Below, one piece after another: positions 1 to 64,000 of a DNA stretch of 64,000 nt. Source of the stretch: Candidatus Marisimplicoccus framensis (GTDB lineage: Bacteria > Bacteroidota > Bacteroidia > Flavobacteriales > Flavobacteriaceae); assembly GCA_905182065.1 (NCBI GenBank), contig CAJIZN010000001.1, forward strand, positions 186,001 to 250,000. Reading direction: 5' to 3'. The notes under the pieces are model-generated. The model did not search any database, had not been told where the DNA came from, and saw nothing but the letters and a program-made list of their open reading frames with translations. Both the position numbers and the translations under genes were made by a program. The stretch's first letter is position 1, and each line of letters begins with the position of its first letter.

Positions 1-1755
1 TTCAAAACCTGCGCCTTTATTAGCTATAGAGACTCCATCAACAAAAGAGATTGGATAATTATTATATTTTTTATAGAAAGCTTCAAACGTAAACCTAGAA
101 GAATCTGTCCAGTTAAATTCTAAACCTCCAACAATATGATCACTTCTTGTGTATTTAGAATTTTTATTTAAAAACATGTCATTCCTGCCTTTAAAACCAA
201 GTGAGGTGTAAGTAGGAATCTTAAAATATCTACCTGAAGCAAAATTTAATTTCCATTTATTGTCATCCGATATTTTTAAAGAAAGAGCTATTCTTGGTGA
301 TATATTTTCAAAAATATTATTCTTCTCAGTAAAGTTATCCTGATCTAATCTCACTCCAAAGGACACCCCTAGCTTATCATTAATAAATGCTTTAGATGAT
401 TTAAAAAAGACTCCATATTTTATAAAATCTATTTTAGTATCGTAATTAATATTGTAAAAATCATATTGAGTATTATTTAAGTAATTAGATAATTGAAAAT
501 TTCCTCCAAATGAGAATTTATAATTATTATTATTATGGTTACTATTAAATCTTAATTTAGTCTCATCCTCATTAGAAATATTTGAAAATGAAGGGTTTGA
601 TTTAGATAAATTATTTTGAAATCTTTCAAATTTATTATCTAGTCTATTGTTACTAATAGACAGGTTAAAAAATCCATTTTTATTTTTATAAAGTCTTTTC
701 CATGAAACACCAAAAGTTCTAGATCTTTGATTTATAATGGGTATTTGTTCTATTTGAGATTCATTTTCAAAGTCAAATTCATCAGATTCGTTTAAGGTTA
801 ATTTATCAACTGAACCAATACCAATGAAATTCAAATAATTGAAATCATCAATTTTATGTTTTATTTTCATTTGATAATCCCAATAATCAGGTAAAAATGA
901 TAATCCAATAGCCTTGAATATAAACTGAAGATAACTTCTTCTTACTGATACTATAAAGGATGTTTCTTTATTTTTAAATAATTTTAATGGACCTTCAAAA
1001 GTTAATCCTGCTTCACTTGATCCAATTCTAAAATTCCCAGATATCTTTTCAGGATTTGCATCCTTTTGTTCAAAAGATAGAACACCAGAAAGCGCATTAT
1101 CATACTCTGCACCAAATGAAGAAGTTGAAAGAGTTACATCTTTTATAAATGAAACATTTATCAATCCAACTGGACCTCCAGAACTTCCTTGAGTACTAAA
1201 ATGGTTTATATTAGGTATTTCAATTCCATCTAAGTAGTAAACGGTTTCATTTGGACCTCCACCACGAATTATTATATCATTTCTAAAACCACCTATTGAA
1301 GGTGATATTCCAGGTAAACTTTGAATAACTTTTGTAATATCATTATTACCTCCAGGATAAGTTTCAATTTCTACAGCAGAAAATGTCTGAGTTGATAATG
1401 GAGTTTCAAAAGAGGTTTTAAAAGGTGACTCTACCAAAATAACTTCATCTAGTATTTCAGAAGAAGGGTTTAATATATATTGTAAAGATTGATTTCCTGC
1501 TGATTTAATAATTACATTAAATTTAGTAAGAGATTTAAATCCAATAAAACTAGCTGTAACATTGAAACTTGAAGTCGGTATATCAGTAATTTCAAAATAA
1601 CCATTTTGGTCTGTAATAGTATAAAAACCTGAGTTTTCTATTTGAATAGTTGCACCCTCTAGCCCAAAACCAGTCTCACCATCAATTACTCTTCCTAATA
1701 AATCCCCCTGATTTTGTGCAAAAACATTTATTGAAAAGAGTAGAAAAAAACACAA
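1..1755 (-). CDS. TonB-dependent outer-membrane receptor (C-terminus outside window)
   Basis: The frame stays open from base 1755 to the window edge, 585 codons. After a hydrophobic signal ending VFAQ comes a carboxypeptidase-regulatory-like beta-sandwich (about residues 18-100, starting GRVIDGETG), then a TonB plug (about 125-230, with QSLPGISPSIGGFRND and IIRGGGPNETVYYLDG), then beta-barrel strands. The family imports large substrates across the outer membrane using TonB energy; the substrate here is not evident. It lies 21 bases behind a sugar isomerase-like gene on the same strand, so the two are probably co-transcribed and may share a substrate pathway. No ATG is available: the first start after the in-frame stop is TTG at 1753-1755. 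One more T in the T7 run at 1744-1750 would instead join the frame to a TTG at about 1773, giving a longer signal peptide, so the 5' end may hold an indel. Confidence 0.9.
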   Translation of the reverse strand, partial: MCFFLLFSINVFAQNQGDLLGRVIDGETGFGLEGATIQIENSGFYTITDQNGYFEITDIPTSSFNVTASFIGFKSLTKFNVIIKSAGNQSLQYILNPSSEILDEVILVESPFKTSFETPLSTQTFSAVEIETYPGGNNDITKVIQSLPGISPSIGGFRNDIIIRGGGPNETVYYLDGIEIPNINHFSTQGSSGGPVGLINVSFIKDVTLSTSSFGAEYDNALSGVLSFEQKDANPEKISGNFRIGSSEAGLTFEGPLKLFKNKETSFIVSVRRSYLQFIFKAIGLSFLPDYWDYQMKIKHKIDDFNYLNFIGIGSVDKLTLNESDEFDFENESQIEQIPIINQRSRTFGVSWKRLYKNKNGFFNLSISNNRLDNKFERFQNNLSKSNPSFSNISNEDETKLRFNSNHNNNNYKFSFGGNFQLSNYLNNTQYDFYNINYDTKIDFIKYGVFFKSSKAFINDKLGVSFGVRLDQDNFTEKNNIFENISPRIALSLKISDDNKWKLNFASGRYFKIPTYTSLGFKGRNDMFLNKNSKYTRSDHIVGGLEFNWTDSSRFTFEAFYKKYNNYPISFVDGVSIANKGAGFE

Positions 1756-1776
1756 TAATTGTTTAGATCATTCAAA

Positions 1777-2676
1777 TTAAGAGTTAAGAGCTTGATCACA
1801 ATATTCATAACATCTTTTAACTTCATTGACTCTATTTGATCCACTAGGAATTCTATATTCAAGTTCAACTGATGCTGTGAACTTAAATGAATTATCTCTA
1901 ATTAATTGGAGAACTTCTAAAATAGGAGTATCACCTTTACCCCATATTTGGTTATCAGACGCGCCAAGATTTAAGGGTTTTGCAGCTTGTCTATCTTTTA
2001 AATGTAGACTACATATTTTTGAATGATTTTTTAATATAAAATTTAATAAGGCCTCTTTTGTGTTTTCTGTTCGGGCAGCAATGTAATGTCCAATATCTAG
2101 ATTTATAAAATTTTTCTCGGAGTCATCCATAGCAAAGTCCCATGCAGTATCAGATGCTTGAAGATGTGCATGGTATCCGATATTAACGTTATGTTTTTCT
2201 GCTAAACGAGATATTCTTTTAGTATTTTCTTTTGTGGTTAATTCAGCAGTTAAATAGTCTGCACCAAGAGCTTTAGTAGCCTTCATTGCATATTCTACCT
2301 CGCCATCAGAATTATTAGGACTCATACAATATGGCTTATATGCAAAAATATTAATGCCTTGATTTTTAAACTGTTTTTTTACATTCTTAAAATCTTTCAT
2401 TGAAACATTTGTTCTCCAATCAGGGTGAGATCTTTTTGACCTAGGCATACCCAATGTTGTCTCAACGTGGTTACCCATCAGCTCAATATTATCAGAACCA
2501 GAATCTAAACAGTTTTGAATTATAATATTCATGTCTTCAATTCCTGGGTTAAAAGAATATGTCACTACTGATATATCAACTCCATTTATATCTTTAAGTA
2601 AAGGAGAAAAATTAAGATTTAGAGCTCCGAAAGTAACAAGAGATGATTTTTTTATGAAACTACGTCTTGAATTCAT
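1777..2676 (-). CDS. Tat-exported sugar phosphate isomerase/epimerase-like TIM barrel protein
   Basis: 299 residues of the xylose isomerase-like TIM barrel type (AP endonuclease 2 superfamily). The N-terminus MNSRRSFIKKSSLVTFGAL carries a twin-arginine motif followed by a hydrophobic stretch, so periplasmic export is likely. Metal-site-type segments are visible: GYHAHLQ (around residue 167), NLDIGHY (around 193), SLHLKDR (around 223) and the terminal SVELEYR (around 270), which match the His/Asp/Glu ligands of this fold. The exact substrate cannot be read from sequence; relatives are sugar or inositol isomerases and many are unassigned. It precedes the TonB receptor gene on the same strand, which suggests a role in periplasmic handling of an imported carbohydrate, but that is inference. 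Confidence 0.85.
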   Translation of the reverse strand: MNSRRSFIKKSSLVTFGALNLNFSPLLKDINGVDISVVTYSFNPGIEDMNIIIQNCLDSGSDNIELMGNHVETTLGMPRSKRSHPDWRTNVSMKDFKNVKKQFKNQGINIFAYKPYCMSPNNSDGEVEYAMKATKALGADYLTAELTTKENTKRISRLAEKHNVNIGYHAHLQASDTAWDFAMDDSEKNFINLDIGHYIAARTENTKEALLNFILKNHSKICSLHLKDRQAAKPLNLGASDNQIWGKGDTPILEVLQLIRDNSFKFTASVELEYRIPSGSNRVNEVKRCYEYCDQALNS

Positions 2677-2761
2677 TATTGTTATTTTTATATTTTACAT
2701 ATGATTTAAAATAAACTTTAAAATCTTCGATTAAAATAGTTTTTAAATATCTAATTACAAA

Positions 2762-3416
2762 ATGATAAAGGGGATAATCTTTGACATGGATGGAACGATA
2801 GTTGACAGTATTCCTTATCATTACGAAGCATGGAAAATATTTTTTAATGAAAAAAAGATTGCTAATTTTTCAAAAAAATTAGACAGCTTTAAAGATAAAG
2901 GTGGGAGCACACTCGATTTTATGAGATCTATATATGGTAACCTTTATTCAAAAAAAGAATTAAAAAAGATTATTGAAGAAAAGGAAATTGTTTTCAGAAG
3001 AATATCTAAAGGTAAAATTAAGCCCATTTCAGGTTTTATTGAATTTTTAAATTTATTAAATCTAAAAATATTCATCGTTGGGCTGGCAAGTAACGCAATA
3101 AGAAAAAATGTTTCAATGATAATTAAATGAACTAGAAATTTATGATCATTTTGATAGTATTATTTGTGGAGATGAAGTGATTAAAGGAAAACCTAATCCT
3201 GAAATGTTTAATGAAACTATTGATAGATTTAATATAAATAAAAGTGAGTGTTTAATTTTTGAAGACTCATTGGAAGGTGTTTTAGCTGCAAAAAATTCTG
3301 GTATTAAAGTTATTGGAATAACATCTAGTAGCTCTAATAAGGTGCTTACAGATGCAGGATGTGCTATGTCAATTAGTGATTATTTAGATTTTAAATTATC
3401 AGATATTAGAATATAA
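2762..3416 (+). CDS. HAD-superfamily hydrolase, beta-phosphoglucomutase-like (frameshifted)
   Basis: Two frames together make one HAD phosphatase of about 218 residues. The first part (2762-3130) opens with IIFDMDGTIVDS, the nucleophile/acid DxDGT motif, followed by the helical cap. The second part (in frame to 3416) has the conserved GKPNPEMF lysine motif and FEDSLEGVLAAKNSG, which holds the magnesium-binding acidic pair. The frame is broken by one extra base near 3128-3130: removing the T in ATTAAATGAACTAG restores IIKELEIYDHF and the sequence up to the second part. The family removes phosphate from, or mutates, small sugar phosphates; the substrate is unknown. It converges on tRNA-Leu. The break is probably a sequencing error, though decay cannot be excluded. 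Confidence 0.85.
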
Positions 3417-3449
3417 ATCTGCAGATGTATTGAATTTAGTAAAAAAAAG

Positions 3450-3530
3450 TACTTCGGGTGGGAATCGAACCCACACTCCAAAGGAACTGGATTTTGAATC
3501 CAGCGCGTCTACCAGTTTCGCCACCGAAGC
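3450..3530 (-). tRNA. tRNA-Leu (anticodon CAA)
   Basis: On the minus strand the gene folds as a class II tRNA. The acceptor GCTTCGG pairs with CCGAAGT, ending in a G-U pair. The anticodon stem CTGGA/TCCAG encloses loop TTCAAAA, so the anticodon is CAA. A long variable arm follows, then the T arm GTGGG-TTCGATT-CCCAC. The 3' CCA is not encoded. A TAnnTTTG box sits 10 bases upstream and an A8 run (T8 on the minus strand) lies just downstream at 3441-3448. Confidence 0.95.
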
Positions 3531-3540
3531 TAAAGAGTCT

Positions 3541-3548
3541 CAAAATTA
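3541..3548 (-). promoter_or_regulatory. Candidate -7 promoter box for tRNA-Leu
   Basis: Minus-strand TAATTTTG fits the Bacteroidota -7 consensus TAnnTTTG and lies 10 bases before the tRNA 5' end, the expected distance for a start just upstream of the mature tRNA. No clear -33 TTTG is seen. Confidence 0.5.
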
Positions 3549-3606
3549 ATAAATTCCATTATATTAAATAATTTATAATAAAATTATACTGAACAATAAT
3601 TATTTA

Positions 3607-3614
3607 TAAATTTG
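3607..3614 (+). promoter_or_regulatory. Candidate -7 promoter box for prs
   Basis: TAAATTTG matches TAnnTTTG and is followed by C, as is common in Bacteroidota promoters. It ends 12 bases before the TTG start and 18 before the GTG alternative of prs, so the leader would be very short. Confidence 0.55.
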
Positions 3615-3626
3615 CACTCCAATTAA

Positions 3627-4565
3627 TTGATTGTGAAAACACCAGTAAAATTATTTTCTTGCACACAGAGTACTACTTTGTCTAAACAAATTGCTAAACA
3701 CTTTGGGCAAGATTTAGGTAGTGTTTATTTTCAAAGGTATAGTGATGGTGAGTTTCAACCTTCTTTTGAGGAATCTGTTAGAGGATCTAGAGTCTTTTTA
3801 ATTGGCTCTACAAACCCTTCAACAGACAATTTAATGGAAATGCTTCTTATGCTTGATGCTGCTAAAAGAGCATCTGCAAGACATATAACTGCAGTTATTC
3901 CATACTTTGGCTGGGCTAGACAAGATAGAAAAGACAAACCAAGAGTTCCTATTGGAGCTAAATTAGTAGCTAAACTTCTGGAAGCAGCTGGAGCTACAAG
4001 AATTATAACTATGGATTTACATGCTGATCAAATTCAGGGATTTTTTGAAAAACCTGTTGATCATCTATATGCTTCATCAATTTTTGTTCCTTATTTAGAA
4101 TCCTTAAATATTGATAACCTCACAATCGCATCTCCTGATATGGGTGGTTCTAAAAGAGCATATGCCTATTCTAAATTTTTAGATGCTGATGTGGTTATAT
4201 GTTATAAACAAAGATCAAAAGGGAATATTATTACACACATGGAGCTAATTGGTGATGTTACAGGTAAGAATGTTGTTTTGGTTGATGATATGGTTGATAC
4301 TGCAGGAACTCTAACTAAAGCGGCTGACCTAATGATTGAAAAAGGAGCGCTATCAGTAATTGCTATCTGTACGCATGCATTACTTTCTGGTGATGCGTAC
4401 GAAAAAATTGAAAAATCAAAACTTAAGAAATTAATCACAAGTGATTCAATTGAAATAAAAAATGAATCAAAAAAAGTTGAACATTTAACATGTTCTAAAA
4501 TATTTGCTGAAGCAATGTATAATGTTCATCACAATAAATCAATTGACAAACTATTTATAAACTAA
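3627..4565 (+). CDS. prs: Ribose-phosphate pyrophosphokinase (PRPP synthetase)
   Basis: 312 residues. It makes 5-phosphoribosyl 1-diphosphate from ribose 5-phosphate and ATP, the precursor of nucleotides, histidine, tryptophan and NAD. Diagnostic stretches are SDGEFQPSFEESVRG, YFGWARQDRKDKPRVPIGAK (the flexible ATP-binding loop), MDLHADQIQGFF (the metal-binding DLH segment) and the PRPP loop VVLVDDMVDTAGTL. No ATG is present at the 5' end: TTG at 3627 or GTG at 3633 are the candidates, and family length does not separate them. It leads the prs-rplY-pth run, with only 5 bases before rplY, an order I recall from other flavobacteria. Confidence 0.97.
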   Translation: MIVKTPVKLFSCTQSTTLSKQIAKHFGQDLGSVYFQRYSDGEFQPSFEESVRGSRVFLIGSTNPSTDNLMEMLLMLDAAKRASARHITAVIPYFGWARQDRKDKPRVPIGAKLVAKLLEAAGATRIITMDLHADQIQGFFEKPVDHLYASSIFVPYLESLNIDNLTIASPDMGGSKRAYAYSKFLDADVVICYKQRSKGNIITHMELIGDVTGKNVVLVDDMVDTAGTLTKAADLMIEKGALSVIAICTHALLSGDAYEKIEKSKLKKLITSDSIEIKNESKKVEHLTCSKIFAEAMYNVHHNKSIDKLFIN

Positions 4566-4570
4566 AAAAA

Positions 4571-5250
4571 ATGAAATCAATAAAAATTAAAAGTTTAATA
4601 AGAGAAGTTACTGGAAGAAAAAGTACAAATTCAGTGAGAAAAGATGGTAATGTGCCGTGTGTGTTATATGGAGGGGATGATGTTTTACACTTTTCAGCTT
4701 CTGAAATAGGTTTCAAGGATTTAGTATATACAGCATCTGCACACACAGTTGTTCTTGATTTTGGAGATAAAAAGAGAAATGCTATTCTTCAAGATATACA
4801 ATTTCATCCTGTATCAGATAAAATTATTCATGCAGATTTTTATGAACTTCATGATGATAAGCCTGTAACTATGGATATTCCTGTTGAACTTAGCGGATCA
4901 GCTCCAGGAGTTCAAAATGGTGGTGGTATTTTAACTAGAAATAAAAGAAAGTTAAGAATTAAAGCACTACCTGGAAATCTTCCAGACTCACTCAATGTAG
5001 ATATTTCTAAGCTTGAATTAGGTGATAAACTTTATACTTCTCAACTTGAAGATGAAAAATTTGAATTACTTCATCCCGAAAATACGGTTATTTGTCAAGT
5101 AAGAACTTCTAGAGCTTCAATGGCATTACCAGAAGATGAGGAAGGTGTTGAAGGAGAAGAGGTGCAGAAGGTGCAGAAGGTGCAGAAGGTGCAGAAGGTG
5201 CAGAAGGTGCAGAAGGTGCAGAAACTCCCAAAGAAGATTCAAAAGAATAA
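4571..5250 (+). CDS. rplY: 50S ribosomal protein L25 / Ctc-type (frameshifted C-terminus)
   Basis: Binds 5S rRNA in the large subunit. Residues 1-90 form the L25 domain (REVTGRKSTNSVRKDGNVPC, then LQDIQFHPVSDKIIHADFYE) and about 95-190 form the TL5/Ctc beta domain. The uninterrupted frame runs to 5281 but reads an unnatural V-Q-K repeat. One base seems missing at 5160/5161: shifting there turns the 9-base repeat into Gly-Ala-Glu units and ends ETPKEDSKE with stop 5248-5250. An acidic GAE-rich tail is typical of Bacteroidota L25, so I end the gene there. The tail is non-essential and variable; the conserved domains are intact. It sits between prs and pth. Confidence 0.9.
5161..5223 (+). repeat. 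Seven tandem copies of a 9-base unit inside rplY
   Basis: GGTGCAGAA is repeated seven times without mismatch. Being a multiple of three it preserves frame and encodes Gly-Ala-Glu in the corrected frame. Copy number is likely to vary by slippage, changing tail length without affecting the ribosomal domains. Confidence 0.95.
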
Positions 5251-5292
5251 TTGTTATATAATTAATCTTAACTTTATTTAGATTATTATATA

Positions 5293-5925
5293 ATGTATTT
5301 TTTTAAAAATATCGTATCATGGTTAACTTCAAAGTCTGATATGAACACGTATCTCATAATAGGAATTGGTAATATTGGCGATCAGTACAATAATACCAGA
5401 CATAACATTGGATTTGATGTAGTCAATGAACTTTCTAAAGTTCTAAAAGTAGGGTTTGAATCAGTAAAATTAGCCCAAAGAGCAGAGTGTAAGTTTAAGG
5501 GAAAAAAAATTATACTAATCAAACCTAATAATTATGTAAATAACTCTGGAAGATCATTTTTATATTGGAAAAAAAAAGAAAAAGTTAGTACAGATAATAC
5601 GCTTGTAATTTGTGATGATCTAAATCTTTATTTTGGAAATATTAAAATTAAATCTTCTGGTACAGCTGGAGGTCACAATGGATTGAAAGATATTGAAGAG
5701 TTTTTAGGAACTGTAAATTACCCCAGAATTAGAATTGGGATCTCAAATAATAATAAAATTCCAACATCAGATTATGTTCTTGGTAAATGGTCTGAATCTG
5801 AGCAATCAAATATTCATAATTTAGTGAAGATATCCTCTGAAATAGTATTCTCATTTATCCAAACAGGGATTGAACGAACAATGAGTTTTTATAATAAGAA
5901 GAATTTTATTGATGAAGATTTATAG
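5293..5925 (+). CDS. pth: Peptidyl-tRNA hydrolase
   Basis: 210 residues. It cleaves peptidyl-tRNA that has dropped off the ribosome, recycling the tRNA. The family motif begins at about residue 22: LIIGIGNIGDQYNNTRHNIG, with the Asn and catalytic His of the TRHN segment. LIKPNNYVNNSG and the downstream CDDLNLYFG and GGHNGLKDIEEFLG blocks complete the active site. A short positively charged extension of about 18 residues precedes the core; an internal ATG at 5341 (MNTYLIIG) would give the usual length. The gene follows rplY and overlaps the start of ribF. Confidence 0.96.
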   Translation: MYFFKNIVSWLTSKSDMNTYLIIGIGNIGDQYNNTRHNIGFDVVNELSKVLKVGFESVKLAQRAECKFKGKKIILIKPNNYVNNSGRSFLYWKKKEKVSTDNTLVICDDLNLYFGNIKIKSSGTAGGHNGLKDIEEFLGTVNYPRIRIGISNNNKIPTSDYVLGKWSESEQSNIHNLVKISSEIVFSFIQTGIERTMSFYNKKNFIDEDL

Positions 5926-6838
5926 AAGTATTCAAGATTACAATGAAGAAAAAAGATCAGTTGTTACAATTGGAACATTTGATGGTCTTCATCAAGGTCA
6001 TCAAAAAATATTTAGCAGACTAATTAATACTTCTAAGGATAAAAATTTATCTTCTGTTGTCTTAACTTTTTTTCCACACCCTAGGATAATTTTAAATAAG
6101 TATAATGATATTAAGATGATAGACACATTAGATGAGAAAATTTTCCATCTAGATAAAATTGGAATTGATTCATTAATAATCCACCCTTTTGACAAGGATT
6201 TTTCTTTATTGACTGCTGATCAATTTATCAAAGATTTTTTAGTTGAAAAAATTAAGATAAAACATATAATAATCGGATACGATCATAGGTTTGGAAAAGG
6301 AAGGGAAGCTTCAGTAACAGATCTAAAAAATTATTCCAATGATTTAGATTTTACAGTAGAGGAAATCAAAGCACAAGAAATTGAGAAAATTACAATAAGC
6401 TCTACAAAAATTAGAAATTCAATTAATGAAGGTGACTTAATAACAACTGAAAAATATCTTGGAAGATATTTTAAGCTAACTGGAAAAGTAGTCAAAGGAG
6501 ACGGATTAGGAAAAAAAATAAATTATCCTACTGCTAATCTTTTAATTAAAGAAAAGTATAAAATTATACCTAAGGATGGTGTTTACTTTATAAAAACAAA
6601 AGTTGATAATAAACTTTATAATGGTATGATGAATATTGGCCATAGACCAACCATTGGTTCAAATGATAAATCAATTGAAGTTCATTTATTTAATTTTCAT
6701 CAAGATATTTATGACAAACAAATATCTGTTGATATTATATTAAAAATTAGAGATGAAATAAAATTTTCATCAATCGAAGCTCTTAAAGAACAGTTATTAA
6801 AAGATGAAAATTATTGTTTAAAATTAATAAACAAATAA
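5912..6838 (+). CDS. ribF: Bifunctional riboflavin kinase / FAD synthetase
   Basis: 308 residues. It converts riboflavin to FMN and then FAD. The N-terminal FAD synthetase part has VVTIGTFDGLHQGHQKIF (nucleotidyltransferase HxGH-type motif) and IIIGYDHRFGKGREA. The ISSTKIRNSI segment lies near residue 160. The C-terminal riboflavin kinase domain has GDGLGKKINYPTANL, DGVYF, and NIGHRPTIGSNDKSIEVHLF. I chose the ATG at 5912 rather than the TTG just before it, since M-K-I-Y fits the family N-terminus. It overlaps pth by 14 bases, implying coupled translation. Confidence 0.96.
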   Translation: MKIYRSIQDYNEEKRSVVTIGTFDGLHQGHQKIFSRLINTSKDKNLSSVVLTFFPHPRIILNKYNDIKMIDTLDEKIFHLDKIGIDSLIIHPFDKDFSLLTADQFIKDFLVEKIKIKHIIIGYDHRFGKGREASVTDLKNYSNDLDFTVEEIKAQEIEKITISSTKIRNSINEGDLITTEKYLGRYFKLTGKVVKGDGLGKKINYPTANLLIKEKYKIIPKDGVYFIKTKVDNKLYNGMMNIGHRPTIGSNDKSIEVHLFNFHQDIYDKQISVDIILKIRDEIKFSSIEALKEQLLKDENYCLKLINK

Positions 6839-6865
6839 GTTTTATCTTTGGTTTCAAAATAATCT

Positions 6866-8140
6866 ATGCTTTCAATCGATAAAATTTCTAATGACAGAGA
6901 GGCTACTTTAATAGGCCTTAAGAAGCGAGGTTTTAGGAATCTTGAAGTCATTGATGAACTCATAGAGCTTAATTCTGTTAGAAAACAAATTCAACAAAAA
7001 CTTGATCAAATTTTATTTGAATCTAATACTATCTCCAAAGAAATTGCTGAAATTTTTAAATCAGGGAATCAGAGTAATGATGTTGAGGGTCTTAAAAGTA
7101 AATCAGCAGAGTTAAAAACTAAATCGAAAGATTTATCAGATCAACTTGATAAAACAAAATCTAGTATTTTAAGTATAATTACTACTATACCTAACTTACC
7201 TGATAAAGATGTTCCTGAAGGTTTGACTGTTGATGATAATTTAGAGGTTTTTACAAGTGGTCAAATCAAAGATTCAAATGAGAGTTTAAAAAATCATTGG
7301 GATTTAGCGAAAGAACTTGATATAATAGATTTTGAACTTGGAAGTAAGATTACCGGTTCAGGATTTCCTGTTTATAAAGGTAAAGGAGCTAAACTTCAAA
7401 GAGCACTAATTAATTTTTTTCTTGACCGAAATACATCTGCAGGCTATACTGAATTTCAAGTACCTCATCTGGTTAATTCTGAATCTGCTTTTGCAACAGG
7501 ACAATTACCAGATAAAGATGGTCAAATGTACCATGTCAATAATGATGATTTTTATTTGATTCCAACTGCTGAGATTCCATTGACTAATATTTATAGAGAT
7601 AATATACTATCTAATGAAGAACTTCCTGTTCTACTTACTGGTTATACTCCTTGTTTTAGAAGAGAAGCTGGAAGCTATGGTTCTGATGTTAGAGGTCTTA
7701 ATAGACTTCATCAATTTGATAAAGTTGAGATAGTTAGACTTGAGCATCCAGAAAATTCAAATAATGCTCTATCAAAAATGAAAGATCACATAATAAGTAT
7801 CTTATCTGAACTTGAACTAGATTTTAGGATACTAAATTTATGTGCAGGTGATTTAGGTTTTACCTCAGCTATAACTTATGATTTTGAATTATTCTCAAAA
7901 GGTCAAAAAAAATGGCTTGAGATTAGTTCTGTTTCAAATTTCAAGACATATCAGTCAAACCGACTTAATCTTAAATTTAAGGATAAGGATGGAAAAAATT
8001 ATTTGCTTCATACTCTTAATGGAAGCTCTCTTGCTTTACCAAGAGTAATGGCAGGATTAATTGAGAATAATCAATCAAAAGAGGGTATTAAAATTCCAAA
8101 AGCCTTAATTCCATTTACTGGATTTGATATAATTAATTAG
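6866..8140 (+). CDS. serS: Seryl-tRNA synthetase
   Basis: 424 residues, the usual length. It charges tRNA-Ser and tRNA-Sec types with serine. The N-terminal 110 residues form the tRNA-binding antiparallel coiled coil (rich in Lys/Glu heptads). The class II catalytic core follows: motif 2 around GYTPCFRREAGSYG, the HQFDKVEIV segment, CAGDLGFTSAITYDFELF, and motif 3 near LHTLNGSSLALPRVMAGLIE with its invariant Arg. It starts 27 bases after ribF and is followed 4 bases later by rsmA, so it belongs to the same run of genes. Confidence 0.97.
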   Translation: MLSIDKISNDREATLIGLKKRGFRNLEVIDELIELNSVRKQIQQKLDQILFESNTISKEIAEIFKSGNQSNDVEGLKSKSAELKTKSKDLSDQLDKTKSSILSIITTIPNLPDKDVPEGLTVDDNLEVFTSGQIKDSNESLKNHWDLAKELDIIDFELGSKITGSGFPVYKGKGAKLQRALINFFLDRNTSAGYTEFQVPHLVNSESAFATGQLPDKDGQMYHVNNDDFYLIPTAEIPLTNIYRDNILSNEELPVLLTGYTPCFRREAGSYGSDVRGLNRLHQFDKVEIVRLEHPENSNNALSKMKDHIISILSELELDFRILNLCAGDLGFTSAITYDFELFSKGQKKWLEISSVSNFKTYQSNRLNLKFKDKDGKNYLLHTLNGSSLALPRVMAGLIENNQSKEGIKIPKALIPFTGFDIIN

Positions 8141-8144
8141 CAAT

Positions 8145-8930
8145 ATGGTAGGAAGTGTTAAGCCAAAAAAATACCTGGGTCAACATTTTTTAATTGATGA
8201 AAATATATCAAAAAAGATCATTGAATCAATTGATTTTAATAAATACACTAAAGTTATTGAAGTTGGTCCTGGTAAGGGTGCCTTAACCAAACACCTACTT
8301 AATATAAAAGATATTTTAACTCTAGTTGAAATTGATAAAGAATCTATTTTTTTTCTTAAGAATGAATTTATAAAAGAGAATCTTGAGATAATAGAAAAAG
8401 ATTTTTTAAAGTTTGAAATTGCTAAAACCTATCCTTCATTAAGTAGGATTTTAATAATTGGAAATTTTCCATATAATATTTCATCTCAAATTTTATTTAA
8501 AGCTATAGAAAACTATAATTCTATTAGTTCTCTTGTTGGTATGTTTCAAAAAGAAGTAGCAGAAAGAATTGCAAGTAAACATAACTCTAAAAAATATGGA
8601 ATACTCTCTGTGAAAACTCAATTATTTTATGATGTAAAGATTTTATTTAATGTTTCCCCTAACGTATTCTTTCCAAAGCCAAAAGTTGATTCTGCAGTTA
8701 TTTCATTGACTAGAAAAGAGAATATAAATCTTAATTGTGATATTAATTTATTAGATAAAGTTATAAAGTTAAGTTTTCAGCAAAGGAGAAAAAAAATAAA
8801 AAACTCTCTAAAAAGACTTGATATTCAGGATAATATATTAGAAGATAGTATCTTTGAATTAAGACCAGAGCAGCTTTCTGTTCAAGAATTTGTCAAATTA
8901 ACTCAAAAAATTAGTAATGAGACAATTTAA
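8145..8930 (+). CDS. rsmA: 16S rRNA dimethyladenosine transferase (KsgA)
   Basis: 261 residues. It uses SAM to dimethylate two adjacent adenines in the 3' hairpin of 16S rRNA during small-subunit maturation. Motifs: KKYLGQHFLIDENI (N-terminal signature), VIEVGPGKGALTKHLL (SAM-binding motif I), LVEIDKES (motif II acidic residue) and GNFPYNISSQILF, with NFPY as the catalytic motif IV. The C-terminal FPKPKVDSAV and QRRKKIKNSL segments are typical of KsgA. The last 14 bases overlap mgtE. Confidence 0.97.
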   Translation: MVGSVKPKKYLGQHFLIDENISKKIIESIDFNKYTKVIEVGPGKGALTKHLLNIKDILTLVEIDKESIFFLKNEFIKENLEIIEKDFLKFEIAKTYPSLSRILIIGNFPYNISSQILFKAIENYNSISSLVGMFQKEVAERIASKHNSKKYGILSVKTQLFYDVKILFNVSPNVFFPKPKVDSAVISLTRKENINLNCDINLLDKVIKLSFQQRRKKIKNSLKRLDIQDNILEDSIFELRPEQLSVQEFVKLTQKISNETI

Positions 8931-10275
8931 AGTCAATGATGAATTAATAGATAATATTAAGAGACTTATTACAATTAGTGATAAGGAAAAGCTTGTCAAA
9001 GATCTTAATGATCTTCATTATGCTGACTTAGCTGAGATATTTGAACTTTTGGAAGTCAAACAAGTTATTTTTCTAGTTAAAATTTTTGATAAAGAAAGAA
9101 TTGCAGATGCTCTTGCTGAAATTGATGAAGACCTTAGAGAGATTATTCTTGAAAACCTATCTACTAAAGAAATTGCAGAAAAGATTCAAGAGCTTGATAC
9201 TGATGATGCAACAGATGTCATTTCAGAATTATCTGAAGATATTCAAGAAAGTGTGTTGTCACAAATCAAAGATTCTGAATTAACAGATGATATAAAAGAA
9301 TTACTAAAGTATAAGGAAGATACTGCTGGTGGATTAATGGCAAAAGAACTTGTGAAAGTAAGTGAAGATCTTAGCATATCTAAGTGTCTTGATGAAATTA
9401 GAAAACAGGCTAAGAACGTCTCTAGGGTTCACTCAATATATGTTGTTGATTCTAAAAATAAACTAAAAGGCAGGCTATCATTAAAAGATGTAGTCACTGC
9501 AAAATCAGGATCAAAAGTTAAAGATATTTATATACCTAAAGTAGACTATGTAACAGCTGAACAAGAAGGAGAAGAAGTTGCAAAAATTATGTCCAAATAT
9601 GATTTGGAAGCTATTCCTGTAACTAATAAAAGAAAAACTTTACTAGGAAGAATAACTATTGATGATATTGTTGACTTAATTAAAGATGAAGCTGAGAAAG
9701 ATTATCAATTAGCTGCAGGTATTTCTTCTGAAGTTGAAGCAAATGACTCAATTTTTCAATTATCTAAAGCTAGACTACCATGGTTGTTTTTAGGACTTTT
9801 AGGTGGTCTTGGTAGTGTGTTTATTTTAAAAGATTTTGAACAGATAATGAATCAACCTGACTTAAGAAATTTATTTTTCTATACTCCTCTTATTGCAGCT
9901 ATGGCTGGAAATGTTGGAGTACAATCCTCAGCAATAATTGTTCAAGGTTTAGCAAATGATTTAGTTAAAGGTTCTTTGTTGTCCAGGCTTTTAAAAGAAG
10001 TTGGTTTAAGTTTAATTAACGGCTTGGTATTAGCAATAATCCTGGTGATCTTTGGACAGATTGTTAATCAAGATTTATTTATGAGTCTAACAATTGCTGG
10101 TTCTATGATGGGTGTAATTATAATAGCTGCCCTTGTTGGAACATTTGTTCCAATTATTTTAGATAAACAAGGGATTGATCCTGCGATTGCAACCGGACCA
10201 TTTATTACAACAGCTAATGATATATTTGGAATTTTCTTATTCTTTTATATTGCTAAAATTTCGTTAGGTTTTTAA
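8917..10275 (+). CDS. mgtE: Magnesium transporter MgtE
   Basis: 452 residues, full length. Inner-membrane magnesium channel gated by its own cytoplasmic sensor. Order: N-terminal helical superhelix domain (about 1-130, Asp/Glu rich), two CBS domains (about 135-255, including VSRVHSIYVVD and LEAIPVTNKRKTLLGRITID), the plug helix, then five membrane helices (about 285-450). The pore-lining signature is seen as PLIAAMAGNVGVQSSAIIV and later GTFVPIILDKQGIDPA. It overlaps rsmA by 14 bases and ends in TAATG shared with arsC. Confidence 0.96.
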   Translation: MRQFKVNDELIDNIKRLITISDKEKLVKDLNDLHYADLAEIFELLEVKQVIFLVKIFDKERIADALAEIDEDLREIILENLSTKEIAEKIQELDTDDATDVISELSEDIQESVLSQIKDSELTDDIKELLKYKEDTAGGLMAKELVKVSEDLSISKCLDEIRKQAKNVSRVHSIYVVDSKNKLKGRLSLKDVVTAKSGSKVKDIYIPKVDYVTAEQEGEEVAKIMSKYDLEAIPVTNKRKTLLGRITIDDIVDLIKDEAEKDYQLAAGISSEVEANDSIFQLSKARLPWLFLGLLGGLGSVFILKDFEQIMNQPDLRNLFFYTPLIAAMAGNVGVQSSAIIVQGLANDLVKGSLLSRLLKEVGLSLINGLVLAIILVIFGQIVNQDLFMSLTIAGSMMGVIIIAALVGTFVPIILDKQGIDPAIATGPFITTANDIFGIFLFFYIAKISLGF

Positions 10276-10688
10276 TGAAAAAAATACTAATTCTATGTAC
10301 TGGAAACTCATGCAGAAGTCAAATTGCACATGGATTTTTAGATCATTTAACTAATAACTCGGTATCGGTCTTTAGTGCAGGAATTGAGAAGCACGGATTA
10401 AATAAAAATGCTGTAAAGTGTATGGCAAAGATTGGACTTGATATCTCTGATTATAATTCTAATCATATTGATGAATATATCAATGAAAGTTTTGACTTTA
10501 TAATTACTGTTTGTGATAATGCAAATGAAACATGTCCTGTTTTTCAAGATAGGAATGCAAAAAAAATTCACAGAAACTTTAACGATCCTTCAAAAATAAA
10601 TAATGGACTTTATAATGAAAGTTTTGATTTAGTAAGAGATGAAATTAAAAATTTTATAACAGAGTTTATAAAATCAGAATTAACTTGA
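10275..10688 (+). CDS. arsC: Arsenate reductase, thioredoxin-coupled (LMW phosphatase fold)
   Basis: 137 residues. The phosphate-binding loop is CTGNSCRS (CX5R) at residues 8-15. The redox pair of the arsenate reductase branch is visible in CDNANETCPVF (about residues 76-86), followed by the general-acid FNDP. This three-cysteine set separates thioredoxin-dependent ArsC from plain low-molecular-weight tyrosine phosphatases. It would reduce arsenate to arsenite in the cytoplasm, but no arsenite exporter or ArsR gene is adjacent, so it may act as a housekeeping detoxifier. The start codon overlaps the mgtE stop; the 3' end overlaps the convergent acetyltransferase gene by 9 bases. Confidence 0.88.
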   Translation: MKKILILCTGNSCRSQIAHGFLDHLTNNSVSVFSAGIEKHGLNKNAVKCMAKIGLDISDYNSNHIDEYINESFDFIITVCDNANETCPVFQDRNAKKIHRNFNDPSKINNGLYNESFDLVRDEIKNFITEFIKSELT

Positions 10689-11165
10689 TAAAAACTTTTC
10701 AATTAATGATTTATTCATTCTAACAATTTTCCATTTTGAATAGTCATCAATTAAAGCACCACTCTTTAAATAGAAATTAATTGCAGGTTTATTCCAATCA
10801 AGAACTGACCATTCAACTCTATTAACTCCTTGTTTTTTTGCTTCCTTTAAAAAAGATTTATAAAGTGATAGCCCTATACCTTTTCCCCTCATCTTTTCAG
10901 TTACTACAAGATCTTCAAGGTGAAGTGTTTTTCCATCCCAGGTTGAATATCTAGGAGTATAAAAGGCTAGGCCAACTATTTCACTATTGATCTCTGCAAT
11001 AAAACACTCATATCTAGGGTTATCTCTAAATCCATCCTCTAATAAATCTTTTTCAGTAATTTTTACAGCATCTGGATCCTTCTCATAAACTGCTAGCTCA
11101 ATCAATAACCTAAGAATGTCTTTAACATCAGCAGAATTTGCTTTTCTAATTATATGGTTTTCCAT
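10680..11165 (-). CDS. GNAT-family N-acetyltransferase
   Basis: 161 residues. The acetyl-CoA binding motif A is LHLEDLVVTEKMRGKGIG (about residues 85-102), with the R-G-x-G-x-G pyrophosphate loop. The C-terminal VEWSVLDWNKPAINFYLKSG matches the diamine/spermidine acetyltransferase subgroup. The overall pattern, including AEINSEIVGLAFYTPRYSTW, is that of small polyamine-type acetyltransferases, but the acceptor is not certain. It is the last gene of the pdxJ-hydrolase-GNAT minus-strand run, 3 bases after the hydrolase. Confidence 0.9.
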   Translation of the reverse strand: MENHIIRKANSADVKDILRLLIELAVYEKDPDAVKITEKDLLEDGFRDNPRYECFIAEINSEIVGLAFYTPRYSTWDGKTLHLEDLVVTEKMRGKGIGLSLYKSFLKEAKKQGVNRVEWSVLDWNKPAINFYLKSGALIDDYSKWKIVRMNKSLIEKFLSS

Positions 11166-11168
11166 ATT

Positions 11169-11939
11169 TCAATTTAAAAAATTAATTGTTTTATCAATAA
11201 AAAATGATGGATTATCTGCATGAACCCAATGCCCAGAAAAGGGAACTTTAATAATCTCAATATTTGAAAAATTTGAGTAAAGCATTGGAAAGTCTGATTC
11301 GTCAACATAAGTTGAACTATCACCATAAAGAAAAAGAGATGGCTTATCAAAATTTATTCCTTTTTTAAGTTCTATTGATAATCTATCTTTAAATTCAATT
11401 AAAACTTCAATATTCAACTTTAATCCTAAGCTTTCTTTATCAACCCAATATAAATTTTTTAATAAAAATTGTCTAACCCTTTCATCACTAATATATTTGG
11501 AAAGATGAGTATCTACATTCTTCCTTGATTTTATTTTGTTAAAATCTATGGACTTTAAACCATTCAATATTGTTTCGTGCTGAGGCTTATATTGCTTTGG
11601 AATAATATCAACTATTATTATTTTTTCTAATAGTTCTGGATATTTTTGAGCAAATAACATACCTATATTTCCCCCCATTGAATGACCTAATAGGCAAAAT
11701 CTTTTAATATTATAATGTTTTGCATATTTATATAAGTCCTCAACCATAATTTCAAAACTAAATTCATCACTCCAAAAACTTTTTCCATGATTTCTAAGAT
11801 CTATTAAATGAACTCTAAAGTTATTTTCAGCAATTTTATTTGCATGAGTTTTCCAGTTATCTCCCATTCCTAAAAATCCATGAATAATAAAAAGATCTCT
11901 CTTAGAGTTTCCTATTAAATTTGAATGAAGAATTTTCAT
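11169..11939 (-). CDS. Alpha/beta hydrolase (YbfF-like esterase)
   Basis: 256 residues, complete alpha/beta hydrolase fold. The oxyanion segment LFIIHGFLGMGDNW lies near residue 17, LIDLRNHGKS near 45, and the nucleophile elbow GHSMGG near 88. The acid is probably the Asp in LYGDSSTYVDES and the histidine is in VPFSGHWVHADNP near residue 238. Relatives such as YbfF are small-molecule esterases or thioesterases; the substrate is unknown. Its start overlaps the pdxJ stop by 4 bases (ATGA), so the two are translationally coupled. Confidence 0.9.
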   Translation of the reverse strand: MKILHSNLIGNSKRDLFIIHGFLGMGDNWKTHANKIAENNFRVHLIDLRNHGKSFWSDEFSFEIMVEDLYKYAKHYNIKRFCLLGHSMGGNIGMLFAQKYPELLEKIIIVDIIPKQYKPQHETILNGLKSIDFNKIKSRKNVDTHLSKYISDERVRQFLLKNLYWVDKESLGLKLNIEVLIEFKDRLSIELKKGINFDKPSLFLYGDSSTYVDESDFPMLYSNFSNIEIIKVPFSGHWVHADNPSFFIDKTINFLN

Positions 11940-12649
11940 TTAAGTATATCGAGATATGATTTAATTGTTGATTCTAAACCAGTGTAAAGAGATTCAGTGA
12001 TAAGAGCGTGGCCAATTGAAACCTCCTTAATGTTTTTGGTTGATTCTACAAAAAACTTAAGATTAGCTTGGTTTAAATCATGACCTGCATTAACATCTAT
12101 ATTAATTTCATCTGCTACTTTTGAACATTGAATATATTTTTCAACTGCTTTAAATTTATCGATATTATATTGTTTAGCATAAGGGCCTGTAAATAGTTCA
12201 ATTCTATCTGCATTTATTTTCTTGGCCCCTTCTAGCATCTTTATGTCAGGATCAATAAATATTGAAACTCGAATTGAGTTTAGTTGAAATTCTTTAACTA
12301 TTTCACTTAAGAATGAAGAATTGTTAATTGTATCCCATCCAGCATTTGAAGTAATTGCATCTTCGGAATCTGGAACTAGAGTTACTTGAGCAGGTTTTAT
12401 ATCATTAACAAGATCGATAAAATTTATGCTTGGGTTACCCTCAATATTAAGTTCGCTATTAATTTTTTCCTTGAGCATATTTGCATCAGAGTATTTTATA
12501 TGTCTCTCATCTGGCCTTGGATGAATAGTTATACCCTGAGCTCCAAAGTCTATTATGTCTTGAGCAGTCTGCACTAAATTAGGATAATCTTCACCTCTTG
12601 CATTTCTCAGTGTTGCAATTTTATTGATATTTACACTTAATTTAGTCAT
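11936..12649 (-). CDS. pdxJ: Pyridoxine 5'-phosphate synthase
   Basis: 237 residues. It condenses 1-deoxyxylulose 5-phosphate with 3-amino-1-hydroxyacetone phosphate to make pyridoxine phosphate in the DXP-dependent vitamin B6 route. Motifs: LSVNINKIATLRNARG near the N-terminus, GITIHPRPDERHI with the catalytic His, the VTLVPDS strand, ELFTGPYA, and NAGHDLN with the second catalytic His, then SIGHALI near the end. First gene of a three-gene minus-strand operon that diverges from nadK. Confidence 0.96.
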   Translation of the reverse strand: MTKLSVNINKIATLRNARGEDYPNLVQTAQDIIDFGAQGITIHPRPDERHIKYSDANMLKEKINSELNIEGNPSINFIDLVNDIKPAQVTLVPDSEDAITSNAGWDTINNSSFLSEIVKEFQLNSIRVSIFIDPDIKMLEGAKKINADRIELFTGPYAKQYNIDKFKAVEKYIQCSKVADEINIDVNAGHDLNQANLKFFVESTKNIKEVSIGHALITESLYTGLESTIKSYLDILK

Positions 12650-12671
12650 AAATTCTGTTGAAACTTAATTG

Positions 12672-12679
12672 CAAATATA
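12672..12679 (-). promoter_or_regulatory. Candidate -7 promoter box for pdxJ
   Basis: Minus-strand TATATTTG fits TAnnTTTG and is followed by C; it lies 22 bases upstream of the pdxJ ATG. It is back to back with the candidate nadK box in a 67-base divergent gap. Confidence 0.5.
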
Positions 12680-12704
12680 GTACTTAATAAAGTTATAAAG
12701 TTTG

Positions 12705-12712
12705 TATTTTTG
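12705..12712 (+). promoter_or_regulatory. Candidate -7 promoter box for nadK, next to start codon
   Basis: TATTTTTG fits TAnnTTTG and ends only 4 bases before the nadK ATG. Transcription would then begin at or inside the start codon, implying a leaderless mRNA if the box is used. Confidence 0.4.
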
Positions 12713-12716
12713 TGAT

Positions 12717-13604
12717 ATGAAAATAGCTTTATACATAGCATTTCATAACAAATCCTCAATTGATTGTTGCAAGGAAATAATTGATATTATTTCACAAAAC
12801 AATCAACTAGTTATTGATTCTAAAATAAAAAATGAATTAAATAAAGAAACTCAAAATAAATTTTCTTTTTTTGATTCGAAAAATCCAATAGAGGATAATA
12901 TTGATTTTGTTTTTGCTGTAGGAGGTGATGGTACAATATTAAGATCTATTACATATGTTAAAGACTCTAATATTCCAATTCTGGGAGTAAACACAGGTAG
13001 ATTAGGTTTTTTAACTAGTATTCAAAAAGAAAATATTCAAGAGGCAATTTCTCAGATTAATGAAAATAAGTTTAGTGTAATTAAAAGAACTCTTCTGGAA
13101 GTTAAATCTAATTCTATAAATAATGCTTTTTCTGATTATCCATTTGCTCTTAACGAAATCACAATTCAAAGAAAAGACACAACATCACTTTTGAATATAT
13201 CATGTCAGATTAATGGAAATTATTTAACAAATTATTGGTCAGATGGATTAATAATTTCCACTCCAACTGGCTCTACAGGTTATTCATTAAGTAATGGAGG
13301 GTCAATTGTTTCTCCAGAATCAAATGTCATACTTTTAAATCCAATAGCTCCTCATAATATTAATATGAGATCCTTAGTTATTCCTAATAATTCAAAAATA
13401 AATATAGATATTGAAGGGGACAGTGATATAAACTTATCTGTGGATTCAAGAATGTATTCTGTGAATTGTTCTAACCAAATTGAAATATTTAAAGCAGATT
13501 TTACGATTGGAACTATTAAGTTTGATAATGATAATTTTTATAAGAGATTAAGAGAGAAGCTCTTTTGGGGTCAAGATATGAGAAATAAAAACACAAAAAA
13601 ATGA
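12717..13604 (+). CDS. nadK: NAD kinase
   Basis: 295 residues. It phosphorylates NAD to NADP. Visible motifs are FAVGGDGTILRSI (GGDG ATP-binding motif, about residue 66), GVNTGRLGFLTS, LNEITIQR, and TPTGSTGYSLSNGGSIVSP (second conserved block). I start at ATG 12717 (MKIALYIAFHN); an in-frame TTG 15 bases upstream is possible but would overlap the apparent promoter box. It is followed by uppS with a 4-base ATGA overlap, so the two are co-translated. Confidence 0.95.
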   Translation: MKIALYIAFHNKSSIDCCKEIIDIISQNNQLVIDSKIKNELNKETQNKFSFFDSKNPIEDNIDFVFAVGGDGTILRSITYVKDSNIPILGVNTGRLGFLTSIQKENIQEAISQINENKFSVIKRTLLEVKSNSINNAFSDYPFALNEITIQRKDTTSLLNISCQINGNYLTNYWSDGLIISTPTGSTGYSLSNGGSIVSPESNVILLNPIAPHNINMRSLVIPNNSKINIDIEGDSDINLSVDSRMYSVNCSNQIEIFKADFTIGTIKFDNDNFYKRLREKLFWGQDMRNKNTKK

Positions 13605-14314
13605 AGATGATTCCCAAGCATACTGCAATTATAATGGATGGAAATGGAAGGTGGGCGGAGCAAAAGGGAATGCCAAGAGTGTTTGGACACCAAAATGGCG
13701 TTAGAGCTGTTAAAAGAATTGTTGAGGAGGCAAATAAACATAAAATTGAATATTTGACATTATTTACTTTTTCAATTGAGAACTGGGATAGACCAAGTGA
13801 TGAAGTTGATACTCTTATGAAGCTTTTAGTTCAAACTCTCAAGGAAGAGTTTGAAGATATTTTTAATAATAATATTAAACTTAATGCTATAGGTGACTTA
13901 AGTTCTCTTCCAGATAAAGTAAAAGAAGAATTGGAAAGCATTATTGAAAACACTAAAAATAATACTGGAATGACATTAACTCTTGCTCTAAGTTACGGAG
14001 GAAAGCAAGAAATATTTAAAGCAGTTAAAGAGATTTCACAGAAAGTTAAAAATGATATAATTTCTCTCGATAGTTTTGATGATTCCGTGATAAATGACCA
14101 TCTTTACACAAGAAATTTGCCAGATGTTGATCTACTTATTAGAACAAGCGGGGAAAAAAGAATTAGCAATTTTTTACTTTGGAAAATAGCTTATGCAGAA
14201 TTATATTTTACAGATGTATACTGGCCAGACTTTACTGAAAAAGACTTTACTGAAGCAATCGTTGAATATCAAAATAGAGAAAGAAGATTTGGAAAAACAA
14301 GCAAACAGTTATAG
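13601..14314 (+). CDS. uppS: Undecaprenyl diphosphate synthase (isoprenyl transferase)
   Basis: 237 residues. It extends farnesyl diphosphate with cis-isoprene units to make the C55 lipid carrier for peptidoglycan and O-antigen. Signature regions: HTAIIMDGNGRWAEQKG with the catalytic Asp, GHQNGV, YLTLFTFSIENW, and RTSGEKRISNFLLWKIAYAE followed by FTDVYWPDF. The start at 13601 overlaps nadK. The last 26 bases overlap the proposed start of bamA. Confidence 0.97.
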   Translation: MKMIPKHTAIIMDGNGRWAEQKGMPRVFGHQNGVRAVKRIVEEANKHKIEYLTLFTFSIENWDRPSDEVDTLMKLLVQTLKEEFEDIFNNNIKLNAIGDLSSLPDKVKEELESIIENTKNNTGMTLTLALSYGGKQEIFKAVKEISQKVKNDIISLDSFDDSVINDHLYTRNLPDVDLLIRTSGEKRISNFLLWKIAYAELYFTDVYWPDFTEKDFTEAIVEYQNRERRFGKTSKQL

Positions 14315-16835
14315 GCCTAAATTATTTAAGGCTATTAGCTTTTTTATTTTAACAACTACGTTCCTTTTCTCACAGGATGAATATAGGAAAGGTGATACTT
14401 ATTCAATTGACACTATTACTGTAGTTGGATTAAAAAATTTTAGTGACAGAACTGTTGTTACATATAGTGGTTTAAGACAAGGTCAGGCTATTCAAGTTCC
14501 AGGAGAAGAGGTTAGTGCAGTATTGAAAAAACTTTGGAATCTTGAGCTTTTTAGTGATGTAAACCTTTATGTTACTGATGTCAGTAATGGTAAAATTAAA
14601 CTAGAGATTAATGTTGATGAACTCCCTACATTACTAAATTATTCTATTAATGGTGTTAAAAAAAGTAAAGCTGAAACTTTTGAAAAGGAAACTGAGTTAT
14701 CAGAGGGCAAAAGACTTTCAGAAAGTTTTCTTACAAACACAAAGAATTATATTCAGAATGATTTAAAAAAAGTTGGTTTTTTAAACTCTCAAGTTAATAT
14801 TATTTCTACTCCTGACTCAATTGGTTCAAATAAACGTAACCTAAATATTAATGTTACTAAAGGTGAGAGGATTAAAATAAAAAATATCACTTTCTTAGGT
14901 AATGAGATATTTGGAGATACTAAACTTAAGTCTAAGCTTAAAAAAACTAAGAAAAAATTTCCCTTAAGATTTTGGAAAAAATCAAAACTTATTGATGCAG
15001 ATTATATAGCTGACAAGGAAACCTTAATTTCATATTATAAAGAAAAAGGCTATAGAGATGCAAGGATTGAATTTGACACAATAATTATAAATGATGAAAA
15101 GACAATTGATCTTGAGTTAACAATAGATGAAGGAAACAAATATTACTTTGGAAATATAAATTATATAGGTAATAGTTCTTACACTGATTTTCAGCTAGAT
15201 CAAATATTAGGGATAAAAGATGGTGATTCCTATAATGGAGTTCTATTAAAAGAAAGGATTCAAGATGATAATCCAGACGCAAATGACTTAGCTAACTTAT
15301 ATCAAAATAACGGATATCTATTCTCATCTGTAAATGCTGTTGAAGTTAGTGCTGCAAATGATACTATTGATTTTGAGATTAGAATAAATGAAGGCAAACT
15401 AGCAAGCTTTAATAAAATTACAGTTGTTGGTAATACAAAAACAAATGATAATGTTATTTATCGTGAACTAAGAATTAAACCTGGTGAACTTTACAGTAAA
15501 GATAAAGTTGTAAGAACTATTCGTGAGGTTGGTCAATTAGGCTTTTTTGATGCTGAACAAATAAGTCCTGATTTTAAAAATGTAGATCCAAATCAAGGAA
15601 CAGTAGATATTGAACTTGGTTTGATTGAAGCTGGAGCTAGTCAAATAGAATTACAAGGGGGGTATGGTGGTGGAGGTTTTATTGGTACTATTGGTCTAGC
15701 ATTTAATAATTTTTCTACAAAAAATATTAAAAATAGAAAAGCCTGGAGACCTCTTCCAATGGGAGACGGACAAACTCTAGCTATTAGACTTCAAACTAGT
15801 TCTTTTTATAGTACCAAAAGTTTCAGCTTTGTGGAACCATGGTTTGGAGGAAGAGAACCTGTTCAATTCTCTCTTTCACTTTCATCTACAAAACAATATA
15901 GATATGACTATTTTACAAGAAGAGCAGATAAAAGTCAATCATTTGAAATTGCAGGATTTAATATTGGTATAGCCAAAAGACTTAGAGTCCCTGATGATTA
16001 TTTTGTTCTCTCACAATCAATATCATACCAGTATTATAACCTACAAAATTACTTTACTGGACTTTTTACATTTGGGAACGGAGAATCTCATAATATAGCC
16101 TATAATATAGCTCTTTCAAGAAATAACACTTATACTAATCCTATATTTCCTGTTGGAGGTTCAAGCTTTTCTCTAAGTGCAAGATTGTCTCCTCCTTATT
16201 CTTTGATTTCTGGGGATGACTTTTCTAATATTGATGAAAGACCTGAATTTCAAAACAACAATGGATCTCCTAATCTAGCTGAAATTGACCAGGCTAAGTA
16301 TAGATGGTTAGAATTTTATAAAGTTAAGTTTGACGGAAGTTGGTATACTAGATTGTTTGGTAAATTTGTTTTAAAAGCACAAACAGACTTTGGTTTTTTA
16401 GGAACATATAATAGTAATAAAGGTAATATCCCTTTTGAAAGGTTCTATTTAGGTGGTGATGGAATGCAACAATATGCAATGGATGGAAGAGAAACAATAT
16501 CCTTAAGGGGGTATGAAAACGGATCCCTATCAAGCAGAGATGGATCAATTATTTATAATAAGTTTTCTTTAGAACTTAGGTATCCTGTAAGTTTAAAACC
16601 TAGTGCATCTGTTTTTGCTTTAACTTTTCTTGAATCAGGTAACGGTTTTGATAATTTTAAAGACTACAGTCCTTTTGACTTAAAAAGATCTGCTGGTATT
16701 GGTGTGAGGGTATTCATGCCTGCATTTGGACTTCTTGGAATTGACTTTGGATATGGGTTTGATTCTACAGACCTTTCAAATACTGGACAACCATCTGGAT
16801 GGCAGACTCACTTTGTAATAGGTCAACAATTTTAA
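14289..16835 (+). CDS. bamA: Outer-membrane protein assembly factor BamA
   Basis: About 848 residues. Central subunit of the machine that folds and inserts beta-barrel proteins into the outer membrane. After the signal peptide (hydrophobic stretch ending FLFSQ) come five POTRA domains (about residues 25-430, each with an NITFLGN- or TVVGNTK-type strand), then a 16-strand barrel; the lid-loop motif appears as the FERFYLGGD and SLRGY region, and the C-terminus ends FVIGQQF with the aromatic terminal residue expected of barrel proteins. I place the start at TTG 14289 because the first upstream ATG (14193) lies deep inside uppS and would add 32 non-signal residues. Followed by skp 51 bases later, the usual partner arrangement. 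Confidence 0.95.
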   Translation: MEKQANSYRPKLFKAISFFILTTTFLFSQDEYRKGDTYSIDTITVVGLKNFSDRTVVTYSGLRQGQAIQVPGEEVSAVLKKLWNLELFSDVNLYVTDVSNGKIKLEINVDELPTLLNYSINGVKKSKAETFEKETELSEGKRLSESFLTNTKNYIQNDLKKVGFLNSQVNIISTPDSIGSNKRNLNINVTKGERIKIKNITFLGNEIFGDTKLKSKLKKTKKKFPLRFWKKSKLIDADYIADKETLISYYKEKGYRDARIEFDTIIINDEKTIDLELTIDEGNKYYFGNINYIGNSSYTDFQLDQILGIKDGDSYNGVLLKERIQDDNPDANDLANLYQNNGYLFSSVNAVEVSAANDTIDFEIRINEGKLASFNKITVVGNTKTNDNVIYRELRIKPGELYSKDKVVRTIREVGQLGFFDAEQISPDFKNVDPNQGTVDIELGLIEAGASQIELQGGYGGGGFIGTIGLAFNNFSTKNIKNRKAWRPLPMGDGQTLAIRLQTSSFYSTKSFSFVEPWFGGREPVQFSLSLSSTKQYRYDYFTRRADKSQSFEIAGFNIGIAKRLRVPDDYFVLSQSISYQYYNLQNYFTGLFTFGNGESHNIAYNIALSRNNTYTNPIFPVGGSSFSLSARLSPPYSLISGDDFSNIDERPEFQNNNGSPNLAEIDQAKYRWLEFYKVKFDGSWYTRLFGKFVLKAQTDFGFLGTYNSNKGNIPFERFYLGGDGMQQYAMDGRETISLRGYENGSLSSRDGSIIYNKFSLELRYPVSLKPSASVFALTFLESGNGFDNFKDYSPFDLKRSAGIGVRVFMPAFGLLGIDFGYGFDSTDLSNTGQPSGWQTHFVIGQQF

Positions 16836-16886
16836 TCGTTTTTTAAAGAAAAATTACGATATTGCAATCGAAAATTTTAACAGATT

Positions 16887-17393
16887 ATGAAATCGATACT
16901 TAAATTATTAACAGCTACTTTCATAGCTTTAGCTCCGATTAATGCGGTAGCTCAATCTAATGTAGCACACATCAATGTCCAACAGCTTATTAGTGAAATG
17001 CCAGAAGTAATTGCTGCTCAAAATGAACTAGCTAAACTTGAAAAAGATTACACAACTCAAATTGACAATGCATTTAAGGAATTCCAAACTAAAGCTCAAA
17101 GCTATTCTTCAGACGCTGCAAATCAAACTGATGTTACAAATCAAGCTAGACAAAAAGAGCTTGAAAGTATGCAAACAAATTTGCAAGAGTTTAGAGACTC
17201 TGCTGCACAAGAGCTTCAGAAAAAGCAAATGGATTTAATGACTCCTCTTCTTGAAAAAGCTAGAGATGCTATTACAAAAGTTGGAAAAGATCAAGGATTT
17301 AATTACGTCATAGATTCAAGTCCAAACGGAGGAATTATTCTTGCCGATGGAAAAGATCTTTTAGCTGATGTAAAAATGGAGCTTGGTTTCTAA
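16887..17393 (+). CDS. OmpH/Skp-family periplasmic chaperone
   Basis: 168 residues. The signal peptide ends in NAVAQ (cleavage about residue 23). The mature part begins NVAHINVQQLISEMPE, the usual short beta-strand, followed by a long Lys/Glu/Gln-rich coiled coil (about residues 40-125) forming the tentacle, and a closing YVIDSS strand. Skp-type trimers hold unfolded outer-membrane proteins in the periplasm for BamA, and the gene directly follows bamA. The length matches the family. No promoter box is obvious in the 51-base gap. Confidence 0.93.
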   Translation: MKSILKLLTATFIALAPINAVAQSNVAHINVQQLISEMPEVIAAQNELAKLEKDYTTQIDNAFKEFQTKAQSYSSDAANQTDVTNQARQKELESMQTNLQEFRDSAAQELQKKQMDLMTPLLEKARDAITKVGKDQGFNYVIDSSPNGGIILADGKDLLADVKMELGF

Positions 17394-17402
17394 ATAAACT
17401 GA

Positions 17403-18062
17403 TTAGTTTACGTAGGGCTTCTTTACATACATTGGCTCCACGTAAGCTAAATCTTCAAATATTTTTTTATCAAATGCTTGTTGTGAAAGCTCTATCATCT
17501 TAGAGGAGCTTATTACACACTTTGTTAAATCACCTTCTTTATTTAAAATTTCACTCACATAAGAATAAGCACTCTCTGTATTAACTACAATTGTTGTTGA
17601 TTCGTTAACAGTACTATCTAAAAATTCTTCATCAACCAACTGTACCTTAGGGGATATTAATTCTTCTAAAGCAGAATTATACTTTGACATATAAAAGTAA
17701 TTTCCTTTATCGTTAATTAAACAGACTATATTCTCTGTTTTAGGGTTTACTGAATTAGCAAGAATCTTGAGTGTCGATATTCCAATTAGATTTATGTTGT
17801 GAGGGTAACAAAGTCCTTTTGAAACTGAAAGACCTATTCTTAAACCTGTGAAAGAACCTGGACCAATTCCAACTGAAATTGCATCCAAAGATTTTACATT
17901 TAAATTATTTTTTGATAGTATATCTTGAATTGAAGTTGTTAGAAGTTCACTATGTCTATAATTTTCATCTTCAGACTCAATCAAATCAATTAGTTTTCCT
18001 TTTGATGAAAGAGAAACAGAACAGTTTTTACTAGATGTCTCTAAGTTTAAAATTAATGACAT
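17403..18062 (-). CDS. tsaB: tRNA threonylcarbamoyladenosine biosynthesis protein TsaB
   Basis: 219 residues. Non-catalytic scaffold of the TsaB-TsaD-TsaE complex that makes t6A37 on ANN-decoding tRNAs. The ASKHA-fold start LILNLETSSKNCSVSL and the hallmark IGPGSFTGLRIGLSVSKGL (residues about 67-85) are clear. It lacks the metal-binding histidines of TsaD, as expected for TsaB. Last gene of the pump operon: its ATG is 11 bases after the tolC-like stop, so it probably relies on that transcript. It converges with skp. Confidence 0.94.
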   Translation of the reverse strand: MSLILNLETSSKNCSVSLSSKGKLIDLIESEDENYRHSELLTTSIQDILSKNNLNVKSLDAISVGIGPGSFTGLRIGLSVSKGLCYPHNINLIGISTLKILANSVNPKTENIVCLINDKGNYFYMSKYNSALEELISPKVQLVDEEFLDSTVNESTTIVVNTESAYSYVSEILNKEGDLTKCVISSSKMIELSQQAFDKKIFEDLAYVEPMYVKKPYVN

Positions 18063-18073
18063 CTCATACCAAT

Positions 18074-19408
18074 TTAATTAGATTGAGGAATTGATAAAGG
18101 AAGTCCAAAATAGAACTCTAAAACTTTAAGTTTAAATATGTAATCAAACTTAGCTCTAATATTTTCAGAAACAGAAGACTCATATCTTTGCTTAGATTGA
18201 ATAAAATCAAAAGAATTTACTGAGCCAAGTAAAAATCTATCCGAGGCATCTTCAAATGCATTTTTTAATGATTCCAAAGTCTTATTTGAAGCTTCATATA
18301 ACTTGATTGCTCCTTTTAAATCATTATATGCTTGATTAATTGAATTTTCCAGATTTAATTTTTCTTGTTCATATTGATTTTGCAACCTGTTAAGATTTAC
18401 TTTACTTCTTTCAACATTGTTTCTTATCTGTTTTCCTTGAAATATTGGAATATTCAAAGCAAGTCCATATCCTTGACCATCATTTAAATTAAATTGATCA
18501 TTAAAACTAGGAGTATTATCTAAATAAGAAATTCTAGTATTCCATTGATAAAATGAACTAACTGTTGGCTGTAATTGAGATTTTGATATTTGAATATCCT
18601 TCTCAGCTATAGATATGTTGGTCTCCGCTAATTTAATATCATTTCTGAAGGTTAAAGATTTTTCAAGTATTTCCTTAGGTGTTTTAGATAGTATATCTGA
18701 AAAAGGAACACTAAAATCTTCATATGCAATATCAAAACTTTCAAAATCATCAATTAAAAGAAGTTGTGCTAAACTTAACTTTGCATTTCTAAAATTATTT
18801 TCGGCCTGAACAACACTTTGTTCCTGAGATGCTAGATTTGCTTCAATTTCAAAAATTTGTCTTGGTGAAAATGTTCCAATTTCAATTAAATCTTTAGTTC
18901 TTTCAAATTCTAGCTTAGTGATTTCAAGTTGTAATTTTTGAACTTTAAGTATTTCACTATTAAACATGATTTGCAAATAGGAGTTTGCTACTAAAAGCTT
19001 TATATCATCTTTCATATCATCTAGTTGAAACTGTGAAGAAAGAATTTCAAGATTAGCTCTATGAAGTTGATATACATTTCTAAATCCATTATAGACATCT
19101 AAACCAACACCTGCACTCATAGATGAAAATGAAGTGGTTATATCTTCAATTACATTAGTTGTAATATTAATCCCTCTACCAATGTTCCATTGGTGGTTAG
19201 CTGATGCTGAAACTCTTGGTAGAAAATTTCCTATTGCATCAGATTTAGCTATTTCAGAGTTAAGTAAGTTTAATTCTGATTGCTTTATACTTATATTTTT
19301 CTCAATTGCCATTTCAACAGCATCCTGAAGTGTTAAAACATTATCACCTGATTGAGAAAAAGCAAGTGTTGAAGAAAATAGAGTTAAAAGAATATATTTT
19401 TTTATCAT
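18074..19408 (-). CDS. TolC-family outer-membrane efflux protein
   Basis: 444 residues. The N-terminus MIKKYILLTLFSSTLAFSQ is a signal peptide. Two repeats of the outer-membrane efflux fold follow, each with long alpha-helical hairpins; LTLQDAVEMAIEKNISIKQ is the typical first-repeat opening and LALNIPIFQGKQIRNN the typical second-repeat beta segment. The family forms trimeric channels spanning the outer membrane and periplasm. It directly follows an HlyD-type adaptor and MacB-type permeases, so it is the exit duct of that pump. Confidence 0.93.
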   Translation of the reverse strand: MIKKYILLTLFSSTLAFSQSGDNVLTLQDAVEMAIEKNISIKQSELNLLNSEIAKSDAIGNFLPRVSASANHQWNIGRGINITTNVIEDITTSFSSMSAGVGLDVYNGFRNVYQLHRANLEILSSQFQLDDMKDDIKLLVANSYLQIMFNSEILKVQKLQLEITKLEFERTKDLIEIGTFSPRQIFEIEANLASQEQSVVQAENNFRNAKLSLAQLLLIDDFESFDIAYEDFSVPFSDILSKTPKEILEKSLTFRNDIKLAETNISIAEKDIQISKSQLQPTVSSFYQWNTRISYLDNTPSFNDQFNLNDGQGYGLALNIPIFQGKQIRNNVERSKVNLNRLQNQYEQEKLNLENSINQAYNDLKGAIKLYEASNKTLESLKNAFEDASDRFLLGSVNSFDFIQSKQRYESSVSENIRAKFDYIFKLKVLEFYFGLPLSIPQSN

Positions 19409-19419
19409 TTTTATTTTTT

Positions 19420-20559
19420 TTATCTGTCCTCCCTAAATGAATCAAAAGCTGATTCTTCAGGTTCAATCTTAATCGGTTCTGTTTTATTCCAGATTTTAAT
19501 TTTATCTGTCATTTCTAGTCCAGTTAAAATCTCAACTTTAATTCCATCTGATAATCCAACAGTAATGTCTCTTCTTTCAAAATTTTGAGAAGATGTCTCA
19601 ACCTCAACATATGGTACTGATGTTCTTCTGTCAAATTGTAACAAAGCCTCAGCAATTACCATTATATCTTGTCTGTTATCAACAACTAGTGATCCATTTG
19701 CGCTGTATCCTGCTCTTATAAATGAACTTTCATCTAGAGTAAGATCAGCCTCAATTTTAAATTGGACTGCACCTCCAGCTTCAGTACCTTTTGGAGCAAC
19801 AAATTTTAATCTTGCCTGAAAATCTTTATCAGGAATAGCAGCCATACTTACGCTTAGGTCCTGACCAACCTCTAACTTTCCAACTTCTGCTTCATCAACT
19901 TGCCCCTCAAAGATCATCTTATTTAAATCTGCAATTATCGCAACTGTTGATCCGGAATTAAAGCTATTAGCTGCAATTACTTGATCACCTAGTTTAATTG
20001 GAATCTCAAGAATAGTTCCAGTGATAGTAGCTCTAATATTTGTGTTTGCAGTTGATGATCCAGAGACAGATCCTTTTCTAATAATTTCTAAATCATTTTG
20101 TGCTGCTTGTAAATTTTCTTTTGCAGTATTGAATCTTAATTCTGCGTCTTCATATTCTTGTTGAGAAATTATTTGCTTTGAAAATAATTCTTCTGCTCTT
20201 TGCATCTGTCTTTCAGCATTCCTAACATTTAATTCCGCAGCGTTTACTTGAGATTGAGCGCCATAAACAGATCTCTCATCTGGAACTACTTTAATTATTG
20301 CAATCAAATCACCATTATTAACCATGTCACCTTCTTCTACCATTATTTCTGAAATGATTCCATTTAATTGAGGTTTTATTTCAACCTCATCCTCAGGAAT
20401 AACTGTACCTGTCACAACAGATGTTTTTTGAATACTTGAGGTAAATGCAGTAGTTGTGTCATATTGAATTGCTGCTGTACTATTTGTTCTGACGAAATAG
20501 GCAATAGCTAATAGAAAACCTAAGATTAATACTATAATTCCGATATTTTTAAATTTCAT
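19420..20559 (-). CDS. Periplasmic adaptor subunit of MacAB/RND-type efflux pump
   Basis: 379 residues. One N-terminal membrane helix (about 5-24), then a beta-barrel/lipoyl domain (SVVTGTVIPEDEVEIKPQLN; IIVEEGD-type lipoyl half near residue 76), a coiled-coil hairpin (about 100-160, NAAELNVRNAERQMQRAEEL), the second lipoyl half (TGTILEIPIKLGDQVI), and a beta-barrel and membrane-proximal domain. This is the HlyD/MacA layout linking an inner-membrane transporter to a TolC duct. It sits between the permease and tolC-like genes. Confidence 0.94.
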   Translation of the reverse strand: MKFKNIGIIVLILGFLLAIAYFVRTNSTAAIQYDTTTAFTSSIQKTSVVTGTVIPEDEVEIKPQLNGIISEIMVEEGDMVNNGDLIAIIKVVPDERSVYGAQSQVNAAELNVRNAERQMQRAEELFSKQIISQQEYEDAELRFNTAKENLQAAQNDLEIIRKGSVSGSSTANTNIRATITGTILEIPIKLGDQVIAANSFNSGSTVAIIADLNKMIFEGQVDEAEVGKLEVGQDLSVSMAAIPDKDFQARLKFVAPKGTEAGGAVQFKIEADLTLDESSFIRAGYSANGSLVVDNRQDIMVIAEALLQFDRRTSVPYVEVETSSQNFERRDITVGLSDGIKVEILTGLEMTDKIKIWNKTEPIKIEPEESAFDSFREDR

Positions 20560-20577
20560 TTTTTTTATTTTAATTAA

Positions 20578-21852
20578 TTACTCTTCTCTTAAAGCCTCAA
20601 TAGGCTTAATACTTACAGCTCTCTCAGCTGGAATTAGTCCAATAAGTGTTCCTAAAGTCACCATAGTAATAAATGCACCAAATACAATAGCTAAAGGAAC
20701 AGTTGGGTTTGTAAAGGGAAAGTCTTCCAAACCTGAAGTACCTATATTTATAACAAATAGTAAAAAGGCACCAACAGTAATTCCTATTATTCCTGCTACT
20801 AATTGTAAGAAAAACTGATTCTAATACAATCTGAATCTTAACTTCTCCTGGAGTTGCACCTAATGCTCTTCTAATACCTAGTTCATTTGTTCTTTCTTTT
20901 ACTGCAATTAACATTATATTCCCAATTCCAATAACACCAGCAAAAATTGTTGCAATTCCCACAACTAGAGATAAGAAAATCATACCCTTTGAAAATTTAG
21001 TAATACTTTCAAACAGTGCACCAATATTAAATTTTCCAAATGCTCTATCATCTTCAGGTGATACATTTTTAAGAACTTTAAGGTTAGATAATACAGTTTC
21101 TTCTAGATAATTTGGATTAACATAGTTATATCCTGATACAAACATAAATCCAAATTTATCTCCTCGATTATAAATTTTAGCAAAAGTGGTATGGAATAGT
21201 TACATCAGAATCTGATCCAAACCCACTCCCTTGTGAAATTTTGTAACTCCTACTACTTTAAAGTTTACATTATTAATTTCAATATATTTTCCAAGCGGAT
21301 CTTCACCTTCAGTAAATAATCTTTCTTGTGTTCCTTCACCAATAACAGCTACTTTTCTCTCATATTTAATATCATCGTCATTAATATACCTACCACCATC
21401 AAATATTTTAATAACAGATATTTTAGCATAAACTGGAAAATTTCCAAAAATATTAAAGTTGTCAGACTTTGTTCCCCTGACTACAAGTGGAGGTGAACCT
21501 GAAAAAGCACCAGCTTGAAGGCCTGGTGCAACATACTCAATTTCAGGTATTCTATTCTTAATTAGTCAACATCATTTAATCTAAATATAGGACGCCTCCC
21601 CTCTTCAAATCCATTATACGGAATTGAAGTTCTTTGTGCCCATACTCCCATTGAATTTTTACTCATCCCACTAAAAGCTTCATCAAAACCGTTTTGAATT
21701 CCTGTTGCAGAACCTGCCAAAGCTATATATATGAATATGCCCCAGAAAACTCCAATAGTTGTGATAATAGTCCTAGTCTTATTTTTTGAAATAGATTCAA
21801 AAATTTCATCCCAAGTATCTCTATCAAATATTTTTTTTAAACTATTCATCAT
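20578..21852 (-). pseudogene. MacB/FtsX-type ABC permease, second copy, broken by four frameshifts
   Basis: Read across frames this is a second MacB-like permease of about 425 residues. The first frame (21852 to about 21560) gives MMNSLKKIFDRDTWDEIFES, the first membrane helix and the start of the periplasmic domain. Breaks follow near 21560, 21236, 21180 and 20808. Joining the frames restores GLQAGAFSGSPPLVVRG, PLGKYIEINNVNFKVVGV, ERTNELGIRRALGATPGEV (coupling helix to the ATPase) and a closing GLIPAERAVSIKPIEALREE with stop at 20578-20580. The four shifts are two of each sign and sum to zero. Residue conservation looks normal between breaks, so error is more likely than decay, but this gene has the densest breaks in the window. 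It would pair with the intact permease upstream. Confidence 0.85.
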
Positions 21853-23074
21853 TTAATGCTACAATTGGTTTGATTTGAGCAGCTCTTTTAGCTGGAATAT
21901 ATCCAGCAATTACTCCAAATATTATCAATATTACTGTTGCTGATAAAGCAATATTTAGATTTACCCCTGCTCTAGTAATAAAAAATTCTTGAAGAGCCCC
22001 AGAATCTAAAGAATTAAGAATTATGATTCCTAAAATCATTCCTAAGAAACCAGATATAGCAGTAATAAAAATTGATTCAGTTAAAATCATTTTTATTATC
22101 TCACTAGGTTCTGCTCCTAGTGCTTTTCTAATACCAAGTTCTTTTGTTCTTTCCTTTACTATAAAAACCATAATATTAGAAATTCCTATGATTCCTGCAA
22201 TCAGTGTTCCTATTCCAACAAACGTCACAATTATTTGTAAAGCATTCGCAAACTGCATGGATCTATCTATCTCATCTGCTACATTTCTAACTCTAATTCC
22301 ACTTGGATCAGTAGGGTCAACTGATTTTATTTTTTTCAAGAAAGATTTAATATTATCAGATAATTTTACAGCTCCTGATCCACCTATTGTTTGATCAAAA
22401 GTAATTCCAATGTTTCCAACCACATCAGTTCCTTTTAAAATTTGTTGTCTTGTAGTATAAGGAATGATTAATTTATTTTCCTCTGTATCACCACTAGTGT
22501 CTTGAAACACACCGACCACTTTAAAGGATCTGGAGCCAAGGTTTATAAATCTTCCTATAGGATCTTCTCCTTTAAAAATATCTCTAGCTACCAATCTTCC
22601 AATTGTAGTGACTTTATTTTTTTCTTTAATATCTTTTTCATTAATATATCTTCCCTTCATTAAGACATGCTTTTCGATAATTTGATTCGCAGGAGATACT
22701 GCTGATATATCAAAATCGAATGTTTCTAATCCATATGAGATTGACTCTCTCACAAATAGAGCAGGATTTATATATTCAATAGAATTTTCAAATTCTTTCT
22801 GTAAAGCAGCTATATCTCGATTTTTTAATTGGATTCGTCTATTTGTTTTAAATCCATCAAATGGTTTAGTAGTTTTTCCAGGATATACATATATAACATT
22901 ATTGGCATTATTTAGAAATAAATCACTGTAAGAGTTTTTTAATCCTTCTCCAAGTCCAAAAAGAATTATAAATATAAAAATACCCAGTGAGACTGTAATG
23001 CCCGAGAGTGCTGTCCTAAGTTTATTCTTTTGAATAGACTGAAATATTTCTTTCCAACGTTCTATATTAAACAT
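21842..23074 (-). CDS. MacB/FtsX-family ABC transporter permease
   Basis: 410 residues. Four membrane helices in the MacB layout: one near residue 20-42, then a large periplasmic domain (about 45-285), then three helices (about 285-395). The cytoplasmic coupling segment ERTKELGIRKALGAEPSEI and the C-terminal YIPAKRAAQIKPIVALNDE are hallmarks. MacB-type transporters are mechanotransmitters that drive export of peptides, lipoproteins or drugs through TolC. The start overlaps the ATPase stop by 8 bases and the stop overlaps the second permease by 11 bases: a tight operon. Confidence 0.93.
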   Translation of the reverse strand: MFNIERWKEIFQSIQKNKLRTALSGITVSLGIFIFIILFGLGEGLKNSYSDLFLNNANNVIYVYPGKTTKPFDGFKTNRRIQLKNRDIAALQKEFENSIEYINPALFVRESISYGLETFDFDISAVSPANQIIEKHVLMKGRYINEKDIKEKNKVTTIGRLVARDIFKGEDPIGRFINLGSRSFKVVGVFQDTSGDTEENKLIIPYTTRQQILKGTDVVGNIGITFDQTIGGSGAVKLSDNIKSFLKKIKSVDPTDPSGIRVRNVADEIDRSMQFANALQIIVTFVGIGTLIAGIIGISNIMVFIVKERTKELGIRKALGAEPSEIIKMILTESIFITAISGFLGMILGIIILNSLDSGALQEFFITRAGVNLNIALSATVILIIFGVIAGYIPAKRAAQIKPIVALNDE

Positions 23075-23765
23075 TTTTGATAATGTTTTGTTTTACTTTT
23101 TTATCTTCAACTATTACTCCATCTTTAAGTCGAACTACTCTTTTACACATTTCTGCAATATCTTGTTCGTGAGTTACGACTAAAATAGTTTTACCTTCAT
23201 TATTTATTTTTTGAATTAAAGCCATTACTTCCATTGAAGTCTTAGAGTCAAGCGCACCAGTAGGTTCATCTGCAAGTAAAACTTTTGGATTTGATGCTAA
23301 AGCTCTCGCTATTGCAACTCTTTGCTTTTGACCACCCGATAATTCACTTGGTAAATGGGTAGACCAATCTTTAAGCCCTACTTTATCTAAATAATTAAGA
23401 GCAATTACTTGTCTTTCTTTTCTAGGTATACCCTGATAATATAGTGGTAAAGCAACATTCTCAAGAGCATTTTTGTAATTAATTAAGTTAAAAGATTGAA
23501 AAACAAAACCTAAAAACTTATTTCTATAGTTGGCTGCCTTTTTTTCATCCATATCTGCAATACGAATTTTATCAAGGTCATAAGTTCCATTGTCTGAATT
23601 ATCTAACATACCTAAAATATTAAGTAATGTAGATTTTCCAGAACCTGAAGATCCCATTATAGCGACTAATTCACCATCATTAACAGAAAAATCAATGCCT
23701 TTAAGAACATGTAATGAAGATGAACCCATTTCATAAGACTTATGTAAATTTTTAATTTCTATCAT
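23067..23765 (-). CDS. ABC transporter ATP-binding protein (MacB/LolD type)
   Basis: 232 residues, one nucleotide-binding domain. Walker A is MGSSGSGKSTLLN (about residues 36-48), the Q-loop is FVFQSFNLI, the signature is LSGGQKQRVAIARAL, Walker B is KVLLADEPTGALDS, and the switch His is in LVVTHEQD. This is the LolD/MacB subgroup that partners separate FtsX-like permeases. First gene of the export operon, with a TAnnTTTG box just upstream and an inverted repeat 82 bases upstream of the ATG. Confidence 0.95.
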   Translation of the reverse strand: MIEIKNLHKSYEMGSSSLHVLKGIDFSVNDGELVAIMGSSGSGKSTLLNILGMLDNSDNGTYDLDKIRIADMDEKKAANYRNKFLGFVFQSFNLINYKNALENVALPLYYQGIPRKERQVIALNYLDKVGLKDWSTHLPSELSGGQKQRVAIARALASNPKVLLADEPTGALDSKTSMEVMALIQKINNEGKTILVVTHEQDIAEMCKRVVRLKDGVIVEDKKVKQNIIKNV

Positions 23766-23773
23766 ATATTTTG

Positions 23774-23781
23774 CAAAATTA
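23774..23781 (-). promoter_or_regulatory. Candidate -7 promoter box for the export operon
   Basis: Minus-strand TAATTTTG fits TAnnTTTG, is followed by C and lies 8 bases before the ATPase ATG, so the transcript would have almost no leader. Confidence 0.45.
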
Positions 23782-23846
23782 CCTAAATTCTAAATATTAG
23801 AACATATAATAATAGTAAAGTTTATTTTAAGTGCATAAAAACATTA

Positions 23847-23867
23847 GTACTATGTTATACAAAGTAC
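23847..23867. promoter_or_regulatory. Imperfect 21-base inverted repeat, candidate operator
   Basis: GTACTATGT-TAT-ACAAAGTAC: 9-base arms with one mismatch around a 3-base centre. It lies between the winged-helix regulator gene and the ABC export operon it may control. Size and symmetry fit a dimeric winged-helix site; binding is inference. Confidence 0.4.
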
Positions 23868-23891
23868 CGAATAATTTATTTATTAAACAAT

Positions 23892-24188
23892 TCATTTTTC
23901 AGTTTTATTTGTTTCATAGGATTTTAATGAGATGAAAAAAAGTTCAAAAGATTTTCTCCCTTTTGAGGTTATAAAACATGAAGTCAAAGGATAATTACCT
24001 TCAAATTTCTTTTTAATCTTTATACACCCTGCATCTTCCAGCTTTTTTATTTGAATACTAATATTACCCTTGGTTGCACCTGAAACTTCCATTAATTTTT
24101 TAAAGCTTGCACTCTCAACTGTAAATAAAAACGAAAGAATCTTTAATCGAATCGGATTAAAAAGTAACTTCTCTAATTCTTTATTCAT
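23892..24188 (-). CDS. Winged-helix transcriptional regulator
   Basis: 98 residues. It matches the small winged-helix group (ArsR/MarR-like, DUF7343 or HTH_27-type) that opens with LFNPIRLKILSFLF, has the recognition helix in GATKGNISIQIKKLEDAG, and a beta wing CIKIKKKFEGNYPLTSCFIT. No ligand or metal-binding cysteines beyond two scattered ones are seen. It overlaps the upstream membrane-protein gene by 8 bases, so the two are coupled, and it lies directly before the MacAB-like export genes. A repressor of the pair and perhaps of the pump is a reasonable guess, not shown. Confidence 0.85.
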   Translation of the reverse strand: MNKELEKLLFNPIRLKILSFLFTVESASFKKLMEVSGATKGNISIQIKKLEDAGCIKIKKKFEGNYPLTSCFITSKGRKSFELFFISLKSYETNKTEK

Positions 24189-24750
24189 CAGTTTTCATTC
24201 TAGATAGCATAATTCCGGGGATCAATAATCCAAGAGTTATTCCAATCATATTCACTATTAAAAAATTTTGATCTGGATTTTGATTCAACTTGAAAATGAA
24301 AACAAATATAACCATACCGCCTATTGTTAAGGGTTTAAATTTAATAATCATTCCAGTCATAACAACAACAAGACCTAGGAGAAATAAAATATCTGGAACT
24401 GGATTAATTCCTTTATACAGAGAAAAAAGTGTTATCATTAGCCACCCAAAGCCAAATACTCCCCATATAATTTTGATAGCTCTACCTAATGTTGTTGAAT
24501 AACCTATCTCTTTATATTTTTTTATGTTCCAACGTGTCATATAGATCATGCCTATCATTGGTAAAAATATCCAGTATATTCCAGCAGAATAATATGTTTG
24601 TTGAATAAATGCAGGGAAAACATAGTGAATCAAACTCATTATGTTTATAAATATTCCCCAGAAAATTAAGTTAAAACTTAAAGGCTTTAGTTTGGTCCTA
24701 GTCTCATTAATTATGTCATTAATAATTTTTATCTGATCTGAATTTGTCAT
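24181..24750 (-). CDS. Five-helix membrane protein of unknown function, paired with regulator
   Basis: 189 residues with a short soluble N-terminus (ending KLKPLSFN) and about five membrane helices (near residues 25-47, 57-72, 92-112, 118-136, 142-186). I do not recognise a named family. Its gene ends inside the start of the winged-helix regulator gene. Small membrane proteins coupled to such regulators are common in flavobacteria, where the membrane protein may sense envelope state; that role is inference. The promoter region just upstream contains overlapping palindromes. Confidence 0.75.
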   Translation of the reverse strand: MTNSDQIKIINDIINETRTKLKPLSFNLIFWGIFINIMSLIHYVFPAFIQQTYYSAGIYWIFLPMIGMIYMTRWNIKKYKEIGYSTTLGRAIKIIWGVFGFGWLMITLFSLYKGINPVPDILFLLGLVVVMTGMIIKFKPLTIGGMVIFVFIFKLNQNPDQNFLIVNMIGITLGLLIPGIMLSRMKTDE

Positions 24751-24761
24751 CTTTTTTTATA

Positions 24762-24769
24762 CAAATGTA
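24762..24769 (-). promoter_or_regulatory. Candidate -7 box for the membrane protein/regulator pair
   Basis: Minus-strand TACATTTG fits TAnnTTTG and ends 11 bases before the ATG. Its first two bases overlap the palindrome at 24768-24779. Confidence 0.5.
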
Positions 24770-24789
24770 AACTAGTTTATAATATAAAC
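24768..24789. promoter_or_regulatory. Two overlapping perfect palindromes, candidate autoregulatory operator
   Basis: TAAACTAGTTTA (24768-24779) is a perfect 12-base palindrome and GTTTATAATATAAAC (24775-24789) is a perfect 15-base palindrome around a central A. They share the middle half-site, giving three alternating TAAAC half-sites that abut and overlap the -7 box. That is where a repressor would block polymerase. Confidence 0.5.
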
Positions 24790-24805
24790 CTAATTAATAA
24801 AAAAA

Positions 24806-25017
24806 TTATCCTGCTTTGTTTGTTTTATATATTTTCCAAATAATCAATCCTATTAATATATATGGAATAGACATTAAATAAACAATACCCCTATTTAATC
24901 CCTTGGCTGATTCGTAACCCTGATCAGTTTCCATCATAGCACTTAACATGGAACATTGTGACTGAACATCAACAGTCATTAGAAAAATAAAATAAAAAAT
25001 AGATAGTATTTCTTCAT
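24806..25017 (-). CDS. Small membrane protein at the end of the oxidase-assembly cluster (frameshifted)
   Basis: Too short and broken to stand out as one frame. ATG at 25015-25017 overlaps the DUF420 gene stop and begins MKKYYLFFILFF, a signal or membrane segment, then hits TAA after a T-rich run near 24980. Shifting one base continues MTVDVQSQCSMLSAMMETDQ, then NRGIVYLMSIPYILIGLIIW (a second membrane helix) and ends KIYKTNKAG with stop 24806-24808. The total is about 70 residues. The signal, Cys-Ser-Met segment and single C-terminal helix resemble small proteins I recall next to DUF420/SCO genes in flavobacteria; a metal-handling role is only a guess. One Cys is visible in the CSM motif. Confidence 0.65.
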
Positions 25018-25556
25018 CAGTGAATATAATAAGGTGAAATCATAAGATAAACCACAACACCTGTAATTGCAATATACAGCCATATAGGGAATGTAATTCT
25101 AGCTATTCTTTTGTGTTTATCAAACATTTTAGAGATAGCTCTTACATAAGTGATAAGTACCATAGGAACAATAAAGATGGATAGTGTTATATGGGTTATT
25201 AAAATAAAAAAGTATACATATCTTATAAATCCTTCCCCTCCATATTGAGTTGCATCTGTAGTCATGTGATAAAGTATGTACATGACTAAGAATACTAAAG
25301 ATAAGGATATTGACACCTTCATTAAAAGCTCATGTTGTTTGATCTTTTTATTTTTTACACTATAAAGAGCGCTAATCAAAAGTATAGCAGTCAGACCATT
25401 TATTGAAGCATAAATAGGTGGTAAAAATGTTAGTTGAGGAAGAGATGTTATTCTTATATTAAATAGAATTAAAACTACAACAGGAATAACTATAGAAACT
25501 ATAATTATTAAAGTTTTATATTTTAAACCTTGACCTGAATTCTCAATTTTACTCAT
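25017..25556 (-). CDS. DUF420 family membrane protein (oxidase assembly, CtaM-like)
   Basis: 179 residues with five predicted membrane helices. Conserved histidines for this family are visible in the helices: KQHELLMK, LYHMTTD, ILITHITLSI and the final PYYIH region. DUF420/CtaM-like proteins are needed for heme-copper oxidase maturation in Gram-positives and are found beside oxidase genes. Here it overlaps the SCO gene by 8 bases and closes the respiratory block with the small protein downstream. Confidence 0.85.
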   Translation of the reverse strand: MSKIENSGQGLKYKTLIIIVSIVIPVVVLILFNIRITSLPQLTFLPPIYASINGLTAILLISALYSVKNKKIKQHELLMKVSISLSLVFLVMYILYHMTTDATQYGGEGFIRYVYFFILITHITLSIFIVPMVLITYVRAISKMFDKHKRIARITFPIWLYIAITGVVVYLMISPYYIH

Positions 25557-26247
25557 TAATTAATTTTTTTATATCATAGCTTAGCATATCTGTACCTTGC
25601 ATACTAGCATTGATATCATTAATACCTAAATAATACATTATTGGGTTGCCAAAACTATCCCTTCTAGATCGAATATAACCATCTTTATCAATAAGTGCAA
25701 AATATCCTTGATGCTCAAAACCTCCTGCAAAATCTGCATTTTGATTTGCATAAATATTAAATCCAATATTTGCAAGCTCATATATGTAGTCTTTTTCACC
25801 TGTTAAAAAATGCCAGTTTTGAGATTTAATATCTAGCGCTTCAGAATATTTCTTTAAAATATATGGTGTGTCATTTTTAGGATCAATGGTTATGGAGATA
25901 ATTCCAAAATCATTTGAATCTCCCAATTGTTCATCCAGAGACTTCATGTTTTTATTCATTTCAATACAAATATCAGGGCATCTGGTAAAGAAGAACTCTA
26001 ACACATATACCTTCCCCAACATATCATCATTTGAGATTAATATTGAGTCTTGATTAGTTAAAACAAAATCAGGAGCTTTTCTTTTTTCGTCAGAAATTGT
26101 TAAATATGATAGCCTCTGATTAGTATTAAGTCTATTAGAGTCTTTAATATCGGAGTTAGCTACTCTTTCATAAATCTTAGGCAAAGAAAAAATTCCAAAA
26201 AGAATTATAACTATTAGTAATCCAATATATTTTATATTATTATTCAT
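25549..26247 (-). CDS. SCO family protein (copper delivery to CuA of oxidase)
   Basis: 232 residues. N-terminal membrane anchor (about 7-25), then a thioredoxin-like domain. The copper-binding CX3C motif is in FFTRCPDICIEMNKNM (about residues 92-107), and the ligand His is probably in GFEHQGYFALIDKDG near residue 178. SCO proteins carry copper to the CuA centre of subunit II, encoded in this block by coxB. It overlaps the neighbouring SCO-like gene by 8 bases and the DUF420 gene by 8. Confidence 0.93.
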   Translation of the reverse strand: MNNNIKYIGLLIVIILFGIFSLPKIYERVANSDIKDSNRLNTNQRLSYLTISDEKRKAPDFVLTNQDSILISNDDMLGKVYVLEFFFTRCPDICIEMNKNMKSLDEQLGDSNDFGIISITIDPKNDTPYILKKYSEALDIKSQNWHFLTGEKDYIYELANIGFNIYANQNADFAGGFEHQGYFALIDKDGYIRSRRDSFGNPIMYYLGINDINASMQGTDMLSYDIKKLINE

Positions 26248-26899
26248 TAAATAAAGAGTCGTTTTTCTTTAATGCTAATCTATATTCAGCAAGAATAATC
26301 TTAACATCATCTACCATCTTATTATTAATTTCTGCAACAGATTGAGAATTAAAACCATAAAGCAATCCAATATCTTCATCATCATCCCTCCCCCTCAAGC
26401 TAAGATCCCTGTCTACTATGAAGACATAGGGTGTGCTGTAGTTCTTATCTAACTCAAGATTGGTTTTAAAACTATCAAATACCATTTCAATATTTGTTTG
26501 TGTAGTTGGAATAAAATTCCATTTTTTTAAATCAGTCCCAACGCCACTAATCAACTCTGCTTTAAGATCTGTAATTGCTTGAGATTCTTCTTTATTATAA
26601 ATAATAACAAACTGAAAGTCTTGAAACTCATAGAACCTCTTGTAAATTTTTTGATTTAAGTTTAAAGCCTCTGATTTTTTATTCTCTATATCCCCTCCCC
26701 AAAAACCAACAATTGAGATTTTATCTTTAAATGATACTTCAGATTCATTACCATCGAGATTCTTTATATCATTTACCTTTTCTGTTAATACTGGAAGTCT
26801 TGCAAAATTATTAATACCTGTAGAAAGGAATACGTAAACAAATATTGGAAAGAAAAATAGAAAGCCTAGTATCAGATACTTTTTAAAGTCGTTACTCAT
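26240..26899 (-). CDS. Membrane-anchored thioredoxin-fold protein lacking the SCO cysteines
   Basis: 219 residues. One N-terminal helix (about 8-28), then a soluble domain whose secondary-structure order resembles SCO/thioredoxin (KISIVGFWGGDIEN at the position of the active-site loop, FQFVIIYN, TPYVFIVDRDLSLRG). The CX3C is replaced by GGDIENK and no cysteine occurs anywhere in the protein, so it cannot bind copper as SCO does. Located between subunit IV and SCO. Probably an assembly factor or structural partner; I infer kinship to SCO from fold pattern and place only. Confidence 0.75.
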   Translation of the reverse strand: MSNDFKKYLILGFLFFFPIFVYVFLSTGINNFARLPVLTEKVNDIKNLDGNESEVSFKDKISIVGFWGGDIENKKSEALNLNQKIYKRFYEFQDFQFVIIYNKEESQAITDLKAELISGVGTDLKKWNFIPTTQTNIEMVFDSFKTNLELDKNYSTPYVFIVDRDLSLRGRDDDEDIGLLYGFNSQSVAEINNKMVDDVKIILAEYRLALKKNDSLFNE

Positions 26900-27291
26900 T
26901 AATATATATCAAAGTTCCAAGCCTTTAAGCCATCAAACATTATATTAAATATATAAGATCCTTCATACAAAAGAATAAATAATAAAAAAGGGATAAGGAT
27001 TAATAGTGGAAGGACTATAGTATTTTTTAAAAAAGGTTTTTCGTCCCTAACATGCATAAAATCCCATGTTATATAATACGCTTTTACAATAGTCAAAATA
27101 ATAAAAATCCAGTTTATAAGTTTTATACCTAAAAAGTAGTTTAATAATATTTCAGGCTTAATAATACCCAAAGCCACTTCAACTATAGTTATGATTGATA
27201 AAAAGACAAGGACACCCCATATCTTTTGAACATTAGACTTAAACTTTAGTCGTCCCCTAAAAATTTCTAGTTTGTGATTATGACCTGCCAT
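26899..27291 (-). CDS. Cytochrome c oxidase subunit IV (caa3-type small subunit)
   Basis: 130 residues with three membrane helices (about 23-43, 55-72, 88-108), the layout of the prokaryotic subunit IV family. AYYITWDFMHVRDEKPFLKN is the conserved loop between helices two and three. It follows subunit III by 3 bases and shares its stop with the start of the next gene. The N-terminus MAGHNHKLEIFRG is typical of the flavobacterial version. Confidence 0.88.
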   Translation of the reverse strand: MAGHNHKLEIFRGRLKFKSNVQKIWGVLVFLSIITIVEVALGIIKPEILLNYFLGIKLINWIFIILTIVKAYYITWDFMHVRDEKPFLKNTIVLPLLILIPFLLFILLYEGSYIFNIMFDGLKAWNFDIY

Positions 27292-27294
27292 AGC

Positions 27295-28275
27295 TTATAC
27301 TAAATAAAAAAATGTAAATACAAAAACCCATACTAAGTCAACAAAGTGCCAATAAAGACCAACTTTTTCAACCATATCATAATGACCTCTTTTTTCATAT
27401 GTCCCAAGAAGTACATTTATAAATATTATAATATTTATAACTACCCCTGAGAAAACATGAAAACCATGAAAACCTGTAATGAAGAAAAAGAAATCAGCAA
27501 ATAAAGGATTTCCATATTCATTACGAATTAGATTAGCTCCTTTAACAACTCTAGTAGCAGATGACATTTTAATCTCAGCTTCTTCTCGACTTAAAATTAT
27601 TTTTTGACCTCTATCATCTAATGCTTCTAATCTTACAGTTAGAGCTAAATCATTATTAAATCCTGTCATAACCTCATCAAGAGTAATTTCAGGAAGTTTA
27701 TATTCACTTTCATACCAAATACCAACATTATCATCATGAGTAACTCTGTCTTGTTGAGAAGAATAAGCAAACTCATCTATAGGTATTCTTTTACTTTCTT
27801 CAAGATTATAGAATTGTAAAATTTCTCCATTTTGAATTTCGACAGCTCCATATTCTCCTTTAATAAAATTTTTCCATTCCCATGCTTGAGATCCAACAAA
27901 AATTGCTCCCCCAATTATAGTTAAAAGCATATAAAAGGCAACACGGTTTTTATCATTGTTATGTCCAGCATCAACAGCTAAAACCATAGTTACAGATGAG
28001 AAAATTAGAACAAATGTCATCAGTGCTACATAATACATCGGAGCATCAATACCATGTAAAAATGGAAAGTGTGTAAAAACTTCATCTGCTATTGGCCAGG
28101 AATCAATATTTTTAAATCTAGAGAAACCGTAGGATACTAAGAAACCAGAAAATGTAAGAGCATCAGAAACTATGAAAAACCACATCATTAGTTTACCATA
28201 GCCTGCGTCAAGAGGTTTAGCTCCTCCTCCTCCCCAAGAATTTTGTTTTGTTTTTGTTATTGTAGATGCTTGCAT
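27295..28275 (-). CDS. Cytochrome c oxidase subunit III (long form)
   Basis: 326 residues. Heme-copper oxidase subunit III fold. GYGKLMMWFFIVSDALTFSG near residue 25 is the conserved helix with its acidic residue; FFFITGFHGFHVFSGVVINI and YWHFVDLVWVFVFTFFYLV near the end are diagnostic. A soluble insert of about 90 residues (145-235) separates the helices, longer than in classical subunit III. A TAnnTTTG box lies just upstream, so it may have its own promoter within the operon. Confidence 0.93.
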   Translation of the reverse strand: MQASTITKTKQNSWGGGGAKPLDAGYGKLMMWFFIVSDALTFSGFLVSYGFSRFKNIDSWPIADEVFTHFPFLHGIDAPMYYVALMTFVLIFSSVTMVLAVDAGHNNDKNRVAFYMLLTIIGGAIFVGSQAWEWKNFIKGEYGAVEIQNGEILQFYNLEESKRIPIDEFAYSSQQDRVTHDDNVGIWYESEYKLPEITLDEVMTGFNNDLALTVRLEALDDRGQKIILSREEAEIKMSSATRVVKGANLIRNEYGNPLFADFFFFITGFHGFHVFSGVVINIIIFINVLLGTYEKRGHYDMVEKVGLYWHFVDLVWVFVFTFFYLV

Positions 28276-28293
28276 CTAGGGCAATTTTGATTA

Positions 28294-28301
28294 CAAATTT
28301 A
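28294..28301 (-). promoter_or_regulatory. Candidate internal -7 promoter box
   Basis: Minus-strand TAAATTTG fits TAnnTTTG, 18 bases before the long subunit III gene and between the two subunit III genes. Could allow separate expression of 27295-24806 genes. Confidence 0.4.
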
Positions 28302-28308
28302 TTAATTT

Positions 28309-28923
28309 TTAACCGAAGTATTTAATAAAAAAGAATAAATATATCCATAATGCTCCAAGAAAATGCCAGAATATTAATGCCATCTCAAAACCTAATTTAT
28401 TCTTCTCATATTTTTGTCTATTGAATTTAGCAGTAACAACAGTTAAAACAATTATTCCTGCCAATAAGTGAGCAAGATGAAGGAATACAAGAACATAGAT
28501 GTATGATGTTGTGATAGAACTTTCTGGACCTGTAAAATAATAACCTCGAGAAATAATATCTCCAAAACCTAAAAACTGAGCGATAATAAAAACAATCGCC
28601 ATTAGAATAGTTAGACCAAGAAAAAGGTTAACGTTATTTCTGTGAAGGTATATGTTTATATTCTCTGGAAGTGAGACTCTGACATATTGATCTAGTCTAT
28701 ATTTTGCAAGTTGAAAGAACACACTACTTAGTGCAATTGAGACAGTACTAATTGTAAACCAAACAGGAAGAACAAAAGAATCTAACCAATCAGGCCTTGA
28801 ACTACTAACTATAAATGCACTTGTTAAACCAGCAAAAGTCATAGTAATACTAATCAATCCAAACCACAACATCATCTTCTTTGCTTTACTAGTCTTTACC
28901 TCAATTGAATCTGTAATACCCAT
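28309..28923 (-). CDS. Cytochrome c oxidase subunit III (short form)
   Basis: 204 residues, five membrane helices. LVFLHLAHLLAGIIVL and ALIFWHFLGALWIYLFFFIKYF are the last-helix motifs of subunit III. It starts on the ctaB stop (one-base overlap) and precedes the long subunit III gene, so the cluster carries two subunit III paralogs in tandem, as is usual in flavobacterial caa3 clusters. Both probably pack on subunit I. Confidence 0.92.
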   Translation of the reverse strand: MGITDSIEVKTSKAKKMMLWFGLISITMTFAGLTSAFIVSSSRPDWLDSFVLPVWFTISTVSIALSSVFFQLAKYRLDQYVRVSLPENINIYLHRNNVNLFLGLTILMAIVFIIAQFLGFGDIISRGYYFTGPESSITTSYIYVLVFLHLAHLLAGIIVLTVVTAKFNRQKYEKNKLGFEMALIFWHFLGALWIYLFFFIKYFG

Positions 28924-29817
28924 TATGTTATAAATTTATCGACAACAAATATAATTTGAATAAAACTTAAATAAAAAATACTCGTATACATTAGTCTTAT
29001 AGCATTTTGTTTATCCTTATACTTCATTAATCTTATTGCCTGAAATAACATAAAGCAACCAGAAACTAAAATTAAAAGAAGAGAGTAGAAACTAATTGTG
29101 AAGTCTCCTGTAAAACTAAAATAAGGAAGAGTAGAAACTAAAATCATCCAAATGGTATAAAATACTATTTGAAATGCAGTTGAATTATCTCTTTTACCAG
29201 ATGGTAACATCTTAAATCCACCTTTTAAATAATCATCATGTGATACCCATCCAATTGCCCAAAAGTGAGGGAACTGCCAAAAAAATTGAATCATAAATAA
29301 TATACCTGTCTCTATAGAAAATTGGTTAGTAACTGCAACCCAACCTAACATAAAAGGAATTGCTCCAGGAATTGCTCCAAAAAATACAGATAATGGAGTT
29401 ATAGGTTTTAAAGGTGTATATATGGCTAAGTATATTATCATTGATAAGAAGCCAAAAAAGGCAGTTCTAAAGTTTATAGTATACAACATAAATAAACCTA
29501 AAAAACTCAGAATGACACAGACTAAAATTGCTTGACTATACACTTAAGACCTCCGGTCGGAAGGGGACGATTTTGTGTTCTGGTCATTAAAGCATCTCTT
29601 TTTCTTTCAATAATCTGGTTAAACCCATTAGATGCTCCAACTACAAAAAAACCTCCTAATATTAATAAGCAGTAAGTGTATACAATGAAAACACTTCAAA
29701 AGCAATCAAATATGATGCAACAGAGGACAAGACTACACTTAAGGATAATCTATACTTGATTAGAGTTAGAATTTCAGAAAATAAAGACTTTTGCTTTATA
29801 TTTAAAGTGTCAGACAT
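28923..29817 (-). CDS. ctaB: Protoheme IX farnesyltransferase (heme O synthase), frameshifted twice
   Basis: Converts heme B to heme O for the oxidase. The frame from ATG 29815-29817 gives MSDTLNIKQKSLF and the first helix, breaks near 29670, continues as LLILGGFFVVGASNGFNQII and RDALMTRTQNRPLPTGGL (the Asp-rich prenyl diphosphate site), breaks again near 29548, then runs VYSQAILVCVILS through the remaining helices, including GAIPGAIPFMLGWVAVT and the HDDYLKGGFKMLPSG second site, to the stop at 28923. Two one-base losses explain everything. Essential for making heme A/O oxidases, so the breaks are probably errors. About 298 residues once joined, the normal length. Confidence 0.9.
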
Positions 29818-29840
29818 TAATTTTTAATTAGGAAGTACCC

Positions 29841-30545
29841 TTATTGAAGTCTGAATGTGATTGGAATACTAAATGGAACTCTTACAGCTCTACCTCTTTG
29901 TTTTCCAGGTGTCATTTTAGGAAGTCTTCCTATGATTCTAGCTGCTTCGTTTTCAAGATTTTTATCTGGACCTCTCATTCTAATATTAGTGATAGACCCA
30001 TCTTTTGAAATTATAAAGTTAACATATACTCTACCTTGAATACCCATCTCTTGAGCTATATCAGGGTATCTAAAGTTTTTTCTAATATGCTTATTCATCT
30101 GATCCTGAAAACATGTTCTTCTTTGAGATTTAGCTACACGTTCACAACCAGGGAAAATTGGCACATCCTCTATCACAGCGAAAGGGACGTCTATATCTTC
30201 AAAGTCATCTTCTACAACGATGTCTTCAATTATCATTTCTTCATCTGATTCAGTTGATTCAATTACAGTTTCCTCAACTTCCTCTTCATCCTCTACTATC
30301 TCAATCACTTCAGGAGCAGGAGGTGGAGGTGGTGGTGGTGGTGGAGGTGTTTTTAACTGTTCTGTTATAGGAATATCATCTTCATCATCCTCAAGCATAT
30401 TAACACCATCAAAATTTAATTGTCTATCATACGTTTTATACTCGACAGCACCCCAAGTACAACCTAATACCAAAGTCAAACCAATAACAAAATAGAGGTT
30501 CCTGTTTTTATTTAAGTCAGCTTCTGGATTTTTCTTTGGTTGCAT
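29841..30545 (-). CDS. tonB: Energy transducer TonB
   Basis: 234 residues. One N-terminal helix (about 19-36), an acidic segment, a run of ten prolines (about 70-79), a Glu-rich linker, and the C-terminal TonB domain (about 145-234) with FRYPDIAQEMGIQGRVYVNF, SKDGSITNIRMRG and VPFSIPITFRL. TonB passes proton-motive energy from ExbB/ExbD to outer-membrane receptors such as the one at the start of this window. The ExbBD genes are not here. It lies between gcvH and ctaB. Confidence 0.95.
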   Translation of the reverse strand: MQPKKNPEADLNKNRNLYFVIGLTLVLGCTWGAVEYKTYDRQLNFDGVNMLEDDEDDIPITEQLKTPPPPPPPPPPAPEVIEIVEDEEEVEETVIESTESDEEMIIEDIVVEDDFEDIDVPFAVIEDVPIFPGCERVAKSQRRTCFQDQMNKHIRKNFRYPDIAQEMGIQGRVYVNFIISKDGSITNIRMRGPDKNLENEAARIIGRLPKMTPGKQRGRAVRVPFSIPITFRLQ

Positions 30546-30618
30546 GAATCAAGATTTAATTGCTAAACTATAAAAAATTATAATTATTTCATATAGTTAA
30601 CCTATTCTTTATATTTTT

Positions 30619-30999
30619 TTAACTATCAACTAGATTTTTATAGTCCTGGTAACTTAGAAGGCTACTTATCTCTGAAATATCAGAAATATCAATTTTAATT
30701 ATCCAACCTTCTCCATAAGGATCTTCATTTACTAACTCTGGTTTATCCTCTAATTCAGGATTTGTTTCAATTACTTTTCCACCTAAAGGCATAAATAAGT
30801 CTGAAACTGTTTTAACTGCTTCAACAGTTCCAAACACTTCATTTGAAGCAATTTCACTGTCTAAAGTGTCTATTTCAAGATAGACAATATCTCCGAGTTC
30901 TCCTTGAGCAAAGTCTGTTATACCAACCGTAGCAATATTATCTTCTATTTTCACCCATTCATGTTCCTCTGTATACTTTAATTCTTCTGGAATATTCAT
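30619..30999 (-). CDS. gcvH: Glycine cleavage system H protein
   Basis: 126 residues. Lipoyl carrier that shuttles the aminomethyl group between P, T and L proteins. The lipoylated lysine is in FGTVEAVKTVSDLFMPLGG (about residue 64). EHEWVKIEDNIATVGITDFA and NEDPYGEGWIIKI match the family. None of gcvP, gcvT or lpd is in the window. It follows ruvA after 2 bases. Confidence 0.96.
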   Translation of the reverse strand: MNIPEELKYTEEHEWVKIEDNIATVGITDFAQGELGDIVYLEIDTLDSEIASNEVFGTVEAVKTVSDLFMPLGGKVIETNPELEDKPELVNEDPYGEGWIIKIDISDISEISSLLSYQDYKNLVDS

Positions 31000-31001
31000 G
31001 A

Positions 31002-31583
31002 TTATAATTTATTTAATGATCTTTTAATTAATTCTTGCAGCTCTATATCTTTATTCTCAAAATACACTTTACTAACAATTTTCTCAGATTTAGATTTATT
31101 AAAACCTAAAACTGAAAGAGCTAGCAAAGCCTCTTTTTTTATATCTAGATTTTCACCGGATAAATCTATATCTTTTTTGTCAAATAATTCTACTTTATCT
31201 TTCAATTCTATTATTAGTCTTTGAGCTGTCTTTAAACCAATTCCTTTAATAGATTTTATCCTATCTACATCCTCTGCCCACACAGCTTCTTGCATCTCTG
31301 TCGGAGATATTGAGGATAAAATTGTTCTTGCTGTACTAGGTCCAATTCCTGAGATTGAAATAAGTTGCTGAAAAATTGATCTTTCGCTTTGAGAACTAAA
31401 GCCAAATAAGATATCTGAGTCTTCTTTTCTTTGTAAATACGTGAAAATTTTAATATTCTCATCATCAGGAATTTTTTCAAAAGTATTTAATGATATATTA
31501 ATTTCATAACCAATTCCATTAGATTCAACGATAATTTTTGTTGGGGTTTTCTCTATTAATCTTCCTTTTATATAGGTTATCAT
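31002..31583 (-). CDS. ruvA: Holliday junction branch migration protein RuvA
   Basis: 193 residues. Tetrameric junction-binding partner of RuvB. OB-fold N-terminus [40 protein letters not shown], then helix-hairpin-helix motifs ISGIGPSTARTIL and IKGIGLKTAQRLIIELK, and a C-terminal RuvB-binding domain. Its start overlaps the maeB stop by 4 bases. The partner ruvB lies on the other side of maeB, an arrangement kept in flavobacteria. Confidence 0.95.
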   Translation of the reverse strand: MITYIKGRLIEKTPTKIIVESNGIGYEINISLNTFEKIPDDENIKIFTYLQRKEDSDILFGFSSQSERSIFQQLISISGIGPSTARTILSSISPTEMQEAVWAEDVDRIKSIKGIGLKTAQRLIIELKDKVELFDKKDIDLSGENLDIKKEALLALSVLGFNKSKSEKIVSKVYFENKDIELQELIKRSLNKL

Positions 31584-33862
31584 TTTTTCTTAATTTTTCT
31601 TTGATTCGCATCAATTACAGCTATTGCTGACATATTAACTATTTCATCAACTGATGCACCAAGTTGAAGGATATGTATGGGTTTATTTAATCCTATAAGA
31701 ATAGGTCCAACTGAAACTGCACGATCTAATTCTTTAATAATTTTATATGTGATATTTGCTGAATCTAAGTTTGGAAATATTAAAGTATTTACTTTTCTAC
31801 CGTTTAAAATTGAAAATGGAAATCTATTTTTCAACATTTCTCTATTCAATGCAAAATCTGATTGTATTGGCCCATCTACTATTAGCTCAGGGTTTTTATT
31901 GTGAAGAACTTCAACTGCTTTAGATATTTTTTTTGCTTCATCAAAATCAGAAGAACCAAAATTTGAATAGGAAAGTATTGCTATTACTGGCTCAATTCCA
32001 AACATAGTTACAATCTTAGCAGTGTTAATAGCAATTTTTGCAATTTCTTTATAAGAAGGGTTAATATTTAGAGAAGTATCAGAACAGAATAATGGACCTT
32101 GTTTTGTTATCATTAAATTTGTTGCTGCAACTTTCTCCACGCCCGGTGCCTTTCCAATTGAATTTATCAAAGGAATAAAAACAGAAGGATAACTTTTAGA
32201 ATAACCTGATAACATACAATCAGCATCTCCATTTTCAACCATCATAGATCCAAAATAATCTCTCCCTCTTAAAAGTCTTTTTACATCATCGAGAGTTTTA
32301 CCCTTTCTCCTAAGTTTCTTAAATAGAACTTTAGAATATTCTTCGATTAATTCTTTATTTGCTTTATCCGTTGGATCAATAATTTGTAAATCTTCATTAA
32401 AATCAAGAGACTCCATTAATTCTTCAATTATTTTTTTTCTTCCTAATAAAATAGGCTCTGCTATTTTCTCTTCGAAGCAAATTTGAGCTGCTTTTAGAAC
32501 ATCTAAGTGATCTGCTTCGGTGAATACAAGTTTTTTTTCTTTTACTTTTCTAGCACTTCTATGAATAATCCTTATTAATTTTTGATTATTCCCTAATCTT
32601 TCATCAAGTATTTCAGTGTATTTGTCCCAATCTGTAATTGGTTCTTGAGCAACACCTGAATCTATAGCAGCTTTAGCAACAGCTGGTGGTATTTCAGATA
32701 TTAATCGAGGGTCAAAGGGTTTGGGAATAATATAGTCTTTTCCAAAATTCAGCTTTGTTTCATCATAAGCAATATTAACCTGTTCAGGGACAGGTTTCTT
32801 TGCAAGTTCAGCTAGAGCAACTACAGCAGCTTTTTTCATTTCTTCATTAATTTTTGTAGCTCTTACATCTAGAGCTCCTCTAAAAATAAATGGAAATCCT
32901 AATACATTGTTTACTTGATTAGGCAAATCAGATCTACCTGTAGCGAATATTATATCTTCTCTTGCTGACATTGCTTTATCATAACTAATCTCAGGATCAG
33001 GGTTAGCCATTGCAAAAACTATTGGATCTCTAGCCATTGTCTTAAGCATCTTTTCTGATACTATATTAGCCATTGAAAGTCCAACAAAAACATCAGAGTC
33101 AACCATCGCCTGTTCAAGAGTATTAATATCTCTATTTGATGCAAAAAACTTTTTTTCTTTACTTAGACCCTCTCTAGATTTATTAATGACACCTTTACTG
33201 TCAGTCATCAAAATATTTTTAAGTTGTGCCCCAAATGACAGATACAACTTTGTACAGGCAATTGCTGCAGCTCCAGCACCTGATACAACAATCTTTACAT
33301 CTTTAATATTTTTATCTACAAGTTCAAGAGCATTTAAAAGAGCTGCTGCTGATATAATTGCAGTTCCATGTTGATCATCGTGCATAACGGGGATGTCAAG
33401 TTGATCTACTAATTCTTTTTCAATTTTAAAGGCTTCTGGTGCTTTAATATCTTCAAGATTTATTCCACCAAAAGTTGTTGAAATTGCTTTAACTACTTCT
33501 ATAAATTTGTCAGGGTCTTTTTCATTTATTTCAATATCAAAGACATCAATATCAGCAAAAATTTTAAATAGAAGAGCTTTCCCTTCCATAACTGGTTTTG
33601 AAGCAGCAGGTCCAATATCTCCTAAACCTAATACTGCAGTTCCATTTGAGATTACAGCTACTAAATTTGATTTATTTGTATACTTATATACGTTAGAAGG
33701 ATCTTTTTCAATCTCTTGACACGGAATTGCAACACCTGGAGAATAAGCAATTGCTAGATCCCTTTGTGAATTATATTTTTTCGTGGGTATAACTTCAATT
33801 TTTCCCGGCCTAGGCTTTGCATGATAAACTAATGACTCTCTTCTTTCTCTATTCTTTCCCAT
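31580..33862 (-). CDS. maeB: NADP-dependent malic enzyme with phosphotransacetylase-like domain
   Basis: 760 residues. Oxidatively decarboxylates malate to pyruvate. N-terminal malic domain (about 1-155) with [17 protein letters not shown] and the metal-site [23 protein letters not shown](P)-binding domain (about 160-420) with [20 protein letters not shown]. The C-terminal 330 residues resemble phosphate acetyltransferase and are normally a regulatory, acetyl-CoA-sensing module in this class. Size and domain order match MaeB. Located between ruvB and ruvA. Confidence 0.95.
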
Positions 33863-33891
33863 AAAGTTAGATTATGATCAAATATAAATTA

Positions 33892-34891
33892 TTAATTAAA
33901 TAAATTATTGTCATTATTTTTATTTCTTCCTAGGTGATTATACCCCTTATCTGTAACCTGTCTTCCTCTTGGAGTTCTCATTATGAAACCTTGTTGAATA
34001 AGGAATGGTTCATAAACCTCCTCGATAGTTTCTGAATTTTCAGACAATGAGGTAGCGAGTAGTTGATATACCCACTGGACCTCCATTATAATTATCAATT
34101 ATTGTCTCTAATATTTTATTATCCATTTCATCTAATCCATTCTTATCTACATTAAGAGAGGTTAAGGCAAATTTTGTGATCTCTAAATCAATTTTACCAT
34201 TACCTTTTATTTGAGCAAAATCTCGAACTCTTCTTAACAAAGAGTTTGAAATTCTTGGAGTTCCACGACTTCTTCTAGCTATTTCAAAACAAGATTTCTT
34301 ATCAATTTCTAGTTTTAAAATATCTGAACTTCTTTCAACTATTCTAGATAATAAGTTGTCATCATAATGATCTAATCTGTTAGATATTGCAAACCTTTCT
34401 CTCATTGGATTTGTTAAAAAACCTGATCTAGTTGTTGCACCTACAAGAGTAAATGGATTTAAATTTAATTGAACAGTCCTTGCATTTGGGCCAGATTCAA
34501 TCATGATATCAATTTTATAATCTTCCATAGCTGAGTAAAGATATTCTTCAATAATTGGGCTTAATCTATGAATCTCATCTATAAAAAGTATATCTCTTTC
34601 CTCAAGGTTAGTAAGAAGGCCTGCAAGGTCTCCAGGTTTATCGATTACAGGACCAGAAGTTACCTTTAAACCTACCTTTAATTCATTAGCTAAAATATGA
34701 GCTAAAGTGGTCTTTCCCAATCCAGGTGGTCCATGAAATAAAGTGTGGTCTAAAGCATCTTCTCTTTGGTTAGAAGCTTCAACAAATATTTTTAGATTAC
34801 TAATTATTGAATGTTGACCAATAAAATCATCAAAGCGAAGAGGTCTTAGCGCTTTATCAAAATCATTGTCTCTTTCTTGATTAACATCCAT
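33892..34891 (-). CDS. ruvB: Holliday junction ATP-dependent DNA helicase RuvB (frameshifted near the C-terminus)
   Basis: About 333 residues when joined. The main frame (34891-34040) has [17 protein letters not shown], Walker [13 protein letters not shown], Walker [12 protein letters not shown], and sensor residues in [17 protein letters not shown]. One extra base near 34060 ends it at ISTTRYLIV. Removing that base gives [15 protein letters not shown] and continues [20 protein letters not shown] and [17 protein letters not shown], the winged-helix DNA-binding end, to the stop at 33892. RuvB is strongly conserved, so an error is the likely cause. A TAnnTTTG box sits 5 bases before the ATG. 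Confidence 0.93.
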
Positions 34892-34896
34892 TAGTT

Positions 34897-34904
34897 CAAA
34901 TATA
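34897..34904 (-). promoter_or_regulatory. Candidate -7 promoter box for ruvB, next to start codon
   Basis: Minus-strand TATATTTG matches TAnnTTTG and is separated from the ruvB ATG by 5 bases. This suggests a separate promoter between coxA and ruvB and a leaderless transcript. Confidence 0.5.
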
Positions 34905-34937
34905 CACTAATTGAGAAATTTGAGGTATAGATACAAG

Positions 34938-36800
34938 TTAATGTTGAAGCTCTCTTTCTCCCTTTTTAAGGGGTATATTTTGAGGCACAAAATCATCCTT
35001 TGCTCCAGGCTTAGAGTAGTCGTAAGGCCATCTAAAAACATGTGGAATTTTTCCAGGCCAATTTCCATGCATATGCTTAATTGGGGCTGTCCATTCAAGT
35101 GTATTTGACTTCCAAGGATTCATTACTGATTTTTTACCGTAGAACATACTTCTAATAAAGTTATATAAGAAAACTAATTGAGCTGCTCCAGCTAATAGAG
35201 CAAATAAAGTGATAACGACATTTATATTAGCTACATCATCAAAATAGGGGAAATTAGTATTTGTGTAATACCTTCTTGGTAAGCCAGCCATTCCGACAAA
35301 GTGCATTGGGAAAAAGACTCCATAAGCACTAATTGCTGTTATCCAAAAGTGGATATAACCTAAATTTTTATTCATCATTCTACCAAACATTCTAGGATAC
35401 CAATGATATACACCTGCAAATAATCCGTATAGTGCTGAAATACCCATTACTAAATGAAAATGAGCAACAACAAAATATGTGTCATGTAGGTTAATATCTA
35501 AAGCACTATCTCCAAGGATTATTCCCGTAAGTCCTCCAGTTATAAAAGTAGATACAAGACCAATAGCAAATAACATTCCAGGATTAAATTGAATATTACC
35601 TTTCCATATTGTAGTTATATAATTAAAGGCTTTTACAGCAGAAGGTATTGCAATTAATAGTGTTGTAAATGTGAAAACTGATCCAAGAAAAGGGTTCATC
35701 CCTGTTATAAACATATGGTGTCCCCAAACAATTGTTGATAAAAATGCAATAGCTAAAATAGATCCAACCATAGCTCGATATCCAAAGATTGGTTTACGTG
35801 CATTTGTAGATATTACCTCTGATGCAATTCCAAGAGCTGGTAAAAGAACAATATATACCTCAGGGTGTCCTAAAAACCAAAATAGGTGTTCAAATAAAAC
35901 AGGTGACCCTCCTTGATAATGAAGTACCTCACCTTGGATAAATATATCTGATAAGAAAAATGATGTCCCAAAACTTCTATCCATAATTAATAATAGCGCA
36001 GCAGATAAAAGAACTGGAAACGAAACAACACCAATTATAGCAGTAACTAAAAATGCCCAAACAGTTAATGGAAGTCTAGTCATTGTCATACCTTCTGTTC
36101 TAAGATTAAGAACTGTAACTATATAATTTAGAGCAGCTAAAAGAGATGAAGCTATAAAAAATGCCATTGATACTAACCATAATGTCATTCCAGCTGCTGA
36201 TCCAGGTTGAGCTTGAGGAAGTGCACTAAGAGGTGGGTAAATTGTCCAGCCTGCAGCAGCAGGTCCTGCTTCAACAAAAAGGGATGCAAGCATGATAGCA
36301 GATGAAATAAAGAATAGCCAATATGAAATCATGTTTAAAAATCCTGAAGCCATATCTCTTGCTCCAATCTGAAGAGGTATTAATAAATTACTAAAAGTTC
36401 CACTAAGTCCTGCTGTTAATACAAAAAATACCATTATAGTACCGTGAATAGTAACTAAAGCTAAATATACATTTGGATCCATAACACCATCTGTAGCCCA
36501 TTTTCCTAAAAGCACATCAAATACACCAAATGACTCTTCTGGCCATGCTAACTGAAGTCTAAATAGTAAAGACATTGCAATACCGACTATACCCATAATC
36601 AACCCAGTAATCAGGTATTGTTTTGAGATCATTTTATGATCAATACTGAAAATATATTTTGTAATAAAAGTTTCTTTATGATGATGATGTTCATCATGAT
36701 CTTCATCATGAGATTCAATTATAACATCTTCTTTTTCAGTAATATCTAATTCGATATCAGTTCCAACTATTTTAGCTCTTCTATTATTTTTTTTTGCCAT
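34938..36800 (-). CDS. coxA: Cytochrome c oxidase subunit I
   Basis: 620 residues, 12 or more membrane helices. Reduces O2 at the heme a3-CuB centre and pumps protons. Ligand regions: TIHGTIMVFFVLT (low-spin heme His), HLFWFLGHPEVYIVLLP (HPEVY with CuB His and the cross-linked Tyr), VWGHHMFITGM (two CuB His), HDTYFVVAHFHLVMG (heme a3 and heme a His). The cytoplasmic N-terminus carries a His/Asp/Glu-rich segment HDEDHDEHHHHKE (about residues 30-42) before the first helix. Last gene of the act-cox run; ruvB follows with its own promoter box. Confidence 0.97.
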   Translation of the reverse strand: MAKKNNRRAKIVGTDIELDITEKEDVIIESHDEDHDEHHHHKETFITKYIFSIDHKMISKQYLITGLIMGIVGIAMSLLFRLQLAWPEESFGVFDVLLGKWATDGVMDPNVYLALVTIHGTIMVFFVLTAGLSGTFSNLLIPLQIGARDMASGFLNMISYWLFFISSAIMLASLFVEAGPAAAGWTIYPPLSALPQAQPGSAAGMTLWLVSMAFFIASSLLAALNYIVTVLNLRTEGMTMTRLPLTVWAFLVTAIIGVVSFPVLLSAALLLIMDRSFGTSFFLSDIFIQGEVLHYQGGSPVLFEHLFWFLGHPEVYIVLLPALGIASEVISTNARKPIFGYRAMVGSILAIAFLSTIVWGHHMFITGMNPFLGSVFTFTTLLIAIPSAVKAFNYITTIWKGNIQFNPGMLFAIGLVSTFITGGLTGIILGDSALDINLHDTYFVVAHFHLVMGISALYGLFAGVYHWYPRMFGRMMNKNLGYIHFWITAISAYGVFFPMHFVGMAGLPRRYYTNTNFPYFDDVANINVVITLFALLAGAAQLVFLYNFIRSMFYGKKSVMNPWKSNTLEWTAPIKHMHGNWPGKIPHVFRWPYDYSKPGAKDDFVPQNIPLKKGERELQH

Positions 36801-36814
36801 AATCTAATCTTTAT

Positions 36815-37882
36815 CTATTGAACAAATTCTTTGAATGTAAGTTGTTCATCAATCCATTTATTAAAATCTTCTTCTGTATCAACAATAATTTTCATTTGCA
36901 TGTTATAGTGTGACGCACCACAAATTTTATTACATAAAAGTAAAAAATCAAATTGATAAGGATCTAGAGGAAAATCACCATTAGCAGTTAACTCTTCACT
37001 TTTATCAAATCTAATTTTATTTATTTTTCTAACCTTTTTAACAATTTCAGGTCTTAGTCTCATATCCTGGGTAGTTGTGTTTGGAATAAAAGCAAATTGA
37101 TTAATCATTCCTGGGACAGCGTTCATTTGGGCTCTAAAGTGAGGCATAAATGCAGAATGAAGGACATCCTGAGATCTTATCCTAAAAACAACTTCACGAC
37201 CAACTGGAAGATGTAACTCTTGCACTACAATGTCGTCATCACCATTCCTATCAGTTGGATCTATTCCAACTAAATTTTTTCCATCAAAATCCTGAAGAAA
37301 TCTAACATTTGCATCACCTAAAACACCGTCTTCTCCAGCATATCTAGCTTTCCAATTGAATTGTTGAGCGTATAGCTCCACAACTAAAGCTTCGTCGTTT
37401 TCTTCAATAGTCATAATATCTACCCAAGTAAATAACCCGTAAAGAATTAGTCCAGCTAGAGCTATAGTCGGAATGATTGTCCACACACCTTCTAAGAAAT
37501 TACTATCAGCAAAAAATAAAGCTTTTCTCTTTTTATTTCCTCTATACTTAAATGCAAAGTAGTGAAGTAATGCTTGAGTAATTGTCTGAACAACAAATAT
37601 TATAGAAAATGAAAACCAAAGTAACCTATCATAGTTTTCTCCATGAACAGATGCAGATTCTGGAAGAATTACATCTCCATACTGGAAAAAAGAAAAAATA
37701 GTTAATGCATAAATAAATATTAAGAAAAGAAACATAAACTTTCCTTGCATATCATTATCATTGTCGGTAGCTATTTCACTGTTTTCAAAGTCTACAGGTT
37801 TAGAAAGCTCAAGAATTTTAGTTAATTGCCAAACTGCAATAGAAATTAAAATTAATGATGTTAGTACTAGTAATAATGTCAT
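36815..37882 (-). CDS. coxB: Cytochrome c oxidase subunit II (CuA)
   Basis: 355 residues. Accepts electrons from cytochrome c. Three membrane helices (about 2-20, 50-66, 85-110 and a further one near 133-150), then the cupredoxin domain. The CuA ligands are in HSAFMPHFRAQMNAVPG and CNKICGASHYNMQ (CX3C, His, Met). There is no fused cytochrome c domain at the C-terminus, so electrons probably come from ActA/ActE cytochromes. It follows actF after 1 base and precedes coxA. Confidence 0.95.
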   Translation of the reverse strand: MTLLLVLTSLILISIAVWQLTKILELSKPVDFENSEIATDNDNDMQGKFMFLFLIFIYALTIFSFFQYGDVILPESASVHGENYDRLLWFSFSIIFVVQTITQALLHYFAFKYRGNKKRKALFFADSNFLEGVWTIIPTIALAGLILYGLFTWVDIMTIEENDEALVVELYAQQFNWKARYAGEDGVLGDANVRFLQDFDGKNLVGIDPTDRNGDDDIVVQELHLPVGREVVFRIRSQDVLHSAFMPHFRAQMNAVPGMINQFAFIPNTTTQDMRLRPEIVKKVRKINKIRFDKSEELTANGDFPLDPYQFDFLLLCNKICGASHYNMQMKIIVDTEEDFNKWIDEQLTFKEFVQ

Positions 37883-37883
37883 T

Positions 37884-39248
37884 TTAGTCTAAGTTATAAT
37901 ATTGATATGTTTTACTTTCATCGATATACGGGTCACCTTTTGCAAGAATTGGTGCTTTAGAAATTTCTTTAAAAACTACATAGATAAATATTCCTAAAAA
38001 GAATAAGAATCCACCTATTTCACCAGGACCAAATGACCACATATCTCCTACAGCAGATGGCATGATCATATTATAAACATCTATATAATGACCTATAATA
38101 ATTACAATTCCAGTTAAAATTACAATAAAGTTAGTCTTCTTAAAATCACTATTCATAAGAACAATTAATGGGAATATAAGATTTAACACTACCATACCAA
38201 AAAACAAGAAATTATAATCTTCAATTCTAGTAATGAAATAAGTTACCTCTTCTGGAATATTAGAATACCAGATTAGCATAAATTGAGAAAACCATAAATA
38301 TGCCCAAAAAACACTTACACCAAACATAAACTTTCCTAGGTCATGAATATGACTATTATTAACAAAGCTTAAATAGTTTTGAGATTTAAGGTAAATGGTT
38401 ATAAGGGCTATGGTTGTTATTCCCGAGACAAACATTCCTGCGAAAACGTACCAGCCAAATAAAGTACTAAACCAATGTGGATCAATCGACATAATCCAGT
38501 CCCAAGACATCATTGATTCAGAAATTAAAAAGAACACTAAAAACCCTGCGGAGAATCTAAATAATTTCTTGTGAATACTTATATCATTATTATTGTCTTG
38601 TTCTAAAGAAAGTCTTCTAGATATATTTCTATATAAAACCCAACCTGTTATGTATACTATTGCTCTTGCAAAGAAAAAGGGAGTGTTTAAATATCCCACT
38701 TTATTTCTTATAATTTCATCATGTGCAACAACTTCTGGATCCATCCAAATAAAAAGATGGTTAAAGTTAAGAGCAGAAAACACAAGAATTATAATAACAA
38801 AAATACAACCAGGCAGCAAATAACTAGTTATGCCTTCCATAATTCTGAATAGTACAATTGACCACCCTGCTTGTGAAGCTCTCTGAATAGCATAAAATGC
38901 AAGAACCCCAAGTGAAATCATCATAAAAAATAATGCAGGAACATATATAGCTGCCCAAGGCTTGTTATGAAGTTGATTAAAAACGTGTTTATCATGATCA
39001 TATTCGTGACCAACTTCTGACTTATCTCCATGATCTCTCTATCACTCATGACTATCTCCTTCGTGACTATCTCCCTCGTGACTATCTCCCTCGTGACCAT
39101 CTCCATGACTCATACTAGCTACAATTTCCTTAGCTTCTTCTACATTACTTGGAGCAGAATAAAAACCAAAAGCAATTCCAATAGCACCAATAATAATTAA
39201 AGCTATTGAAAGTCTTTTAATCTGTGTAGAAAATTTATAATCTGTCAT
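37884..39248 (-). CDS. actF: Alternative complex III subunit ActF (membrane subunit), interrupted by two stop codons
   Basis: About 454 residues when read through. NrfD-related integral membrane subunit of the quinol:cytochrome c oxidoreductase. Helix 1 is near residue 12-30 (LSIALIIIGAIGIAFGFYSA). A repeat of Gly-Asp-Ser-His-Glu follows (residues about 50-68), then TGA-TAG at 39039-39044 stops the frame, after which the same frame continues RDHGDKSEVGHEYDHDKHVF and NQLHNKPWAAIYVPALFF, then the ten-helix core to 37884. The stops sit where a 2-base loss in a G run and a 2-base gain in an AGAGAG run would together explain both codons. The rest is intact (SMMSWDWIMSIDPHW is diagnostic). Confidence 0.88.
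39045..39104 (-). repeat. Four 15-base tandem units in actF
   Basis: Minus-strand GGAGATAGTCACGAG and close variants, four in a row, encoding Gly-Asp-(Gly/Ser)-His-Glu. The double stop follows the last copy directly, suggesting slippage or misassembly at the array edge. Confidence 0.9.
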
Positions 39249-39251
39249 TTA

Positions 39252-39797
39252 TTACTTTTTAGATTCTTCTCTTAATTTCATAACATATTGGGCAATTTGC
39301 CATCTTTCTTCTTCATTAACTTGACCTGCATGAGATCCCATAGCATTTATTCCATACATCAAAACATGATAAATACTTCCTGGAGTAATCTCCCTGTCAA
39401 TATATGCCGGAATACCTAAGAACTTTTCTCTCTGAGCTAGAATGCCCATTCCATCACCTTTATCGCCATGACACACTGAACAATATATCTCATACAACTC
39501 CTTACCCTGACTTAAGTTAGAATCATTATTTTCTAGTGGGGATAGTAGGTCCGACTTAGCCATCTCGTATCCATCAGTTGAATCTGGATAATCATAAGGA
39601 TCCCAACCTCTTGCAATAGTTCCTTCTGGAGGTACTTGAGCTACAATACCATTTGAAAACCCATCAGACTCTGCATAGGTTTCATAAGCTAAGGATTCGT
39701 ACATATCAGGAAAATATTGAAAGTTAGGCTTTGATGGATCAGAACAAGCTGCGATCAAAAAGCTAATGGATAATATTATAAATAGATTATTTCTCAC
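39252..39797 (-). CDS. actE: Alternative complex III subunit ActE (mono-heme cytochrome c)
   Basis: 181 residues. Lipoprotein signal with lipobox SFLIAACSD, so anchored at the membrane surface. One heme-binding motif CSVCHGDKGDGMG (about residues 107-119) and a distal methionine in GINAMGSHAGQV near 155. Residues 20-95 form the ActE-type extension before the class I cytochrome c fold. It passes electrons from ActB or ActA towards the oxidase. Four bases separate it from actF. Confidence 0.93.
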   Translation of the reverse strand: MRNNLFIILSISFLIAACSDPSKPNFQYFPDMYESLAYETYAESDGFSNGIVAQVPPEGTIARGWDPYDYPDSTDGYEMAKSDLLSPLENNDSNLSQGKELYEIYCSVCHGDKGDGMGILAQREKFLGIPAYIDREITPGSIYHVLMYGINAMGSHAGQVNEEERWQIAQYVMKLREESKK

Positions 39798-39798
39798 T

Positions 39799-40320
39799 TT
39801 ATTCTTTTACTTCTTTAATTGATATTGCACCCATTTTTTTTAGCATAGATTTTGTTTTTGATAGATTTGATCCGGAGTCCATATCTATTAAAAATTTATC
39901 ATCAGTAGTTGAAGGATCAGGATTTTCAGCTTCTTTAAAAGGCCATAATTTACTTCTTAAGTAAAAAGTAATTACCATTAAATGAGCTGCAAAAAACACT
40001 GTCAATTCAAACATAATTGGAACAAATGCCGGCATATTTTCTATATAAGAGAAGCTGGGTTTTCCTCCTATGTCTTGCGGCCAGTCAACAATCATTATAT
40101 AATTCATCATTAGAATAGAGACAGTAAATCCAATGCAACCATAAATAAATGTCGTAATAGATATCTTTGTTGGTTTAAGCTTCATTGCTTTATCTAAACC
40201 ATGCACAGGAAATGGAGTATAAACTTCATGAATATATATTTTACTCTTCACGATTTCCTTTACAGCATCTAATAAGATGTCGTCATCGTCAAACAAAACA
40301 TGTAGTCTTTTTAAACTCAT
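39799..40320 (-). CDS. actD: Alternative complex III subunit ActD (DUF3341)
   Basis: 173 residues. DUF3341 fold: a soluble N-terminus beginning MSLKRLHVLFDDDDILLDAV, the YTPFPVHGLDKAMKLKPTKI block, then two membrane helices (about 54-75 and 94-117). No cofactors. It is a structural subunit of the complex. It shares its start with the actC stop. Confidence 0.94.
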   Translation of the reverse strand: MSLKRLHVLFDDDDILLDAVKEIVKSKIYIHEVYTPFPVHGLDKAMKLKPTKISITTFIYGCIGFTVSILMMNYIMIVDWPQDIGGKPSFSYIENMPAFVPIMFELTVFFAAHLMVITFYLRSKLWPFKEAENPDPSTTDDKFLIDMDSGSNLSKTKSMLKKMGAISIKEVKE

Positions 40321-41702
40321 TATTTATCTCTTAATTTTTTATAATTTTCACCTGAAGATTTTAAAATAGATTTTATCTCTGCTTGAGCTACAACTGGAAA
40401 ACTTCTCGCATACAATAAAAATAATACAAAGAAGAATCCAATAGTTCCAATGAATATTCCTATATCAATAAAAGTAGGAGAGAACATTGTCCATGATGAA
40501 GGAAGATAATCTCTATGAAGAGAAGTAACTATTATCACAAACCTTTCAAACCACATACCCACATTTACAACAATTGAAATAACAAAAGACACAATTATAT
40601 TAGTTCTGATTTTTTTAACCCACATTATTTGTGGTGAAACCACGTTACACGACATCATTAAAAAGTATGCCCACCAATAGGGTCCTGTAGCCCTATTTAA
40701 GAAAGCATATTGTTCATATTCAACTCCTGAATACCATGCAATAAATAGCTCAGTAATATATGCACATCCTACAATAGATCCCGTAATCATTATTACGATA
40801 TTCATCATCTCTATATGTTGGATGGTTATATAGCTTTCAAGTCTTGAAACCTTTCTCATTATAATAAGAAGTGTTTGAACCATTGCAAATCCTGAAAATA
40901 TTGCACCTGCTACAAAATATGGAGGAAATATAGTTGTATGCCACCCTGGAATTACTGATGTTGCAAAATCAAATGAAACAATAGTATGAACTGATAGTAC
41001 TAATGGAGTAGCTAATCCAGCAAGTACTAAGGAAACTTCCTCAAACCTTTGCCAATCTTTTGCCCTTCCAGACCAACCAAAACTTAATAAACTATATATT
41101 TTCTTTCTCCATGGTTCAACTGCTCGATCTCTAATCATTGCAAAATCAGGAAGTAATCCTGTCCACCAAAAAACAAGAGAAACAGTCAAATATGTTGATA
41201 TAGCAAAAACATCCCATAATAATGGAGAATTAAAGTTAACCCATAATGATCCAAATTGATTAGGTATAGGGAACAACCAATATGCAAGCCATGGCCTACC
41301 CATGTGAATTATAGGAAATAATCCTGCTTGAATAACTGAGAATATAGTCATAGCTTCAGCTGATCTATTTATTCCCATTCTCCATTTCTGCCTAAATAAT
41401 AAAAGTACAGCAGAAATCAAAGTTCCAGCATGACCTATTCCAACCCACCAAACAAAGTTTGTTATATCCCAGGCCCAACCTACTGTCTTGTTTAGACCCC
41501 AAGTTCCAATTCCTGTTCCAATAGTATAAGCCATACATCCTAATCCCCAAAGAAAGGCTACCATTGCAATTGAAAAAGCTATCCACCAATCAGTATTTGG
41601 AGGAGTTTCAACAGGTCTGGCTATATCGTTTGAAATATCACCATAAGATTTATCTCCAAGGACAAGGGGTTTTCTAACAGGAGCTTCGTAATGTGATGAC
41701 AT
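40320..41702 (-). CDS. actC: Alternative complex III subunit ActC (NrfD family, quinol-oxidising)
   Basis: 460 residues, ten membrane helices. Forms the quinol site together with ActB. Conserved segments: DISNDIARPVETPPNTDWWI, WWVGIGHAGTLISAVLLLFRQKWR, IHMGRPWLAYWLFPIPNQ, HTIVSFDFATSVIPGWHTTI and RYNWW-like PYWWAYFLMMSCNVVSPQ. Charged residues within helices of this family are thought to carry proton movement. The gene starts 2 bases after actB. Confidence 0.96.
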   Translation of the reverse strand: MSSHYEAPVRKPLVLGDKSYGDISNDIARPVETPPNTDWWIAFSIAMVAFLWGLGCMAYTIGTGIGTWGLNKTVGWAWDITNFVWWVGIGHAGTLISAVLLLFRQKWRMGINRSAEAMTIFSVIQAGLFPIIHMGRPWLAYWLFPIPNQFGSLWVNFNSPLLWDVFAISTYLTVSLVFWWTGLLPDFAMIRDRAVEPWRKKIYSLLSFGWSGRAKDWQRFEEVSLVLAGLATPLVLSVHTIVSFDFATSVIPGWHTTIFPPYFVAGAIFSGFAMVQTLLIIMRKVSRLESYITIQHIEMMNIVIMITGSIVGCAYITELFIAWYSGVEYEQYAFLNRATGPYWWAYFLMMSCNVVSPQIMWVKKIRTNIIVSFVISIVVNVGMWFERFVIIVTSLHRDYLPSSWTMFSPTFIDIGIFIGTIGFFFVLFLLYARSFPVVAQAEIKSILKSSGENYKKLRDK

Positions 41703-41704
41703 AT

Positions 41705-43120
41705 CTAGATTTTTTTACTATTTCTAATTTTTACTTGATAAATAACATTTGGCTTTGTTCCAATACTTTCAAGAACTCGATATGTTCTATCACCATCTTT
41801 AACCTTGAGTATTTCACTATCTCTATCATTAATGTCACCAAATACCATTGCATTATCATCACAAGATTCTGAACAAGCAGTTTTAAATTCTCCATCTCTT
41901 ACTCTTCTTCCTTCTTTTTTTGCGTCAAGTTTGACTTTTTGAGTCATTTGGATACATAAAGAACATTTCTCCATTACACCCCTTGATCTTACATTAACAT
42001 CAGGGTTTATAGCCATTTTACCAAGATCATTGTTCATGTTATAGTCAAACTCGTCATTATCTGAATATTGAAACCAATTAAATCTTCTCACTTTATATGG
42101 ACAGTTATTAGCACAATATCTTGTTCCTACACATCTGTTGTATGCCATTTGATTTTGTCCTTCTCTTCCGTGAGATGTTGCCGCAACAGGACATACAGTT
42201 TCACATGGAGCATGATTACAGTGCATACATGAAATTGGCTGAAAAACAACTTGTGGATTAGCTGATGCCTTCTCAAGTTTAGTCTGAGTTGCTCTGTACT
42301 CTCTAAAACCAGATGCTTCATCTTTAGCCTCTACATCTCCTCTTATAGTATCTTGAGATGAGTAATATCTGTCAATTCTTATCCAATGCATATCCCTAGA
42401 CTTTCTTACCTCTTCTTTACCCACAACAGGAACATTATTTTCTGCATGACAAGCTATTACACATGCTCCACAACCATTACATTTATTTAGATCAATTGAT
42501 AAATTAAAATGATGACCTGTAGATCTGTCAAATTCTCTCCATATATCTACTTCTTTTGATGTTACCTTAGTTTCTATATGGTTTTTGGAAACCATAACTG
42601 TTGGATTCCATACTGATTTATCTTCCTCAATGAATTCTTCATAAGAAGTTTCTTTTATAATCTCATCTCTCCCCATCATTGTATTATGAAGCTGAATACA
42701 TGCAAACTCATGGTCACCTTTAACTTTAGTCAATGTGACCTTATGAACCCTTTTAAAATCATCATAAAATCTATAAGCATTAACACCAACATTCATTTCC
42801 TCACTCATTGCTTGTGTTTTTCCATACCCTAAAGAAAGTCCAACAGTACCAGGTGTTTGTCCAGGCTGAATGATAACAGGAACCTTTATTGTAGAATTGT
42901 CATTACTTAAATTAACATAGCTTCCGTTTAATGCACCATTTGATACATTATAATTTTCAAGACCTAATCTTTCTGCATCTTCATATGATACAGTAAGATA
43001 ATTATCCCAAGTAACTCTTGTAATAGGATCAGGGAATTCTTGAAGCCAGGGGTTTGAAGATTGTTGACCATCTCCTAAGCCAGTTTTTGTATACAAGACA
43101 AGATCTAAATCACTCATCAT
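41705..43120 (-). CDS. actB: Alternative complex III subunit ActB, iron-sulfur part
   Basis: 471 residues. Ferredoxin-like half of ActB with four cysteine clusters: CNGCGACVIACHAEN, CMHCNHAPCETVCP, CVGTRYCANNCPYKVRR, and CSLCIQM with a later CSESCDDNA, matching three 4Fe-4S and one 3Fe-4S site. Residues 1-140 belong to the C-terminal end of the molybdopterin-like part (GLSLGYGKTQAM region). It begins with MMSDLDLVLYTKTGLGDGQQ, which in the single-gene ActB of relatives is internal. It overlaps the other actB frame by 11 bases, so it is either the second half of a frameshifted actB or a split gene with coupled translation. Confidence 0.9.
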   Translation of the reverse strand: MMSDLDLVLYTKTGLGDGQQSSNPWLQEFPDPITRVTWDNYLTVSYEDAERLGLENYNVSNGALNGSYVNLSNDNSTIKVPVIIQPGQTPGTVGLSLGYGKTQAMSEEMNVGVNAYRFYDDFKRVHKVTLTKVKGDHEFACIQLHNTMMGRDEIIKETSYEEFIEEDKSVWNPTVMVSKNHIETKVTSKEVDIWREFDRSTGHHFNLSIDLNKCNGCGACVIACHAENNVPVVGKEEVRKSRDMHWIRIDRYYSSQDTIRGDVEAKDEASGFREYRATQTKLEKASANPQVVFQPISCMHCNHAPCETVCPVAATSHGREGQNQMAYNRCVGTRYCANNCPYKVRRFNWFQYSDNDEFDYNMNNDLGKMAINPDVNVRSRGVMEKCSLCIQMTQKVKLDAKKEGRRVRDGEFKTACSESCDDNAMVFGDINDRDSEILKVKDGDRTYRVLESIGTKPNVIYQVKIRNSKKI

Positions 43121-44762
43121 TTGACGAAGGAAGATTGTTTATATTTAAATTTGATTTTATCCTCTTTGGTGAAACATTATCATATGAATAATAGTATCCA
43201 TCTTGAAGGGATTTTCCCCAAGTTTTACCTTTTAAAATATTAGTCCTCCAATTATTTTTAATTTCATCATAAAAAGAATTCTCAGAATCGGAGAGAACTA
43301 AAAGTATATCTTGAAATTGATTAGTATCAAAAAGTGGTTTTATAGTAGGTTGACTTAAATAATAGTCCCCTGATTTAAACTCATAATCTCCCCAAGATTC
43401 AAGATAATGAGGAGTTGCAGCTATATATTTAGAATTCATAGCTGTCTCATCTTCTTTCATACTAAAACATAAAGAGAATTCTAATTTATTTAATAGCTCT
43501 GAAAATTCATCAGCATTAGGGAGTGAATAACTAGGATTAACTCCTGCAGTGATTAAACCACTAATCTTTCCAGATTTTAATTCATCTATTGTATTTAATA
43601 TATCCTTATCACTTCCTTGAAAAATTAATTTTGGTGACTTAATATTAAATGCATCACTCTTTATAAACTCATTAATCATTAATACTATTTCTTGAGAATC
43701 AACATCATCAAGACCAGAAATCACAACAGCTTTTTTTCCAGACTTTTTAATAGAATCTACTGCCAGTTTCACATATCTATCTAGATATGGACCTAATGCA
43801 GGACCATTGTATTTTTGATTTCTTAAATTAAGATAGATACTCTGAAGTGCTTGTTTTAATTCATGAGGTCTAGCCATAACCCTATTGTCTGCATTAGCTC
43901 CAGTTAGAGTCATATTTGATTCAAACTGAAGATGATAAGACATCGTATACTCATTTTCTTTATTTGGCACTCGATTTTTAGACCATCCTGAAGAATAGTT
44001 ACCACCTTGCCAATCAGACATGAAATCAGCATCAATCGAAATAATAGTATTTGACAATGAAAAATCATAATCAGCTAACGCTCTTTTCCCATATGAATTT
44101 TGAAATGCATCTAGAGCTGCACTATTTGATATTGAGTCATAAACTACATGCTGAATATTAGAATATTTTTTGGTGAAATCACTTATAATCTTTTCAGTAG
44201 TTGGACTAGCAAATGACTGTGTAAGCAATACTACTTTTTTATTTTCATTCAAAAGACGGTCTAAATCTGCTTTTACAGATAAATTAAAATCTTTCCAACT
44301 AATATTTTTTCCAGATACTTTAGGGCCTTGAAGTCTATAGATATCATATAAAGAAAGAACAGATGCATTAATACGTGCATTTGTACAATTCATCGATTGT
44401 GCATCTTTATTTCCTTTAACAAAGATTGGGCGACCCGCCTTAGTTTTAACAATTATACTGCTAAAATCATAACCATCAGCTATTGTTGTGGCATAATAAT
44501 TCGCAACACCTGGAATTATTTGCTCTGGCTGAACGACATAAGGAACTGATTTAATTACTGGACCTTCACATCCAACTAAAGCAGCAGCAGCAGTACTAAA
44601 TCCAGCATATTTTAGGAAATCTCTTCTATTATGATTTTTTTCACCCTCTGAATTACCAACTGGGAGTTTCTCTACAAATTCATTGTTCTCAAGATTCTTA
44701 ACAATTTCACTTTGTTCATTAAGTTCTTCAAAGCCTTTCCAATAAATATTCTTTTTTCCCAT
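43110..44762 (-). CDS. actB: Alternative complex III subunit ActB, molybdopterin-like part
   Basis: 550 residues. N-terminus has a Tat-type signal HNRRDFLKYAGFSTAAAALV followed by GCEGPVIK, an ActB signature. The rest is the catalytically inactive molybdopterin-oxidoreductase fold (domains for VPYVVQPEQIIPGVANYYAT, KGNKDAQSMN, MARPHELKQALQ), which in Act complexes has lost its Mo cofactor and serves as structural and electron-linked core. It stops at TGA 43110-43112, 11 bases into the iron-sulfur half. A single base change near 43113-43125 would give one protein of about 1020 residues. Confidence 0.9.
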   Translation of the reverse strand: MGKKNIYWKGFEELNEQSEIVKNLENNEFVEKLPVGNSEGEKNHNRRDFLKYAGFSTAAAALVGCEGPVIKSVPYVVQPEQIIPGVANYYATTIADGYDFSSIIVKTKAGRPIFVKGNKDAQSMNCTNARINASVLSLYDIYRLQGPKVSGKNISWKDFNLSVKADLDRLLNENKKVVLLTQSFASPTTEKIISDFTKKYSNIQHVVYDSISNSAALDAFQNSYGKRALADYDFSLSNTIISIDADFMSDWQGGNYSSGWSKNRVPNKENEYTMSYHLQFESNMTLTGANADNRVMARPHELKQALQSIYLNLRNQKYNGPALGPYLDRYVKLAVDSIKKSGKKAVVISGLDDVDSQEIVLMINEFIKSDAFNIKSPKLIFQGSDKDILNTIDELKSGKISGLITAGVNPSYSLPNADEFSELLNKLEFSLCFSMKEDETAMNSKYIAATPHYLESWGDYEFKSGDYYLSQPTIKPLFDTNQFQDILLVLSDSENSFYDEIKNNWRTNILKGKTWGKSLQDGYYYSYDNVSPKRIKSNLNINNLPSSNDE

Positions 44763-44768
44763 ATTAAA

Positions 44769-46013
44769 CTAGTAATGACATTTTGCACATTCTATTCCAC
44801 CAAGCTGAGCTACAGTTAGTTTTTCAACACCATATTTTTTTGAAAGTTGATCGTGAACCTTCTGATAATATTCATTGTCTTTGTCAACAGTACTCTCTCT
44901 ATGACAATCTATGCACCAGCCCATAGTCAATGGAGAATATTGATACATAATTTCCATTTCTTCAACAGGTCCATGACATGTTTGACATTCAATTTTAGCA
45001 ACTTGAGCATGTTGAGCATGATTGAAATAAACAAAATCAGGAAGATTATGTATTCTTACCCACTTGACAGGTTTAGTATCTCCAGTGTAAACTTGATTTT
45101 CTTCGTCCCATCCAACTGCATAATAAAGTTTTTTAATCTCATTAGTGTAGAAATCTTTTGTGTATCCATTTTCTAAGTCTTCCTCACCATTGTAATCAGC
45201 AATATACTCATGGCAATTCATACAAACATTTAGTGCTGGAATACCTGAATGTTTAGATACTCTTGCAGAAGAATGACAATATTTACATTCTATTTGATTA
45301 GCTCCTGCATGAATTTTATGTGAATAGTGAATTGGTTGAATAGGTGCATAACCTTGATCAATTCCAATTTGCATAAGATAACCATAAGTAAAATAGGCAC
45401 TAGACAATAAGAGACCTACAACCATTATGATAAGCAAAAATTGATTTTTAATTACTGTCTGCCATAAGGGGGTAATATTTTTTTTCTCTGATTCAATCTT
45501 TACACCGCTTGCATTTGCAATCTTGATAAGAGTTCTTTGAACCAAAAATAACATCACAACAAGTATTGTGAAAATTACTATACTTACACCTAGTATAATA
45601 TTTACTGATATATTTGAGCCTTGAGCAACTGATTCTGTAGAAACTGAAGCAACATTAGTAGGAGGAGGAGGAGTAAAATTTGTATATGCTAAAATATTAT
45701 CAATCTGTTCATCATTGAACTGAGGATAATTGGTCATCACTGCACGATTATATTCTTCCCAAATTGCAACAGCCTGAGGGTCACCCTCCTTAATCATTTG
45801 TGATCCTTTTCTTATCCAACTGTACAACCAGTCTTTATCATATTTCTCCGTTACACCATTAAGCGCAGGGCCAACAGCCTTTTTATTAAGTTTATGACAT
45901 GCAGCACAATTAGCATTGAATAAGTTTTTTCCAGCTTGAATGTCCGCTTCTTGTGAAATGCTTATTGAAGGTAAAAGCAGCGTTACTAAAAGTATTCTTT
46001 TTAACAGTAACAT
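44769..46013 (-). CDS. actA: Alternative complex III subunit ActA (multiheme cytochrome c)
   Basis: 414 residues. After a signal peptide (LLPSISISQ) comes a class I cytochrome c domain with CAACHK (about residues 36-41), GPALNGVTEKYDKDWLYSW and a methionine-containing tail, a Pro-rich linker, two membrane helices (about 132-156 and 190-212), then the pentaheme part with CKYCHS, CMNCHE, CQTCHG, CIDCHR and CAKCHY. Six CXXCH motifs in total. First gene of the act-cox operon, with a TAnnTTTG box 65 bases before the ATG. Confidence 0.95.
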   Translation of the reverse strand: MLLLKRILLVTLLLPSISISQEADIQAGKNLFNANCAACHKLNKKAVGPALNGVTEKYDKDWLYSWIRKGSQMIKEGDPQAVAIWEEYNRAVMTNYPQFNDEQIDNILAYTNFTPPPPTNVASVSTESVAQGSNISVNIILGVSIVIFTILVVMLFLVQRTLIKIANASGVKIESEKKNITPLWQTVIKNQFLLIIMVVGLLLSSAYFTYGYLMQIGIDQGYAPIQPIHYSHKIHAGANQIECKYCHSSARVSKHSGIPALNVCMNCHEYIADYNGEEDLENGYTKDFYTNEIKKLYYAVGWDEENQVYTGDTKPVKWVRIHNLPDFVYFNHAQHAQVAKIECQTCHGPVEEMEIMYQYSPLTMGWCIDCHRESTVDKDNEYYQKVHDQLSKKYGVEKLTVAQLGGIECAKCHY

Positions 46014-46078
46014 TAGTTGGGGACGATAAAGTTTTTATTCATTAGATCAAAGCGGATTAAAACACTTTTAAAACAGCA

Positions 46079-46086
46079 CAAATTTA
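46079..46086 (-). promoter_or_regulatory. Candidate -7 promoter box for the act-cox operon
   Basis: Minus-strand TAAATTTG fits TAnnTTTG and lies 65 bases upstream of the actA ATG, the longest leader among the boxes in this window. The remaining 177-base gap to the SPOR gene holds no other feature. Confidence 0.5.
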
Positions 46087-46170
46087 AGTCATAAACGCCA
46101 TTTTTAAAACTCTAGATTAAACAAATATTTAATTTATAATGATTCTAAATAACAAGTTATATCATTTTAG

Positions 46171-46178
46171 TAAATTTG
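46171..46178 (+). promoter_or_regulatory. Candidate -7 promoter box for the SPOR gene
   Basis: TAAATTTG fits TAnnTTTG and ends 12 bases before the ATG of the SPOR protein gene. Confidence 0.5.
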
Positions 46179-46190
46179 ATGCAATAAATT

Positions 46191-46571
46191 ATGTCAATAG
46201 ATAAATTTTTTCCATTATTATCACTAATTATTTTGTGTAATTCTTCTTTGAATGCTCAAGATGAAAATGTGATATATAATGATACATTAACAAAGAATCT
46301 TTTTCAAATTAAAAAAGACTACAGTAAGAGAATATTTGAATCAACTTATTATACAATTCAAATATATTTTGGAAGTCTAGATGAAGCAGATTCAATTTTA
46401 AATGATTTTAAAGAAAATTTTAAGGACATCAAAACAGATTTAATTTTTGAAACACCAAATTATAAAGTCAGAATTGGAGAGTATAAAAATATTGACACTG
46501 CCTCTCAAAAATTAGAAGGTATAAGAAGAATATACCCTGGATCTTTTATTATAAAACTTTCTGAATTATAG
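46191..46571 (+). CDS. SPOR-domain protein, secreted
   Basis: 126 residues. Signal peptide (hydrophobic stretch ending SSLNAQ). The C-terminal 80 residues match the SPOR fold: YYTIQIYFGSLDEADSIL, DIKTDLIFETPNYKVRIGEY, and LEGIRRIYPGSFIIKLSEL. SPOR domains bind denuded glycan strands of septal peptidoglycan, so a periplasmic or outer-membrane associated role in cell division or wall remodelling is likely. Stands alone with its own promoter box, convergent on infB with a 6-base overlap. Confidence 0.9.
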   Translation: MSIDKFFPLLSLIILCNSSLNAQDENVIYNDTLTKNLFQIKKDYSKRIFESTYYTIQIYFGSLDEADSILNDFKENFKDIKTDLIFETPNYKVRIGEYKNIDTASQKLEGIRRIYPGSFIIKLSEL

Positions 46572-49119
46572 CTTTCTCTTTACTTCAACTTCCTGGTAGC
46601 ACTGAATAATATCACCCTCCTGAAGGTCATTAAATTCATTAATCTGAATACCACAATCATAGCCTTTAGCTACCTCTTTAACATCATCTTTAAATCTTTT
46701 AAGAGAAAGTAGCTTACCATCAAAAAGTATTTCTTCAGCTCTTAATACTCTAACTTTCGAGTTTCTAAATATTTTTCCTGAAGTTACCATACAACCTGCT
46801 ATAGTACCCATTCTGGAGATTTTAAAAGTCTCTCTAACTTCTGCATCTCCTGTATTCTCCTCCTCAAACTTAATCGAAAGCATCCCCTCCATAGCATCCT
46901 TCAAGTCATTAATTGCATCATAAATGATTGAATAAAATCTTATGTCCACTTGCTCTTTCTCAGATAACTTTCTAGCACTAACAGTTGGCTTAACATTAAA
47001 ACCTATAATAATTGCATCAGAGGCTGAAGCTAATAAAACATCTGACTCTGTTATTGCCCCTACAGCTTTAAATATAATATTTACCTGAATTTCTTCAGTT
47101 GACAAATTCTCAAAAGAATCTGTCAGAGCCTCTACTGATCCATCTACATCACCTTTAATAATTACATTAAGTTCTTTAAAGTCTCCAATCGCAATTCTCC
47201 TTCCAATTTCATCAAGAGTTAATTGTTTCTGAGTTCTAACATTCTGCTCTCTTCCTAATTGTGTCCTTTTAGAAGCGATCATTTTAGCTTCTTTTTCATC
47301 TTCAAGAACTTTGAATGGATCTCCTGCTTGAGGAGCGCCATCCAATCCTAGAACAGATACAGGAGTTGATGGAGGTGCAAGCTTAACTGGCTTTCCTGCT
47401 TCATCAAACATAGCTTTAACCTTTCCACTAGTTTTTCCAGCCAAAAGATAATCACCTAATTTTAAAGTTCCATTTTGAACAAGTATAGTTGAAACATAGC
47501 CCCTACCTTTATCTAAGTATGCTTCTACAACTGATCCTGAAGAGTTCTTATTAGGGTTAGCTTTTAAATCCATTATCTCTGCCTCAAGTAAAACTTTTTC
47601 AAGAAGAGAATCAACACCTTGTCCTTTTAATGCAGAAATATCTTGAGATTGAATCTTACCACCCCAATCTTCTACTACTAGGTTCATTGATGCAAGAGAT
47701 TCTTTAACTTTATCAGGGTTAGCACCTTCTTTGTCAATTTTATTTATTGCAAAAATTATGGGTACACCTCCTGCTTGAGCATGACTTATTGCTTCTTTTG
47801 TTTGAGGCATTATATTATCATCAGCAGCAATTACAATTATTACTATATCCGTGATTTGAGCACCTCTAGCTCTCATTGCAGTAAAAGCTTCATGACCAGG
47901 TGTATCTAAAAATGTAATTTTTTTGGACTTATTAACTAAAACAGAATAAGCTCCTATGTGTTGTGTAATTCCACCAGACTCTCCATCTGTTACAGATGAA
48001 CTCCTTATAAAGTCAAGAAGAGATGTTTTACCATGATCAACATGCCCCATCACAGTTACTATTGGAGGTCTTTCCTCAAGATTTTTAGGATCTTCTTCTT
48101 GCTCTTCTTCTTCTTGCTCTTCTTCAATATCAGTTTTAATAAAATCTAGTTCGTATCCAAATTCGTCTGCCACAACTGTAAGGGTTTCTGAATCTAGTCT
48201 TTGGTTCATCGTAACCATTATACCAAGAGTCATACATGTAGATATTATATCATTAGAACTTATATCCATTAGCGTTGCAATCTCTCCAACAGTTATGAAC
48301 TCAGTAATCTTAATTATTTTACTTTCCTTTTCCTGTAAAGCTTCTTCTTCTTCAGTCTCAATTTTTCTTTGATCTCTTTTATCTTTTCTGTATTTAACAC
48401 TCTTCGACTTGGAGGACTTTCCTTGAAGTTTTTCAAGAGTTTCCCTAATTTGTTTTTTAATTTCGTCTGCCGTAGGCTCTACTTTTTGAGAAGCAGTAGT
48501 GGGCTGTTTGGCATTTTTATTGAACCTATTAGCTAAATCTTTTGGCTTAGAGACATCTTTACTTATTCTTTTTCTTCTTTTCTTTTTAGATTCCTCTAAT
48601 TTCACTTTAACTTGGTCTTCTTTCTTTTTAATTGAATCTAAATCAATTATCTCTCCAGTTTTCTTTAGACCTGAAAGCTTTTGGAAATTTGTTTGAATTT
48701 TGGATGGATCGTCAGGATTTACTTTGATATCCACAGAAGGTTCCTTAGTTTTTGGAATAGAATCGGATACTTCTTTATTAGGTATCTCTTTTTTTTCAAT
48801 TGGTTTAAGATCTTTTTCAGCTAGCCTTTTCAGCTGCCTTTTCAGCTGCCTTTTCAGATTTTAATTCTTCCTCCCTTAATTCTGCCGCTAACTTAACTTC
48901 AATCTCTTTTCTCTTTTTAACATTAATTTCTTCAAGCTTATCCTTGTCAGATTTATCTGTTTGAAATTCATCTAGCATAAGATCGTAAGTAATTTGATCG
49001 ATCTTAGAGGTTGGCCTTGGCTCTATTTCAATATTTTTTGAACTAAGAAATTCAATAGCTCTATCTAGAGATATATTTAATTCTTTAAGAACTTTGTTTA
49101 ACCTTATTGGTGATGGCAT
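46566..49119 (-). CDS. infB: Translation initiation factor IF-2 (frameshifted in the N-terminal linker)
   Basis: About 850 residues when joined. Directs initiator tRNA to the ribosome with GTP. The start frame (49119-48817) gives MPSPIRLNKVLKELNISLDR, the IF2N domain, and a charged linker, ending at a false stop after EKAAEKAS. An extra base at 48823 in a 12-base repeat (GAAAAGGCAGCT) causes it; shifting gives EKDLKPIEKKEIPNKEVSDS and on through the G domain: GHVDHGKTSLLDFI, DTPGHEAFTAMRARG, NKIDKEG, SALKGQGVDSLL, then domains II, III and the C2 initiator-tRNA domain. An essential protein, so an assembly or sequencing error is very likely. It follows nusA after 9 bases. Confidence 0.93.
48819..48855 (-). 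repeat. Three near-identical 12-base units in infB linker
   Basis: Minus-strand GAAAAGGCAGCT occurs twice exactly and once with one added T (GAAAAGGCTAGCT). The added base is what breaks the frame. The units encode Glu-Lys-Ala-Ala in the linker. Confidence 0.85.
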
Positions 49120-49128
49120 ATATATTTT

Positions 49129-50361
49129 TTAGTCTTCGAATTCTTCCTTTAAAACTTTTAAGACACTAGATACTGTCTCTTCTTCAAGATCAGTTCTTTT
49201 AATTAAATCCTCTGCACTTAACTCTAAAACACTCTTTGCTGTGTCTAATCCAACTTTTCTAAATTCTTCAATAACCCATGCATCAATTTCATCCTTAAAT
49301 TCAGAAAGCTCAACATCTTCTTCTGCTCCTTCCCTGTAAACATCTATCTCATATCCTGTCAACCTTCCTGCTAATCTTATATTATGCCCTCCTTTACCTA
49401 TTGCTCTTGAGACTTCGTCAGGATGAAGATAAACCTGAACAGTTTTTTTCTCCTCATCAATTTTTAGAGAATTTACTTTTGCAGGACTAAGAGCCCTAGT
49501 AATAAATAATTGAATATTATTCGTGTAATTTATAACATCAATATTTTCATTACCTAACTCTCTTACTATTCCATGAATTCTTGAACCCTTCATTCCAACA
49601 CATGCTCCAACAGGATCAATCCTATCATCATAGGAATCAACAGCAACTTTTGCTTTTTCACCTGGTATTCTTACAGCTTTCTTAATACTAATTAAACCAT
49701 CAAAAACTTCTGGAATCTCTTGTTCAAATAATTTTTCTAAGAACAATGGTGAAGTTCTTGAAAAAATAATTCTAGGTTTATTTCCTTTTAGTTCAACCAT
49801 CTCAATCACTCCTCTTACATTGTCACCCTTTCTAAAGAAATCTTTGGGTATTTGTTTGTCTTTAGGCATTATTAATTCATTTCCATCATCATCTAGAAGA
49901 ATCACCTCTCTAGCCCTGACATGATGAACCTCAGCGGTGAATATCTGTCCAACTCTATCTTTAAACTGATTAAATATATTATTACTATCATGTTCATAGA
50001 CTTTAGCAACAAGATTTTGCCTAAGTGATTGAATAGATCTTCTACCTAAGTCAACTAACTTAAACTCCTCTGATACTTCTTCTCCTACCTCAAAGTCAGG
50101 CTCAATTTTAACTGCTTCTTTAAATTCAATCTCTGCATTAGGATCTTCAACCTCGCCATCCTTGACAACTATTCTATTTCTCCATATTTCAAGATCTCCT
50201 TTATCAGGGTTAATAATAATATCGAAATTTTCATCCGAACCAAATTTTCTTTCAAGAGTATTTCTAAATACTTCTTCAAGTATAACCATTAAGGTTACTC
50301 TGTCAATTGTCTTTTCATCTTTGAATTCAGAAAAAGAGTCTAATAGTGATATGTTTTCCAT
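49129..50361 (-). CDS. nusA: Transcription termination/antitermination factor NusA
   Basis: 410 residues. Binds RNA polymerase and nascent RNA, affecting pausing, termination and antitermination. N-terminal domain (about 1-130), S1 domain (about 135-200, GQIFTAEVHHVRAREVILLD), then KH1 and KH2 (VGACVGMKGSRIHGIV and AIGKGGHNIRLAGRLTGYEI). A short C-terminal acidic helix-hairpin piece follows. Followed by infB in the usual order, but the usual upstream rimP gene is absent: tRNA-Gln lies there instead. A hairpin with a T run sits between a promoter box and the ATG. Confidence 0.95.
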   Translation of the reverse strand: MENISLLDSFSEFKDEKTIDRVTLMVILEEVFRNTLERKFGSDENFDIIINPDKGDLEIWRNRIVVKDGEVEDPNAEIEFKEAVKIEPDFEVGEEVSEEFKLVDLGRRSIQSLRQNLVAKVYEHDSNNIFNQFKDRVGQIFTAEVHHVRAREVILLDDDGNELIMPKDKQIPKDFFRKGDNVRGVIEMVELKGNKPRIIFSRTSPLFLEKLFEQEIPEVFDGLISIKKAVRIPGEKAKVAVDSYDDRIDPVGACVGMKGSRIHGIVRELGNENIDVINYTNNIQLFITRALSPAKVNSLKIDEEKKTVQVYLHPDEVSRAIGKGGHNIRLAGRLTGYEIDVYREGAEEDVELSEFKDEIDAWVIEEFRKVGLDTAKSVLELSAEDLIKRTDLEEETVSSVLKVLKEEFED

Positions 50362-50377
50362 TTACTTAACTTTATTT

Positions 50378-50407
50378 AAAAAAAAAAGAGGGACAAAACG
50401 TCGCCTC
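50378..50407 (-). terminator. Intrinsic terminator just before nusA
   Basis: On the minus strand GAGGCGAC-GTTTT-GTCCCTC forms a 7-pair stem with one bulged C and a 5-base loop, followed at once by T10. It ends 17 bases before the nusA ATG. It could end the tRNA-Gln transcript, or act as an attenuator for transcripts starting at the box 50428-50435. Confidence 0.75.
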
Positions 50408-50427
50408 TGATGTATCAAAATGCTCGG

Positions 50428-50435
50428 CAAATTTA
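50428..50435 (-). promoter_or_regulatory. Candidate -7 promoter box between tRNA-Gln and nusA
   Basis: Minus-strand TAAATTTG fits TAnnTTTG and is followed by CC. Transcription would begin about 15 bases before the terminator hairpin and read through it to reach nusA. Confidence 0.5.
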
Positions 50436-50462
50436 TTATAAATAATTGATATAATAAAATTG

Positions 50463-50535
50463 TTGGCCTACTAGGTTTCGAACCTAGACTCTTCTGTACC
50501 AAAAACAGACGTGTTGCCAGTTACACCATAGGCCA
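50463..50535 (-). tRNA. tRNA-Gln (anticodon TTG)
   Basis: Minus-strand cloverleaf: acceptor TGGCCTA pairs with TAGGCCA, D-arm with GGTGTAACTGGCAACAC, anticodon stem TCTGT/ACAGA around loop TTTTGGT giving TTG, variable loop, and T arm CTAGG-TTCGAAA-CCTAG. Length 73; CCA not encoded. It has its own TAnnTTTG box 8 bases upstream. Confidence 0.95.
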
Positions 50536-50543
50536 ATTAACTG

Positions 50544-50551
50544 CAAATTTA
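50544..50551 (-). promoter_or_regulatory. Candidate -7 promoter box for tRNA-Gln
   Basis: Minus-strand TAAATTTG fits TAnnTTTG, followed by C, 8 bases before the tRNA 5' end. Confidence 0.55.
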
Positions 50552-50577
50552 ATTTAATTTTTTTTCTAAAAAAATAT

Positions 50578-51837
50578 TTATCGAATTTCTTCTAAAATAC
50601 GTGCTGGAACTGATCTAAGCACTAAAAGATTTAACAGAATAGAGATTAAAAGATAACTAAAAAGGAATATTAAAATTGGTTGGTTATAGGTCAATAGTAA
50701 TTCTCCTTGGAAAATTATAATTAGTATTCCAATGCTAATTCTAATGAACTCAAATGAAACTGACCATTTAAAGCCATCCATAATTGAAGAAAAGCTAAAA
50801 ATTGTTGAAAAAATTAAAATCAAATAAGCCATTTTATCAGCTAATGTTAAATCAGCAAATGAATTTAAAAAAATATATAGAACAATATTTAGTATAAGAA
50901 AATGAAAGGAGACGAAAACCTTGTGCAAGAGGTTGTACTTAGGTTTATATTTTTCTTGGGCATAGACATTTTCAACTATATTTCTTGGAATCTTATCTAT
51001 AATATCTTTAGGTCTCCATCCTGTTGGCATAAACCATATTTTAAATTTATCACCAATATTTTTAGTATGCCAAGCATCTTCGATCAAATAACTTAAATGC
51101 TGAAAATTAATTAACAGAGGGTTCCAAGTCTGAACAGGTTTAAGTGTCCCGTATACACAAGGCACATCATCCAACTCTTCTTGAAATGTTCCAAAAGCTC
51201 TATCCCAAACACAGAAAATAGCAGCTAAATTTTTATCTATATATTCTTTATTGATTGCATGATGAACTCTATGTTGTGATGGAGTAACTAATATATATTC
51301 AAGCCACCCTAACTTTCCAATATGCCTAGTATGATACCAGAATTGTCCAAAAAGATGTAAAGGACCTAAAATAATTATCATTTGATGAGGAACACCTAAC
51401 AATGCTGCAGGAATTAAAAATAAAATTCCAATACCAAGATTATTAGTTATGCTCTGTCTAAGTGCACATGCAAGATTAAACTCTTCACTACTGTGATGAA
51501 TTACATGCATATTCCAAAAAATATTAATTGAATGTTTTAGCCTGTGATGACAGTAACTTGCAAAATCTACACAAACAAATGCAATAAAATATAGCAGTAC
51601 ACTTTCTTCTAACTCTATTACTTTTAATCTTTCATAAAAAAATGGATAGGATAAAATAATTATTCCTAGTCCCAAAATATCAACCATTAAATTAGTAAAC
51701 CCAGAACTCAAGCTAGAAATGGTATCCATGTAAGAATGCTTTAAGTCATTTTTCCATACCCCATATGATATTTCAATAATAATTAAGACAAGAAAAATAG
51801 GAATAGTAATTAATAATATATTGGCGTAGGTGTCCAT
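50578..51837 (-). CDS. Sterol desaturase / fatty acid hydroxylase family membrane protein
   Basis: 419 residues. Di-iron membrane hydroxylase family with the histidine boxes HHRLKHSIN (about residue 97), HVIHHSSEEF (about 112) and HRVHHAINKEY (about 210). Eight or so membrane helices, including four in the C-terminal 110 residues which extend beyond the hydroxylase core. The family hydroxylates or desaturates fatty acids, sterols or carotenoids; the substrate here is unknown, since bacteria of this group rarely make sterols. Stands alone, divergent from the propeller-protein gene. Confidence 0.9.
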   Translation of the reverse strand: MDTYANILLITIPIFLVLIIIEISYGVWKNDLKHSYMDTISSLSSGFTNLMVDILGLGIIILSYPFFYERLKVIELEESVLLYFIAFVCVDFASYCHHRLKHSINIFWNMHVIHHSSEEFNLACALRQSITNNLGIGILFLIPAALLGVPHQMIIILGPLHLFGQFWYHTRHIGKLGWLEYILVTPSQHRVHHAINKEYIDKNLAAIFCVWDRAFGTFQEELDDVPCVYGTLKPVQTWNPLLINFQHLSYLIEDAWHTKNIGDKFKIWFMPTGWRPKDIIDKIPRNIVENVYAQEKYKPKYNLLHKVFVSFHFLILNIVLYIFLNSFADLTLADKMAYLILIFSTIFSFSSIMDGFKWSVSFEFIRISIGILIIIFQGELLLTYNQPILIFLFSYLLISILLNLLVLRSVPARILEEIR

Positions 51838-51921
51838 TAGGGTAATTTAAGTCTAAATTGTATTATCTATATGTGATATTCAAATATTTTATTTTAATTT
51901 GGTTTTATAAATATATCAATT

Positions 51922-54900
51922 ATGAAGATAAAAAATACATTTAATCTTTTTACAATTATTGGGCTTGCAATTTTAATGAGTAATACAAGTCTATATTCGC
52001 AAAAAAAATCAAAAAAAAATTCCACCACATTCAATAAGGTTCTTCATGAATCTGTTGAATATAGAGAGATAGGGCCATTTAGAGGAGGAAGGTCTGCTGC
52101 AGTTGTTGGTGTACCTGGTAATCCTAATCTGTTTTACTTTGGAGCAACAGGGGGTGGAATATGGAAGACTGAAAATGGAGGTGAAACATATGAAAATATT
52201 TCTGATGGATTCTTTGGGGGAAGTATTGGTGCTATTGCGATAGCTAAAGATGATCCAAATGTAATATATGTTGGAGGAGGAGAAGTTACTATTAGAGGAA
52301 ATGTATCCTCAGGTTATGGAGTATTTAAAAGTGTCGATGCTGGTAAAACTTGGTCTTTTTCAGGTTTACCAAACTCTAGACATATTCCAAGGATTGTTAT
52401 AGACCCATCAAACAATAATATAGTTTATGCTGCTGTAATGGGGAACTTATATAAGCCTACTGATGATAGAGGTGTTTATAAATCTATAGATGGTGGAAAA
52501 AATTGGAAAAAAGTTCTTTATGCAAATAATCTTTCAGGTGCTTTTGAAATTGTGTTAGACCCAAATAATTCAAGGGTCCTTTATGCCTCAACTTGGAGAG
52601 TTCAAAGAACACCTTCGAGTTTAAGTAGTGGTGGTGATGGCTCTGATCTTTGGAAAAGTATTGATAATGGAGAAAATTGGACAAAAATTAGTACAAATTC
52701 AGGATTCCCATCTGGAATATTAGGTGTAATTGGGGTTACTGTATCACCTGTAAATTCTGAAAGAGTATGGGCAATTGTTGAGAATCAGGAAAAAGGTGGA
52801 GTTTATAGATCTGATGATGGTGGGAAAAATTGGATTTACACAAATAGTAGTAGATCATTAAGACAAAGAGCTTGGTATTATTCTAAAATATATGCTGACA
52901 CTCAAGATATTGATGGAGTCTATGTGATGAATGTTGCTTATCATTATTCCGATGATGGTGGTAAAACTTTTAAATCATCCAATGCACCTCATGGAGATCA
53001 TCATGATTTATGGATCGCACCAGAAGACAATAATAGACTGATAATTGGTGATGATGGCGGTGCTCAGGTTTCTTATGATAAAGGTGAAACATGGAGTACT
53101 TATTACAACCAACCTACTGCTCAGTATTACAGAGTTACTACTGATAATTCATTTCCTTACAGAATTTATGTTGCACAACAAGATAATTCAACTCAAAGGG
53201 TAAATCATAGAAGCCTTGGATATAGCATAGGTGAAGATGATTGGGAAAGAACTGCAGGTGGTGAATCTGGTCATATAGCGATTGATCCAACTAATAATGA
53301 TATTGTTTATGGTGGAAGCTACCTTGGTTTTCTTGAAAGAAGAAATCACGAAAAACAAACATCTAGAGCAATAAATGTTTGGCCAATAACAACACTTGGT
53401 GAAGGAGCTGAAGCAATGAAATATAGATTTAATTGGAATTTTCCAATTGCATTTAGTAAACATGATTCGTCAAAGCTTTATACTTTTTCAAATCAAGTAC
53501 ATCTTTCAACTGATGAAGGTCAAAGCTGGGAAACAATAAGTCCAGATTTAACTAGAAACGATAAATCTAAACTTGTTTCTTCTGGTGGACCAATTACTCA
53601 GGATAATACTGGTGTTGAATACTATGCTACGATATTTGCAGTTGACGAATCTCCAATTCAAGAAGGTCTTATGTGGATAGGAAGTGATGACGGTATGATT
53701 CATCTTACAAAAGATAGTGGTAAAACTTGGGAGAATGTTACTCCAAAAAAAATACCAGAATGGTTAATGATAAATAGCATTGATGCATCATCATTTGATA
53801 CAGGTACAGCTTACGTAGCTGGAACTAGATACAAACTAGGTGATTTCACACCATATTTATATATAACTGAAGATTATGGTAAAAACTGGAAACTTATAAC
53901 TAGTGGAATTGATGAAGAACACTTTACAAGAGTATTAAGAGCTGATAAATCTAATGAGAACATCTTGTATGCTGGAACTGAAACTGGAATGTATATATCT
54001 TATGACAAAGGTACTAGTTGGAATAAATTTCAAAAGAATTTACCAATTGTTCCAATAACTGATCTTACAATAAAAGATAATTCATTAATTGTTGCAACAC
54101 AGGGAAGAAGCATATGGATGCTTGATGACTTGACTGTTATTCATCAGTTATCTAGTTCAATTGATGAAGAAAAACTTTATAAGCCAAAAGATTCTTATAG
54201 AATGCGAGGTGCTGGAGGAAGAAAATCATTAACTGCTGGAACAAATCTTCCAAATGGAGTTATTATTCACTATTTTCTTCCAAACTACAACGATGAAAGT
54301 GATGAAGTAAATCTTTCAATCCACTCTTCAGATGGAGAATTAATTAAAGAGTTCTCAAATAAAGGCAAAGAGAATTCAATTAAAGTAAAAAAGGGAGGTA
54401 ATTCTTTTGTTTGGGACATGAAGTATCCTGGAGCAAAGAGGCTTGATAATATGGTATTATGGGGTGCAGATTTTTCAGGAGCTAAGACAGTTCCTGGAGA
54501 TTATATTGTAAAACTAAGTGTAAATGATTCAGAATTAACTCAAGATTTTACAATTCATAAAGATCCTACATCAGAAGGTTCAATAGAAGATATAAAAGCT
54601 CAATTTGAATTTGTAAATGAAATAAATGGTGTAGTTGATGAAGCTCATAATGCAATAGAAAATATTAGAAAAATTAAAAAAGATCTTACTAAGTTTCAAT
54701 CAGATTATGCTGACGATGAATCAGCAAAAAACTTAATTAATGAATCAAAATTAATTTTAGAATCTATAGATCTAATCGAAAATGAACTTTATCAAACTAA
54801 AAATCAGAGTAATCAAGACCCTCTTAATTATGGAGTTAGACTGACTAATAATTTAGGGAACTTGAATTCTGCATTTCGAGGTGGAGATTTTGGCCCAACA

Positions 54901-55047
54901 GCTCAAGATATAATGGTTAAAAATGAATTAATTAAAAAAGTAAATATTCAGCTTGAAAAATATAATTCAATTATTTCAGAGGATATTCCTGGTTTTAATT
55001 CAAATTTCAAAAATCTTGAATTAGATTATCTAAATGTTTTTATGTAG
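51922..55047 (+). CDS. Sortilin/VPS10-like Asp-box beta-propeller protein, secreted
   Basis: 1041 residues with a signal peptide (residues 1-27). Residues about 40-760 contain many Asp-box (BNR) repeats, among them SVDAGKTW, SIDGGKNW, SIDNGENW, SDDGGKNW, STDEGQSW, TKDSGKTW, TEDYGKNW and SYDKGTSW. These form one or two beta-propellers of the sortilin/glycosyl-hydrolase-like type. The C-terminal 280 residues hold a beta-sandwich (KKGGNSFVWDMKYPGAKR) and a helical end. No catalytic residues are evident. In this phylum such proteins are large, secreted and of unknown function. It is followed after 37 bases by the DUF2723 gene in the same direction. Confidence 0.85.
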   Translation: MKIKNTFNLFTIIGLAILMSNTSLYSQKKSKKNSTTFNKVLHESVEYREIGPFRGGRSAAVVGVPGNPNLFYFGATGGGIWKTENGGETYENISDGFFGGSIGAIAIAKDDPNVIYVGGGEVTIRGNVSSGYGVFKSVDAGKTWSFSGLPNSRHIPRIVIDPSNNNIVYAAVMGNLYKPTDDRGVYKSIDGGKNWKKVLYANNLSGAFEIVLDPNNSRVLYASTWRVQRTPSSLSSGGDGSDLWKSIDNGENWTKISTNSGFPSGILGVIGVTVSPVNSERVWAIVENQEKGGVYRSDDGGKNWIYTNSSRSLRQRAWYYSKIYADTQDIDGVYVMNVAYHYSDDGGKTFKSSNAPHGDHHDLWIAPEDNNRLIIGDDGGAQVSYDKGETWSTYYNQPTAQYYRVTTDNSFPYRIYVAQQDNSTQRVNHRSLGYSIGEDDWERTAGGESGHIAIDPTNNDIVYGGSYLGFLERRNHEKQTSRAINVWPITTLGEGAEAMKYRFNWNFPIAFSKHDSSKLYTFSNQVHLSTDEGQSWETISPDLTRNDKSKLVSSGGPITQDNTGVEYYATIFAVDESPIQEGLMWIGSDDGMIHLTKDSGKTWENVTPKKIPEWLMINSIDASSFDTGTAYVAGTRYKLGDFTPYLYITEDYGKNWKLITSGIDEEHFTRVLRADKSNENILYAGTETGMYISYDKGTSWNKFQKNLPIVPITDLTIKDNSLIVATQGRSIWMLDDLTVIHQLSSSIDEEKLYKPKDSYRMRGAGGRKSLTAGTNLPNGVIIHYFLPNYNDESDEVNLSIHSSDGELIKEFSNKGKENSIKVKKGGNSFVWDMKYPGAKRLDNMVLWGADFSGAKTVPGDYIVKLSVNDSELTQDFTIHKDPTSEGSIEDIKAQFEFVNEINGVVDEAHNAIENIRKIKKDLTKFQSDYADDESAKNLINESKLILESIDLIENELYQTKNQSNQDPLNYGVRLTNNLGNLNSAFRGGDFGPTAQDIMVKNELIKKVNIQLEKYNSIISEDIPGFNSNFKNLELDYLNVFM

Positions 55048-55084
55048 TCAGTACTAAATTTTATAATTAATACAAAAGGCTAAT

Positions 55085-58000
55085 ATGTCCGAAACTAAGT
55101 TTCGAAAAATTAATAATGTGATTGGTTGGCTACTGTTTTCAGTTGCATTAATCACATACGGCTTAACAGTTGAACCCACTTCAAGTTATTGGGATGCAGG
55201 AGAGTATATATCCACATCTGCAAAACTTCAAGTTGGTCATCCACCAGGCGCACCATTCTATCAAATGATGGGTGCAATTTTTGCCTTATTTGCATCAGAT
55301 AATGAATCTATTGCTATTGCTGTTAACTTTCTATCAGTCGTATCCAGTGCATTTGTTATATTATTTCTTTTTTGGTCAACAACATTATTTCTTCAAAAAA
55401 TATTCAGAAAAAACAATTTTTCCAATAGCTTAAATATTATTTTAAGTGCTTCAATTGGAGCTTTAGCTTTCATGTTTTCAGATAGTTTTTGGTTCAATGC
55501 GGTTGAATCAGAAGTATATGCTTTAGCTATGCTTTTTTTATCAGCAACATTTTGGGCTGGACTGAGATGGGAAAAGGATTTTGATAATATAAGAGGTGAT
55601 AAATGGTTGTTGTTAATCGCTTTTTTAATTGGACTTTCATTCGGAGTACATTTTATGGCCATATTGACAATTCCTGCTATTGGAATGATCTATTACTTTA
55701 AAAAATATAAAAAAATTACAATTAAGAGTTTTTTATTAGCGAATGTAATTTCAGTTTCAGTTCTATTATTTCTTTTTAAACTTCTACTTCCATCTACTCT
55801 TGCATTATTTGGTCAACTTGAAGTTTTCTTTGTAAACTCAATGGGGTTACCTTTTAACTCTGGAACAATCATTGCAGCTTTTTTAATAATCTTTCTATTC
55901 TACAGAACACTTAAGTATACTCGATCAAAGGGAATGTTACAAATAAACACATTAATACTATGTGTGCTATTTATTTTTATTGGATTTTCATCGTGGTTGA
56001 TGCTTCCTATTAGATCAAATGCAAACACTGTCATAAATGAAAATTCTCCATCAGACGCAAGAACACTTTTAGCCTATTATAGATTAGAACAATACCCTAA
56101 AACATATCTTTTTTATGGGCCTATGTTCTCAGATATTTATGCTCCTCAAGATGAAAAAGAACCCTATATAGATGGAAAGCCAAAATATGAAAGAGATTAT
56201 CTAACTAAAACATATAAAGTAGTTAATAATTGGGAAGATTCTGAAATAAATTCTAATTCTAATCACAGAGGCTTAATCCCTAGATTATGGAGTTCAAATC
56301 ATGCAGGGAATTACATGAACTTTACAAATCCTTTGAAGTTTGAAATTCTTGATAGATATAAATCAGAAGAAAGAATTGTTCAAAGTGTAAATGAATTCCA
56401 AAACCGTCAGCTTCAAGGAGAAGTAACAGGTGATGATTACAATGAGTTCTTTAGATCTGTTGGCCCATACTTGAAGATCAGTAAACCAACTCTTTTTGAC
56501 AACTTAAACTTTTTATTCTCTTATCAAGTTAATTATATGTATTGGCGATATTTCTTATGGAATTTTGCTGGTAGACAAAATGATATTCAAGGTGAGTATT
56601 CTATACTTAATGGAAATTGGATAAGTGGAGTCAATTTTATTGATGAGCTAAGATTGGGAAATCAAAAAAATCTTAGCGAAGATCAAAAAAACAATAAGGC
56701 TAGAAATACTTATTATTTTCTCCCTCTTATTCTTGGATTGATTGGTCTAATGTATTGTTATAAATATGATATCAAATCTTTCTGGACATTACTTTTACTT
56801 TTTCTATTCACAGGGCTAGCACTAAAGTTTTATTTAAACGAACGTCCTTTTGAACCAAGAGAAAGAGACTACGCGCTTGTAGGATCTTTTTATGTGTTTT
56901 CAATCTGGATTGGGATGGGATTTGCTGCAATAATGAATTATTTGAAAAAGTTTGAGAATAAAATCTCAAAATCTGTTGTCTACATAACCTGTATAATTGC
57001 TGTACCTAGTTTAATGGCATTCAATAATTGGGATGATCATGATAGATCAGATAGATATACTGCTCAATCTATTTCAAAAGCATATCTACAATCTATTGAA
57101 AAAGATAAAGATGCAATGATTTTTACAATTGGAGATAATGACACTTTTGCATTATGGTATGCTCAAGAAATAGAAGAATTTAGAACTGATGTTAGAACTA
57201 TTAACACGAGTCTTTTAGCAACGGATTGGTATATTGATCAAATGAAAAGAAGGGCATATGGCAGTAGTCCTATTCCTTCTCAAATGGAACACGAGCAGTA
57301 TGCTTTTGGAGTCAGAGACTATATTAGATACGAAAATTTACTTGACTCAATAAGATGGGATATTAATGATTTTGTTGATTGGGTTGCAAGTGATAATCCT
57401 AGAACAAAATATAGAAATTTAATAACTCAATCGGGAGGAGATGTAACTGATTATCCAGTAAATGCTCTTGAAACAGTATTTTATCCTACTAATAAAATCA
57501 GACTTCCTGTAGATAAAGAAAATGTCATAAAAAGTGGTATAGTTAAAGAAAAAGATAGAGATAAAATAGTTGATTTTATTGATATAGATCTACCTGAATC
57601 TATATTAACAAAGAATCAGATAATGATGTTAGATATTCTTGCAAATAATAATTGGGAGAGACCTATCTATTTTACTGGAGGTAGTTATGAGGATTCAGAA
57701 TACATATGGATGAAGAATTATCTTCAACTTGATGGACTTGTATATAAACTAGTTCCAATAAAAACTTCAATTGATGCTAATCCCTATGAGATGGGAAGAA
57801 TTGATTCGGACTTAATGTATAATATCGTAAAGAAATGGTCTTGGGGAAATTCTGAAAGTGATAAAATCTATCACGATCCTGAGACAAGAAAAAATAGTAT
57901 TTCATTTAGGAGTAATCTATCTAGACTATCTGAAGTTCTTATATCTGAGGGTAAATTTAAGGAGGCTGAAGAAATTATAGATTTGGCATTCTCTAAAATG

Positions 58001-58594
58001 CCAATTGATTATTATGGGTACTATAGTTTATGGACTCCTTTTATTCAAGGTTATTATAGAATTGGTAGAGATGATAAGGCTAAAGAAATTTTTAAAAAAA
58101 TATCTTTTAAGTATTCCGATAAGTTAAACTATTATTCTTCACTTGAAATTTACAATCAATATGATGTTGGCGAGGAAATTATTGCAGATATAGAGAGATT
58201 CAGAAACCTTATTGAAACAGCTCAAAACTCGGGAGAAAAAGAAATACTGTCTGACCAAATTAAGAGTTTTATATCCAGCTCCGAAAAATTTAATTATATA
58301 TATGGTGAATATGATTACTACATTTCTCTTTCTGGATTTATCATCAAATTATTAGAATTAAATGAAATAGAATACTCGAGAGTCATAATAGATAAAATTG
58401 AAGAACAATTAATTCGAAGAGTTTCAGTTTTTTCAAATATTGATGAGGAAGAACAAGTATATTATATAGAAGGAATATCATCTGACATCAATGAATATAG
58501 TAGGCTAGTAAGTAAAATTGAACTTTACGACCTAGAGCTTTATAATAACTATGATGAAAATCTCAAAGAGATGTTGAGTAAAATGGTTGAATAA
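55085..58594 (+). CDS. DUF2723 membrane protein (glycosyltransferase-like)
   Basis: 1169 residues. The N-terminal half has about 11 membrane helices and opens with LVEPTSSYWDAGEYISTSAK and GHPPGAPFYQMMGAIFALFA, the hallmark loop of DUF2723, which is related to GT-C type protein mannosyltransferases. A conserved block FNERPFEPRERDYALVGSF-like (residues about 594-612) marks the middle, then a periplasmic domain with FTIGDNDTFALWYAQE, and C-terminal helical repeats (about 960-1165) like TPR. The donor and acceptor are unknown. It is 37 bases downstream of the propeller gene, perhaps co-transcribed. Confidence 0.88.
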   Translation: MSETKFRKINNVIGWLLFSVALITYGLTVEPTSSYWDAGEYISTSAKLQVGHPPGAPFYQMMGAIFALFASDNESIAIAVNFLSVVSSAFVILFLFWSTTLFLQKIFRKNNFSNSLNIILSASIGALAFMFSDSFWFNAVESEVYALAMLFLSATFWAGLRWEKDFDNIRGDKWLLLIAFLIGLSFGVHFMAILTIPAIGMIYYFKKYKKITIKSFLLANVISVSVLLFLFKLLLPSTLALFGQLEVFFVNSMGLPFNSGTIIAAFLIIFLFYRTLKYTRSKGMLQINTLILCVLFIFIGFSSWLMLPIRSNANTVINENSPSDARTLLAYYRLEQYPKTYLFYGPMFSDIYAPQDEKEPYIDGKPKYERDYLTKTYKVVNNWEDSEINSNSNHRGLIPRLWSSNHAGNYMNFTNPLKFEILDRYKSEERIVQSVNEFQNRQLQGEVTGDDYNEFFRSVGPYLKISKPTLFDNLNFLFSYQVNYMYWRYFLWNFAGRQNDIQGEYSILNGNWISGVNFIDELRLGNQKNLSEDQKNNKARNTYYFLPLILGLIGLMYCYKYDIKSFWTLLLLFLFTGLALKFYLNERPFEPRERDYALVGSFYVFSIWIGMGFAAIMNYLKKFENKISKSVVYITCIIAVPSLMAFNNWDDHDRSDRYTAQSISKAYLQSIEKDKDAMIFTIGDNDTFALWYAQEIEEFRTDVRTINTSLLATDWYIDQMKRRAYGSSPIPSQMEHEQYAFGVRDYIRYENLLDSIRWDINDFVDWVASDNPRTKYRNLITQSGGDVTDYPVNALETVFYPTNKIRLPVDKENVIKSGIVKEKDRDKIVDFIDIDLPESILTKNQIMMLDILANNNWERPIYFTGGSYEDSEYIWMKNYLQLDGLVYKLVPIKTSIDANPYEMGRIDSDLMYNIVKKWSWGNSESDKIYHDPETRKNSISFRSNLSRLSEVLISEGKFKEAEEIIDLAFSKMPIDYYGYYSLWTPFIQGYYRIGRDDKAKEIFKKISFKYSDKLNYYSSLEIYNQYDVGEEIIADIERFRNLIETAQNSGEKEILSDQIKSFISSSEKFNYIYGEYDYYISLSGFIIKLLELNEIEYSRVIIDKIEEQLIRRVSVFSNIDEEEQVYYIEGISSDINEYSRLVSKIELYDLELYNNYDENLKEMLSKMVE

Positions 58595-58595
58595 A

Positions 58596-58895
58596 TTAGT
58601 TTAGTTGATCTTTCATTAAACTTATAAGAGTATTAGCATCTTGATCTCCACTTTGCCTCCATACCATTTCTCCAAATTTATAAATCATTAAGGTAGGTAT
58701 AACCTTAACTCTTAGAGCCTCGGAAAGCTTAATATTCTTTTCAGTATTAATTTTAATAACTTTTCCTTTATCTCCAAGTGCTGCAGCTACATCTTTTAAA
58801 ATAGGATGCAGTGATGTGGACAACTCATCAAACTCGCTAAAGAAAACGAGTAATAATGGCTTCTTCTCATCTAATAATTCACCAAACTTGGACAT
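58596..58895 (-). CDS. Thioredoxin-like protein lacking catalytic cysteines
   Basis: 99 residues of thioredoxin fold: KKPLLLVFFSEFDELSTSL (active-site helix), KVIKINTEKNIKLSEALRVK, and VIPTLMIYKFGEMVWRQSG with the cis-Pro. The CXXC position reads EFDE and the protein has no cysteine at all, so it cannot act as a disulfide reductase. Convergent with the DUF2723 gene with one base between stops. Probably a binding or scaffolding protein; function unknown. Confidence 0.85.
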   Translation of the reverse strand: MSKFGELLDEKKPLLLVFFSEFDELSTSLHPILKDVAAALGDKGKVIKINTEKNIKLSEALRVKVIPTLMIYKFGEMVWRQSGDQDANTLISLMKDQLN

Positions 58896-59017
58896 TTATA
58901 TATATATTAAAAAGCGAAAGTATAAATTTTTTCTATTTAAATCCAAAAATTATGATTGCTATTAATCTGATTAATAATAGGTTCTTTATTTATTTTGTCA
59001 AAAAACAGTAAATTTTA

Positions 59018-59036
59018 TAACTTAAACTTTAAGTTA
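59018..59036. promoter_or_regulatory. Perfect 19-base palindrome upstream of the phosphate-transport pair
   Basis: TAACTTAAA-C-TTTAAGTTA, 9-base arms around one base, 57 bases before the small secreted protein ATG. It may be an operator; in AT-rich DNA chance is possible. The rest of the 58896-59092 gap shows no clear promoter box. Confidence 0.35.
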
Positions 59037-59092
59037 ATTTAACATTGAAAATCAATTCATTTGTGATATTTGTTAAAAATATAATTACAAAA

Positions 59093-59521
59093 ATGAAAAA
59101 ATATTTATTACTACTTGTTTTAATCTTTATAACTACATCAACAACTTACTCTCAGAAGATAGGTTATGAATTTCGTACAAATGGAAAAGCATACATCTCA
59201 ACATCATATGCTGGTTTTGAAATAAGACATAGAACTGATAAAGAGGAAAATAGATTTACTTATAGACATAAAATTCCAGTCTTTGAAAAGCTTACATTAA
59301 GTTTACCATTACATTATAAAGTTGAAAAAGATCAAGCAACTCTGGAACCTAGGTTAATGTATAAGTTAGAAAAAGTGAGCTTGTGGGCGCAAAAAGAATT
59401 TAATCATGAAGAAAATATGAATGCTGCATTTGGTATAGATATTCCTGTTAAAGATTTCACATATAGAATTGGATGGGACTCATCAAATACAGTTAGAGTT
59501 AGATTAGCTAAAAAGTTTTAA
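59093..59521 (+). CDS. Small secreted, probably outer-membrane protein of unknown function
   Basis: 142 residues from ATG 59093 (MKKYLLLLVLIFITTSTTYS, a clear signal peptide); a TTG frame upstream adds 16 residues without purpose. The mature part is rich in alternating strands: IGYEFRTNGKAYISTSYAGF, RFTYRHKIPVFEKLTLSLPL, ATLEPRLMYKLEKVSLWAQ, TYRIGWDSSNTVRVRLAKKF. The terminal Phe and strand pattern suggest a small beta-barrel. Two bases separate it from the PiT transporter gene, so it may be an accessory porin. I do not recognise the family. Confidence 0.75.
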   Translation: MKKYLLLLVLIFITTSTTYSQKIGYEFRTNGKAYISTSYAGFEIRHRTDKEENRFTYRHKIPVFEKLTLSLPLHYKVEKDQATLEPRLMYKLEKVSLWAQKEFNHEENMNAAFGIDIPVKDFTYRIGWDSSNTVRVRLAKKF

Positions 59522-59523
59522 TT

Positions 59524-61823
59524 ATGGAAAGTATATATTTCTTAATTCTTATTGCACTAATTGGATTAGCATTTGCAGATCTAATAGTTGGAGTTAGTAA
59601 TGATGCAGTGAATTTTTTAAATTCTGCAATTGGATCTAAAGTTTTATCATTCAAAACTATAATGATTGTTGCCAGTATTGGGATATTTATTGGATGTGTG
59701 TTTTCAAGTGGTATGATGGAAGTCGCAAGGAAAGGGATCTTCAACCCTGGAGAATTTATGTTTAGCGAGATTATGATAATATTTATGGCAGTAATGATTA
59801 CTGATATTTTATTATTAGATTTCTTTAATACTATAGGAATGCCAACCTCAACTACTGTATCTATAGTTTTTGAATTACTTGGAGCTTCTGTAGCTATGGC
59901 ATTAATAAAAATTGGTGTGGATAACGGTTCTTTCTCTGATTTAGCTATTTATATTAATACCTCAAAGGCTACACAAATCATTCTAGGAATACTGCTTTCT
60001 GTATTTGTTGCATTTACCATTGGCGCAATTGTACAATGGATTTCAAGACTATTATTATCATATGATTTTAAAACAAAAGCTACATGGATTGGAGCAGTTT
60101 TTGGAGGTATTGCTTTAACAGCTATTTCATACTTTATATTGATGAAAGGGATTAAGGGTACTTCATATGCAGGAGAAAGTTTTAATTTAATTGGAGGAAT
60201 TACAATAAAAGATTTTCTAGAATCGAATGTAATTTCTATAATAGCTTATAGCTCTGTTATATGGTCATTTATTTCATACATCTTAATACATTTTTTTAAT
60301 GTTGATATATATAAAGTTATTATTGGCGTAGGAACATTTGCCCTAGCTCTTGCTTTTGCAGGAAATGATTTAGTAAATTTTATTGGAGTTCCAATTGCAG
60401 CTTGGCAATCATATGAAGCGTGGGTAGCGTCAGGAGTACCAGCTGATGAATTTAGTATGCAAGTTCTAGCTACAAAAGTTGCAACCCCAAACTTTTTACT
60501 TGTAATAGCTGGTGTAGTTATGGTTCTAACCCTATGGTTCTCTAAAAAAGCTCAAAGAGTTGTTAAAACATGAACTTGACTTATCAAATCAAGGAGAAGT
60601 TTCAGAAAGGTTTAATGCAAATTTTTTATCTAGATTTATAGTAAGAGTTGCATCCAACTTATCTAACTTATTCAATAGAATCTTACCATCTTCAGTTAAT
60701 AGTGTGATTGAGAAAAGATTTGAAATCCCAGAAATATTTACAAAAAAAATATCTCAAAATAACAGACCTTCATTTGACGTAATTAGAGCTTCTGTTAACC
60801 TAATGGTAGCAGGAATTTTAATTTCCTTTGCTACATCCTATAAACTTCCATTGTCTACAACTTATGTAACTTTTATGGTAGCAATGGGTACTTCTCTTTC
60901 TGATAGAGCCTGGGGTAGCGAAAGTGCTGTTTACAGAGTAGCTGGTGTACTAAATGTAATTGCTGGTTGGTTTGGAACTGCTTTTATTGCATTTACTGCA
61001 GCAGGTGTAATTGCTTATTTAATTAATATTAGTGAATTAATGATTGCGGTATTATTATTCTTCGCAATTCTATTACTAGTAAGAAATTATATAAAAAGCA
61101 AAAACGAAAAAGATAATACAGTTGAAGAAATTTTAACACAGGCTGAGAGTAGTTCACTCCAGGGCGTTATAAATGAAAGTGCTAAAAACATTTCAAAAGT
61201 AACTAATAGGTCTAGTAAAATTTTTAATAATGTTATTAAAGGTCTTTCAAGTCATGACTTAACAGAATTGAAGAAAAACAAAGATCAAATTGCTAAACTT
61301 TCAAAAGAGATTGATAATTTAAAAGATAAGTTGTTTTTCTTTATTAGAAACCTTGATGAATCTAGTCTTAGTGCTAGTAACTTTTATATAAACCTACTTG
61401 GTTCTCTTCAAGATATAACTCAATCAATAGAATATATTTCTAAGATTAGTCATAAACACATTAATAATAATCATAGAAAACTGACTCTTAATCAAATAAG
61501 AGACTTATTAGCTATTGAAGAGGTTATGTCAGAGCTATTCGAAACCGTTTCAACTACGTTTAAAAATAAATCTTTTAACGAGATTGAAACTATCAATCTA
61601 ACTAAGAATAAAACAATTGGATCACTTAGAGGAAAAAATACAATCTCAGATTTCTAGAACTAGAACTTCAGAAGAAAAAAGCCCTAAAAATACCGCACTG
61701 TATTTTAGTATTTTACAAGAATCTAAAGATCTTACAAAAGTTTTAACCAGTCTTATAGAAGATTATTATTTATCATATGATAAAAGTGTTAAACCAGCTG
61801 AGCCTTCTGGTTCAGATAACTAA
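59524..61823 (+). CDS. PiT-family inorganic phosphate transporter with PhoU-like tail (frameshifted twice)
   Basis: About 766 residues when joined. The first frame (to about 60572) holds the N-terminal half with the PiT signature ADLIVGVSNDAVNFLNSAIG and GMPTSTTVSIVFELLGASVA, and a later GNDLVNFIGVPIAA. One extra base near 60571 ends it; the next frame continues ELDLSNQGEVSERFNANFLS, then SYKLPLSTTYVTFMVAMGTS in the second repeat. Residues about 580-766 are a helical PhoU/DUF47-like domain, broken once more near 61625 before LEEKIQSQISRTRTSEEKSP to the stop 61821-61823. Low-affinity, ion-driven phosphate uptake is the family function. Confidence 0.88.
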
Positions 61824-61824
61824 T

Positions 61825-61858
61825 AAAAAAACCCCAAATTAGTTTGGGGTTTTTTTTT
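61825..61858. terminator. Bidirectional intrinsic terminator
   Basis: A run of A, then ACCCCAAA-TTAG-TTTGGGGT, then T8: an 8-pair stem with a 4-base loop, T-tailed in both directions. It lies between the convergent phosphate transporter and nrdA genes. Confidence 0.92.
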
Positions 61859-61873
61859 GAGGATTTTCTTTTG

Positions 61874-64000
61874 TTAAGAGCCGCACATTAAACAATCATC
61901 ATCGTCATTTTCTTTAGACTGTGATAATATTTGCTTTAACTCCTCTGGAGTAAGAGGCTCTACAGCAACAGGTTTTTGTTTGGATTTTGTAGTAGCTGTT
62001 TTTTCTGTTCTAGTTATTTGAACCTCTCCTACTTCTTCTTTCACAACTTCTGGTTCAACAATTACAGGTGATGCAACTTCTTTTTTCTTCAAAGTAAATT
62101 TGATAGCATCAACAGCAGCTTTAGTTCTTAAGTAATACATTCCTGTTTTCAATCCAGATTTCCATGCATAGAAGTGCATAGATGTTAATTTAGACATCGT
62201 TGCACCCTCCATAAATAAATTAAGAGATTGAGATTGATCAATAAAGAACCCTCTTTGTCTTGACATATCGATTATATCTTTCATCTTTATCTCCCATACA
62301 GTTTTGTATAGTTCCTTAAGGTCATCAGGAATTCCATCAATATCTTGAATAGATCCATTTGCACCCATTAATTCATGTTTCATGTCCTCATTCCAAAGTC
62401 CTAATTCAACAAGATCATTTAATAAGTGCTTGTTTACAATTATAAATTCACCTGATAAAACTCTTCTAGTATATATGTTTGAAGTATAAGGCTCAAAACA
62501 TTCGTTGTTACCAAGAATTTGGGATGTACTAGCAGTAGGCATAGGAGCCACTAAAAGTGAATTTCTAACCCCACTTTTAAGCACTTGCTTTCTTAGTTTT
62601 TTCCAGTCCCATCTTCCGCTTAAATCTTCATCTTCAACACCCCACATATTGTATTGAAATTCACCTTGTGAAATTGGTGATCCTTCATATGTCTGATATG
62701 GTCCATCTTTTTTGGCTTCTTCGACAGAAGCATTTAAAGCAGCAAAATAAATTGTTTCAAAAATTTCCTGATTTAATTCCTTTGCTTTTTCTGATGTAAA
62801 TGGGAGTCTTAATAAAATAAATGCATCTGCCAGACCTTGAACACCTAGACCAATTGGTCTATGTCTAAAGTTTGAGTTTTCTGCTTCTTTGACAGGATAA
62901 TAATTTCTATCTATTACTTTATTTAGGTTTTTTGTTACCCTAACTGTAACATCATATAGTTTTTGATGATTAAACTCACCATCTTCTACAAACATTGGTA
63001 AGGCTATTGAAGCTAGATTACAAACAGCTATCTCATCTTCAGATGTGTACTCCAAGATTTCAGTACATAAGTTTGAAGATCTAATTGTACCTAGATTCTT
63101 TTGGTTTGATTTTCTATTTGCTGAATCTTTATATAACATGTATGGAGTTCCTGTCTCGATTTGAGATTCTAGAATTTTTTCCCATAGCTCTCTTGCTTTT
63201 ATAGATTTTCTACCTTTTGATTGCTTCTCATATTTTAAATAGAGTTTATCAAACTCATCTCCATGACAATCATATAAACCTGGACATTCATTTGGACACA
63301 TTAAAGTCCATTCTTCATTGTTTTCGACCCTTTTCATAAATAAATCAGGCATCCACATTGCGTAAAATAAATCTCTAGCTCTCATCTCTTCTTTACCATG
63401 ATTTTTTTTAAGGTCTAGGAAGTCATAAATATCAGCATGCCATGGCTCAATATAAATCGCAAAAGATCCTTTTCGTTTTCCACCACCTTGATCTACATAT
63501 CTAGCTGTGTCATTAAAAACTCTTAACATTGGAACAATACCATTGGACGTTCCATTAGTTCCAGAAATATAAGACCCTGTTGATCTTATATTGTGAATTG
63601 AAAGACCTATTCCACCAGCAGATTGAGAAATTTTTGCAGTTTGCTTTAACGTATCATAAATTCCGTCAATACTATCATCTTTCATTGTCAATAAAAAACA
63701 AGATGACATTTGAGGTTTTGGAGTTCCTGCATTAAAGAGGGTTGGTGTAGCATGAGTAAAATATTTCTTAGACATTAACTCATAAGTTTCTAATACAGAA
63801 TCGATATCATCTAAATGAATTCCGACAGAAACTCTCATTAACATGTGCTGGGGTCTCTCTACAATTTTTCCATTAATTTTTAATAAGTAAGATCTCTCAA
63901 GAGTTTTGAATCCAAAATAATCATATGAAAAGTCTCTATTATATATAATTTTTGAATCTAGTAGTTCTGAGTTTTTCTTAATTACCTTCATTACATCATC
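61874..64000 (-). CDS. nrdA: Ribonucleoside-diphosphate reductase alpha subunit, class I (5' end outside window)
   Basis: The frame is open to the window edge. An ATG at 63989-63991 exists, but the region before it (Asp-Asp-Val) continues the open frame and the usual ATP-cone N-terminus of about 100 residues is missing, so the true start lies beyond 64000. Reduces NDPs to dNDPs. Catalytic residues visible: [13 protein letters not shown] (first redox Cys), [10 protein letters not shown] (N-x-C-x-E radical site), [12 protein letters not shown] (second Cys), [10 protein letters not shown] (Tyr pair for radical transfer), and the C-terminal swinging tail [11 protein letters not shown] Pro/Val/Glu/Thr-rich linker (about the last 60 residues) precedes the tail. 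Confidence 0.95.

Follow-up and report, generated by a model that had tools for sequence, protein, structure and literature searches.

A terminator-like hairpin directly before nusA in a rimP-less genus of Flavobacteriaceae: a probable form of the rimP-leader

In the window, by which we mean the whole 64,000-nucleotide stretch of Candidatus Marisimplicoccus framensis DNA analysed here, the leader of nusA is probably the rimP-leader attenuator of a former rimP-nusA-infB operon, in which termination stimulated by NusA, some 43 nt downstream of the transcription start, would limit nusA and infB. Elements of this kind are known, and what is new is a form in Bacteroidota that lacks rimP and has the hairpin directly at nusA, a position that it holds in the window because rimP is gone from there. 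A sequence-only reading of this DNA had already proposed an attenuator at this site; that proposal stands, although both the absence of rimP and the known rimP-leader kind were missing from it.

Anatomy of the nusA leader

All of the features described here lie on the minus strand. The -7 promoter box of the nusA leader, TAAATTTG, is of the TAnnTTTG class and lies upstream of the hairpin at 50428–50435, as previously noted; no TTG was seen in the window sequence about 20 nt to its 5′ side, where a -33 element would lie. If transcription starts 5 nt past the box, as we assume, 14 nt precede the hairpin in the window leader, and a short leader transcript of about 43–45 nt (50378–50422) is predicted between the assumed start and the T run. 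The terminator hairpin itself, AGAGG(C)GAC-GTTTT-GTCCCTCT (50387–50408), is recognized from sequence, fold and comparison as the counterpart of the rimP-leader stem. It has eight pairs, or seven without the outer A-U, and one bulged C; the earlier description of a seven-pair stem left out the outer pair and did not mention the bulge, although the T10 tract that it reported is present as an uninterrupted run (50378–50387), the first T of which is paired in the hairpin. The nusA gene (410 aa, 49129–50361) has its ATG at 50361, and the gap before it is 16 bases by our count (50362–50377) rather than the 17 given earlier; comparison identifies these bases as the site of rimP in related genera. We read no promoter box in the sequence between hairpin and ATG, in agreement with the earlier claim that there is none. 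The upstream neighbour, which lies outside the attenuator, is a tRNA-Gln(TTG) gene (50462–50535) with a further TAAATTTG box 8 nt to its 5′ side (50544–50551) that is probably its own promoter, and TAAATTTG is found before tRNA-Gln in the most divergent genus locus (L022) too.

The 40-nt hairpin segment folds with -9.9 kcal/mol (z -4.0), a stability equalled by none of 200 shuffles. For the 66-nt leader as a whole, the fold does not stand out (z -1.15; 24 of 200 shuffles are equally stable). A simple terminator scan of the window, the description of which permits no bulge, does not list the hairpin. A finder that allows one bulge reports 8 sites per strand across the 64 kb and marks 3 of the 53 gene starts in the window, with nusA at the top (26.5); the other two, scored on the hairpin only, reach 22.5, for a hairpin that stands 120 nt ahead of its gene, and 23.0, for one that overlaps the gene start. 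The comparisons described below are much stronger evidence for the hairpin than these fold statistics. Elsewhere in the window, a strong two-way terminator-like hairpin at 61828–61853 (AAAACCCCAAA...TTTGGGGTTTT), with T on both strands, is the top-scoring site of that type.

Conservation of hairpin and box

The genome that contains the window (1.23 Mb, 87.6 % complete) has as its nearest named relatives, judged by NusA, uncultured marine Flavobacteriaceae or Bacteroidetes MAGs and single-cell genomes. A nusA match is present in 23 of the 25 genomes of the genus, one of them (L023) being a fragment without a start, and at all 22 loci with a readable start the gene is preceded by tRNA-Gln, the box, the hairpin and T9–T10. 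When these 22 leaders are aligned, the arms are invariant and the loop is variable, the bulged base is A for C in L007, and the T tract is T9 in 20 loci and T10 in two. The TAnnTTTG box lies 18–20 nt 5′ of the hairpin in every one (1.0 expected), and even in L022, whose leader is the most divergent, it reads TACATTTG and is still TAnnTTTG. The pattern AGAGGNGACN5GTCCCTCT has exactly one copy in 22 of the 25 genomes and none in the other three.

Beyond the genus, a terminator-like hairpin was found in the -150 to +30 region of the first gene at 100 of 102 loci of the family, 21 of 27 in the rest of the class and 18 of 18 in the rest of the phylum (22 of 22 in the genus), where dinucleotide shuffles give expectations of 1.9, 0.9, 1.1 and (genus) 0.7. 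These counts exclude 7 of 176 loci, namely L063 (Ns) and L146, L150, L160, L172, L178 and L179 (no usable rimP start), as well as the duplicates L053, L054, L126, L129 and L131; several family rows come from one genus, so that rows are not independent, and in some rows from beyond the class the marked hairpin may be another terminator of a tandem pair. In each of the eight loci that the finder missed, a hairpin is visible by eye, with an over-long loop in the two family rows (L028 and L110) and a weak or interrupted T run in the six class rows. The finder's hit at L040 and L084 is the tRNA terminator, although the leader hairpin is visible at both; these two are kept in the hairpin and box counts and excluded from those of pair changes, leader folding, leader ATGs, and T tracts and spacing. 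Nearly every locus read outside the genus has rimP as the gene between hairpin and nusA.

A TAnnTTTG box stands 15–60 nt 5′ of the hairpin at 22 of 22 genus loci, 96 of 100 in the family, 17 of 21 in the rest of the class and 1 of 18 in the rest of the phylum (1.0, 4.6, 0.7 and 0.4 expected), the 96 family hits being spaced 15–31 nt from the hairpin. Since only one of 18 loci beyond the class has it, the linkage of box and hairpin is class-wide and not phylum-wide.

The usual family stem is GAGGGGAC...GTCCCCTC, and the corresponding pattern, GAGGGGACN{3,6}GTCCCCTC, has a single copy in 106 of the 149 genomes of the family and more than one copy in none; its reversed form, used as a control, is present in one. 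In all 75 genomes with listed positions, comparison by eye places the stem pattern 0.5–0.6 kb ahead of nusA or of the nusA fragment. Among 71 unbulged family stems (bulged stems, 27 in the family and 22 in the genus, are left out of the table of pair changes), G-C has become C-G at stem pairs 4, 5 and 6 in 3, 3 and 5 rows respectively, changes of G-C to A-T are seen too, and in some species the entire stem is swapped, for example to GAGGCACGC...GCGTGCCTC. These two-sided changes show that the pairing has been maintained.

Loss of rimP and known counterparts

The RimP_N domain (PF02576) was found by HMM in none of the 25 genomes of the genus, just two of which are at least 90 % complete, and was detected in 138 of 149 family, 193 of 198 phylum and 356 of 396 class genomes. 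The model misses RimP-like proteins encoded directly before nusA at L280, L281, L292 and L294 (families f47 and f64) and at L110 (G040), and the RimP encoded at the sister-clade locus L031 (G089) passes the cut-off of 22.7 bits with a score of no more than 24.4. Because of these misses, the near-cut-off score of L031 and the small number of near-complete genomes, a divergent RimP may be encoded elsewhere in the genus.

We read the leaders of RimP-negative genomes in G028, in three genomes of family f31 and in 18 of 19 further genomes where nusA was found; outside this set are 20 further class negatives, seven family negatives that also have no nusA match, and G064, a one-contig genome in which the nusA start and its upstream region (L270, G064:C1:715300-717600) read as N. 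Four of the 18 (f47 and f64) and L110 were removed from the rimP-less set because a RimP-like ORF stands directly before nusA. Eight lineages have no rimP at nusA, namely the window's genus (g1), G028, f31, f53, f60, f79, f93 and f61, and seven of them (six of the seven besides the window's genus) have a hairpin with a T-rich tail before nusA, such as GAAGGGGGACATTGTCCCCTTC (G028), CGGGCAATTGCCCG (f31), AAAGGGGGATTTGACAAAGTCCCCCTTTT (f53) and GAGGGGACTATGTCCCC (f93). At a fixed threshold, and with a finder that differs slightly from the main one in its longer loops and its threshold, 14 of 19 rimP-less loci (the genus being given one representative) are positive within 160 nt, each at a level seen in at most 2 % of its own shuffles; 13 of these positive loci also carry a TAnnTTTG box 5–60 nt before the hairpin. 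Visual inspection shows a stem of 4 pairs (GGGC) at L274 and one of 5 pairs, with its T run interrupted, at L283; the f53 hairpin is present at L288, 143 nt upstream of nusA, and at L282 a hairpin lies close to a contig edge, 248 nt upstream; no hairpin was seen before nusA in the rimP-less L296, from a 0.5-Mb genome. A NusA tree of 50 rows has 7 label changes, at least 3 of them forced by branches with an SH-aLRT of 95 or more, and an earlier tree of 80 rows has 3, all forced; both are quick trees with SH-aLRT support and long-branch warnings. G176 was considered as a case in which rimP and nusA are separated and was discarded, as the appearance is due to a contig edge and the two genes are adjacent with the hairpin before rimP. 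In G331, where they are apparently apart, none of the structures before nusA could be called a clean hairpin, and this genome counts neither for nor against the reading.

The hairpin thus stays with nusA after the loss of rimP, standing before NusA-encoding genes at all 22 readable genus loci and in further rimP-less lineages, and this argues, from the comparison of sequences, that the element follows nusA and not rimP, and favours NusA over RimP as the protein served. RimP is correspondingly disfavoured as the feedback protein by the rimP-less lineages that keep the hairpin. The product served by the rimP-leader was left open in 2010, and these lineages offer an answer by comparison.

The passages of Naville & Gautheret (2010; PMC2965389) that deal with the rimP-leader describe it as the most ubiquitous attenuator, a short GGGc...gCCC hairpin with no antiterminator that lies 4–130 nt from its gene; Firmicutes and Gammaproteobacteria are named, and NusA is given as the best candidate for the protein, with RimP considered too. 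Neither 'Bacteroid' nor 'Flavobacter' occurs in the main text of that paper. The element described here resembles the general rimP-leader in having an intrinsic-terminator hairpin and U tract at the rimP-nusA-infB operon (before rimP in the relatives, before nusA in the genus), with a G-rich 5′ arm and a C-rich 3′ arm and no visible antiterminator, but differs from it in that the window has no rimP, the stem is bulged, GAGG(C)GAC/GTCCCTC, and the box is TAnnTTTG. As to the GGGc...gCCC signature, the 3′ arm in the window keeps CCC, and the 5′ arm, GAGGCGAC, is without a run of three Gs. The leader has hardly any room for an aptamer or an antiterminator, and in none of 136 leaders folded from the assumed start was there a competing fold of leader and 5′ arm as stable as the terminator, so that no antiterminator was found among them. 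The Rfam rimP model (RF01770) finds nothing at the gathering score of 47 bits in the window or in any of 99 class genomes, that of the window included, and it has no match in 8 loci up to an E-value of 10; weak sub-threshold matches at E-values up to 1, counted anywhere in the genome, are present in 91 of the 99.

A structured, transcribed 5′ element before rimP has been described in Flavobacterium psychrophilum and in other Flavobacteriaceae genera, with no Rfam hit (PMC9723704). The word nusA does not occur in the main text of that paper, and its sections on the element tie it neither to the rimP-leader nor to rimP-less genomes. This element may be identical with the one found here, which would give a candidate identity to what the relevant part of the F. 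psychrophilum transcriptome paper (PMC9723704) leaves as an original cis-regulatory RNA. Among the matches listed for open-licence main texts, we found no report of NusA feedback or of a rimP-leader in Bacteroidota other than PMC9723704.

The E. coli operon metY-rimP-nusA-infB has two terminators, t1 and t2, before rimP and a promoter, P2, at the 3′ side of metY, according to the portion of PMC6511841 that treats it. It shares with the window a tRNA gene upstream, a promoter at the 3′ side of that gene, a terminator or terminators ahead and an encoded NusA, but the tRNA is tRNA-fMet there and tRNA-Gln here, and E. coli keeps rimP.

Proposed mechanism and alternative readings

We propose that RNA polymerase would start just past the TAnnTTTG box and transcribe a single-stranded stretch of about 14 nt, followed by the hairpin, as part of the 5′ UTR, and by the U tract; a part of the polymerases would release an RNA of about 43 nt, and the rest would continue into nusA-infB. 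NusA bound to the polymerase would favour the hairpin, so that more NusA would give more termination and less nusA mRNA, a negative feedback that needs neither a ligand-binding domain nor an antiterminator and in which the simplest sensor would be the elongation complex with NusA. The distance from the assumed start to the hairpin is 13–15 nt in the genus and 10–26 nt in the family, and an RNA that ends with the T run would be about 43–50 nt long. If correct, this is a very small feedback circuit that can be tested. The original report of NusA autoregulation in Bacillus subtilis is said to be that of Mondal et al. 2016.

In B. subtilis, NusA is autoregulated through NusA-stimulated termination in its leader, and its effect is greatest where the hairpin is weak or the U tract is interrupted, as set out in the part of PMC12288461 concerned with this factor. 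Gene entry would likewise be gated by intrinsic termination in the leader in both cases, on experimental grounds there and by deduction here, although the B. subtilis rimP leader is given as about 180 nt in the relevant passage of PMC2965389, against about 43 nt for ours. The traits that bear on NusA dependence are mixed. The genus has a weak bulged stem (median stability -9.7 kcal/mol, against -15.2 kcal/mol in the family) and an uninterrupted T9–T10, and the family has a stronger stem, followed in 72 of 98 leaders by TTTTT and then ATA; by the B. subtilis rule, the uninterrupted tract makes NusA dependence in the genus less to be expected, and the bulged, weaker stem points the opposite way, towards it. 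A wider proposal, for which we see the case as evenly balanced, is that selection keeps a minimal attenuator (promoter, about 14–20 nt, hairpin and U tract) at nusA through repeated losses of rimP in Bacteroidota, that the rimP-leader would really be a feedback element of nusA with polymerase and NusA as the sensor and no other RNA part, and that the bulged stem and long U tract of the genus and its sister clade may represent a re-tuned set point.

It is conceivable, though we think it unlikely, that the hairpin is a true attenuator with a sensor other than NusA, acting as a fixed dampener or responding to NusG or Rho, nucleotide levels, temperature, IF2 or translation. The NusA precedent is experimental in another phylum, and 47 of the 98 family leaders have an ATG that overlaps the hairpin's 5′ flank and could couple translation. 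However, the frame of this ATG is not conserved (12 are in frame and open, 10 are out of frame and 25 meet a stop), the ATG is absent from the 22 genus leaders, where the hairpin is so close to the assumed start, and RimP as the sensor is disfavoured by the lineages without rimP. A conserved leader peptide starting at the hairpin was rejected, as the ATG is present in only those 47 leaders and its frame is not kept. Leaders with this hairpin-flank ATG (ATGAGGGGAC...) are found among L033–L128, and the 12 in which it continues without a stop in the rimP frame belong mostly to genus g128.

That the hairpin is a plain tRNA-Gln terminator, with nusA depending on readthrough or on a promoter that escaped notice, is very improbable. 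The tRNA-Gln gene ends 53 bases before the hairpin in the window, and no separate terminator was found between the two in either of the genus leaders checked (the window's, L001, and L022), so that the hairpin may also end the tRNA-Gln transcript in the genus. However, although tRNA-Gln is upstream at all 22 genus loci, it is present within the stretch examined at only 13 of 103 family loci outside the genus. The leader hairpin stands before rimP at every one of these 13, and 10 of them (not L026, L060 or L073) also show a separate terminator at most 60 nt behind the tRNA; nearly all of the other 90, with no tRNA-Gln in the stretch examined, have the hairpin as well, and the conserved box sits between tRNA and hairpin. 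Termination of tRNA-Gln alone is rejected as the main role of the hairpin. The preference of the sequence-only reading for an attenuator over such a terminator is borne out by the presence of the hairpin with or without the tRNA, by the conserved box and by the retention at nusA in the absence of rimP.

We consider it most implausible that the hairpin is no terminator in vivo and serves as a 5′ hairpin shielding the mRNA or tuning translation, a role with some precedent in the tuning of translation by mRNA structure in Bacteroidetes that lack Shine–Dalgarno sequences (as covered in part of PMC6847099). In most leaders the hairpin runs straight into a T-rich tract, also in those with an entirely different stem sequence, and the distance from hairpin to start codon spans 5 to 112 nt across the family.

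The attenuator that we favour would also control infB (46566–49119, named from its own sequence), the next gene of the operon. In the window infB lies in two frames (48817–49119 and 46566–48734), a 100-aa N-terminal piece being followed by one of 722 aa, and the frame changes within a repeat rich in Lys, Glu and Ala. The frame break is either an assembly error or a real change; the gene is open over the stretch examined at 20 of 21 other genus loci, and at L004 it is seemingly shifted too.
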